IMG/VR virus record: IMGVR_UViG_3300020438_000144 | Location: 1 to 32,659 of that record | Reading direction: 5' to 3' (one strand) | DNA length: 32,659 bases | DNA from: a virus | Shown here: one piece after another, positions 1 through 32,659 of the stretch | Layout of the letters: every line of letters begins with the position of its first letter | Numbering within the stretch: position 1 is the stretch's first letter | Translations under genes and position numbers: made by a program | The notes under the pieces: model-generated | What the model saw: the letters and a program-made list of their open reading frames with translations, nothing else | Told to the model about the DNA's origin: nothing | Database searches by the model: none

Positions 1-169
1 TCCCCGAAACCAAAGGCAACCACTCTTTTATTTCTTTAGAGGTTAAAGAACCTAGTAAGATGTATGTAGTATCTTTATCCGACAGGTCGCAATCTATATG
101 CTTATACATTACAACGTGTTTTCCTTTTTTGAAAATAGAGGCATCCCTCGTAAAAATTATTACCCCCAC
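1..169 (-). CDS. Partial hypothetical protein, cut by window edge
   Basis: A reading frame open from a GTG at 169-167 to the left edge (56 codons, no stop). The start is supported by a GGAGAT Shine-Dalgarno site inside the end of the upstream gene, about 9 nt before the GTG, and by the tight spacing to that gene (stop at 175), as seen all along this strand. The visible peptide begins VGVIIFTRDASIFKKGKHVV and continues with mixed charged and hydrophobic residues. I recognise no domain. It is the last visible member of the leftward unit headed by the PAC2-like gene. The function is unknown and the C-terminus lies outside the window. Confidence 0.55.
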   Translation of the reverse strand, partial: MGVIIFTRDASIFKKGKHVVMYKHIDCDLSDKDTTYILLGSLTSKEIKEWLPLVSG

Positions 170-174
170 TTTTT

Positions 175-441
175 TCAATCTCCTTTATTAACAAAGAGAT
201 GGGCATTTGTTTCGTAGATAAAATCCTTGAGCCTAGCGTATTGAGATTTACTAAGACCCCATGCTTCATACACCGATATGCTTTGTATAGAATAACCGTT
301 GATGTACCATCTAATCCCTTTAGCGGTAATCATAGCAACAAGACCGTCATCATACATGGCTTCGCATAGTTTACCCATCTCATTTTCTTTAATCGCTGTT
401 CTATATAATCTACGGTTCGGTTTACTTCTCCAACTTTTCAC
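175..441 (-). CDS. Hypothetical protein, 88 aa
   Basis: Short basic-to-neutral protein of unknown function. Its GTG start at 441-439 overlaps the TGA of the upstream gene as GTGA, and an AGGTGAT Shine-Dalgarno site sits 4 nt upstream, which fixes the start. The N-terminus is rich in Arg/Lys (KSWRSKPNRRLYRTAIKENE), followed by a compact region with aromatic residues (IRWYINGYSIQSISVYEAWG) and a helix-like end. The arrangement could suit a small DNA-binding protein, but I see no recognisable helix-turn-helix signature. It sits downstream of the Cys/HTH protein in the replication-packaging unit. Confidence 0.7.
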   Translation of the reverse strand: MKSWRSKPNRRLYRTAIKENEMGKLCEAMYDDGLVAMITAKGIRWYINGYSIQSISVYEAWGLSKSQYARLKDFIYETNAHLFVNKGD

Positions 442-1064
442 TCAATCACCTCAAAGGAAGCGTCAATAATACTGGGCGCTTTCAACGCAGCCATCTGTAA
501 TTCAAACCTATCTAACAATTGTGGATGTTCCCTTAGTGTCTCTACTAATATTCTAGATACTTGTTGTGTTTGGGCTTGTGCTAACATTAACTGTGAATCT
601 ACCCCTATCTCTTTCTTCAACTGCCCTACTAATTTCAAAGAGGTGTTTGCCTGTCCTATCAACTTAGCAGCGTCAGAAACGAAATCGGATGTGATTGCAC
701 CGCCTTGTAATTGCTTCTGTTCCTCTAGTTCGTTTAGATACCCTTGTATGCGTATTACAATGTCCTCTGCTGCGTCTAAAGTAGAAATAGATTGTACCCT
801 AGCATCCTCAACGTGTTTGGCCTCTAATGGGTCGTATTCTATATGGTTGTCAAGATGCTCAATCACACTTCCTTCTTCCCAACCATACTTCGCTTCAAGA
901 TAAGCAGGTTCGTAATCTTGGTTCTTCAAAGCCATTTCAAAATCCTTCCTCAAAGTATGTTCGCAAAATGCACAACCGCCGTCAAGAACCCAACGTAATA
1001 CTTCTATGGCGAAAGCATCGTTCTCTTTAGACAATCTTCTTCTAATTTCTATTTCCCTTTTCAC
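438..1064 (-). CDS. Cys/HTH DNA-binding protein, candidate terminase small subunit
   Basis: A protein of about 208 aa. The GTG at 1064-1062 is chosen over the ATG at 1079: it overlaps the upstream TGA (GTGA) and follows AAGGTGAC. Near residues 31-75 it shows CAFCEHTLRKDFEMAL followed by YGWEEGSVIEHLDNH, the pattern C-x2-C, Arg, helix, then an HTH with trailing His residues. Phage small-terminase-like and other HTH proteins use this pattern to bind DNA. The C-terminal two thirds are helical and Gln/Leu rich, ending in an acidic tail, compatible with oligomerisation. The role as packaging-site recognition subunit is inference: the large terminase is 19 kb away, and another candidate (19789-20067) abuts it. 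It could equally be a viral transcription regulator. Confidence 0.6.
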   Translation of the reverse strand: MKREIEIRRRLSKENDAFAIEVLRWVLDGGCAFCEHTLRKDFEMALKNQDYEPAYLEAKYGWEEGSVIEHLDNHIEYDPLEAKHVEDARVQSISTLDAAEDIVIRIQGYLNELEEQKQLQGGAITSDFVSDAAKLIGQANTSLKLVGQLKKEIGVDSQLMLAQAQTQQVSRILVETLREHPQLLDRFELQMAALKAPSIIDASFEVIE

Positions 1065-1321
1065 AATGTCACCTTCCATTTGGGGGGCTTAGAGGAATCC
1101 TTTCTTTCTGTGCTTATGTAATACGAAGGATGCTTCTTCAAAGCGTAGGTCAAAGATTGAGCCTGTCGCCTTGCATCTACACCACGAATGTATCTGCTCT
1201 TGTGTAAAGGTTTCCCGTTCTTTAATTTTAACCTTAAAAGAATCTCGGTGGATGTCATCTCTTCTTTCATCTCCAAAGCAAACCTATCTAAACTATCTAC
1301 GAGGAATCTATTCATCAGCAT
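1061..1321 (-). CDS. Hypothetical basic protein, 86 aa
   Basis: Small Lys/Arg-rich protein. I place the start at the ATG at 1321-1319 because an AGGAGG site (1332-1337) lies 10 nt upstream; an in-frame ATG at 1348 lies upstream of that site. The protein shows a helix-rich N-terminal half (FLVDSLDRFALEMKEEMTS) and a basic C-terminal half with spaced Tyr, His and Arg. The arrangement recalls compact winged-helix domains but lacks a diagnostic motif. It overlaps the end of the upstream gene by 14 nt and its own stop overlaps the next GTG, so it is translated within a coupled block with the ATPase and the Cys/HTH protein. Confidence 0.65.
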   Translation of the reverse strand: MLMNRFLVDSLDRFALEMKEEMTSTEILLRLKLKNGKPLHKSRYIRGVDARRQAQSLTYALKKHPSYYISTERKDSSKPPKWKVTL

Positions 1322-1703
1322 TTTCTCGCTTCCTCCTTGCGTACTCATTTCTTCTAGTCTTTACTTCTTTACTATCTGTATCATAGTAATTGAAGAACGG
1401 GTCATCATCTTCAAAGTAAGATATATATTGTTCTAAGGTACAAGAATATGTTTTAGGCTTGGTATCAAACTTCTTGAAAATAGGATGTCTATTTATTCTA
1501 GACTCTAATTGCCTTAGAGTAACAGCACTTTTACTTGACCTATACAGAGTCCCTTTTTTGTTAGTCATATTAGCATAGCATTCAGAGACACTACAAGGTT
1601 CACCTTTCTTAATGATATATCTAGCAACAGCCTTAACACCATTATTTTGTTTACTCATACTTCTAGAAGAAAGTATTCCTGTAAGTTTATGGTTGTCATT
1701 CAT
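1308..1703 (-). CDS. Hypothetical protein, 131 aa, possible winged-helix
   Basis: The start is the ATG at 1703-1701, overlapping the ATPase stop as ATGA; a GGGGGT stretch precedes it. Residues from about 22 to 95 (VKAVARYIIKKGEPCSVSEC, then NKKGTLYRSSKSAVTLRQLE) look like a winged-helix fold with two basic helices and a turn. The tail is strongly acidic then strongly basic (YFEDDDPFFNYYD, then RRNEYARRKREN). Position directly after the helicase-like gene suggests a DNA-associated role. No family is recognised, so the functional idea is inference. Confidence 0.65.
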   Translation of the reverse strand: MNDNHKLTGILSSRSMSKQNNGVKAVARYIIKKGEPCSVSECYANMTNKKGTLYRSSKSAVTLRQLESRINRHPIFKKFDTKPKTYSCTLEQYISYFEDDDPFFNYYDTDSKEVKTRRNEYARRKRENADE

Positions 1704-3022
1704 TGTTTTAACCCCCATTCTATTTCATTACTAGGTGTCGGATGTCCGAATCTACAAGTAACACCTTTACGGCCTCTTCTCTTGACATCGGGTTCATATT
1801 CAGAGTACCACGATTGCCCTTGTAGGTTTTCTACTATCCACCTCTTAGCGGATTGATAATCCCCATTAGTAACCATACGAGATACTTCCTTAACAACTTG
1901 AGACTTAGATAAATCTTGCATCCAAAATGTAGTCTTGATTAATTCAGTATCAGCATCCATCACTCTTCTTCTTTGTGTTAGGCTCTGTGATAAAATACCC
2001 CTTAAAGTATCATCCATAGTTATCACTAAAGGCACATTTCCTCTGTAAGTTGGTTGCATCATATGATAGCCTATTGCTAACCTTCTAAACAGGTCTGCTT
2101 CGTAAGAACGTACACTCGGTCTATCAATCCATTCTGCTATATCATCATCAAATAGAATACCGCTAGGAGGATTAGCAACTGCTTCAAACATACGATGTTG
2201 AATCCATTCTCTGATTTCAATATTCTTTGCCGCTAATTCTATTCTAGTTTCCCTAGTCATGTTGGCTTGCTTGTGTTGAGCCTGTTTGAACTTCAATTCT
2301 TTCTCCGGTGTCATCTCAATATCAATAATGAAGAATCTTCTATCTAATCCCGAATCCAACTCGAACCTAGCAGGTTGTGTTGCAGCCCACATAGTATAAC
2401 GGGTAGTGTATTGTACCCAACCCATTTTCAATGCCTTCTGAACCCTACCATTATCTAGGGATGTAAGCAATTGATTCTTCATGTCTAGGCTATGGTCTTT
2501 CTTAGACGCATCGGACATAGAAGAAAACTCTTCAAATCCTAAGAAGCCTCCACACATCTCCCTAGCAATAGGTCGCCCTGCTATTTCTCCTAAATCGTTT
2601 AGACTTCCAAACATACCTGCCTCTGTAATAGAGTTAGCACCCATCATTGTCTTGTAGCCGTGTCCTAAGTCTGCATTAGTAGAATGTATTAGTCCAGTAC
2701 CTTCTGCTAAGAATAGATTGATTAGAACGGACTTACCGCTACCTTTCGCACCTCTCATAAGAATGTGTATTCTTGTGTCGGGTAATTGAGACATAGGCGT
2801 GTAGAATGGCATATGGTTGTGTCTCAAAGGACAGTTATCAATAGTGAAATCTACATCGGGGTCTAGTAGTGGGTCATCGGGGTCGAAGTCGCATCTACTA
2901 CACTTGTTCAAAGCGTTGAATAGATGACTACCAATACTGCAAATAAAAACTGGAATCTTATCTGCTACATCTACATAGTGATTTCTAGTCACGAAGTTAT
3001 TTACCTCATCAAAAATATTCAT
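1700..3022 (-). CDS. AAA+ ATPase, MCM-like helicase candidate
   Basis: A protein of 440 aa. The ATG at 3022-3020 is preferred because it overlaps the upstream TGA and lies 6 nt from a GGTGA site; an ATG two codons earlier is also possible. Seen in sequence: a cysteine-containing N-terminal region (CSRC, then C near residue 64), Walker A GAKGSGKS near residue 91, a Walker B-like GFLGFEEFSSM near 159, a hairpin-like stretch NGRVQKALKMGW followed by sensor-1 WAATQP, then GLDRRF, a typical arginine-finger position. The order and the hairpin before sensor 1 are as in MCM and related helix-2-insert AAA+ helicases. The most likely role is replicative DNA unwinding, supported by the PAC2-like and DNA-binding neighbours. 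It is shorter than cellular MCM (about 650-700 aa). A non-helicase AAA+ ATPase remains possible. Confidence 0.7.
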   Translation of the reverse strand: MNIFDEVNNFVTRNHYVDVADKIPVFICSIGSHLFNALNKCSRCDFDPDDPLLDPDVDFTIDNCPLRHNHMPFYTPMSQLPDTRIHILMRGAKGSGKSVLINLFLAEGTGLIHSTNADLGHGYKTMMGANSITEAGMFGSLNDLGEIAGRPIAREMCGGFLGFEEFSSMSDASKKDHSLDMKNQLLTSLDNGRVQKALKMGWVQYTTRYTMWAATQPARFELDSGLDRRFFIIDIEMTPEKELKFKQAQHKQANMTRETRIELAAKNIEIREWIQHRMFEAVANPPSGILFDDDIAEWIDRPSVRSYEADLFRRLAIGYHMMQPTYRGNVPLVITMDDTLRGILSQSLTQRRRVMDADTELIKTTFWMQDLSKSQVVKEVSRMVTNGDYQSAKRWIVENLQGQSWYSEYEPDVKRRGRKGVTCRFGHPTPSNEIEWGLKQ

Positions 3023-3819
3023 TCCCATTCACCTATCATACCTTGTAAGTTCTGTGCTGAAACTAATAAATCTCTTATTCTGATATATTCCTGTTCAACA
3101 TAATCCAAACCATATATTTCTTTTACTCTTGAAAGCATTGTATCTGCCGATACTTCATCAACCGGACAATCCGCACCTTGACAAATTAATATCTTACTAA
3201 GTCCATTAGTGAAAGCATCAAACATTTGAGCGAACACCCATGAAATAGGTACTAGGAAAATATCTTCTTCCATTTCCACTTTCTGAGTATCTGTCATTAC
3301 CTTATACATTTCACTACTATTCCATTCGTACTCTATATATTCACCACTACTCAAAACATCAGTCCTACTACTGTATCTCTCTAACGTGTCAGTAGTCATA
3401 AACAACATCTCTTGTATGCCATACTCTTTTAGAGATAAAACTACATCTCTAATAGTAGGGTATGTGTATAACCAAGCATTTCTGTTCATGTTCTCATCTA
3501 AAGTAGGTTCAATCGGGAAAGTATTACTTATCCTAAGAATGAGAACGGTATCGTTACCTACCTTCCTTTCGTATAATCTCCACTCATGCCAAATAGGGTC
3601 GGGTATAGTTCCTATCGCACTTACAGACATAAGTTTACTATAGATACTCGCTATGTGTGTTTCTGTACCTAATACTAAACTAGCACCTGCTAGATAGGAT
3701 GCACTTCCGTATTCATTCTGTGAATAAACTATAAGATTTACATTACCCTTGATAATTGGTTTCGCGTTACTGTTGTGCCACACAATTTCTGTGTCTTTCA
3801 TTTGCTCTATATATTTCAT
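3019..3819 (-). CDS. PAC2-like protein (proteasome assembly chaperone family)
   Basis: A protein of 266 aa. ATG at 3819 preceded by GGTGAT with a 3-nt gap. It follows the general PAC2 plan. There is a β-strand with a small-residue loop and helix (VNLIVYSQNEYGSASYLAGA), then IASIYSKLMSVSAIGTIPDP. A strand-forming segment follows (DTVLILRISNTFPIEP), then a helix and strand (VVLSLKEYGIQEMLFMTTDT), then an exposed segment. The C-terminal part (GADCPVDEVSADTMLSRVKE) resembles the PAC2 tail in which a compartment name-like loop is followed by helices. Cellular PAC2 proteins in archaea and eukaryotes bind and help assemble 20S proteasomes. Here the role may be to redirect the host proteasome or act in replication. 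The match is by pattern, without a search, so the family call is moderate. It heads the leftward replication/packaging unit. Confidence 0.45.
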   Translation of the reverse strand: MKYIEQMKDTEIVWHNSNAKPIIKGNVNLIVYSQNEYGSASYLAGASLVLGTETHIASIYSKLMSVSAIGTIPDPIWHEWRLYERKVGNDTVLILRISNTFPIEPTLDENMNRNAWLYTYPTIRDVVLSLKEYGIQEMLFMTTDTLERYSSRTDVLSSGEYIEYEWNSSEMYKVMTDTQKVEMEEDIFLVPISWVFAQMFDAFTNGLSKILICQGADCPVDEVSADTMLSRVKEIYGLDYVEQEYIRIRDLLVSAQNLQGMIGEWE

Positions 3820-4022
3820 AATATCACCTGTATATATTTAACGGGGTTCATGGCGTATTTAATTCTTTTATTGATTTGTTAAATCGTAGAAATAATAAAA
3901 CGCTGTACTGCTCTATTGTTTTTATTATTTTTATTTATTTCAAAGAGGGTAAAGAAAGGGACTATTACTTTACTACCTTTGAACAATAAAAAGAATTAAG
4001 AAAAACGCTGTACCACGCCCCA
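3820..4022 (-). promoter_or_regulatory. Regulatory region before the PAC2-like/ATPase unit
   Basis: A 203-base AT-rich region, read on the minus strand toward 3819. Two copies of the GCAGTACARCG motif are present: GTGGTACAGCG at 4016-4006 and GCAGTACAGCG at 3911-3901. Between them an inverted repeat pairs GTTCAAAGGTAGTAAAG (3983-3967) with CTTTACCCTCTTTGAAAT (about 3953-3936). Closer to the gene there is an AT-rich stretch (AAAGAATTAAATACG around 3853-3867) that could be a TATA box, and TTAAATATATAC at 3829-3840, too close to the ATG for a normal archaeal spacing. The whole arrangement is repeated at 23160-23424 before the portal gene. Confidence 0.6.
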
Positions 4023-4934
4023 TTAATTCTTTTTGAATGCCCCCCTAACATCCAAAAACATTTCGTGCATCAATCTATTTCTGTCATGCCTAGCCAAGTT
4101 ATAGATACGAACACTATGCTTTACATAGCCATTCAAGACTGGATAGTTTCTATCAGTCATCTCATCTTGGTATACTACCGGACACCATTTTCTAGTCTCT
4201 TCAATACCTGCGTGTAAATCTCTGATTACTCTTTCTACTTTGAAAGTATCTTCAAAATTAAGATTCTTAGCAAGTGTCGGTTGTATGAAATAATTAGTAG
4301 CCCACACCTCTTTGTCTTTTTCGTGTTGCTTCTGCATTACATTATATTTACCGTTAATGTATGTATCACCATTATTCAGTATTTCCATCTCAATCTCATC
4401 TGCATATTGTGAAGTGGCAATAAGTTTTACCGAGTTATCATCATAATTATATATCTTAGAAGTATATCCTAGATTCTCAAGTAAATCTACACAACCGTTC
4501 AAATCGTGAGAATCCTGTATATCCTTCGTGTTTATACTCGTAATTACTTTATGCCCTGTTGTAAGTATTCTGAATCTACCTGTCAAAGTTTTAGCCGAAC
4601 CTTCTAAAGTCATCCAGTATTCGAGAGTTTCTTTTAGTGCCATTCTCTTGTAGATTGCCATGAAAGCCCTATGACCTATACTACTATCCAATAGACCCGT
4701 TAATAATGATTTGATAACTGCTCTATCTACAATATAGAAAGTCTGTCCTTTCATTTCTAGTTCAACAAGTGGTTGCCATATACTTCGGTTCTGTTTACCA
4801 TTTCTAGCAGCACTAGCATAATGTATAGTACAAGACTCTACATCCAAAAATAAATTGTTCTGTATATTATTCTTGTATGGTCTTAGATTAAAGTCTGAAT
4901 CAAACAAATCATCCAAGTTATTAATCCATGTCAT
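4023..4934 (-). CDS. Hypothetical protein, 303 aa
   Basis: Unknown function. The ATG at 4934-4932 is chosen: it overlaps the preceding TGA as ATGA and follows GGGGGTGA by 4 nt. The longer frame to 5024 would run through the upstream gene. The protein is a mixed α/β sequence without a signal peptide or membrane segment. It contains runs such as LFLDVESCTIHYASAARNG and FYIVDRAVIKSLLTGLLDSS, and an His/Arg-rich C-terminus (VRIYNLARHDRNRLMHEMFL). It is the last gene of the long leftward chain that begins at 13054, and its stop is only 7 nt before the first GCAGTACARCG motif. Confidence 0.7.
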   Translation of the reverse strand: MTWINNLDDLFDSDFNLRPYKNNIQNNLFLDVESCTIHYASAARNGKQNRSIWQPLVELEMKGQTFYIVDRAVIKSLLTGLLDSSIGHRAFMAIYKRMALKETLEYWMTLEGSAKTLTGRFRILTTGHKVITSINTKDIQDSHDLNGCVDLLENLGYTSKIYNYDDNSVKLIATSQYADEIEMEILNNGDTYINGKYNVMQKQHEKDKEVWATNYFIQPTLAKNLNFEDTFKVERVIRDLHAGIEETRKWCPVVYQDEMTDRNYPVLNGYVKHSVRIYNLARHDRNRLMHEMFLDVRGAFKKN

Positions 4935-5131
4935 AGTTTCACCCCCAAAGTAAGGGGTGTGACTACGCCTTTTGAAATACAGATGCACAAAACAAAACAA
5001 CGAACAAAGGAAAGGCGTAGCCACGATGCTAATGAGGCAATACCTTTGTCGCTATTCTGTTGGTAGTTCATGCCGTAGTTAAATGTTACTACATTAAAGA
5101 ATACTCTTGAGTGTTTATTTATCCTCATCAT
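4931..5131 (-). CDS. Hypothetical small protein, 66 aa, possible membrane segment
   Basis: The ATG at 5131-5129 overlaps the stop of the 35-aa gene and its own TGA overlaps the next ATG, both as ATGA. That coupling is the main reason for calling it. The N-terminus is polar; near the C-terminus a hydrophobic Cys-containing run (LRLSFVRCFVLCICISKGVV) could span a membrane. The DNA also carries an imperfect inverted repeat (4959-4972 against 5011-5024, 13 of 14 matching) that may form a hairpin in the mRNA. Amino-acid composition is less protein-like than its neighbours, so it may instead be a structured spacer. Confidence 0.4.
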   Translation of the reverse strand: MMRINKHSRVFFNVVTFNYGMNYQQNSDKGIASLASWLRLSFVRCFVLCICISKGVVTPLTLGVKL

Positions 5132-5235
5132 GCTAACCACACCCCTAGACCTGCTACTAATATTCCAATAGCAATTCCTCTACAGACGTAAGCAAATATC
5201 TCGAAGAAATAATCTTTTAAGGTTGATTGTATCAT
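5128..5235 (-). CDS. Membrane microprotein, 35 aa
   Basis: A 35-codon gene. ATG at 5235-5233 overlaps the TGA of the upstream gene, and the stop at 5130-5128 overlaps the next ATG. The sequence starts MIQSTLKDYFFEIFAYVCRG and ends in one hydrophobic helix with small residues (IAIGILVAGLGVWLA), typical of a single-pass membrane peptide with N-terminus inside. Small-residue spacing (GxxxG-like) would allow helix packing. A role in lysis, superinfection control or host membrane modification is possible but unproven. Confidence 0.55.
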   Translation of the reverse strand: MIQSTLKDYFFEIFAYVCRGIAIGILVAGLGVWLA

Positions 5236-5450
5236 TCAGCCCACTCCAAATCTAAATCGTATATTACATCTTCTAAATCTAAAGTATGTCCTTGTGTATC
5301 TCCGCATTTTTCACAACGCAAAGTAATAAGAACGTCTGCACTTGGATTAGTAGGGTCGGGCTTGTTAATAATCTCAAACCCGTCAATATAAACATTCTCA
5401 TGCAAACACAGATTCTCATCAAGATATTCTTGACCTCTTCCATCACTCAT
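5232..5450 (-). CDS. Small acidic CxxC protein, 72 aa
   Basis: The ATG at 5450 overlaps the upstream stop as ATGA and the stop overlaps the next start. It contains one CEKCG knuckle (about residues 46-50) after β-strand-like ADVLITLRCEKCG, plus two other residues (Cys15 and His17) that could complete a metal site. It is strongly acidic at both ends (GQEYLDENLCLHENV; LDLEDVIYDLDLEWAE), so nucleic-acid binding is less likely than protein binding. No family recognised. Confidence 0.7.
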   Translation of the reverse strand: MSDGRGQEYLDENLCLHENVYIDGFEIINKPDPTNPSADVLITLRCEKCGDTQGHTLDLEDVIYDLDLEWAE

Positions 5451-5653
5451 TCCTCATCATCTCCCTTATTAATCGGTGGGTCGAGTAGTAACTCTATAGA
5501 GTTTTCTCCATCGTACACAAGACCTATAACTTTACTATCTGAATTGTTTTCAATCCTCTCTATGGCGTGTTTTAATTGCTGACACCTAACAAAGTACCCA
5601 CTACGTTGTGCGTGATTTACTTTTATGTCAATCATAACTCTTTCCTCACTCAC
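5447..5653 (-). CDS. Hypothetical protein, 68 aa
   Basis: The GTG at 5653-5651 overlaps the upstream TGA (GTGA). An in-frame ATG at 5635 preceded by GAGGAAAG is a fair alternative start. The protein looks like a βαββ unit: IDIKVNHA, helix CQQLKHAIERIENNS, then strands VIGLVYDG and SIELLLDPP, ending acidic. No known motif. The pattern of tiny coupled genes on both sides suggests co-expression in the early leftward transcript. Confidence 0.65.
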   Translation of the reverse strand: MSEERVMIDIKVNHAQRSGYFVRCQQLKHAIERIENNSDSKVIGLVYDGENSIELLLDPPINKGDDEE

Positions 5654-5910
5654 TCTTCCTCACCCCCACAATACAGCAAAGATTCACCGTGACATTCATC
5701 ACAGTCGCCATCATACATGGTCGGTTCAATATCATCCCCGTAGTTGTACGGCACATCGTCTATCGCTAGACATACGGCACATACGTTACCGGAGTCGCCC
5801 TCATCATCTGATACTCGGTACATCCCTGTTATACATGGTTTGTTACCTTTGTACCAAAATGTGTTCATCAACTCAATTCCTTTTATCATCTTTTCTCTTC
5901 TTGTTTTCAT
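5650..5910 (-). CDS. Putative zinc-binding acidic protein, 86 aa
   Basis: ATG at 5910 with AAGGAGTTGAT upstream and ATGA overlap with the preceding gene. Two CxxC pairs (CAVC near residue 44-47; CDEC near 70-73) plus a terminal YCGGEEE suggest a zinc ribbon or two-knuckle metal site. Many Asp/Glu/Tyr residues and a TGMYRVSDDEGDSGNVCAVC stretch. No catalytic motif. It is one of at least nine predicted Cys-rich small proteins in this window. Confidence 0.68.
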   Translation of the reverse strand: MKTRREKMIKGIELMNTFWYKGNKPCITGMYRVSDDEGDSGNVCAVCLAIDDVPYNYGDDIEPTMYDGDCDECHGESLLYCGGEEE

Positions 5911-6161
5911 TCAATCAACTCCTTCAATTCATGTGTTTCTATTTCTAAGTCTAAGTAAGACTTGATACCTTTACGCAACCTCTTAATTTCCTCTAACAAT
6001 TTTTCTGTATATACAATTGCATCCATCATTTCTTCTTGAAAATGATTTAACCATTGTTCTAAACTCAAATCACTTCTTTCCATAGTAACTCCGTATTTCT
6101 TTTTACCGACTGCTGCTCTAGCCTGTATCTTCTCACATACTTTATCCTCTATTCTACTCAT
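5907..6161 (-). CDS. Small MazG-like all-alpha protein, 84 aa
   Basis: ATG at 6161 with TGGAGG upstream and ATGA overlap. The sequence KKKYGVTMERSDLSLEQWLN followed by HFQEEMMDAIVYTEKLLEEI matches the pattern, common in phages, of short MazG-like/all-α NTP pyrophosphohydrolase relatives: KYG loop, then a helix with EExxDA, then Tyr. The EExxDA-type acidic residues are where Mg2+ binds in active members. At 84 aa it is near minimal and lacks a clear second acidic pair, so it could be active as an oligomer or be a degenerate relative. It may clean the nucleotide pool or destroy signalling nucleotides. Confidence 0.5.
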   Translation of the reverse strand: MSRIEDKVCEKIQARAAVGKKKYGVTMERSDLSLEQWLNHFQEEMMDAIVYTEKLLEEIKRLRKGIKSYLDLEIETHELKELIE

Positions 6162-6442
6162 TTGTTAGTCCTCCAATAATCGGGTTCGCTGTCATCCTCT
6201 TCTCTTTTATTTTCTTTGACAACATTAGCAACATCCTTCACTAAGTCTCGGTATTTCTTGGTTGCTGCTGCTGTCCTATGTGCTGCTACACCAACCCAAG
6301 GCCAAGTCTCTTGTATCAAGGCACGAAGGTGAATCAACTCATCCTCTAGTTGTTCCCTTGTGTAAAAATCAAGACCTGCTCTATCTCTTACCTCTGTTCT
6401 AAGTTTATCCTTTGGGCTTACATAATCACCTATCTTAACCAT
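6158..6442 (-). CDS. Hypothetical helical protein, 94 aa
   Basis: The ATG at 6442-6440 is preferred over the GTG at 6451 because GGGGTGAT ends 4 nt before it. The product is highly helical: REQLEDELIHLRALIQETW, PWVGVAAHRTAAATKKYRDL, VKDVANVVKENKREEDD. It is compatible with a short coiled coil or helical bundle. It overlaps the downstream MazG-like gene as ATGA and could be its partner. No family recognised. Confidence 0.65.
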   Translation of the reverse strand: MVKIGDYVSPKDKLRTEVRDRAGLDFYTREQLEDELIHLRALIQETWPWVGVAAHRTAAATKKYRDLVKDVANVVKENKREEDDSEPDYWRTNK

Positions 6443-6443
6443 A

Positions 6444-6719
6444 TTAATCACCCCTCTCGACCCAGTTCATATAGGCTTCATAGTCAATCATCTCGTAGGT
6501 TCTTAGTGCAATCTTCATTCCTGTCTTGCGGATAAATGTTGAACGTATTCCTTTGCTACCTCTCATCAAATTACTGATACTTCTTTGTGTGGATGTATTT
6601 ACTCTAGGCGACCTTTCATGTAGTTTGTCTGCTAACTCTTGTGCAGTCAATCCTTCGTTTACTGATGAAAGTATTTCACCTATCTTCCTTCTACGGGATA
6701 TTTGCTTTCTTCTACCCAT
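6444..6719 (-). CDS. Basic winged-helix/HTH DNA-binding protein, 91 aa
   Basis: ATG at 6719, GGAGGACTGA upstream. After a very basic N-terminus (GRRKQISRRRKIGEILSS) there is a helix-turn-helix: EGLTAQELADKLHERSPR followed by the recognition helix NTSTQRSISNLMRGSKG, then strand-wing residues (STFIRKTGMKIALRTYEMID). This is the standard order of a winged HTH transcription regulator. As the clearest regulator in the early unit it is a candidate to bind one of the intergenic repeat families, but nothing in the sequence says which. Confidence 0.65.
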   Translation of the reverse strand: MGRRKQISRRRKIGEILSSVNEGLTAQELADKLHERSPRVNTSTQRSISNLMRGSKGIRSTFIRKTGMKIALRTYEMIDYEAYMNWVERGD

Positions 6720-6723
6720 AATA

Positions 6724-7881
6724 TCAGTCCTCCAATATTTCTGATAACATCGCAGTCCTGAATGCTAACGACAATCCACCATTTCCTTCTATCGCAAGAC
6801 CAAAATAATTGTATTTTTCTAAATACTTTATCAAGAGTTTAGACCTAAGACATTCATTTTCAATGACTGTATGGTATAGACTAAGTTGCTTTGTGAAATT
6901 AGTATTCTCGAAAATATTATCCTCTTTAATCAAATCTAAGAAACTATCTCTTATACTAGTGTATTGACGTTCCTTTACTACTTTCCTTGCGATTAGATTT
7001 ACTTTAGTCCAAAACATTTCTGTCAATTCAGAAGATGTATACTCTTTCACTTCTAGAGGTAGATAGGGGTAGGACTCTATATCAGCAGTTTGTATTTGTC
7101 TGTAATAAGTCTCAATACCTCTGCCTATAGTATATTTATTATTACTACCCAATATCAAATCTCTAAATCTACCCTTAAAGTATTCATCTAAATCTATCTC
7201 AGAATCATTTAATTCTTTTGTCCTTTTCGCTATCATTCCTCTAACATTTTTCTCTACACGATTAACCAACTCAGTATATGAATCCATTTCTTTCTTTGTT
7301 TTGTATATATCATATTTATTAGTCACATCGGTAAACCAATTTATGAAATCGTCACTTAAGAACATGGTCTGATTTTGATAGGTAACTGTTGCACCTCTAG
7401 CGTTATACTTACCTTCCATCAAAGTCAAGGGCTTCGGACATATCTTAAAGATGGGTGAGTCATCATAAATACTAAAGGTCATCAAATGATTCGCGTATTT
7501 CTTCAAACAATATACACCGTGTTGCATTTCCTCTTTAGTATAGTTTTCTAATAACCAGTTTCTCATCTTCTTTCGGTCAAAGCGGCGATACCCTTCATAC
7601 GGGCATTTATATCCCGTACATCTGTCAACAATACACCTGCCTCTTGTTCCACCATCAGTCCAATAAGGGGTAAAGACCGAGATAAGTAGAAAGTCGTGAA
7701 AAACATTAGGTAAGCCTTGCTCATTGGTTTTTACATTAGACCTGTAAAGACTTTGTGGCTTCTTAATCGTAATCCATTTCTTAGAATCAAAAGGTATTGA
7801 GACATTCTCTTTGGCTCTTAAATACTTTGAACCTTTAGTAACCTTTCCTTCTTTAGTCGTTAAAGTATTCTTTATTGCCAT
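6724..7881 (-). CDS. Hypothetical protein, 385 aa
   Basis: The ATG at 7881 overlaps the stop of the zinc microprotein as TAATG and has GGGGGT upstream. A Cys-containing segment (GRCIVDRCTGYKCPYEGYRR, about residues 80-99) near the N-terminus may bind metal. The rest is helical with many Lys, Tyr and Asn. Segments such as NRVEKNVRGMIAKRTKELND and KVNLIARKVVKERQYTSIRD suggest nucleic-acid contact. I recognise no polymerase, nuclease or primase motif. It is one of the larger unknown proteins here and so a reasonable target for structure prediction, for example as a divergent replication factor. Confidence 0.75.
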   Translation of the reverse strand: MAIKNTLTTKEGKVTKGSKYLRAKENVSIPFDSKKWITIKKPQSLYRSNVKTNEQGLPNVFHDFLLISVFTPYWTDGGTRGRCIVDRCTGYKCPYEGYRRFDRKKMRNWLLENYTKEEMQHGVYCLKKYANHLMTFSIYDDSPIFKICPKPLTLMEGKYNARGATVTYQNQTMFLSDDFINWFTDVTNKYDIYKTKKEMDSYTELVNRVEKNVRGMIAKRTKELNDSEIDLDEYFKGRFRDLILGSNNKYTIGRGIETYYRQIQTADIESYPYLPLEVKEYTSSELTEMFWTKVNLIARKVVKERQYTSIRDSFLDLIKEDNIFENTNFTKQLSLYHTVIENECLRSKLLIKYLEKYNYFGLAIEGNGGLSLAFRTAMLSEILED

Positions 7882-8000
7882 TAGAACCAACCCCCACATT
7901 TACCACAAATACTAGGGTGTGCGGGCATCTCTTCACCTGCTCTACCACAAGTGCATTTACTATCATCATTAAAGATAAAGTCGTTATCTCCAAAAACCAT
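7881..8000 (-). CDS. Zinc-ribbon microprotein, 39 aa
   Basis: ATG at 8000-7998, immediately after the stop of the 28-aa gene, with AGGAGG 8 nt upstream; TAA overlaps the next ATG. The peptide has C-x-C-G (residues 16-19) and C-G-K-C-G-G (32-37), a four-cysteine zinc knuckle spaced as in rubredoxin-like and ribbon folds. Although below usual length cut-offs, the ribosome site, coupling and Cys pattern support it as real. Confidence 0.65.
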   Translation of the reverse strand: MVFGDNDFIFNDDSKCTCGRAGEEMPAHPSICGKCGGWF

Positions 8001-8087
8001 TCACTCTTCCTCCTGTAATCTTTTAAGGTTTAATCTACGGACTTTATACTTCATGTTGTATCTGTATCTCTGTGCTGCTTTAGTCAT
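8001..8087 (-). CDS. Basic micropeptide, 28 aa
   Basis: ATG at 8087 overlaps the TGA of the upstream gene (ATGA); the stop touches the next ATG. The peptide is MTKAAQRYRYNMKYKVRRLN continuing LKRLQEEE: strongly basic with an acidic end, likely one amphipathic helix. It also places the AGGAGG of the next gene inside its own reading frame, so it may serve partly as a leader that couples translation. Confidence 0.5.
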   Translation of the reverse strand: MTKAAQRYRYNMKYKVRRLNLKRLQEEE

Positions 8088-8314
8088 TGTTTCATCCCTT
8101 TCCTTGATATTATACTAGGAGTTGTTCTCCATACTGAACCAGTAGGTATAACTCTTTTACCACGACCTCTTCCGTAACTTCTATCCTCAGTTGCCCTTAT
8201 CGCAACTGTTTTTGTGTTAATTTTAACTACAACACCTTCCGTCATTTTTCCGCCATTCAGGTTCTTCCTACCGAATCTTACTTTCATGCCTATTTTAATA
8301 TCCTCTATATTCAT
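8084..8314 (-). CDS. Small SH3/KOW-like basic protein, 76 aa
   Basis: ATG at 8314 with AGGTGATG 5 nt before it and ATGA overlap. The sequence IKIGMKVRFGRKNLNGGKMT then EGVVVKINTKTVAIRATEDR reads as a small β-barrel: Gly-Met-Lys-Val start, turn, VxVKIN strand, then a basic RSYGRGRGKR loop and TGSVWRTTPSII. Proteins of this pattern occur widely in marine phage genomes with no assigned job. Nucleic-acid binding is plausible from charge and fold type. Confidence 0.65.
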   Translation of the reverse strand: MNIEDIKIGMKVRFGRKNLNGGKMTEGVVVKINTKTVAIRATEDRSYGRGRGKRVIPTGSVWRTTPSIISRKGMKQ

Positions 8315-8607
8315 TCTACATCACCTACTGTAAAGATAGTTCCTGATTCTAAATGTATGTCGTAGGCTGTTCCTCTATTTGTCAAAGCAACGATTCGTGT
8401 TATGTCAATACTAGTGTGACCGGAATGGGTGCGGAATAATAGGTATCTAGGGTTTTCTCTTGAGAACTTAGATTGTGAACAAAGTGCGTCTTTGCATTCA
8501 AGTATAGTTTGTATAAGCATCTGCACATCTCCTGTATTTCTCATTGGGCCATCAACTAGTTTAAGGTCTATACTACTTTTCTTATATGGTGTATTGTTTA
8601 GTGTCAT
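8311..8607 (-). CDS. Hypothetical protein, 98 aa
   Basis: ATG at 8607, GGTGATGAGGA upstream, ATGA overlap at both ends. The C-terminal half is strand-rich (ITRIVALTNRGTAYDIHLES, GTIFTVGDVE), the middle has a helix with two Cys (MLIQTILECKDALCSQSKFS). No known motif. The C-terminal part resembles a small β-sheet domain with similar ending to the neighbouring gene products (VGDVE / VGDEE), because the shared Shine-Dalgarno GGTGATG is read as Gly-Asp in both. Confidence 0.65.
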   Translation of the reverse strand: MTLNNTPYKKSSIDLKLVDGPMRNTGDVQMLIQTILECKDALCSQSKFSRENPRYLLFRTHSGHTSIDITRIVALTNRGTAYDIHLESGTIFTVGDVE

Positions 8608-8849
8608 TCCTCATCACCTACAATATTCCAATTACGTTCCAAATCCCTTTGACTTTGCCATGCCGATTTGGTGTCCACATTCCAAAGTATTACTCCCGTA
8701 TCACATACTTCATATCCTATCACATGAGATATGACACCGTTGTGTATATTCTTCAAAACACAATTACGGTAGTCTTTCATCCCTTCCGGTATAGGGGCAT
8801 TCTTTCTTAATTCATCTTGTTCCTCATGGGTCATTTTAGTTTTACTCAT
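8604..8849 (-). CDS. Hypothetical protein, 81 aa
   Basis: The ATG at 8849-8847 is chosen; it overlaps the end of the large upstream gene by 8 nt and follows AGGAAGTGAT. The product is MSKTKMTHEEQDELRKNAPI followed by a β-rich part (VISHVIGYEVCDTGVILWNV) and a C-terminal Trp/Arg/Glu segment. No signal peptide or membrane span. Function unknown. Confidence 0.65.
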   Translation of the reverse strand: MSKTKMTHEEQDELRKNAPIPEGMKDYRNCVLKNIHNGVISHVIGYEVCDTGVILWNVDTKSAWQSQRDLERNWNIVGDEE

Positions 8850-10671
8850 TAGCATCACTTCCTGTATCTTTAGCGACTAGGCTTCCACCTTTAAGGGTGT
8901 CGCTATCCCTAATTCCTGTTGCTTTTCTTACCTGCTGCAACCACATCTCTTCTCTGCATATTTCAATATATTTAACGTGTGAATCTATCTCAGAACCAAG
9001 GCTCTTAACCTCTTTTTCATAAGCATCTATAATCAGATTACTTCTATCGTAAATGTAACTTGCGGTGTCAAGACTCTCTCTATACTTTTGTTCTAACACA
9101 CTTTCTTTCTCCGTATTAGTAAGGTTGGACATTATCAATTGACTTCTTGCTTGTAACTCTTCTAAGTCTATGTTCTTCCATTGTCTGTTCGTTAAGACAC
9201 TACTATTCTGATTCGGAGATGAAAGGACTTCTAGGGATTTTACTATATCGTCATAGGTTATTTCCCTTTCATCATCGAAGTTAATTGGGGCTGAAAGATA
9301 ATTATTCGCTGCTTTAGTGTAATCTTCTAGGGCTGAATCAACTGCACTTAGTTGTTCCATCCTTTCTTCACCCACAACACCTTCTGTTTTACTCCAACTT
9401 CTTTTTATCGCTGTTCTAAAAGCATTAACTCTTACGAATGTTTCTAAGTCTATATCATTACTACCGAAGGCAGCCATACAAGCAGTTCTCAAATCCCCGC
9501 AACATTTCTTTATTCTCTCAAGTTTAATTCGAGTATTGGCTGTATGTCTAAGATGATTGTTAGGATGAGTGTTACCATCCCAATCTCTATGCCCCCAATA
9601 TAATTCGTGACCTTCTTCAAACGGGGCTACTATATTCATAATTTTTATAGTTCTTGTTACAGTAGCATTGAGTTTTTCTCTTTCCTCTTTCTTTTTTATT
9701 TCAACGTCAAAGTTAGTTGAATCCTTCAAACAAGCAATTAATTTATCAAATACTTTCAAGTCTAAAACAAGTGCATTCTGCCACTTTGTATGAGCCGACC
9801 TATTAATTGTGGAAAATGTTCCTAAAGACCTTGCACCTTTCCACTCATCTCTCTTGTAATTTTGCTGTTTACCGTGAGATGCTATAAGGTAACGAGATTG
9901 AGTCTTTTTCTGCGTGGCTTCGTTTCTAAAATTAGCAACAAATCTTTCCAAGTCTTTTATAGAGTTTGACAAATATTGAAAGTCTGTGTTTTCAATAACT
10001 TTGTTTCTAATATTCGCTTCTATATCTGACAACGTGTTGTCGAACTTAACGTGTTCAGAATACAAATCATTATCTGTTTTTAGCCCTAAAGAAATCCAAT
10101 ATTGGTTGTAGTAACTTTTCCAATTGTAAATATAATAACCACCAAGAGCCGCCATCAAATCTGTCATAGTGTACTCTAATACTCTTCTTGTATCAAAAGG
10201 TACATCTTCATTAATACATCTTCTCGATTCGTACCAAACTTTCCAGTCTCTTATACCTCTTAAATTATTCATAAAATCGTATAAAGCCCAACTGCCACCA
10301 GTAGAGATTTTTGTTGTTTTGTTTGTTACTATATCTTTCATATTACATTTATTTGTGTTATCTAGTTTATACATATTGGCCTTAAAAAGTCTATTACTCA
10401 GATGTTGACCGTTCATCATCCCCCTAGAAAAATCTCGGTATCTAGGTGCTGCACCGCTATTTCTATCTTCTTTAGCGATTAATCTATTTTTAGTAATCTG
10501 TTCTTCAATATCTTTTTTCGCTGTTTCTGCATACGCCCTCATTCTATTAGAAGGAACATCTATGTGCTTCAAATGTGAAAAGTCTGTTGTTCTATACACT
10601 TCACCGAGAGGGAAAAATAATTCTTCGAGAAGCATATCCGATGTTAAATCAATCTTGAAAGTATTACTCAT
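8842..10671 (-). CDS. Large unknown protein, 609 aa
   Basis: The largest protein in the leftward chain. ATG at 10671 overlaps the upstream stop as ATGA, with GGCGGTGG before it. No motif I recognise. It is rich in Asn, Asp, Arg and Tyr, mostly helical, with two conspicuous features. A middle region has many basic residues (YKRDEWKGARSLGTFSTINR). A C-terminal portion (about residues 480-590) shows long helices with coiled-coil character (LEELQARSQLIMSNLTNTEK; AYEKEVKSLGSEIDSHVKYI). There is a WGHRDWDGNTHPNNHLRHTA segment with clustered His, Asp and Asn that could bind metal. It could be a virion-associated or replication protein; no function is claimed. Confidence 0.8.
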   Translation of the reverse strand: MSNTFKIDLTSDMLLEELFFPLGEVYRTTDFSHLKHIDVPSNRMRAYAETAKKDIEEQITKNRLIAKEDRNSGAAPRYRDFSRGMMNGQHLSNRLFKANMYKLDNTNKCNMKDIVTNKTTKISTGGSWALYDFMNNLRGIRDWKVWYESRRCINEDVPFDTRRVLEYTMTDLMAALGGYYIYNWKSYYNQYWISLGLKTDNDLYSEHVKFDNTLSDIEANIRNKVIENTDFQYLSNSIKDLERFVANFRNEATQKKTQSRYLIASHGKQQNYKRDEWKGARSLGTFSTINRSAHTKWQNALVLDLKVFDKLIACLKDSTNFDVEIKKKEEREKLNATVTRTIKIMNIVAPFEEGHELYWGHRDWDGNTHPNNHLRHTANTRIKLERIKKCCGDLRTACMAAFGSNDIDLETFVRVNAFRTAIKRSWSKTEGVVGEERMEQLSAVDSALEDYTKAANNYLSAPINFDDEREITYDDIVKSLEVLSSPNQNSSVLTNRQWKNIDLEELQARSQLIMSNLTNTEKESVLEQKYRESLDTASYIYDRSNLIIDAYEKEVKSLGSEIDSHVKYIEICREEMWLQQVRKATGIRDSDTLKGGSLVAKDTGSDANE

Positions 10672-10862
10672 TGTTCCACCGCCTTCAATTCAGCCTCATA
10701 ACCTCTAGGCATCCAAACTTTACCACCCCAAGTCCATCTACCTAGTTTTTCTGAAATCTTATGGTGTTTGATGGCATGAGCAATAAACACTTGCTCACCA
10801 TTCGGTTTTACCAATACTAATTCTCCTACTTCTTGCTGTAACTGTTTTCTTCCTTTATTCAT
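10668..10862 (-). CDS. Hypothetical small protein, 64 aa
   Basis: ATG at 10862 overlaps the stop of the 38-aa gene as ATGA and follows GAAGTGATAAA. The peptide is MNKGRKQLQQEVGELVLVKP then VFIAHAIKHHKISEKLGRWT then WGGKVWMPRGYE: a short helix followed by a strand-rich, Trp- and His-containing β domain. Compatible with a small β-barrel; no family assigned. Confidence 0.65.
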   Translation of the reverse strand: MNKGRKQLQQEVGELVLVKPNGEQVFIAHAIKHHKISEKLGRWTWGGKVWMPRGYEAELKAVEQ

Positions 10863-10975
10863 TTTATCACTTCCGTATTTTCTGAGGGTATTCTCCCCTC
10901 TCGTTCTAAATTAGGGGTTTCCGGTACATAAGCCCTTTCCTTCGCCCAATAGATTTTTCCTTGATTGTAGTACAT
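10859..10975 (-). CDS. Hypothetical microprotein, 38 aa
   Basis: ATG at 10975-10973 immediately follows the stop of the upstream gene and its TGA overlaps the next ATG (ATGA). GAGGGGTGG lies 6 nt upstream. The peptide begins MYYNQGKIYWAKERAYVPET and ends with a charged tail. It fills the only gap between the genes on each side, with coupling at both ends, hence the call. Confidence 0.55.
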   Translation of the reverse strand: MYYNQGKIYWAKERAYVPETPNLEREGRIPSENTEVIK

Positions 10976-11401
10976 TTATTCCCACCCCTCTATTACATCT
11001 ATCCTCAATTTTTTAATATCATATACTTTACCTGCTAAAGTAATTTTATCTAGTCCTCTTAGTCCATCATTCCCTCTAACTTCTACATCAAAACCATTGT
11101 ATAACCTGTCAATCTTTCGTTCGTTCTTTATCTGTCTGATTATACCTGCTCTGAAATCAATGTGTAAATCATTTAGTTTAACGTGTAATATATTTCTTTC
11201 TAAACTGTTTGGTAACTTTTTAATTTCCGCTAAGAAATCAACATGGGTTTGATATTGCTTTTGTGTATTTTTGATATTAACTAGGTCATACAAATTGCCA
11301 TTAGGGTGAATGACATTCTTTTTACAACTTTCTATCTTTAACCATAAATCCTCACATACTTTTCTTTGTACGTCATTTGTGACAAAGGAAAATACAGACA
11401 T
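10976..11401 (-). CDS. Hypothetical protein, 141 aa, paralogue of its neighbour
   Basis: ATG at 11401-11399 overlaps the upstream TGA (TGATG) with GGCGGGGTGG before it. Helical protein with a distinctive C-terminal signature KITLAGKVYDIKKLRIDVIE-GWE that is repeated in the upstream neighbour as TITLAGKVFKVRSTMLDIQA-GWL. Also shared: an N-terminal G-N-x2-DLV stretch (HPNGNLYDLVNIK versus HTSGNIRDLVFLK). The two are therefore diverged tandem copies. No known domain. Confidence 0.72.
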   Translation of the reverse strand: MSVFSFVTNDVQRKVCEDLWLKIESCKKNVIHPNGNLYDLVNIKNTQKQYQTHVDFLAEIKKLPNSLERNILHVKLNDLHIDFRAGIIRQIKNERKIDRLYNGFDVEVRGNDGLRGLDKITLAGKVYDIKKLRIDVIEGWE

Positions 11402-11808
11402 CAGAGCCACCCCGCCTGTATGTCTAACATCGTTGAACGCACTTTGAATACTTTACCTGCTAAAGTAATTGTATCTATCTTTTGTCCGTCACAATAGCCA
11501 GTTTCTCTAAGTTGTTTTTTCAAACGTCTTGTCATAGCGGTTTGGATTTCTATGTATAGAGTTTTTATTTTACGCTTCAATCTAAACTTTGTAAGAGGTT
11601 CAGTATATGGATATTCTAACTCTCTGATAGTTTTACGCCAATCATACGCAGTACAGTTTTTTGGGAAGTTGGGGTATCTTTGACAAACTTCGGACTCGGT
11701 GTTGATTTGCATATCTTTCAAGAAAACCAAATCTCGGATATTACCACTAGTATGAAATATCTTCTCATAGCAATTTTGTATGCCAGTTTCTATTTCTTCG
11801 GGACTCAT
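11401..11808 (-). CDS. Hypothetical protein, 135 aa, paralogue of its neighbour
   Basis: ATG at 11808 with GGTGATGCACA before it and ATGA overlap with the gene upstream. It shares the DLV and TLAGKV signatures with the 141-aa protein that follows, in the same order and at similar distance, which marks a tandem duplication. The middle is helical and basic (RLKKQLRETGYCDGQKIDT). Two Cys in EVCQRYPNFPKNC are unique to this copy. Function unknown. Confidence 0.72.
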   Translation of the reverse strand: MSPEEIETGIQNCYEKIFHTSGNIRDLVFLKDMQINTESEVCQRYPNFPKNCTAYDWRKTIRELEYPYTEPLTKFRLKRKIKTLYIEIQTAMTRRLKKQLRETGYCDGQKIDTITLAGKVFKVRSTMLDIQAGWL

Positions 11809-12383
11809 TGTGCATCACCTACAATCATATCGCCTATGTGGATAGGCGGCTCATTATATCCAAACGCTTTCATAAAACTATGTGAAGAAATCAATTCTTC
11901 GTATTGTTCGTCAGTAAGTTTTACTTTAGGGTGTATTCTATTATTTATTGCTCTGATAGCCCAATCATCAGATTCTTTACAGTTGAGAACATAATTATAA
12001 TCTATCTCAACATAAGCATCTTGTAGACTTGTAACTAGACTTTGAGTTGCATGAGCAGCCATCCTCATAACAAATGTTTTAGGGTCTATTCTACTTACAT
12101 TACTTTTGAAGTTTATATCTTGCATACGTTTTAGTGAACCTATACTTTTGTAGTAGTTATGAAAGTTAGGCATAAGGGTTGCGTAGTAATCATACAAATG
12201 ATGAATCCTAATTTGTATTTCTCTGAGGGACATATCATTCATGTTTTGTATGCCACAAGACTCGGCTACTCTAGCCATTTCAAAACTTTGATAAACTTCG
12301 ATTTCATCATGCGTAGCGTGTGCTAAAGTATTATCTCCAAATCTATCTCTTCCGACTTTTCTTACAGATACTTCCAACGGCAT
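11805..12383 (-). CDS. Hypothetical protein, 192 aa
   Basis: ATG at 12383 overlaps the upstream TAA (TAATG); AGGTGG lies 5 nt upstream. Helical protein with His/Tyr-rich stretches (MSLREIQIRIHHLYDYYATL; MPNFHNYYKSIGSLKRMQDI) and a C-terminal strand-like IHIGDMIVGDAQ. No transmembrane segment. No recognised family; it could be a scaffolding or adaptor-type helical protein. Confidence 0.7.
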   Translation of the reverse strand: MPLEVSVRKVGRDRFGDNTLAHATHDEIEVYQSFEMARVAESCGIQNMNDMSLREIQIRIHHLYDYYATLMPNFHNYYKSIGSLKRMQDINFKSNVSRIDPKTFVMRMAAHATQSLVTSLQDAYVEIDYNYVLNCKESDDWAIRAINNRIHPKVKLTDEQYEELISSHSFMKAFGYNEPPIHIGDMIVGDAQ

Positions 12384-12691
12384 TATATCCACCTCTGAGT
12401 AATTGTATCGTCGTTTTCATAGAGAGCATAGGAAATACTACCGACAAGGTGATGACCCATATCCATACCAACCCCACCTACTTTTATTCCACCGTGTAAG
12501 TTGGAAGTTTTCCAATCCAATATTTTTGATACTAAATATGTGTAATCATAAGGTCTGTTATCAATGATACATATAACAGATATATACCTAGTCATGCCCG
12601 ATTTTGTAACGTGGTTCAGTTTTGTATAGATTATATTACCTGCATCTTCCATAACTTCTTTCATCCTTAAAACATTATCATTAATTATCAT
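12383..12691 (-). CDS. Conserved phage protein with GMDMG motif, 102 aa
   Basis: ATG at 12691 is preferred because AGGAGG lies just upstream and it directly follows the previous stop; the longer frame to 12763 overlaps that gene. The sequence shows LNHVTKSGMTRYISVICIID then GGIKVGGVGMDMGHHLVGSI. This pair, LNHV-x-[SR]SGM-x-R and GMDMG-[FH], is a recurrent pattern in small phage proteins of unknown function that I recognise from many tailed-virus genomes. Cofactor or nucleotide binding by the Gly-rich GMDMG loop is possible. Two flanking genes are coupled to it. Confidence 0.65.
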   Translation of the reverse strand: MIINDNVLRMKEVMEDAGNIIYTKLNHVTKSGMTRYISVICIIDNRPYDYTYLVSKILDWKTSNLHGGIKVGGVGMDMGHHLVGSISYALYENDDTITQRWI

Positions 12692-12692
12692 T

Positions 12693-12974
12693 TTAATCGT
12701 GCCTCCTACCTGCGTATGGTAAATCTTCTTCTTTGATAGGCCATATGTTTCCTGTTCGTTCACCTATTGAAACTAATTCTTTTTCTGAGAAGTAACCCAA
12801 CTCTTCTTCAAAGCCTTGTACTAATCCGAAATGTGTACCGTCATCGTTTAGTTCTGTGGCGAACCAAAACCAACCGGAGAAAGATTCCCAACCCTTGAGA
12901 ACTGGTGCGTCTCTATCCATGTATTTTGAGGTCAAAAATAGTTTACCCTCTTTAGTAATTAACTTTGTACTCAA
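12693..12974 (-). CDS. DUF2958-like protein, 93 aa
   Basis: The TTG at 12974-12972 is the likely start: it overlaps the upstream TGA as TTGA, and GGGAGG lies 7 nt before it. The order WFWFATELNDDGTHFGLVQG then FEEELGYFSEKELVSIGERT matches the DUF2958 pattern (W-x-W-[YF]-ATE, FG-x-V, ELGYFS-x-EL). That family is spread on mobile elements and phages and often sits beside anti-defence and DNA-transfer genes; its biochemical role is unknown. The length is close to the family's usual 100 aa. Confidence 0.6.
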   Translation of the reverse strand: MSTKLITKEGKLFLTSKYMDRDAPVLKGWESFSGWFWFATELNDDGTHFGLVQGFEEELGYFSEKELVSIGERTGNIWPIKEEDLPYAGRRHD

Positions 12975-13054
12975 AGAGATTCCTCCCACAAGTATTCGTC
13001 AATCATTTTCTGTTTTCTGTCAAGCGTCATATTTTTTTGTTTTGCATTTTTCAT
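12971..13054 (-). CDS. Basic micropeptide, 27 aa, first gene of the leftward chain
   Basis: ATG at 13054-13052 with a strong AGGAGG site 8 nt upstream (13063-13068), the best ribosome site in the region. The peptide is MKNAKQKNMTLDRKQKMIDE continuing YLWEESL. The stop overlaps the TTG of the DUF2958-like gene. Because it begins the chain of about two dozen coupled genes, it may act as a leader that loads ribosomes onto the polycistronic RNA. Confidence 0.55.
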   Translation of the reverse strand: MKNAKQKNMTLDRKQKMIDEYLWEESL

Positions 13055-13089
13055 TTTCAATTCCTCCTAAAAGTTATTTTAATGGTGAT

Positions 13090-13226
13090 AGTAATTTCTC
13101 ACAATCACTTTCCGCCGACAGCCCGATTTTTTGAATCGAGCGAATCGCTACGGGTTTTGTGAGTTGCCCCCGACGAGCCGAAGCCCGCCGAGGATTGAAG
13201 TAGTCTGTACTTTAACTGTTAAAGTA
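13090..13226 (-). ncRNA. Candidate structured RNA or terminator between DUF932 gene and the chain
   Basis: On the minus strand this gap folds into several stem-loops. The best is at 13193-13168: CCTCGGCGGGC, loop TTCG, GCTCGTCGGGG, an 11-bp stem with G-U wobbles and the very stable cUUCGg tetraloop. The wobbles pair only on the minus strand, which argues for RNA function of that transcript. Downstream are AGCG-ATT-CGCT (about 13149-13139) and CGATT-CAAAA-AATCG (13138-13124). Next to the DUF932 stop is a perfect 9-bp palindrome TACTTTAAC-A-GTTAAAGTA (13226-13208). The block is visibly richer in G+C than its surroundings. It may be a terminator/attenuator or a small regulatory RNA; no known RNA family is recognised. 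Confidence 0.4.
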
Positions 13227-14297
13227 TTAGGCGTTTACCATTTCGATGGCTAGTTCCCAACCTTTCCTCTTTTGCCTTGCACCTTGACCGAAGAGGGATG
13301 ATTCTTGCTTCTTCATCATAACCGCTTGCATCTTTGCATCATCGGCATTTGCTTTGCCGTCACGCACCGCTTTAGGCACAGTTTCGATATGGTCTAGGTA
13401 TTCGGTCAGAGCATTATATGCGGCCCATAGAGTACCTGCCATTTTACCGACACGGTTGGTTTTCTTCTCAAGCAATTTTTCGCATTCTAAGATTTTGTTA
13501 AGACCTTTGGTTGAGTATTGGAATGAACCGTCGGGCTGCTCTTTTGTTTCTATCCCTAAAGCATTTGCGAAGTATTCACGCATCTCAGATTTTTTCATCT
13601 TGATGCTTAACATAGATTCAGCATCATTACCCCACTCATCGAACTCATCCACCATCAAGCCAAGTACCTTACGGACATTATTAACTTGGTTGTGAACTTT
13701 GCCAGTATGTCTAACACTATGACCTTGACCGCCGCTTTGATTTAGAGCCATCGTTAAAGTATTATTACATACCACTCGTATAGGTGTAAGCATGAACTTA
13801 ATTGCACCTGAACCATCATGCGTATTGCTGATTAAGATGTAACAGTCAATTTTATCTTTACCCATTAATTTAACTTGATAGGGAATCTTTGCTAAGACCC
13901 AAACTCTTTCACCGTTACCTAATGCACCACATACCTCAATCTTTGCCTCTTGACAATTTGTAAGTTCGTCTAAGAACTCAAACGCTTCAAAGTTCTGGAA
14001 TGGTTTCCATACTCGACCGACAGTTTTGCCGCCCTTTGTAAGTGATACCATGTCGCCGTCTAAGTCTCTACGGAATACACCGAAAGTATCGGGTACTACA
14101 ACGTGTCTCTTGTTTTGTTCGTCATACACTTGAAGCGGTATTTTTTCTACAAGCCAGTTAAGACGCGCCGCTTCCAACGCCTCTGTTCCTGTCATTAGTT
14201 CAGAACCAAAGTTCTGTCCTAATCCATGCCAAGGAGTATTCCCCGACCATGCTGTCATCCATTCGTCATTTTTTGTTTTTGCTAACTGATGTGCCAC
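13227..14297 (-). CDS. DUF932 phage/plasmid-like protein, about 356 aa
   Basis: A protein of the DUF932/TIGR03299 type. Characteristic order: MAH-like start (VAHQL), NTPWHGLG near residue 22, EALEAARLNWLVEKIPL, DTFGVFRRDLDGDMVS, FEFLDELTN, ICGA-like CGALGNGERVWVLAKIP, then SNTHDGSGAIKFMLTPIRVV-CNNTL. A helical C-terminal part follows (YSTKGLNKILECEKLLEKK). I place the start at the GTG at 14297, since family members begin MAH; a GTG three codons upstream (14306) is also possible. The gene's DNA looks richer in G+C than its neighbours and it stands alone between two structured spacers, which suggests a separately acquired cassette. The family is common on phages and plasmids; its role, perhaps in DNA metabolism, is unknown. 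Confidence 0.78.
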   Translation of the reverse strand: MAHQLAKTKNDEWMTAWSGNTPWHGLGQNFGSELMTGTEALEAARLNWLVEKIPLQVYDEQNKRHVVVPDTFGVFRRDLDGDMVSLTKGGKTVGRVWKPFQNFEAFEFLDELTNCQEAKIEVCGALGNGERVWVLAKIPYQVKLMGKDKIDCYILISNTHDGSGAIKFMLTPIRVVCNNTLTMALNQSGGQGHSVRHTGKVHNQVNNVRKVLGLMVDEFDEWGNDAESMLSIKMKKSEMREYFANALGIETKEQPDGSFQYSTKGLNKILECEKLLEKKTNRVGKMAGTLWAAYNALTEYLDHIETVPKAVRDGKANADDAKMQAVMMKKQESSLFGQGARQKRKGWELAIEMVNA

Positions 14298-14366
14298 TTT
14301 TTTCACGTCCTATATTTTTTTTGTTTTTTTGTTTTTTTGGTTTGCCATTTTTTTCGCTAACCTGTT

Positions 14367-14442
14367 GAGACTGGCAAGTCTCTTAGTTTGGTGGTAAATC
14401 CGGCTACCCCCAATATTAATTAGGGGTTGCCGGTATTTAACC
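14367..14442 (-). promoter_or_regulatory. Two stem-loops upstream of the DUF932 gene
   Basis: Stem 1 is GAGACT-TGCC-AGTCTC (minus strand; 14382-14367), perfect 6 bp. Stem 2 spans 14442-14393: GGTTAAAT, CCGGC, ACCCC pairing with GGGG, GCCGG, ATTTACC around an AT loop, about 17 pairs with small bulges. The structure lies between the stop of the 135-aa gene and the DUF932 start, so it may end the upstream transcript, protect mRNA ends, or bind a regulator. Confidence 0.45.
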
Positions 14443-14450
14443 CTACCGTT

Positions 14451-14858
14451 TTACTTTTGGGCTGAATCTAATTCTAACCTCCTTTGTTCTCTTTTTTCTT
14501 CTTCTATCAAGAGCCATGCTTCGGTCATTAGGTCGGCGTGGACAAACCGTCTGTCTGTGCCTTTGTGTTTTGCCCAGTAAATCTCATCCGCTTTCTTAAT
14601 CCAGTTACTAAGGTCTTGTGCGTAGTTTTTTTGTATCTCTAGTTCTTTGCGTAAATCGTCAATGGTGTCTTGAAGCATCATCGAATCACCCTCAAATCCT
14701 TTCATCACTAAATTAATTTGTTTTGTGGCTTCCTCGATTCTTTTTTGTGTAAATCTGCTATGCCTTATTCGAGGTGGTGAATCAGTTTTGAGTCTAAAGT
14801 CAAAACCCTGTAACACTTCGCTCGCCGTTGGTTCATTTTCATTTTTTTCCGTTTTCAT
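14451..14858 (-). CDS. Hypothetical coiled-coil protein, 135 aa
   Basis: ATG at 14858 with AGGAGG 8 nt upstream. Acidic/basic alternating helical protein. The N-terminus is disordered-looking (KTEKNENEPTASEVLQGFDF) and residues about 40-90 form a likely coiled coil (IEEATKQINLVMKG, DDLRKELEIQKNYAQDLSNW). The C-terminus ends in EEEKREQRRLELDSAQK. It contains no enzymatic motif. Last gene before the hairpin that separates this unit from the DUF932 cassette. Confidence 0.72.
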   Translation of the reverse strand: MKTEKNENEPTASEVLQGFDFRLKTDSPPRIRHSRFTQKRIEEATKQINLVMKGFEGDSMMLQDTIDDLRKELEIQKNYAQDLSNWIKKADEIYWAKHKGTDRRFVHADLMTEAWLLIEEEKREQRRLELDSAQK

Positions 14859-15188
14859 TTATTCTTCCTCCTTAATTAGATAACTAGAGAATCCGCATCT
14901 TGTCGCACATCTGTAACAATAATTTCTAGAGTAACTTTCGCCAGTTGCATTAGATTGAACAATTACTTTTAGGGTTGTTTTATTTGTGCAATCGAAACGG
15001 TCACACTCAAACTCAGAAACTTTATCGGCAAATAATCTAACATCTCTTTGGTACAATATTTTTGAGATTTCTTTAATGAAAAACCGAGGATTATTTTTTA
15101 CATAATCCGAGATAAATAGATTAGAGGTCATATGACCTAGATTATTTCCGACTCTTTGAAATACATTAGGGTTGAAATTATCTTTCAT
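14859..15188 (-). CDS. Putative zinc-finger protein, 109 aa
   Basis: ATG at 15188 with GAGGTGG upstream; it abuts the previous stop. The C-terminal half holds CDRFDC and CYRCATRCG, i.e. four well-spaced cysteines (C-x4-C … C-x2-C, plus a fifth) after a helical N-terminus (KEISKILYQRDVRLFADKVS). This is typical of a treble-clef or ribbon-type zinc site used for nucleic-acid or protein contact. Family not recognised. Confidence 0.7.
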   Translation of the reverse strand: MKDNFNPNVFQRVGNNLGHMTSNLFISDYVKNNPRFFIKEISKILYQRDVRLFADKVSEFECDRFDCTNKTTLKVIVQSNATGESYSRNYCYRCATRCGFSSYLIKEEE

Positions 15189-15377
15189 TCAAATCCACCT
15201 CGCATCAGATAATCGGCGTGGTGCTTTTTTGATAGGGCAAATGTAGACCATACCGACTCTAGTTCTTTTCAGAGTTAAAGTATTTAGGTCAATTCCATTG
15301 ATACGAAGTTCTCTAGTCACAAGAGGATGAACCTTTATGTGAAGAGATAATGAGGAAGGATTTCCACCTTCACTCAT
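15189..15377 (-). CDS. Hypothetical protein, 62 aa
   Basis: The ATG at 15377-15375 is preferred: it is preceded by GGGTGAGTGATACAG and overlaps the end of the upstream gene. The peptide is β-rich (LSLHIKVHPLVTRELRINGI; TRVGMVYICPIKKAPRRLSD) with a basic tail. No known motif. Confidence 0.6.
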   Translation of the reverse strand: MSEGGNPSSLSLHIKVHPLVTRELRINGIDLNTLTLKRTRVGMVYICPIKKAPRRLSDARWI

Positions 15378-15729
15378 CTGTATCACTCACCCAAGTATAA
15401 TTATTCATTACGTTGTCAACTGGTATAACTTCGATTTTTCTAGATGCTAAAACTCTTTCAGCATATTTTTCTTTAGCGGCTAAAACAATTTTATTTCTCA
15501 AATCACTATCAAGCATATTGAACATTGTAAAAGGACAAGGGCAACCCATTTGAGTTTTCGGTAGCCCTGCTATTTTCATTTTGAAATGATTAGTCATATC
15601 GTAAGGAGAATCCGCATTTGCGTCAACAAGAATATCTAACAGATTTTTGGTGTTGAGATAATCAACAACCATCTGAAAGACCGCAGTATCATAAGCGGGA
15701 ATATCCCGAATGATTACACCGTCACTCAT
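15370..15729 (-). CDS. Hypothetical protein, 119 aa
   Basis: ATG at 15729 overlaps the preceding stop as ATGA, with GAGGTGG upstream. Soluble α/β protein. MGCPCPFTMFNML contains a C-P-C motif, otherwise there are no diagnostic residues. Helices dominate (QMVVDYLNTKNLLDILVDAN; LRNKIVLAAKEKYAERVLAS). Possible metal site from the CPC pair only. Function unknown. Confidence 0.7.
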   Translation of the reverse strand: MSDGVIIRDIPAYDTAVFQMVVDYLNTKNLLDILVDANADSPYDMTNHFKMKIAGLPKTQMGCPCPFTMFNMLDSDLRNKIVLAAKEKYAERVLASRKIEVIPVDNVMNNYTWVSDTDE

Positions 15730-16223
15730 TTAACCACCTCGTAAGCAAGAGCGATGTCACCGAACACCGCTTCATAGTTATCATCTACTGCTGCCTCGTA
15801 CACGCCCTTGCGTGTGCGTTTTTCATAGACAGGATGTCCGTTGTTATCTCGGATAACCCAAGTGTTAACATTTGTTTTTTCTGGAATTACTTCTACCCTG
15901 AAAACAGTATTCATATCAATGCACATATGTGGTCGGTGTATTCTATCCATCGCGTCAGCCTCTTGACGACATTCATTACAAAGTGTTGCCGGATAGATTC
16001 GGTATGATGACAAATCTATATTCTTAGTAACTACGATAACATGACGTGTTTTAGTAAACTTAGTCAGTCTCAGAGAATCCTCTATACTGTAAGAACAGAT
16101 AGAGCATCTGAAAGGCGTATGCCTCTCATGAAAGAAGGTCTTGTTTGCGACCTCCTTCAAAACCTCTTCCGAAGAAGAGGGCAGTCTTGTGTGTGCCTCT
16201 AGGGTGGGTGTATACCTTTCCAT
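15726..16223 (-). CDS. Zinc-ribbon protein, 165 aa, first gene of leftward unit
   Basis: Two CxxC pairs, CSIC (about 40-43) and CNEC (about 82-85), sit 38 residues apart, the spacing of a zinc ribbon with a long insertion; HERH and HRPH add potential ligands. The N-terminus is polar and the C-terminus is β-rich (VFRVEVIPEKTNVNTWVIRD). The ATG at 16223 has no Shine-Dalgarno site but lies 27 nt after a TATA-like box, so the transcript is probably leaderless. As the first gene next to the repeat hub, it is a candidate early regulator. Confidence 0.72.
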   Translation of the reverse strand: MERYTPTLEAHTRLPSSSEEVLKEVANKTFFHERHTPFRCSICSYSIEDSLRLTKFTKTRHVIVVTKNIDLSSYRIYPATLCNECRQEADAMDRIHRPHMCIDMNTVFRVEVIPEKTNVNTWVIRDNNGHPVYEKRTRKGVYEAAVDDNYEAVFGDIALAYEVVK

Positions 16224-16245
16224 ATATATTCATCTTTCTATTTGC

Positions 16246-16254
16246 TTATAATAG
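16246..16254 (-). promoter_or_regulatory. TATA-like box for the leftward unit at 16223
   Basis: Minus-strand CTATTATAA centred near 16250, 27 nt before the ATG at 16223. No Shine-Dalgarno sequence lies between them. This is the geometry of an archaeal leaderless promoter, where transcription starts at or next to the start codon. Confidence 0.5.
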
Positions 16255-16273
16255 TATCTATGTAGCATTCTCC

Positions 16274-17133
16274 ACTTTTGTAACCTTTTTTACATGGTCT
16301 AAATAGATTCATCTTGAATCAAAACGCGATTTGATATATAGATTTTATTTTCTTACCTAATCTGTCGGGATATTTCTTATCATCCTGAAAGTAACTCTCT
16401 TTAGGCTGTATTCTAAACGTAGATACAAACCTAGTTTTAATTTAATAGTTGAATGAATAATAGTTTCAACTCTAATCAAGATAATCTTTCAAAACCTTAC
16501 TTCATTCATTAGGTCATGCAGTTTTTTCAGATTTGCCACTTTCACCTTGAAAGTAGATTTTTTCTAGAAACTCAATTTTGTAACCATTTTAGTTCTGTAA
16601 CCTTTTTAATTTTGTAACCTTTTCAATTTTGTAACTTTTTACTTTTGTAACCTTTTTTCTAATTTTTACTTTTGTAACCTTTTTACTTTTGTAACTTTTG
16701 ACTTTTGTAACTTTTGACTTTTTTTTCGGGGGGAAAGCATTTAGAAAGGTTACAAAAGAAACGTAAAAGGTTACAAAAAAAGGTTACAAAAGAAACCGAT
16801 GTACTGCATGACTTTTGTACCTATTTTCGATGCGTTTGGTTCATGTAGCGCCTCGATGCAAATGAATGCAAAAAAGTTACACATTTAATTTCAACCTCAA
16901 AAATACCACAATTAAAAGTCAAAAAACGCTGTACTGCGGCGGTGTAGAAAATGCACCGAAAAAAAATACCACAATTGACTTTTGTAACCTTTTTCGGTAT
17001 CTTTTTTGCACTAGGTGTTTTTTTCAACACTAAGTATCTTTTTCACTTTTGTAACCTTTTGAATATCTTTTGTAACCTTTTACTTCACATTGAAAAATCG
17101 TAAATATAGGTACGTTCACTTTTGTAACCTTTT
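16274..17133. repeat. Iteron-like array of ACTTTTGTAACCTTTT
   Basis: About 17 copies of a 12-16 base unit with core TTTTGTAACCTTTT. Direct copies are near 16274, 16575, 16590, 16607, 16625, 16640, 16667, 16685, 16700, 16812, 16979, 17045, 17066 and 17116. Inverted copies (AAAGGTTACAAAAG) are near 16746, 16766 and 16781. The tight cluster (16575-16800) has 14-27 bp spacing and its two halves face each other across a TTTTTTTTCGGGGGG stretch, so the middle can form a large inverted repeat. Some copies vary (TTTGTAACTTTT, TGTACCTATTTT). Confidence 0.75.
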
Positions 17134-17518
17134 AATTCACATTGAAAAATCGCAAAAGCAGGTTCAGAGGGCTATGAAAAAAAACAGGCAAAAATTACCG
17201 GAAACCGGAAATTAAACGGGTGTAAAAACTACACCGAAAAAACCCAGAAATTAGCCTAAAAACAAAGATTAGTGTTAAAAAATAGTAAAAACCCAGAAAT
17301 TAGGCTAAAATCAAAGATTAGGCCGACATTGAAAAAGTGCCTAATTAGGACAGAATCAAAGATTATGGCCGCCTCGCATCCGCAGTACAACGATTAGGTT
17401 GAAAAACCCCAGAAATTAGGCCACAATCCCACATTATTAACAAATGTAAAATAATTATTATTGGGAGAAACTGCCTACATTTCCGTTATTCGGAGTAGAA
17501 AATAAACCGTTGTACTGC
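16797..17518. repeat. Four copies of the GCAGTACARCG motif in the hub
   Basis: Minus-strand copies: GCAGTACATCG at 16807-16797, GCAGTACAGCG at 16937-16927, GCAGTACAACG at 17518-17508. Plus-strand copy: GCAGTACAACG at 17382-17392. The two pairs are 130 and 126 bp apart. The same motif occurs in pairs at 3901/4006 and 23189/23333. Confidence 0.7.
17079..17155 (+). repeat. Direct repeat around TTCACATTGAAAAATCG
   Basis: TTCACATTGAAAAATCG is present twice, near 17083-17100 and 17134-17151, each directly after a CTTTTGTAACCTTTT iteron, giving a composite unit repeated at about 51 bp. The TTCA…TGAA part resembles the palindromes at 16306 and 16538, suggesting one binding site used several times. 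Confidence 0.6.
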
Positions 17519-17546
17519 ATATCAAAAAGTGCGAAATTAGGCCAAA
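17241..17546 (+). repeat. Second repeat family, core CCCAGAAATTAGG
   Basis: Unit of about 31 bases: CCCAGAAATTAGGC followed by TAAAATCAAAGATTAG. Good copies start at 17243 and 17292; a half copy with the second part is at about 17345-17365; first-part copies are at 17408-17420 and 17533-17546. Spacing is about 50 bp. The family is distinct from the ACTTTTGTAACC iterons and lies nearest to the rightward gene at 17607. Confidence 0.65.
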
Positions 17547-17556
17547 TTCGTTCCAG

Positions 17557-17573
17557 AGTATACTATAAAGTAA
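17557..17573 (+). promoter_or_regulatory. TATA-like box before the rightward unit
   Basis: AGTATACTATAAAGTA centred near 17566. At an archaeal spacing of about 26 nt transcription would start near 17592, leaving a short leader. GGTTGGAGGTTG (17588-17599) just before the ATG at 17607 would serve as Shine-Dalgarno site if the start is slightly earlier. Confidence 0.45.
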
Positions 17574-17606
17574 AGGATGATTTGAGAGGTTGGAGGTTGT
17601 CCAATT

Positions 17607-18887
17607 ATGTCAAATGATAATACAATGATTAAGACGCACAAAATGATAAATGCCCCTAGAGAGTTAATCTCGGTAGGGATTGAAGAGGTTGCTAATGCAC
17701 CTCAACTATGGAGTAATGTTAGCCACGTTACTCAACTTCTCGGAGAAGTTAAGTTCACTAAAACTAGTTTAGTTCATGCCGTAAGAGCAGTTAACAGAGT
17801 TCTTAGATTGGAAGGAATAAAACCAATTTCAACAAGTAAGAAAACAAAAGAAGATATTATTGACGAACTAGATAGACTATGTTATCAAGATACAGAAATG
17901 TACGGATTCTCAATTAACAAAAACAAAAACTTGCTATTGACTAAGAAAACATTAGTTGACTTCGCTCATGCTGGATTATTAACACAAGAACTAGGATTGA
18001 AATCATACTTGAGATTCAAGAGTACTTCCCAAGAAGTTGAATCAATAGTTACAACAGGTCACGATTCATTCAGTAAAAAGAACTGGGTAAACTCAGCATG
18101 TGAGACAGAAGGATTCGTTGGTCGTCATGCCTTGAGTGGATTCGGTACATTTACAGAAGAAAGAAACCTATGCAATAACAACAAAGATGTTCAAACATAT
18201 GGGATTGAGGACTATGCTGATTGTTATACAGAGAACGGCGTTCTGGGCTATGCTAGAAAAGGAACGACAACTTGTCAAGTATGTGGAGGAAAGGCAGAGT
18301 TAGAGTGGCATAGACCAAGCGTTTCAAAGAAGAATGGTACATTTCTAGGAATGCCATTCATTAGAATGACACGTTCACCATTCAAGGAAGTAACAATGTC
18401 AGCAAGAACAGAAATGAAACAAAAGAAAATATACATGCCAGTTCACAACGACGATGGAGAGATAACAGGATATGAAGACCAATTAGTTGATAGTAGAATT
18501 AAAACAGAATCAATTCAACCTAAATTAGTTCCAGTACATATTCAGAAAAATGGCGGTAGAGTTGCTAGAAAAATCAACGGAAAAACTGTATGGGTTGATG
18601 TGTACTTTCAACAGTTAGTATTCGAGTCAGAAAGTAGTCAATCATTCGCTGTATGGTGTGCCGTTGAATGTAGCGGTATTGAGAGCAAGAAATACTTAGA
18701 CAAGGTATTCATGCCTCACCCCAGTTCATTATCACAGATATTGACTAATACGCTATTGAATGATGCCAACCTAAACTTCCCAAAGAAGAACAGAGTAACA
18801 GAACTAGACGAACTAGTGAATTATGAAATGGGTTCAGATAAATTCGATAGAGATTATTCTGTTGAAGATGGTGCGGGGGTGGTCTGA
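17607..18887 (+). CDS. Unknown protein, 426 aa, beside the repeat hub
   Basis: ATG at 17607 with GGAGGTTG 7 nt upstream. Residues about 50-130 are helical and basic. A zinc-knuckle-like CQVCGGKAELEWHRP lies at residues 223-237. A β-rich C-terminal region (VPVHIQKNGGRVARKINGKT; VWVDVYFQQLVFESESSQSF) contains a run of basic residues. No helicase, nuclease or polymerase signature. Its position as the first gene to the right of the repeat array makes it a candidate replication initiator or repeat-binding regulator, by analogy with iteron plasmids and phages where the initiator sits next to its sites. That is inference only. It could also be an accessory protein of unrelated function. Confidence 0.75.
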   Translation: MSNDNTMIKTHKMINAPRELISVGIEEVANAPQLWSNVSHVTQLLGEVKFTKTSLVHAVRAVNRVLRLEGIKPISTSKKTKEDIIDELDRLCYQDTEMYGFSINKNKNLLLTKKTLVDFAHAGLLTQELGLKSYLRFKSTSQEVESIVTTGHDSFSKKNWVNSACETEGFVGRHALSGFGTFTEERNLCNNNKDVQTYGIEDYADCYTENGVLGYARKGTTTCQVCGGKAELEWHRPSVSKKNGTFLGMPFIRMTRSPFKEVTMSARTEMKQKKIYMPVHNDDGEITGYEDQLVDSRIKTESIQPKLVPVHIQKNGGRVARKINGKTVWVDVYFQQLVFESESSQSFAVWCAVECSGIESKKYLDKVFMPHPSSLSQILTNTLLNDANLNFPKKNRVTELDELVNYEMGSDKFDRDYSVEDGAGVV

Positions 18888-18889
18888 AA

Positions 18890-19378
18890 ATGACCTCCCC
18901 CCTCCTTCCTCCTCCCCTTCCTTATCCATTATCATTGACATTGGTTAGAGACATTATCAATTGTGTTATCCTTGAGAGGATTCCATTATTATCCGTAGAA
19001 TCAGACATAGAACATTTCAATGAAAATAAAATACCTATTCATCAAGAATATCTATCATACGCATTTGAAACATTAGCAACTGCTTTCATTCATGGAATTG
19101 AACCATTGTTTAGATTCAAAATACAACTTACAATAACAGAAGAACAATTATCAATATGGGATAAAACATTGAATCTACTTGGAAAATATGATACCTATGA
19201 TTACTTCGATAATAATGGTCTAAGTTCTGAAATTAGACAAGGATTAATTGATTCAAATGTTCAATTTATATTCTCAGATATTACAGATATTATTCGAGAT
19301 TATCATAACTTCGATGTCGATTTATTCCATATGATTCATGCCATTGATGGATTATATTATTCAGATAAGATGAGGTGA
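18890..19378 (+). CDS. Hypothetical helical protein, 162 aa
   Basis: ATG at 18890 after GGGGGTGG. The N-terminus is Pro/Leu-rich (TSPLLPPPLPYPLSLTLVRD), unusual and possibly poorly structured. The rest is helical and Ile/Asp/His-rich (LSSEIRQGLIDSNVQFIFSD; YHNFDVDLFHMIHAIDGLYY), with no Cys pairs. No membrane segment. Cotranscribed with the 426-aa gene. No known family. Confidence 0.7.
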   Translation: MTSPLLPPPLPYPLSLTLVRDIINCVILERIPLLSVESDIEHFNENKIPIHQEYLSYAFETLATAFIHGIEPLFRFKIQLTITEEQLSIWDKTLNLLGKYDTYDYFDNNGLSSEIRQGLIDSNVQFIFSDITDIIRDYHNFDVDLFHMIHAIDGLYYSDKMR

Positions 19379-19382
19379 ATAT

Positions 19383-19556
19383 ATGGATTCTGAAATTATC
19401 ATTCTCCACCAATGTCAGAACTGCCCTTGTTTCATTGATTCTAGCATTATTCTATGTTCAGAATGTCATCATCAATGGATTATCGACATTAACAATGATG
19501 CAGACATGATAATGAAACAGCATTTGCCGTTTCCTAGCCTCTCAAGGTGGATTTAA
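19383..19556 (+). CDS. Small zinc-ribbon protein, 57 aa
   Basis: ATG at 19383 with GGTGA 4 nt upstream. The peptide has CQNCPC (residues 11-16) and CSECHH (25-30), a compact four-cysteine knuckle with trailing His, typical of a minimal zinc ribbon. It ends in a helical tail (DMIMKQHLPFPSLSRWI). Third and last gene of the rightward unit; a strong hairpin follows. Confidence 0.65.
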   Translation: MDSEIIILHQCQNCPCFIDSSIILCSECHHQWIIDINNDADMIMKQHLPFPSLSRWI

Positions 19557-19589
19557 CGCCGTTAATTAACCTCTAGAGTTCAAACCACT

Positions 19590-19632
19590 ACCCCCCCCTC
19601 AAGAGTGGCTTAAAACGCCACTTTTGGGGGGT
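19590..19632. terminator. Bipartite hairpin, likely terminator
   Basis: AGTGGC (19604-19609), loop TTAAAAC, GCCACT (19617-19622), extended by an outer C-run (19591-19598) pairing with GGGGGG (19626-19631). A T-run (GATTTTTTAG) follows about 10 nt later. It lies between convergent units (rightward genes to 19556, leftward genes from 19789), so it may stop transcription in one or both directions. Confidence 0.55.
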
Positions 19633-19788
19633 AAATTTACGATTTTTTAGCAAGTAGTGAAAACTAGGTCGCCAAAACCTATGAAAACACGACTATACTG
19701 AATGGCTACCACCTTTTCAGATACAAAATAATTTTTTTGAAAAAATATTTTTAAGAGACTTGTTTTTGGCTTGTATTGGGTTTGATGA

Positions 19789-20067
19789 CTACCGCCCCTC
19801 GTCATCGGCCCGTTTATACTCTTTATGCTTGCCGTTAGGGTATACTCTAACTTCTCTAGTAACTATACGACCTTTTTTAATTTCACGGCGAATCCACGCA
19901 GGTACAGACTTAACAGTCATCTGTTTCCAATGTCTAGGTATTTCTCTTGAGAATCTTCTAGCAATTTGTTCTGCGTTTTTCCAGTCTCTATCGAAGAAAC
20001 CTTCTTCATACATTCTATCAAAACTCTTTTGAACTCGCACTTTTCTTTTTTCCGGTCCGTGTGTCAT
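19789..20067 (-). CDS. Basic protein coupled to large terminase, 92 aa
   Basis: ATG overlaps the terminase TGA as ATGA. Strongly basic (about one third Lys/Arg), starting MTHGPEKRKVRVQKSFDRMY, with helix-like DRDWKNAEQIARRFSREIPR and a strand-turn-strand end (IVTREVRVYPNGKHKEYKRA). The fold suggests a winged helix. Tight coupling to the terminase suggests a packaging or head-completion role; it is one of two small-terminase candidates. Confidence 0.68.
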   Translation of the reverse strand: MTHGPEKRKVRVQKSFDRMYEEGFFDRDWKNAEQIARRFSREIPRHWKQMTVKSVPAWIRREIKKGRIVTREVRVYPNGKHKEYKRADDEGR

Positions 20068-21560
20068 TTTCTAATCACTCTCCCACCAATACCTGAACCA
20101 ACAGAGGGAAGTCCTTTACTGCCTCCTAACCATTGACCCGCTTTTAGAGTTTTCATAACTACCGGCATATCCGGTGTTCTGTATGTAAATTGGTCTATAG
20201 CGTGAGCCAAAGCCATAGTAGTATCGTTATGTTTACCTAAGTCAACAATAAGACCCTCTCTCCACGCATGAGTTTCTAATTCTTCTAATACTACATTGAT
20301 TATACGTCTTGTGTCATCACTACCGAAAGGGAACATAACTAATTCTCTCTCGAACCATACACGCAAACGGTTTAGTAAACCTTGTTTCAAAGTCCTGTTA
20401 CTTACTTTACTTTGTCTGTAGTCAACCATAGCGCCCTTTTGAGCAAGTAAACTTTCATACATTTGTTGAAAACCTACATCTTCGGCAGCAACCGGACAAT
20501 TACCATAACGCTTTGTCATTTCAATTAACACATCTGCTTGCTTATCCGGTGGGAAGTCATTTCTTCTCCACATATTTACAAAATGAATATATCCCTCCGC
20601 ATCCTGTCTAAGAACTACCATAACGCTGTAATCTTGACCTAGACCGTGTGAAGGGTCAAAACCTATGACATATCGTGAATCATCTCTTTTATCCGGTTCT
20701 AACACATTATTTATCTGTAGATTCTTTCTAATTAGATTTCTAGGATATACTGCTGATTCATCGTCAACAACTTTACACAAATACTCTTGAGCAAACTCTA
20801 AGTCACCAATAGAGTTTTTTTGTTCTAGTAAATAATCTATAGGTCTAAGTTCTTCCCATAGAGCAATAGGCTTTACATTTTCGGGGTCTGCTCTCCATTC
20901 ATCCCAATTAGGAATAGACGACCACACTCCTGTTTTCCAATCATCATTACCTAGCATTTCAGTATGATATATGTCATTCATAGACATAGGAGTACCTACA
21001 CAAAACAAACTAGATTTAGGGTCGAGCATAGGCATAACTACTTTACGAAGCCAGTTTCTTAATTGACCTAAGTTCAAATCTTTTTTAGCGTCTAAAAGAA
21101 TATCATCTAACACTACAACGCCCGGATGGTCGCCTCTGATAGCACTTCCTACAGAAGTACAACGAATAACTGCACCATTAGTAAGATATAATTCTGTTTT
21201 ACCACCTCTAGTAGTATCTAAGTATTTACTTAACTGAGGGTGTTTTGTTAAATCGCCTCTAATTTCCGCTAAACGTCTAATTGCAGTATCTCTACTGGCG
21301 GAAAACAGCCATGCGTTTATAGGTGCATTGTTGAATCTGTCAAAAAGTGCCATGTGTAATAACTTAACACCTACTGTTGTACTTTTAGAATGACCTCTAG
21401 GTGCAACTATACATACTTTGTGAACATAAGAGCCTTTTCTGTTACCATAAAGTTCTAACCATTCACCTATATGTTCACCCCAAGTATATCCTAACCAACG
21501 GTAAAAATAACCTACGTCATCCCTACTACGTTCTAAAGACAACTCTGTAGTAAAACTCAT
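20064..21560 (-). CDS. terL: Terminase large subunit
   Basis: A protein of 498 aa with the full packaging-motor plan. ATPase part: Walker A APRGHSKST (residues 53-61), adenine-binding region before it, Walker B VVVLDD (148-153), coupling motif GTP (189-191). Nuclease part: GFDPSHGLGQD with D302, AEDVG with E360, and KHNDTT with Asp446, the three acidic positions of an RNase-H-like nuclease that binds two metals. It cuts the concatemeric genome and drives DNA into the prohead through the portal. The length is close to the usual 450-600. ATG at 21560 overlaps the 40-aa zinc gene. It is on the opposite strand from the portal, an unusual split arrangement. Confidence 0.92.
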   Translation of the reverse strand: MSFTTELSLERSRDDVGYFYRWLGYTWGEHIGEWLELYGNRKGSYVHKVCIVAPRGHSKSTTVGVKLLHMALFDRFNNAPINAWLFSASRDTAIRRLAEIRGDLTKHPQLSKYLDTTRGGKTELYLTNGAVIRCTSVGSAIRGDHPGVVVLDDILLDAKKDLNLGQLRNWLRKVVMPMLDPKSSLFCVGTPMSMNDIYHTEMLGNDDWKTGVWSSIPNWDEWRADPENVKPIALWEELRPIDYLLEQKNSIGDLEFAQEYLCKVVDDESAVYPRNLIRKNLQINNVLEPDKRDDSRYVIGFDPSHGLGQDYSVMVVLRQDAEGYIHFVNMWRRNDFPPDKQADVLIEMTKRYGNCPVAAEDVGFQQMYESLLAQKGAMVDYRQSKVSNRTLKQGLLNRLRVWFERELVMFPFGSDDTRRIINVVLEELETHAWREGLIVDLGKHNDTTMALAHAIDQFTYRTPDMPVVMKTLKAGQWLGGSKGLPSVGSGIGGRVIRK

Positions 21561-21679
21561 TTTGGAACTAACCCCTTTTCAAAACAATAAGGACAAACTC
21601 TTTCTAATACCTTTGCTCGCATCATACGATTGGAAGCCCAACCACACTTAGTACACTTAACAGACTCCCATTTAACCAT
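21557..21679 (-). CDS. Zinc-ribbon microprotein, 40 aa
   Basis: ATG at 21679-21677, GGTGATGAAAC directly upstream; its TGA overlaps the terminase ATG and its start overlaps the end of the phosphoesterase gene by 8 nt. Four cysteines as C-T-K-C (9-12) and C-P-Y-C (29-32) form a classic minimal zinc ribbon, with sequence MVKWESVKCTKCGWASNRMM. The pattern resembles the small Cys4 proteins of phages, possibly DNA- or terminase-binding. Confidence 0.7.
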   Translation of the reverse strand: MVKWESVKCTKCGWASNRMMRAKVLERVCPYCFEKGLVPK

Positions 21680-23159
21680 GTTTCATCACCGGCGCATACA
21701 ACGTGCCTATAATACCATCTTGTTTATCTACTAAGTGAGCAAAAAGACCTGCACGTTCTGTAACAAATCCTTTTCTATAGTGCCATCTATCGTGACCTGC
21801 TAGACTAGGTAGTTGTATTACAAAACAACCGCCTTTTTCCATCATATGTGTATAATGCTTATGTCCGTGAAACCACATTCTGTTAGAGCATTTACCCCAA
21901 AGGTTTCTTTCTTCATTAGCCATAATCAAAGGTAAATCTAAACTCTTGACAAAATCACCGTGAGTAAAACCTAGTAAGTTGTTACCCCAAGTTACATATT
22001 GCCTAGACTTAGGACTTACTAAGACAGAAACGTCATCTACGTTCTGATACGCAGCCTCTAAATATAATGCTAGTGCTAAAGCAGCAAATCTATCGTGATT
22101 ACCACTCATAAAGACTATTTCTACAGGCGCTACTTTTCTCAACATCTCAATATGCTCTTTTGCTAGTTCACAACCATTCATTAATATTTGTGCAGGTGTA
22201 CCGGACATATCTTGTGCTGTACCCGCAGTAGTTGTACCACCATCATTATCTATATGAAACCAATCACTACCTGTAGCCAAAATTACTTTTTCCGGCTCAC
22301 TAGGCAATCTATCAATAAGATTCTGAGTTCTGTTAAGAAGTCTTGACCTAGCCTCTTCCATATCAAAATGCACACCTACTTCATCTACCCAACCACCTTT
22401 ACCATAATGTAAATCGGTAGGAGATATAACTACTGCATAAGGATTACCTTTAGGCATTTTTATTTTCTTAGGGTTTTTTGCTACAGATATTTTATTTATA
22501 TTAGAAACAAACTCATCTAAAAGTGTAGCCCGCAGTTTTCTATATTTCATAGCGTCTTTTTCAATACTTTCCCATTTTGCTTTATCTATATCTACTAATA
22601 GTTTTTGTTTTTCGTTAAAAACTAATTCGGTAAGTAAATCCTTTCTATCTTTTGTGACTACTTCTTCATCGGTAAAAGGTATCATACTATGCTTCCATTT
22701 ATGACTTCTTACATATTCACCTAACCATAGTTCGGGCATATTAAACTCTCTTGACAAATCACTTACAGTATAACCGCCAGTCATGTCACTATACGCTCTT
22801 TTCATATTTCTATGTGTTTCACCACTTACTGAAATCATAGTACCCATACTATCTAAATAAGTTAGATATATGTCACTAGCAGAATCGTAGTGCGTCTTTA
22901 ATCTTTCAATAGGGGCTTGTAGAGGATTGCTGTATTCTTCCGCCTTTGGCTGAAAGTCGCCACCCCAGTCTTTAATGGCAAACCGCCATGCGTCAATACT
23001 TCTTTTAGGTTCTATACTATTTAGAAATCTAGCGAATTGACTAGCGTTTTCAAAACCTTCCGAAGCATATTTTTCTATTAAATCTGTACCACCGTGATAC
23101 TTTCCCATATAAAGAGTACGGTAGCAGTAGGTTCTTAAACCTTTTTTTTTCTGTAACAT
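21672..23159 (-). CDS. Metallophosphoesterase with N-terminal HTH-like part
   Basis: A protein of 495 aa. The C-terminal half is a calcineurin-like phosphoesterase: PTDLHYG (D249, H251), GSDWFH (297-302), SGNHDR (352-357, the GNHD motif), THGD (399-402) and GHKH (432-435), all metal-binding positions. The N-terminal half contains an HTH-like element (GGYTVSDLSREFNMPELWLG, about 128-147). Substrate unknown: a nucleic acid phosphodiester bond is most likely given the HTH and the neighbour, the terminase. An alternative start at the ATG at 23108 (MGKYHGGTD) is possible; the family start is not known to me. It heads the leftward packaging unit from the divergent regulatory region. Confidence 0.8.
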   Translation of the reverse strand: MLQKKKGLRTYCYRTLYMGKYHGGTDLIEKYASEGFENASQFARFLNSIEPKRSIDAWRFAIKDWGGDFQPKAEEYSNPLQAPIERLKTHYDSASDIYLTYLDSMGTMISVSGETHRNMKRAYSDMTGGYTVSDLSREFNMPELWLGEYVRSHKWKHSMIPFTDEEVVTKDRKDLLTELVFNEKQKLLVDIDKAKWESIEKDAMKYRKLRATLLDEFVSNINKISVAKNPKKIKMPKGNPYAVVISPTDLHYGKGGWVDEVGVHFDMEEARSRLLNRTQNLIDRLPSEPEKVILATGSDWFHIDNDGGTTTAGTAQDMSGTPAQILMNGCELAKEHIEMLRKVAPVEIVFMSGNHDRFAALALALYLEAAYQNVDDVSVLVSPKSRQYVTWGNNLLGFTHGDFVKSLDLPLIMANEERNLWGKCSNRMWFHGHKHYTHMMEKGGCFVIQLPSLAGHDRWHYRKGFVTERAGLFAHLVDKQDGIIGTLYAPVMKHG

Positions 23160-23424
23160 ACAATTCTTTCAGAAAAAATTAATGGCTCGCAGTACAGCGA
23201 TTTTTTTAATTAATTTATTTGTTCAAAGGGGTACAATTTATTTCGCCGCTTATTCTAACACTATTACTACTATAATTACGTTAGTAATTTTTCTATACCT
23301 TTGAATAAAAAAAAGAATTAAAAATATTGGCCGCAGTATAGCGTTTTATTTTTTTTACAAAAAAGGTAAAAAATAGAAAAAATTAAGGAAAAAGTTTATT
23401 ATACGCTCAAAAAATGCAAAATAC
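23160..23424 (+). promoter_or_regulatory. Divergent regulatory region for packaging and structural units
   Basis: Two plus-strand motif copies: GCAGTACAGCG (23189-23199) and GCAGTATAGCG (23333-23343). Between them GTTCAAAGGGGTA (about 23220-23233) and TACCTTTGAA (about 23297-23306) form an inverted repeat. Each motif is followed by a T-rich tract. A TATA-like box is at 23394-23404. The order motif, T-tract, TTCAAAGG, CCTTTGAA, AT-rich stretch, motif, T-tract matches the region at 3820-4022 in the reading direction of its downstream gene. The leftward phosphoesterase start at 23159 is 30 nt away, so the region may control both directions. Confidence 0.6.
23394..23404 (+). promoter_or_regulatory. 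TATA-like box, leaderless promoter for portal operon
   Basis: GTTTATTATAC centred near 23399, 26 nt before the portal ATG (23425). No Shine-Dalgarno site precedes the ATG. This is the archaeal leaderless-promoter geometry for the late structural operon. Confidence 0.55.
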
Positions 23425-24816
23425 ATGGCGGAACGTAGTTCTTGGAACCCCTTTAGGTCAAGACAAGTTAAGGGGGCAGAAAAAACAATAAAAAGAATAG
23501 GGAGTAATCAAAAGTTCTCTGCGGTAGCGGGTATTCCCGATATAGTTAGAGACACGGAAAGGTTGAGACAGGACAGTAAGTTCGATAATGAGTTTGACCT
23601 TTACGACCACATGATTAAATTAGACCCCGAACTAAACGGGGCGGTTCGTGCTGTATCTTTGACAGCCAACAATTATGAGATAAATTACGATAAAGGTAAA
23701 AACGCTACTATTAGAAATGCTATACAAGAACTTGTAGAAGAAACTCTAGATTTAGATGATATACTAATCAACAAAATGCGTAACCTAATGGTTTACGGTA
23801 ATGACATAAATAAATTAGTCGGTAAAGAAGGTGTGGGTATAACCAACTTACAAAACCTCCCAATCAAACAAATAACTATAGTTGACGAAAGAGGCGGTCT
23901 TGGTTCTTATTTCGTAGCAGACGAAGATAACCCTATTATGAATGCTACTACATATATGGTGAGAGAAGGTACGATGTACGAAGTAGCAATACCTAACCGT
24001 GAAATATTACACGTTAGAGTAGATTATAGAAGTAACTGGTTTACCGACAACAAAGGAAGAAAGACCTACGGTGTGTGGGGTGCATCCCGTTTTACATCAC
24101 TTAAACAAGCAATAAGAATGAAATACAACACAATGAACAACCGTATCTCATTAGAAGATGCTATGACAAAACAATACATAACTATTGACAAGTCTGCTAT
24201 CGAACACATACAAGACCCTGCCGAACAACAAGAAAGGTTACTTTACATTATGGATGAGGTTATTACTTTGTTTCAAGGATTACGGGGCGACCAAATACCT
24301 GTACTACCGCATTATGTCGAACTGCATCACGTTGATTTAGGTAACGCTTTACCTAACTCAAGTGATTTCTTAGACAGCGTAAATGCTGATATTGCAGCCG
24401 TACTACAAGTACCGAGAGTTGCAGCAGGTCAAGAAAAAGGTTCTACATTTGCAGCGACATTCAATGCTAACCTTTGGGCCGTACAAGCAATATCCCGTAT
24501 GCACAGAATCCTACAAGACAGTACAATGAAAATGTTTTCTGAACACCTAACACTTATGGGTATAGACCATAAGATGAAAGATTTACCTACAATCACCTTT
24601 GACACTATGGATAGCGAAACACCGCTAAACGTAATGCAGAGAATGGTTATGGGTTACACAAATGGTATTCTAACACTAAACCAAGCATTAGAAGGTCTTA
24701 GCCTTCCGTCTGCAAAAGATGGGGATAAAAGAAAGGATAGTGAAAGTCCCGAAGGCGTAGGTGAATTACCTAGAGAAAACTCTCAACCATCAGCACCGAC
24801 TGAGGATGAACTATGA
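23425..24816 (+). CDS. Portal protein
   Basis: A protein of 463 aa forming the dodecameric portal vertex ring through which DNA enters the head. The recognisable portal order is LYDHMIKLDPELNGAVRAVS, an early helical clip region, ILHVRVDYRSNW-like wing strand, then LKQAIRMKYNTMNNRISLED and a long helix with IMDEVITLFQGLRG, followed by LHHVDLGNALPNSSDFLDSV and AAVLQVPRVAAGQEKGSTFA, typical of phage portals (VPxxAxGxEKGST). The C-terminus is a Pro/Glu/Ser-rich tail. Length is in the normal 400-550 range. The stop overlaps the next ATG (ATGA). Confidence 0.88.
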   Translation: MAERSSWNPFRSRQVKGAEKTIKRIGSNQKFSAVAGIPDIVRDTERLRQDSKFDNEFDLYDHMIKLDPELNGAVRAVSLTANNYEINYDKGKNATIRNAIQELVEETLDLDDILINKMRNLMVYGNDINKLVGKEGVGITNLQNLPIKQITIVDERGGLGSYFVADEDNPIMNATTYMVREGTMYEVAIPNREILHVRVDYRSNWFTDNKGRKTYGVWGASRFTSLKQAIRMKYNTMNNRISLEDAMTKQYITIDKSAIEHIQDPAEQQERLLYIMDEVITLFQGLRGDQIPVLPHYVELHHVDLGNALPNSSDFLDSVNADIAAVLQVPRVAAGQEKGSTFAATFNANLWAVQAISRMHRILQDSTMKMFSEHLTLMGIDHKMKDLPTITFDTMDSETPLNVMQRMVMGYTNGILTLNQALEGLSLPSAKDGDKRKDSESPEGVGELPRENSQPSAPTEDEL

Positions 24817-25418
24817 AAGTATTAGTCGCTTGTGAGTTTTCCGGTAAAGTAAGAGATTCTTTCATAAGGAAGGGACACGAAGCATTGAGTTGTGATTTAT
24901 TACCAAGTGAAAGTAATTTAGGTGAACATTATCAAGGAAATGTTATAGACATACTAAATGATGGTTGGGATTTAATGATTGCACACCCACCATGTACTCA
25001 TTTATCTACATCGGGTGCAAGATGGTTTACCGAAGGACTCAAATCCAAAGAGTTACAAAAAGAGGCTTTAGAGTTTGTAAATGTTCTTATGAATGCACCT
25101 ATAGAAAGAATATGTATAGAAAACCCAGTATCAGTAATTTCTACACAAATTAGAGAACCGGACCAAATTATTAACCCTTATATGTTCGGACATAATGCGA
25201 GAAAGAGAACGTGTCTTTGGTTAAAAAATCTCCCCACATTAATACCTACAGAAGTAGTTGACCCTCTTTTAATAACTTACAAAGGGAAAACATTTTCCCA
25301 TGATTACGGAGGCACTAATTTAGGTTATAATAAAAGACGGTCTGTTACTTACGATGGTATTGCTAATGCTATGGCTACACAATGGGGGTCTGTAAAAAAT
25401 GGGGGGCTTAATTTTTGA
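24813..25418 (+). CDS. Small DNA cytosine-methylase-like protein, 201 aa
   Basis: An early strand and loop VLVACEFSGKVRDSF (motif I-like), then a second strand ending in an acid CDLLPSE, then AHPPC (58-61, the catalytic Cys motif of C5 methylases) and CIENPVS (104-110, the ENV-like motif). A second part has a GHNARKRTCLWLKNL segment and an end SVTYDGIANAMATQWGS, similar to motif X. It is much shorter than ordinary C5 methylases and lacks a clear target recognition region, so it resembles the short phage methylase-like proteins whose activity is often unproven. It is translationally coupled to the portal, an unusual position in a structural operon. Possible role: protecting the viral genome from host restriction. 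Confidence 0.72.
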   Translation: MKVLVACEFSGKVRDSFIRKGHEALSCDLLPSESNLGEHYQGNVIDILNDGWDLMIAHPPCTHLSTSGARWFTEGLKSKELQKEALEFVNVLMNAPIERICIENPVSVISTQIREPDQIINPYMFGHNARKRTCLWLKNLPTLIPTEVVDPLLITYKGKTFSHDYGGTNLGYNKRRSVTYDGIANAMATQWGSVKNGGLNF

Positions 25419-25921
25419 ATAGTGAAATACAGTTTGCGATATATAGCCTACTTTTAGCGGCTTTAGGTGCATTTTCCGTACTAATACTTAAAAGACACCC
25501 GACACCACACAAGAACATGTCGGGAATGAAACAGACTAACCCAAATGAAACACTTATGCTAACTTTTGGTATGGGAGTAGTTATGGCTTGGGTTATAATT
25601 GCTGCTGCCGCTTCTTACTACAGCGTAGTAGAACAAAGAGATATTTCAGATTCACAACTTACAGTTATTGGTCTATTAGGTGGTCCGGCACTTCTTATTA
25701 TAACAAGTGTACTAGATTTGTTTAAGGGTAAAGAAAGTGCTAAAATAGCAGTATTGCCGGACAGACTAAGTGCTGATGTAGAATCTACTAACGCAGCAAA
25801 AAATCACACCCGTAAACTGGAAGAGTTGAAACTACAACACGATTTAGATATGGAAGCCATGCAACAGAAACATACTTTAGATATGGAAGCATTTCAAATC
25901 ACTAAAGGCGGCAAAAAGTAA
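25415..25921 (+). CDS. Membrane protein with three predicted helices, 168 aa
   Basis: TTG start at 25415 overlapping the upstream stop (TTGA). Segments IQFAIYSLLLAALGAFSVLI (4-23), TLMLTFGMGVVMAWVIIAAA (47-66) and QLTVIGLLGGPALLIITSVL (81-100) look transmembrane. The C-terminal tail is charged and contains a near-duplicated helical unit (KLQHDLDMEAMQQKHTLDME). Three-span membrane proteins with a charged tail in this place could be a holin-like lysis protein or a virion membrane-contact protein; neither is shown. Confidence 0.6.
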   Translation: MNSEIQFAIYSLLLAALGAFSVLILKRHPTPHKNMSGMKQTNPNETLMLTFGMGVVMAWVIIAAAASYYSVVEQRDISDSQLTVIGLLGGPALLIITSVLDLFKGKESAKIAVLPDRLSADVESTNAAKNHTRKLEELKLQHDLDMEAMQQKHTLDMEAFQITKGGKK

Positions 25922-25931
25922 ATAATCATAA

Positions 25932-25953
25932 AACACTAATATAACCTAGTGTT
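25932..25953 (+). promoter_or_regulatory. Palindrome before the 26-aa gene
   Basis: AACACTA-ATATAACC-TAGTGTT, a perfect 7-bp inverted repeat ending directly at the ATG (25954). It follows the stop of the membrane protein gene by 10 nt. It can form an RNA hairpin that attenuates transcription or hides the next start codon. Confidence 0.45.
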
Positions 25954-26034
25954 ATGACACTTAACGAAGTTTGTTGCATCTTATTATTTATCGCTATTTC
26001 CTTTATGGCCCTTGATACGGAAAAGTGGGGTTAA
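25954..26034 (+). CDS. Membrane microprotein, 26 aa
   Basis: ATG at 25954; the TAA overlaps the next ATG as TAATG. The peptide is MTLNEVCCILLFIAISFMAL followed by DTEKWG: a single hydrophobic helix with two Cys, then a short polar end. Coupling to the following gene is the main support. It may be a leader or a small membrane peptide. Confidence 0.5.
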   Translation: MTLNEVCCILLFIAISFMALDTEKWG

Positions 26035-26384
26035 TGGATAAAGACGAAGTAATAGAAAAGGTTATTGCTATATGTATGATGAGTATTTTTCTTGTGCCTT
26101 TTGCTGCACCTGCGTATGAAACAAGTCCTTTCTATGACCCCAATATGATTTCCTGTAGTAGTATTACCGGAGAAATAGTGGAAAAAGAACCATTTTATAT
26201 TATTGTAAGAGTAGAAGATAACTACACTTATGTTAGTGAGGACTTTAAAGTATTTGTTAGTCCTAAAGCATATAGTAATTACAGTATAGGTGATACTCAT
26301 ATAGAACCTATATGTACTTTATCTGATTATTCTTTGTATAAAGATTTAATAGAAAGTCTAAAGCAGTCGGGTATCTTGGAATAA
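26034..26384 (+). CDS. Putative secreted or membrane-anchored protein, 116 aa
   Basis: ATG at 26034 overlaps the microprotein stop; a GTG three codons earlier would disturb the coupling. After a charged N-terminus (MDKDEVIEK) a hydrophobic helix VIAICMMSIFLVPFAAPAYE looks like a signal peptide with an Ala-x-Ala-type cleavage region, followed by a β-rich mature part (ITGEIVEKEPFYIIVRVEDN) with two Cys. It may be exported to the cell surface or periplasm-like space. Function unknown. Confidence 0.62.
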   Translation: MDKDEVIEKVIAICMMSIFLVPFAAPAYETSPFYDPNMISCSSITGEIVEKEPFYIIVRVEDNYTYVSEDFKVFVSPKAYSNYSIGDTHIEPICTLSDYSLYKDLIESLKQSGILE

Positions 26385-26390
26385 TTAATA
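26381..26390 (+). promoter_or_regulatory. TATA-like box before the protease/capsid genes
   Basis: ATAATTAATA lies 25-34 nt before the ATG at 26415 (centre about -29) and no Shine-Dalgarno sequence precedes that ATG. A possible internal leaderless promoter for the head genes. It overlaps the 3' end of the preceding gene. A GCAA-AGTC-TTGC hairpin lies between. Confidence 0.35.
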
Positions 26391-26414
26391 AGACAACGGC
26401 AAAGTCTTGCTGTC

Positions 26415-28352
26415 ATGTCGTGTGGATGCGGTTGTAGTGGTGAAGTAGTAGCATACGAAGAATGGGATGAAGAAGAAGATGTTACCGCAGCAGAATATCA
26501 AGGGCGTACAGTAACACTCAATAAACCATTTAGAACAAGTGGTGGCCCTAAAAAGTTCGCAGTATATACTAAGAACGGTAGTGGTACAGTAGTTATTGTA
26601 AGATTCGGCGACCCTAACATGGAAATCAAAAGAGATGACCCCGCTAGACGAAAAGCATTCCGTTCAAGACATAACTGTCAAACACCCGGTCCTAAATGGA
26701 AGGCTAGATACTGGTCTTGTAGACAATGGCGTGGTGGGAAAAAAGTAGAAGCAGAAGATGGTAGTCCTTGTGGCTGCGGTTGTAATGACGATAATGTAGA
26801 AGCAAAAGACGCAGACGACCCATGCACATCCGGTTACGAACAATACGGTATGAAAATGAAAAATGGTAGAAAAGTTCCTAATTGCATTCCTATTAAGAAA
26901 AGTGCAGAAGCAAAATATGAAGTTTGTTCTTCTTGTATGTCACAGGAAAAATGTGCTAATCACGGAGACTGTATGAGTGTTGCTTATATAGAGGACCCCG
27001 AACCTTCAATGGAAAAGGCTTTGAAACAGGCAGCAGAACCAACACCTAACGATTCTGAAACACATGATGAATATATGTCTAGGTGTATGGCTATGAACTA
27101 TACTAAAGAAGAATGTATGGCTGCACACGAAGGACATACTTTCAAAGACCAAGATGAAGCACATGACGAAGAGGACCACGAAGCAGGTTATGGCATGAAG
27201 AAAAAGAAATATGCCGAAGAATGCGGTTACGGAGAAAAAATGATAGACGGTAAGTGCAGAAAAGTTTCCGTTACCTTAGATTTAGCAATATCAGATATGA
27301 GTATGCAAGTAGAAGCATCTGCTAACGGTGATTCTAAAATTAGAATAGAGGGTATAGCATTCCACGAAGGTAAAAATAAAAACAACTGGTCCTTAACAAA
27401 AGAGGGGGCTTTAGCAACTATAGAACAAATGGTAGGCGCAGATGTAACACTATTACATCCAAAACCTAACGAACACGGTGCAGGTTTTAGTAGAAATATG
27501 AGTGGGGACGTAGAAGAAGCCACAGTCGGATATATTGAAAGTGCAGAATTAGTAGAATTAGGTGAAGGAAAATGGAATGTAAGATATGTTGCTTATGTTG
27601 TAAGAGATGAATTATTCCCTAGTTTAGAAGCAGGTCTTTGGTCTAGAGAAGGTTACGGCGTATCTATAGGTGGTAGTGGCGTACCTATTTCCGCAGAAGA
27701 AAATAATATTGTTTTTGGAACTGATTTTACATTCGACCATCTTGCTATAGTACATAAACCGGCATATCAGAGAGCAAATATAGAAAAAGTTGAAAGAATT
27801 GAAAAAGAGGAAGTTAAGGCAACCTTGATAAGTCATTCTGAATCTGCATCAGTCAATAAAGGTATGGTAAGGTCTATGTCCGAAGAAGAAAATAATACAA
27901 TTAATGAAGAAATGGAAGCCCTTCAAGCAGAACTAGTTTTAGCAAATGCTAGAGTAGCAGAGTTTGAAGCAGAGAAAATCGCAAGAGCAGAAGAAGAAAG
28001 AACAACTTTTGTTGCTAAAGCAACAGAACTTGGAATGTCGGGACACGAAGAATTGTCTCAAGACACATTAGTTTCTCTTATTGCGTCATGGGAAGAAGCG
28101 CACCCTGCGCCAACTCCTGTTGAAATGACTCCTGTTGAGTCTGTAGAAAAAGTTGAGGCATCAGTCGCAGCATCTACAGAATCAAGTCCAGTAGTAGCAA
28201 ATTACCTAAACGGTAAAATGATTTCTACTGATGAACAAATCTATGCAAGAGCATGGAACGCATGGGCTAGTGCTTGGAACAGTACACTAGGTGTAGAAGA
28301 GAAAAAATCTATGGCAGCCCCTAACTATTCCCAAAAAAAGGAGATGAGATAA
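26415..28352 (+). CDS. Cys-rich / prohead protease / scaffold fusion, 645 aa
   Basis: Three parts are visible. Residues 1-280: Cys-rich with CGCGC at 3-7 and CGCGC at 119-123, a domain-like segment RTVTLNKPFRTSGGPKKFAV … RRKAFRSRHNCQTPGPKWKA (31-97) known from marine phage head proteins (DUF6321-type by pattern), then several spaced Cys. Residues 285-455: a prohead protease of the HK97/DUF2213 kind, with LLHP (H348), SREGYGVSIGGSG (Ser410 and Ser417 as candidates for the nucleophile) and FDHLAIVHKPAY (440-451). Residues 490-645: a coiled-coil acidic scaffold (NEEMEALQAELVLANARVAE). Fusion of protease to scaffold is known; the Cys-rich N-terminal part is unusual. It cleaves and organises the prohead. 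ATG at 26415 has no Shine-Dalgarno site. Confidence 0.82.
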   Translation: MSCGCGCSGEVVAYEEWDEEEDVTAAEYQGRTVTLNKPFRTSGGPKKFAVYTKNGSGTVVIVRFGDPNMEIKRDDPARRKAFRSRHNCQTPGPKWKARYWSCRQWRGGKKVEAEDGSPCGCGCNDDNVEAKDADDPCTSGYEQYGMKMKNGRKVPNCIPIKKSAEAKYEVCSSCMSQEKCANHGDCMSVAYIEDPEPSMEKALKQAAEPTPNDSETHDEYMSRCMAMNYTKEECMAAHEGHTFKDQDEAHDEEDHEAGYGMKKKKYAEECGYGEKMIDGKCRKVSVTLDLAISDMSMQVEASANGDSKIRIEGIAFHEGKNKNNWSLTKEGALATIEQMVGADVTLLHPKPNEHGAGFSRNMSGDVEEATVGYIESAELVELGEGKWNVRYVAYVVRDELFPSLEAGLWSREGYGVSIGGSGVPISAEENNIVFGTDFTFDHLAIVHKPAYQRANIEKVERIEKEEVKATLISHSESASVNKGMVRSMSEEENNTINEEMEALQAELVLANARVAEFEAEKIARAEEERTTFVAKATELGMSGHEELSQDTLVSLIASWEEAHPAPTPVEMTPVESVEKVEASVAASTESSPVVANYLNGKMISTDEQIYARAWNAWASAWNSTLGVEEKKSMAAPNYSQKKEMR

Positions 28353-28353
28353 A

Positions 28354-28767
28354 ATGGTAGCATATTCAGGAAATGACCCAGTAAACGTAGTAGATATAGC
28401 AGAAACTTTCGCAAGCAAAGGACTTTTAGTTAAGTACGGCGCAGGTGGAATACTAATGACAGCATCAGTAACAGATACGCCAATTGCTTACACAATGAGC
28501 GAATCAAGCAGAGATGCAGATTCAGCATTAGAAGCAGCAGGTACAGGAACAGTTTCAGTAGTTGCTCTTGACGGTATTTGCTATCTCAAAGCAGGTGCAG
28601 CAACAGCAGCACCTAAGTTCGGAATGTCCGTATATGTTTCACAAACTGCTTCTGATAACGGAACAGTCACAGTAAATGACGCAACTAATTCAGCAGTATT
28701 CGTAGGGTACTACTTTGGTGGAGAAGGTGCAATCGCATCGGGAGATTTTATTCCTGTATCTTGTTAG
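28354..28767 (+). CDS. Putative head decoration protein, 137 aa
   Basis: ATG at 28354 with AAGGAGATGAG upstream. Small, Ala/Gly/Val/Thr-rich β protein directly before the capsid gene, the usual place of a decoration or head-stabilisation protein (DUF2190/gpD-like). Sequence pattern: VNVVDIAETFASKGLLVKYG, TGTVSVVALDGICYLKAGAA, FGMSVYVSQTASDNGTVTVN, VGYYFGGEGAIASGDFIPVS, i.e. small β barrels of the kind that cap capsid threefold axes. The assignment is from position and composition. Confidence 0.65.
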   Translation: MVAYSGNDPVNVVDIAETFASKGLLVKYGAGGILMTASVTDTPIAYTMSESSRDADSALEAAGTGTVSVVALDGICYLKAGAATAAPKFGMSVYVSQTASDNGTVTVNDATNSAVFVGYYFGGEGAIASGDFIPVSC

Positions 28768-28797
28768 ATATAGTATAAATTATAGGAGATGTAAAAA

Positions 28798-29709
28798 ATG
28801 GTAAACAATACATTAGAAGAAATATTAAACGTAGAAGCAGCAACAGGACCCTTCGGAGTAGGGGATGCAGTCTTAGAGCAAACTCTAAGAGATTTCATAC
28901 AACTACAATCAAATACAATCGCTATCGCAACTGACTTAGTTGGTTCAAGAAGCGTTTCTTGGTTAGAGTTTAAGTGGTACACAGGAATAACTGGTACATT
29001 CAGTTACCCATTAGATGATGTAGCACTAACTGACCCAACAAACATTGGAACAGCAAACTACACAACCAAACTTGAGAAAGGACAGGGTAGAGTTACTTTC
29101 CTAGATGCAGTACGCCTTCGTGGTGAAACATGGGAAAACATTGACCGTCAACAACTTGCTATCGTAAGAGCAAGGGCTGACACAATTGACAACCACATCT
29201 TGACAAAACTTGTTGGTGGCGCAGGTCAAACACAAGCAGCAACAGCAACTTTCGGTGCGGCTAACGCAGACGAAGAATCTGACTTGCTAGACTCAATGGA
29301 TTTAATCTTTGCTAACGCAAAGGTTAGCGGTAACGAGCCAATGGCTCTTGTACTACCTGCTGATAAGAGGTCCGCACTTTTGAACACAACACTATACGGA
29401 AACGTAGTTGAATCATTAGCAGACCACTTGGGTAGAATCGCAAACCTAACAATTTACTACACAAGAGATTACGGAACAAGTGGCGCAATCGGAAACGATG
29501 GTCTACTATTAATTCCGGGCGCAGAAACAGCAGAGTTCTTTTCATACAACGGTGCAGGTTTCCAAGAAACAGAATTAACAAGATTGCCGGGTGTCGGTTT
29601 CGATTGGTTATTAACTTCCTACATGGGAAGCGTTATCCACGAACACCAAGACGGTGCAGCAGCAGGTAAGAACAACCGAATCTGTAAAATTACTGGCGTA
29701 AGGGCTTAA
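28798..29709 (+). CDS. Major capsid protein, HK97 fold
   Basis: A protein of 303 aa. ATG at 28798 after TAGGAGATG. The N-terminal helix (LEEILNVEAATGPFGVGDAV), the E-loop-like strand region (SVSWLEFKWYTGITGTFSYP), the conserved spine helix (NIDRQQLAIVRARADTIDNH), the P-domain (EPMALVLPADKRSALLNTTL), and the A-domain ending in LPGVGFDWLLTSYMGSVIHE follow the order of phage HK97-type capsid proteins. It is short for the family, with little room for a delta domain, consistent with a separate protease/scaffold. Forms the icosahedral shell. Confidence 0.88.
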   Translation: MVNNTLEEILNVEAATGPFGVGDAVLEQTLRDFIQLQSNTIAIATDLVGSRSVSWLEFKWYTGITGTFSYPLDDVALTDPTNIGTANYTTKLEKGQGRVTFLDAVRLRGETWENIDRQQLAIVRARADTIDNHILTKLVGGAGQTQAATATFGAANADEESDLLDSMDLIFANAKVSGNEPMALVLPADKRSALLNTTLYGNVVESLADHLGRIANLTIYYTRDYGTSGAIGNDGLLLIPGAETAEFFSYNGAGFQETELTRLPGVGFDWLLTSYMGSVIHEHQDGAAAGKNNRICKITGVRA

Positions 29710-29722
29710 GGAGGCACAATAA

Positions 29723-30139
29723 ATGCCTATTAACCGTAAGTTACAAAACCTAATGACTGGACTTAATACAAAGCAAGTCTCTAACGGTGGAACAAGTGGG
29801 TCTATACCTATTCTTTACAAAATAGCAGTAGATGGTGGCGCAACAGAAAGCGTTTCACTAACCGTAGATAGAAACTTAGAAGTTGTTGATGTATGGTCCC
29901 ATCTTTTAGCAGATGGTGGAGATAATTCTAACAGCCTACAAGTTCTTAACGGAACTGACGCTATTACTGATGCTTTTGTTACAGGAACAGCAGGTGACAA
30001 AGATGTTGTAAGATGTGGTGAGATAGATGATGCTTACTACAAGATTAGTGCAGGTGGAACTCTTAAAGTTACATCTACATCTTCTGATGACACAGCACCG
30101 GCAGTCCACGTTTTCGTTCTAGGGTACTCAAACCCTTGA
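29723..30139 (+). CDS. β-rich minor structural protein, 138 aa
   Basis: ATG at 29723 with AAGGAGG 8 nt before. All-β composition (ILYKIAVDGGATESVSLTVD; YYKISAGGTLKVTSTSSDD), Thr/Ser/Gly-rich, no Cys pairs beyond one Cys. The location directly after the capsid gene suggests a capsid-associated or head-completion protein. The repeated GGT/TSS strands recall immunoglobulin-like or jelly-roll decoration proteins. No exact family. Confidence 0.65.
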   Translation: MPINRKLQNLMTGLNTKQVSNGGTSGSIPILYKIAVDGGATESVSLTVDRNLEVVDVWSHLLADGGDNSNSLQVLNGTDAITDAFVTGTAGDKDVVRCGEIDDAYYKISAGGTLKVTSTSSDDTAPAVHVFVLGYSNP

Positions 30140-30164
30140 GAGTAAACAGTTGGGGGCTTATTAA

Positions 30165-30557
30165 ATGACTGATAAAAACGAAGCGGCGAAGCCAAAGAAA
30201 GAAACTAAGGCTTCGTTAGTGAAAAAGTTAAATGCGGCTGACATACCTGTACCGAAAGGTGCGAGTATTGAAGTTATGAAACACCGCTTAAAACATTATA
30301 AAAGTGGTGTAGGTTACTTAGTTAGACCACATAAATTACAAAGTAGAAAATACAAAGACCATCCTATGTCGTTACTAACAGATAAAAACGGCCTATATTG
30401 GCTACCTGCTAGTGAAATGGCAGATAGAATAATTAAAACTAAATTAATTATAGTATTAGGTAGAACTAACAAACCTTCAAAAGACGCTACTATAATAGAC
30501 GTACCAACAGACTACGCGGAGAGGTTCGGATATGGCAGTAACAACAAGTCAAATTAG
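30165..30557 (+). CDS. SAP/HeH-motif structural protein, 130 aa
   Basis: ATG at 30165 after GGGGGC. After a Lys-rich N-terminus (TDKNEAAKPKKETKASLVKK) is LNAADIPVPKGASIEVMKHRL, matching the helix-extended-helix (HeH/SAP-like) pattern that binds DNA or acts as an adaptor. The rest is β-rich (YLVRPHKLQSRKYKDHPMSL). It overlaps the next gene by 26 nt. HeH motifs occur in phage head proteins; a head-neck role is plausible by position. Confidence 0.62.
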   Translation: MTDKNEAAKPKKETKASLVKKLNAADIPVPKGASIEVMKHRLKHYKSGVGYLVRPHKLQSRKYKDHPMSLLTDKNGLYWLPASEMADRIIKTKLIIVLGRTNKPSKDATIIDVPTDYAERFGYGSNNKSN

Positions 30558-30963
30558 AGATTTACTTAACAGACCGAGAGGTCTAAATGAAGGTACTATT
30601 ACAGAATATATCACTATTAGAACAGCCGAAGTAAATAAAAAGGCTCGTCAAGCAAATTATGTTGGTGTTACAGCAGATAACGCACCAACAGACGCACTCA
30701 AAGAATCTGCAATTAAAATGATGGTTTGTGCAGACTGTCTTAAAGTATTGATAGATACTATCCCTGCATTAGTACCCGAAAAAGATAAAGGTACATCTGA
30801 TATTAGATTCGCAGCACAGTTAAAGTCTTTTGAAAAGGCTGCATCTGAGGCTATGAAAAATATAGAAGAGAAAGGTGGTACTGCTTTCCAAATTAAAAGT
30901 ACCACTAGTAGAGTTGGTGGCACAGTCGGAAGTGCTTTGGCAGGTTCTCTCACACAAGATTGA
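30532..30963 (+). CDS. Putative head-tail adaptor, 143 aa
   Basis: ATG at 30532 overlaps the previous gene's end by 26 nt, with GCGGAGAGGTTC just upstream. Helical start TTSQIRDLLNRPRGLNEGTI then TEYITIRTAEVNKKARQANY, then ESAIKMMVCADCLKVLIDTI. The pattern of a short helical bundle with an early 'xIxxLLxxP' helix resembles gp6-like head-tail connectors. A CADC pair is present. Ends in a Gly/Thr-rich tail. The assignment is position plus fold type, moderate. Confidence 0.55.
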   Translation: MAVTTSQIRDLLNRPRGLNEGTITEYITIRTAEVNKKARQANYVGVTADNAPTDALKESAIKMMVCADCLKVLIDTIPALVPEKDKGTSDIRFAAQLKSFEKAASEAMKNIEEKGGTAFQIKSTTSRVGGTVGSALAGSLTQD

Positions 30964-30973
30964 GGGATAAGTC

Positions 30974-32311
30974 ATGGCTGATTATTATTGGAAAGGTGGA
31001 ACAGATACCGAATCACAAACCGCAGGTAACTGGGTTACAACAAGTGGTGGTTCAACACTACACACTACTTTACCCGATTCTGACGATAATTTAATTTTTG
31101 ATGCGACCGCTACAAAAAAATGTGTATTTACTAGTGATACTGTAGGCTATCTTTCTATCACCATAAAGAGTACATTTACTTTCACCGTAAAAATAGATAA
31201 TAGTTTAATTAGTACACAAGGTCTTTGTGTAGAAAAAATATCCGTTTTAGAATCTGCTAGTGCGAGTTTTCTTAGATTTCATAGCACACCGGCTTATACA
31301 GCACTAGGTAGTAGTTCTGCTGATAACTATGTAAAAATATCAAACGTAGATACAAACTTAGATTTTAACACGTTGGGTATGTTCAAAGACTCTACTACTA
31401 GGTCTAATTTAACTTTTTACTTTGAACCGGATAATGGCTCTACCTTTATTATACAAAACGGTGTATATCCTAATGTAACTATGGATTGCGTTTTTAATAA
31501 TGTGGCTACTTTTAGTCCACAGTTTATTTATGATACACAAGGAACTACTTTAGACAATGCCAAAGTATTATACAATAATTACCCTTTTGCGGATATATTA
31601 AATCTAAATATAGACAGTTCTATTACTGTTTCTCCTAGAACAAAAAATCAACAAGATACTGAAAAAATATATAAAATAAACGGAACTCTTACATTAACCA
31701 CATCTACATTCAAGTGGGGGTATACAGAGTTACAACTAACCCCGTCTGCGGCAGGTACTAAATTACCTGTAACTGGTGAAACTGTTTATGGTAACAGTAA
31801 CACATTCAATACACAATATAGAAAATTAACTATTCTCCCTTCTACATCCAGTCACTATTTTTCTTTAGGTAATAATTTAATATTAGGTTGTGAAGAACTA
31901 CAAATACAAGGTGGCGCTAGAGTATACGGTCCTGTATATGGTAACGGTAATTCTGCTGAAATACATATTACTAACAGACCTACAATAGATGGTGACTGGA
32001 ACTTTACACAAATAGCAGAAGGTATATACAGAAACAATGGTACTACATCCCCAAGATACTCTGTACCTCATGGAGGTACAGGTAAAAATACTATTACCTC
32101 TAAAGCATTATTATATGGTAACGGTCAAGGACCACTTACTGAATTAGCAATAGGTTCGGAAGGAACGGTGTTGACTGTATCTAGTGGTAGTCCTGTTTGG
32201 GCGGCTAATACTGGCGGTGATGGGGGAGGCGGTGGTACTCTTGATATAGGAGATTTGGTTGTAACAAACAATGATAGTGGTATCATTATTATGGGGTCAT
32301 TAGTGATATAA
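30974..32311 (+). CDS. Putative tail-fibre / receptor-binding protein, 445 aa
   Basis: ATG at 30974 after GAGGGAT. Starts ADYYWKGGTDTESQTAGNWV, a pattern shared by virus surface proteins with 'YYWxGGTD…AGNW', then a long β-rich middle with Thr/Ser/Asn repeats, as in β-helix fibres. Near residue 364 the motif PHGGTGKNTITSKALLYGNG followed by ELAIGSEGTVLTVSSGSPVW is the classic tail-fibre GGTG/VLTxSxGxPxW repeat unit. A Gly-rich linker (GGDGGGGG) precedes the C-terminus. It probably recognises the host surface. Directly after the adaptor, without visible tail-tube genes between. Confidence 0.72.
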   Translation: MADYYWKGGTDTESQTAGNWVTTSGGSTLHTTLPDSDDNLIFDATATKKCVFTSDTVGYLSITIKSTFTFTVKIDNSLISTQGLCVEKISVLESASASFLRFHSTPAYTALGSSSADNYVKISNVDTNLDFNTLGMFKDSTTRSNLTFYFEPDNGSTFIIQNGVYPNVTMDCVFNNVATFSPQFIYDTQGTTLDNAKVLYNNYPFADILNLNIDSSITVSPRTKNQQDTEKIYKINGTLTLTTSTFKWGYTELQLTPSAAGTKLPVTGETVYGNSNTFNTQYRKLTILPSTSSHYFSLGNNLILGCEELQIQGGARVYGPVYGNGNSAEIHITNRPTIDGDWNFTQIAEGIYRNNGTTSPRYSVPHGGTGKNTITSKALLYGNGQGPLTELAIGSEGTVLTVSSGSPVWAANTGGDGGGGGTLDIGDLVVTNNDSGIIIMGSLVI

Positions 32312-32340
32312 TTATAAAACATTAAAAGAGGGTAAAGTAT

Positions 32341-32659
32341 ATGGCACTAACAAGTAACAAAAATCTTTTTACTGCTACTACTACCCAAAGAGCAGGTGTC
32401 ACGCCTACTAAGGAACAGATATTCTTAGATACAAATACAGGTTCAGCCGCTAATGGTGTTTTTATTGGTGATGGCGCTACCGCAGGTGGTAGGTCGGCAG
32501 ACATTAGGCCATTAGAAACAAAAAATGCTAATTACACATTTACTAGAGCAGACGAAGCCCGTATGATAATACATACAGATTCCTCTGCATATACATATAA
32601 GTTACCGACATACTCTTCTGTTCCTTTTCCGGTAGGTTTAACTGAATTACAAATTATGA
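32341..32659 (+). CDS. Partial fibre-like structural protein
   Basis: ATG at 32341, open to the window end (106 codons, no stop). GAGGGTAAAG lies 3-4 nt before. The visible part has VTPTKEQIFLDTNTGSAANG then VFIGDGATAGGRSADIRPLE, a typical phage fibre-base pattern (DTNTG…FIGDGxTxGG), then a β-rich segment NYTFTRADEARMIIHTDSSA. Likely a second fibre or base component cut by the edge. The C-terminus is outside the window. Confidence 0.6.
   Translation, partial: MALTSNKNLFTATTTQRAGVTPTKEQIFLDTNTGSAANGVFIGDGATAGGRSADIRPLETKNANYTFTRADEARMIIHTDSSAYTYKLPTYSSVPFPVGLTELQIM

Follow-up and report, generated by a model that had tools for sequence, protein, structure and literature searches.

The locus described here resembles several known phage and herpesvirus systems. 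The prohead protease of phage T4, gp21, is described to cut after L/I-X-E, with the first case seen at a Glu-Ala bond, and its relatives from giant phages to cut after A-X-E or S-X-E (PMC9026906, PMC5694885). A second start codon is also described for T4 gp21 (PMC9026906). All studied prohead proteases are stated to trim the N-terminus of the capsid protein (PMC7411985). In herpesviruses, the protease is fused to the scaffold (UL26), and the scaffold is reported to be made in addition from a gene nested in frame within it (UL26.5), whose product ends in the same C-terminus; herpes proteases are described to have a Ser-His-His triad (PMC4498786). The T4 proteins IPI-III and Alt are reported to be packaged along with the core and to be substrates of the prohead protease (PMC5694885, PMC9026906, PMC9958956). 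Internal head proteins are a known yet poorly understood class of phage weapon. In phage lambda, the C protease gene contains a nested start for the scaffold Nu3; the protease belongs to a different family and is not known to carry cassettes. To our knowledge, herpesvirus UL26 has no N-terminal cassette string.

We analyzed a virus record of 32,659 bases from IMG/VR (IMGVR_UViG_3300020438_000144), hereafter the window. One of its ORFs is annotated here as a polyprotein, in which a series of small N-terminal units is followed by a protease and a scaffold (Table 1). It resembles T4 gp21 in the predicted fold, as a putative Ser/His enzyme and, if the linkers between the units are cleavage sites, in having Glu at the cut position. 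In contrast, the T4 protease is separate from the scaffold gp22 and has no cargo string, and the protease of the window has no match to a Pfam protease family. The residue before Glu is commonly V or A here, whereas T4 favours L/I two places ahead of the Glu. The resemblance to UL26/UL26.5 extends to the assemblin fold, the Ser-His-His pattern, the protease-scaffold fusion and the nested in-frame start, which is deduced from sequence in our case; UL26, however, is from an animal virus. The T4 internal proteins are encoded by separate genes with a short targeting peptide (10-20 residues at the N-terminus, removed after L/I-X-E), while the units in the window are fused to protease and scaffold.

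Table 1. Features of the polyprotein ORF and of neighbouring genes (window positions; residue numbers refer to the polyprotein)
Feature	Position	Strand	Remark
Terminase large subunit	20064-21560	-	
Exonuclease-like phosphoesterase	21672-23159	-	
Portal protein	23425..24816	+	Phage_portal E 2.8e-8, below curated cut-off
Methyltransferase-like gene	24813-25418		between portal and polyprotein ORF; matches phrog_757, which is annotated as DNA methyltransferase
Whole polyprotein ORF, 645 aa	26415..28352	+	uninterrupted reading frame; leader-B-CGCGC-D-E-F-J-protease-scaffold
Leader (MSCGCGC...), residues 1-28	26415..26498	+	
Module B, residues 29-110	26499..26744	+	basic; phrog_7595
Candidate cleavage site KVE|A, residues 111-113	26745..26753	+	
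Second CGCGC, residues 119-123	26769..26783	+	
Candidate cleavage site NVE|A, residues 128-130	26796..26804	+	
Module D, residues 134-160	26814..26894	+	DDPC..GYEQYGMKMKNGRKVPNC
Candidate cleavage site SAE|A, residues 164-166	26904..26912	+	
Module E, residues 168-187	26916..26975	+	four-Cys unit
Module F, residues 209-243	27039..27143	+	helical; sole N-terminal stretch modelled above pLDDT 70
Module J, residues 269-292	27219..27290	+	CGYGEKMIDGKC; adjoins protease
Candidate cleavage site QVE|A, residues 299-301	27309..27317	+	directly ahead of protease
Protease domain, residues 309-457	27339..27785	+	T4 gp21 / herpes assemblin fold; AlphaFold model and structure comparisons
His348, candidate catalytic	27456..27458	+	conservation, spacing
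Ser417 (GVSIGG), candidate nucleophile	27663..27665	+	conservation, spacing
His442 (FDHLAIV), candidate third catalytic residue	27738..27740	+	conservation, spacing
Nested scaffold reading, Met488, 158 aa	27876..28352	+	Shine-Dalgarno ahead
Probable major capsid protein, 303 aa	28798..29709	+	named by position; no family match

Locus, protease domain and internal scaffold start

The head-gene block comprises the terminase large subunit and the exonuclease-like phosphoesterase, both on the minus strand, followed by portal, methyltransferase-like gene, two short ORFs, polyprotein ORF, a 137-aa ORF and the capsid candidate. The same capsid protein is found in all of seven records of 61-72 kb, which were picked for their length. 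The viruses are tailed and, within the collections searched, have been met in environmental DNA only. IMG/VR contains 342 matches to the protease-scaffold part (80 loci were taken), and one UniProt viral protein (754 aa) is related at 42% identity. A tblastn search of 50,697 phage records gave no match to the protease (207 aa) or to the capsid protein, and one pattern scan of genome contigs from 84,980 prokaryote species yielded no protease-scaffold relative. The group may have a marine setting, to judge from modules that it shares with marine phages (see below). No description of this polyprotein architecture was found in the literature searched, with most subscription journals outside the search.

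An origin of the long ORF by a frameshift or as an assembly artefact is rejected. The frame is continuous across the whole matched stretch in 80 of the 80 relatives kept (of 255 found; some contigs end inside the gene), so that the ORF is neither a frameshift product nor an assembly join; the search patterns held module peptides from the window, which biases this set toward relatives that share its modules. The sequence TTAATAAGACAA is located at 26385-26396 of the window, 19-30 bases upstream of the polyprotein start codon. It is present in 12 relatives listed, and no further copy within one mismatch occurs elsewhere in the window.

The C-terminal half is predicted by modelling to contain a capsid-maturation protease with the T4 gp21 / herpes assemblin fold, followed by a scaffold coiled coil. 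An earlier note on this DNA had assigned a protease to the middle domain and a scaffold coiled coil to the same chain, and both the predicted structure and the comparisons agree with this. The AlphaFold model was computed for residues 255-645 with a 45-row alignment; its pLDDT is mostly 80-92 over the protease and 73.9 overall. A Foldseek search against the PDB ranks three T4 gp21 chains at the top, with probability 1.00 and E from 2.6e-3 to 1.1e-2, and all of its matches are above E 0.001. Rows 1-33 of the VIA-align comparison are T4 gp21 (Z 10.1) and then solely herpesvirus proteases (Z 9.9-6.5), and the next fold is that of an Mla protein (Z 6.1). The superposition on T4 gp21 (PDB 5jbl) that gave this top Z covers 129 residues with an rmsd of 3.8 and 22% identity. 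Among predicted viral structures there are 127 matches at E <=0.001, and several of the 50 listed are named prohead proteases. By sequence, no weighty match to the protease was obtained in Pfam, NCBIfam or the PDB, a profile search of PDB sequences returned chance-level matches only, and the window protein does not match the Pfam prohead protease families (e.g. Peptidase_S78_2). Among the families listed for the 45 members (25 of 29), none is a Pfam prohead protease family either.

The candidate catalytic residues were assigned by position and spacing, not from superposed coordinates. All three are invariant in 45 of 45 alignment rows, which were picked by the string GVSIGG. In the larger set of 106 proteins (25 from a scan with GVSIGG and FDHLA in its patterns, 81 found without those strings), Ser is present in 105 and the two His in all 106; the Ser-to-His spacing is always 25 and the His-to-Ser spacing 66-69. 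Spacings of 69 and 25 are those that we take to apply to HCMV (His63-Ser132-His157). One relative (L014) has GVLIGG in place of GVSIGG, with Leu for the candidate catalytic Ser, which may be a dead allele or a sequencing error.

Downstream of the protease, the coiled coil is preceded by Met, then Ser/Thr and then a mostly acidic residue. The 15 bases before this Met pair with the anti-Shine-Dalgarno at -5 kcal or better in 95 of 95 genes scored (from 106 genes, 97 of them distinct in DNA). The same threshold is reached by 22.6% of 1,870 other in-frame Met codons and by 12% of 89 own gene starts. In the window, the nested site at 27876 has -6.2 kcal, compared to -1.7 kcal for the polyprotein's own start; 15 of 26 ORF starts in the window are at -5 kcal or better. 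Where Val is encoded at the nested site, its codon is GTG in 33 of 34 distinct cases vs 460 of 4,174 gene-wide. The Shine-Dalgarno bases differ between nested sites (GGTGA, GGAGG, AGGAG), which argues for selection on the ribosome site and not on the protein alone. A putative scaffold start at codon 488 is well supported by these comparisons.

N-terminal modules and their linkers

As judged from the sequences of relatives, the N-terminal half is a string of small exchangeable modules, which are gained, lost and reordered often. The earlier note had treated this part as a single block. It does lie ahead of the protease, but it is actually a set of separable cassettes; at least six N-terminal units (leader, B, D, E, F and J), the variability of their content between relatives and the internal scaffold start had been missed. 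The two CGCGC stretches reported in the note are indeed there (residues 3-7 and 119-123). The leader string MSCGCGC is invariant in 22 aligned rows, which were chosen for having the leader arrangement of the window. The basic domain had been called DUF6321-like. This identity (DUF6321, PF19846; residues 22-105) is rejected, with no Pfam match and a profile-profile probability of 5.6% over 15 residues. The Pfam library does detect DUF6321 in a cyanophage protein. The same residues match phrog_7595 (E 1.4e-13). Structure prediction of the N-terminal part, which the note had proposed, gave an unusable model (mean pLDDT 39), with module F alone above 70; no chain reached Z >=2 in a structure comparison, which is uninformative on the fold with such a poor model.

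From the relatives, we derived profiles for nine units (B, D, E, F, Fl, G, H, I, J) and applied them to 106 proteins; the scripts that set the start codons gave preference to an M closely followed by CGC or C[GD]C. The 99 relatives with complete 5' ends show 25 arrangements of one to seven units, with a constant protease-scaffold part downstream. A quick tree of the protease-scaffold part (70 rows, 9 of 66 inner branches open) requires at least 41 arrangement changes, a count that stands without a shuffled-label comparison; changes of single units range from 1 (J) to 16 (E). Two relatives that are identical in the tree columns (L073 and L075) differ by one unit inserted from VEA to the next VEA. 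Two units that are absent from the window protein have Pfam matches: I to DUF5824 and H, below the curated cut-off, to DUF3721.

The linkers between the modules are rich in the motif [VIAL]E[AGS]. In 61 distinct N-termini, it occurs 278 times in 6,736 linker residues vs 11 times in 11,674 module residues, counts that are favoured by module borders having been set by hand when the profiles were seeded. Shuffling within linkers is the fairer control: 131 of 198 distinct linkers carry the motif, vs a mean of 42 and a maximum of 60 in 500 shuffles. At 201 distinct linker E[AGS] sites, the residue before Glu is Val in 86 and Ala in 36 cases, and Ala follows in 166. The T4 and giant-phage enzymes cut after Glu, so that Glu at this position agrees with the fold; the neighbouring residues differ here. 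A site directly before the protease is found in 88 of 90 distinct proteins, with a widened pattern for which there is no control. The motif density in the window protein is 1.40 per 100 aa, vs 0.34 in 40 other ORFs of the window. In the family, it is 1.54 in the N-terminal part, 1.03 in the protease and 1.64 in the scaffold part; because the protease itself carries the motif, its presence is not enough to define a site. In the window protein, the borders between leader and B and those between E, F and J have no strict motif, and thus not every module border is marked. The stretch from residue 457 to the internal start also lacks it; the next one is at 575.

Part of the motif is accounted for by DNA homology, since GTAGAAGCA, the 9-base form, makes up 34% of 151 distinct VEA contexts vs 13% expected. 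VEA occurs in 21 different codings. Among 163 automatically detected gaps, which are not independent, 68 left and 34 right borders are near a motif, vs 9.5% at random positions. Exact EA-to-EA indels are striking in some of 13 picked pairs. As a general rule for cassette borders they are rejected, with both borders near a motif in just 8 of the 163 gaps.

The capsid candidate has NVE|A at residues 11-14, a possible propeptide site. Glu-Ala is kept in 29 of 38 distinct capsid N-termini (found by pattern) and absent in nine, which, with capsid trimming described for all studied prohead proteases, counts mildly against cleavage at these motifs. A T4-type capsid-targeting start is absent from the window protein: the first [VIAL]E[AGS] is at residue 112, and residues 1-28 contain no L/I-X-E.

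What the polyprotein may do

We consider it probable that the gene codes for a self-processing prohead cargo polyprotein. In sequence and model, this is supported by the predicted fold, the conserved candidate active site, the putative nested start, the cassette shuffling and the enrichment of candidate sites in linkers, and at the sequence level also by the use of some of the cassettes in capsid-targeting-like proteins of other phages (see below). For the relative product amounts, cleavage, retention in the head, injection and the role of each module, we infer the following course. The first ATG, with its weak ribosome site, would yield few full-length chains, and the strong internal site at codon 488 would yield many scaffold-only copies. 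The common C-terminus would pull full-length chain and scaffold into the growing prohead, so that the protease and the N-terminal module string would be loaded together. An active gp21-type protease would then cut after Glu in the (V/A)E|A linkers, free itself, break up the scaffold and separate the modules inside the head. Some modules may remain with the DNA and reach the next host. The earlier note had already suggested that the N-terminal part could be released during maturation and thus delivered into the head, where it might act on the DNA or on the host. Its release is well motivated by a protease of the right fold with conserved candidate residues and by candidate sites at several borders and before the protease, where cleavage may occur. 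Delivery is supported by modules B, D and I in one family of capsid-targeting-like proteins from Kyanoviridae (T4-like phages). Frequent gain, loss and reordering of cassettes is what one would expect of cargo on which selection changes.

A stronger form of the cargo reading, compatible with it, is that the released modules are effectors injected into the host, e.g. against restriction or defence, like T4 IPI. Module content changes often, and T4 internal proteins are reported to be ejected, with IPI blocking restriction (PMC9026906). Nevertheless, an activity is known for none of the modules, units I and H are the only ones with a Pfam name, and the modules could instead bind viral DNA or capsid; we regard injected effectors as possible, if doubtful. 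It is tempting to speculate further that this is a combinatorial delivery of mini-proteins. The protease motif would double as the cassette-exchange joint, new cassettes would arrive bordered by cut sites, and each lineage would inject its own reshuffled Cys-rich set. Cassettes would circulate between unrelated tailed viruses of bacteria and archaea and adopt the cut site of the local protease. We hold this to be rather unlikely.

Two readings do without delivery. The modules may be cut out and yet be assembly parts only, serving in targeting or core packing, with fragments that exit via prohead pores. For giant phages, it has been proposed that several sites within a long propeptide facilitate its clearance (PMC5694885). 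In T4, most of the core fragments are described to leave the head (PMC9026906, PMC9958956). Moreover, J is the only unit that the profiles find in 10 of 99 complete relatives, which indicates that the cassettes are dispensable, although some of these relatives hold other Cys-rich stretches. However, discrete units swap at a near-constant protease, and B and D occur elsewhere as separate proteins or in capsid-targeting-like ones, which would be odd for disposable filler. A pure assembly role seems unlikely to us. In the other reading, which we find improbable, the E-A linkers are recombination junctions or flexible spacers, and the N-terminal part stays on the protease as a metal-binding or core-anchoring arm. 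The excess of the 9-base form GTAGAAGCA, the picked pairs in which indels run from EA to the next EA and the proximity of gap borders to the motif would all fit such junctions. This reading does not account well for the many codings of VEA, for a site that is almost always kept before the protease and after the constant J, or for the Melnitz-type chain (see below), which carries the T4-type form of the motif instead.

If the cargo polyprotein reading is true, a virus group with 342 IMG/VR matches and without a cultured member in the collections searched carries a readable inventory of its cargo in a single gene, which occurs in dozens of natural combinations and has marks at many of the borders. 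Following the modules between viruses would then be a direct route to new capsid cargo. The gene would also offer a design from nature by which several proteins can be packed into a capsid at a fixed ratio.

The same modules in other viruses

Module B was detected in 31 phage records (E up to 0.01) and module D in 118 (E up to 0.1). CRP-901, Aegir and HTVC111P encode B as a small protein by itself; some Roseobacter and Pelagibacter phages have B as a gene of its own. In phage C48C1 (Kyanoviridae), B is preceded by MKKFKQYIDE|G and LTE|A. Among 12 module-bearing proteins from isolates, a targeting-like start is present in four and absent in eight. [LM]XE|[AGS] is found before B in all four isolate proteins in which B has an upstream linker. 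Together, the 12 proteins contain 36 [LIM]XE[AGS] motifs vs about 11 from shuffles; one protein has none.

A protein from the Methylophilales phage Melnitz (Kyanoviridae; QZI94305) combines a cytidyltransferase domain with D, I and B. From 440 IMG/VR matches to this type, 80 loci were taken, which resulted in 48 distinct full-length proteins (the script preferred M[KR].F starts). All 48 have [LIF]XE[AGS] within the first 20 residues, a capsid-targeting-like start; as these proteins are closely related, they amount to a single case observed repeatedly. They contain 4.98 [LIM]XE[AGS] per protein vs 1.03 when shuffled, and 0.74 per 100 aa outside vs 0.22 inside the enzyme domain. B was recognised by pattern in 19 of them, each time preceded by MME|[SA]. 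In two proteins outside these 19, L229 and L245 (of three listed in full), there is no such site directly before B. The cytidyltransferase-plus-module family (440 matches, including L149:2990-4939 and L168-L247) is in itself a candidate for a packaged enzyme with a capsid-targeting-like start.

Module D extends to viruses of haloarchaea. The head maturation protease gp13 of HSTV-1 carries Peptidase_S78_2 (E 8.7e-22) and module D (phrog_9737, E 9.2e-7), and D is also found near the N-terminus of Halorubrum virus BLv36 ORF44. HSTV-1 gp13 resembles the window protein in that a single chain combines D, a protease and a scaffold-like tail. It differs in that D is located after the protease, not before it, and in that the protease is of the XkdF type (Peptidase_S78_2), with no detected relation to that of the window. 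A profile comparison of J-protease-scaffold gave 0.9% for BLv36 ORF44 and 0.3% for HSTV-1 gp13, and common descent with them is therefore not claimed. BLv36 has a J-like stretch, which is suggestive at best.

Module D also occurs in three proteins of Synechococcus phages (L159, L164 and L150) that have a common C-terminal stretch, which is DUF6321 in L159. L159 also has a DUF5872-like stretch below the cut-off, so that a wider set of small units seems to shuffle.
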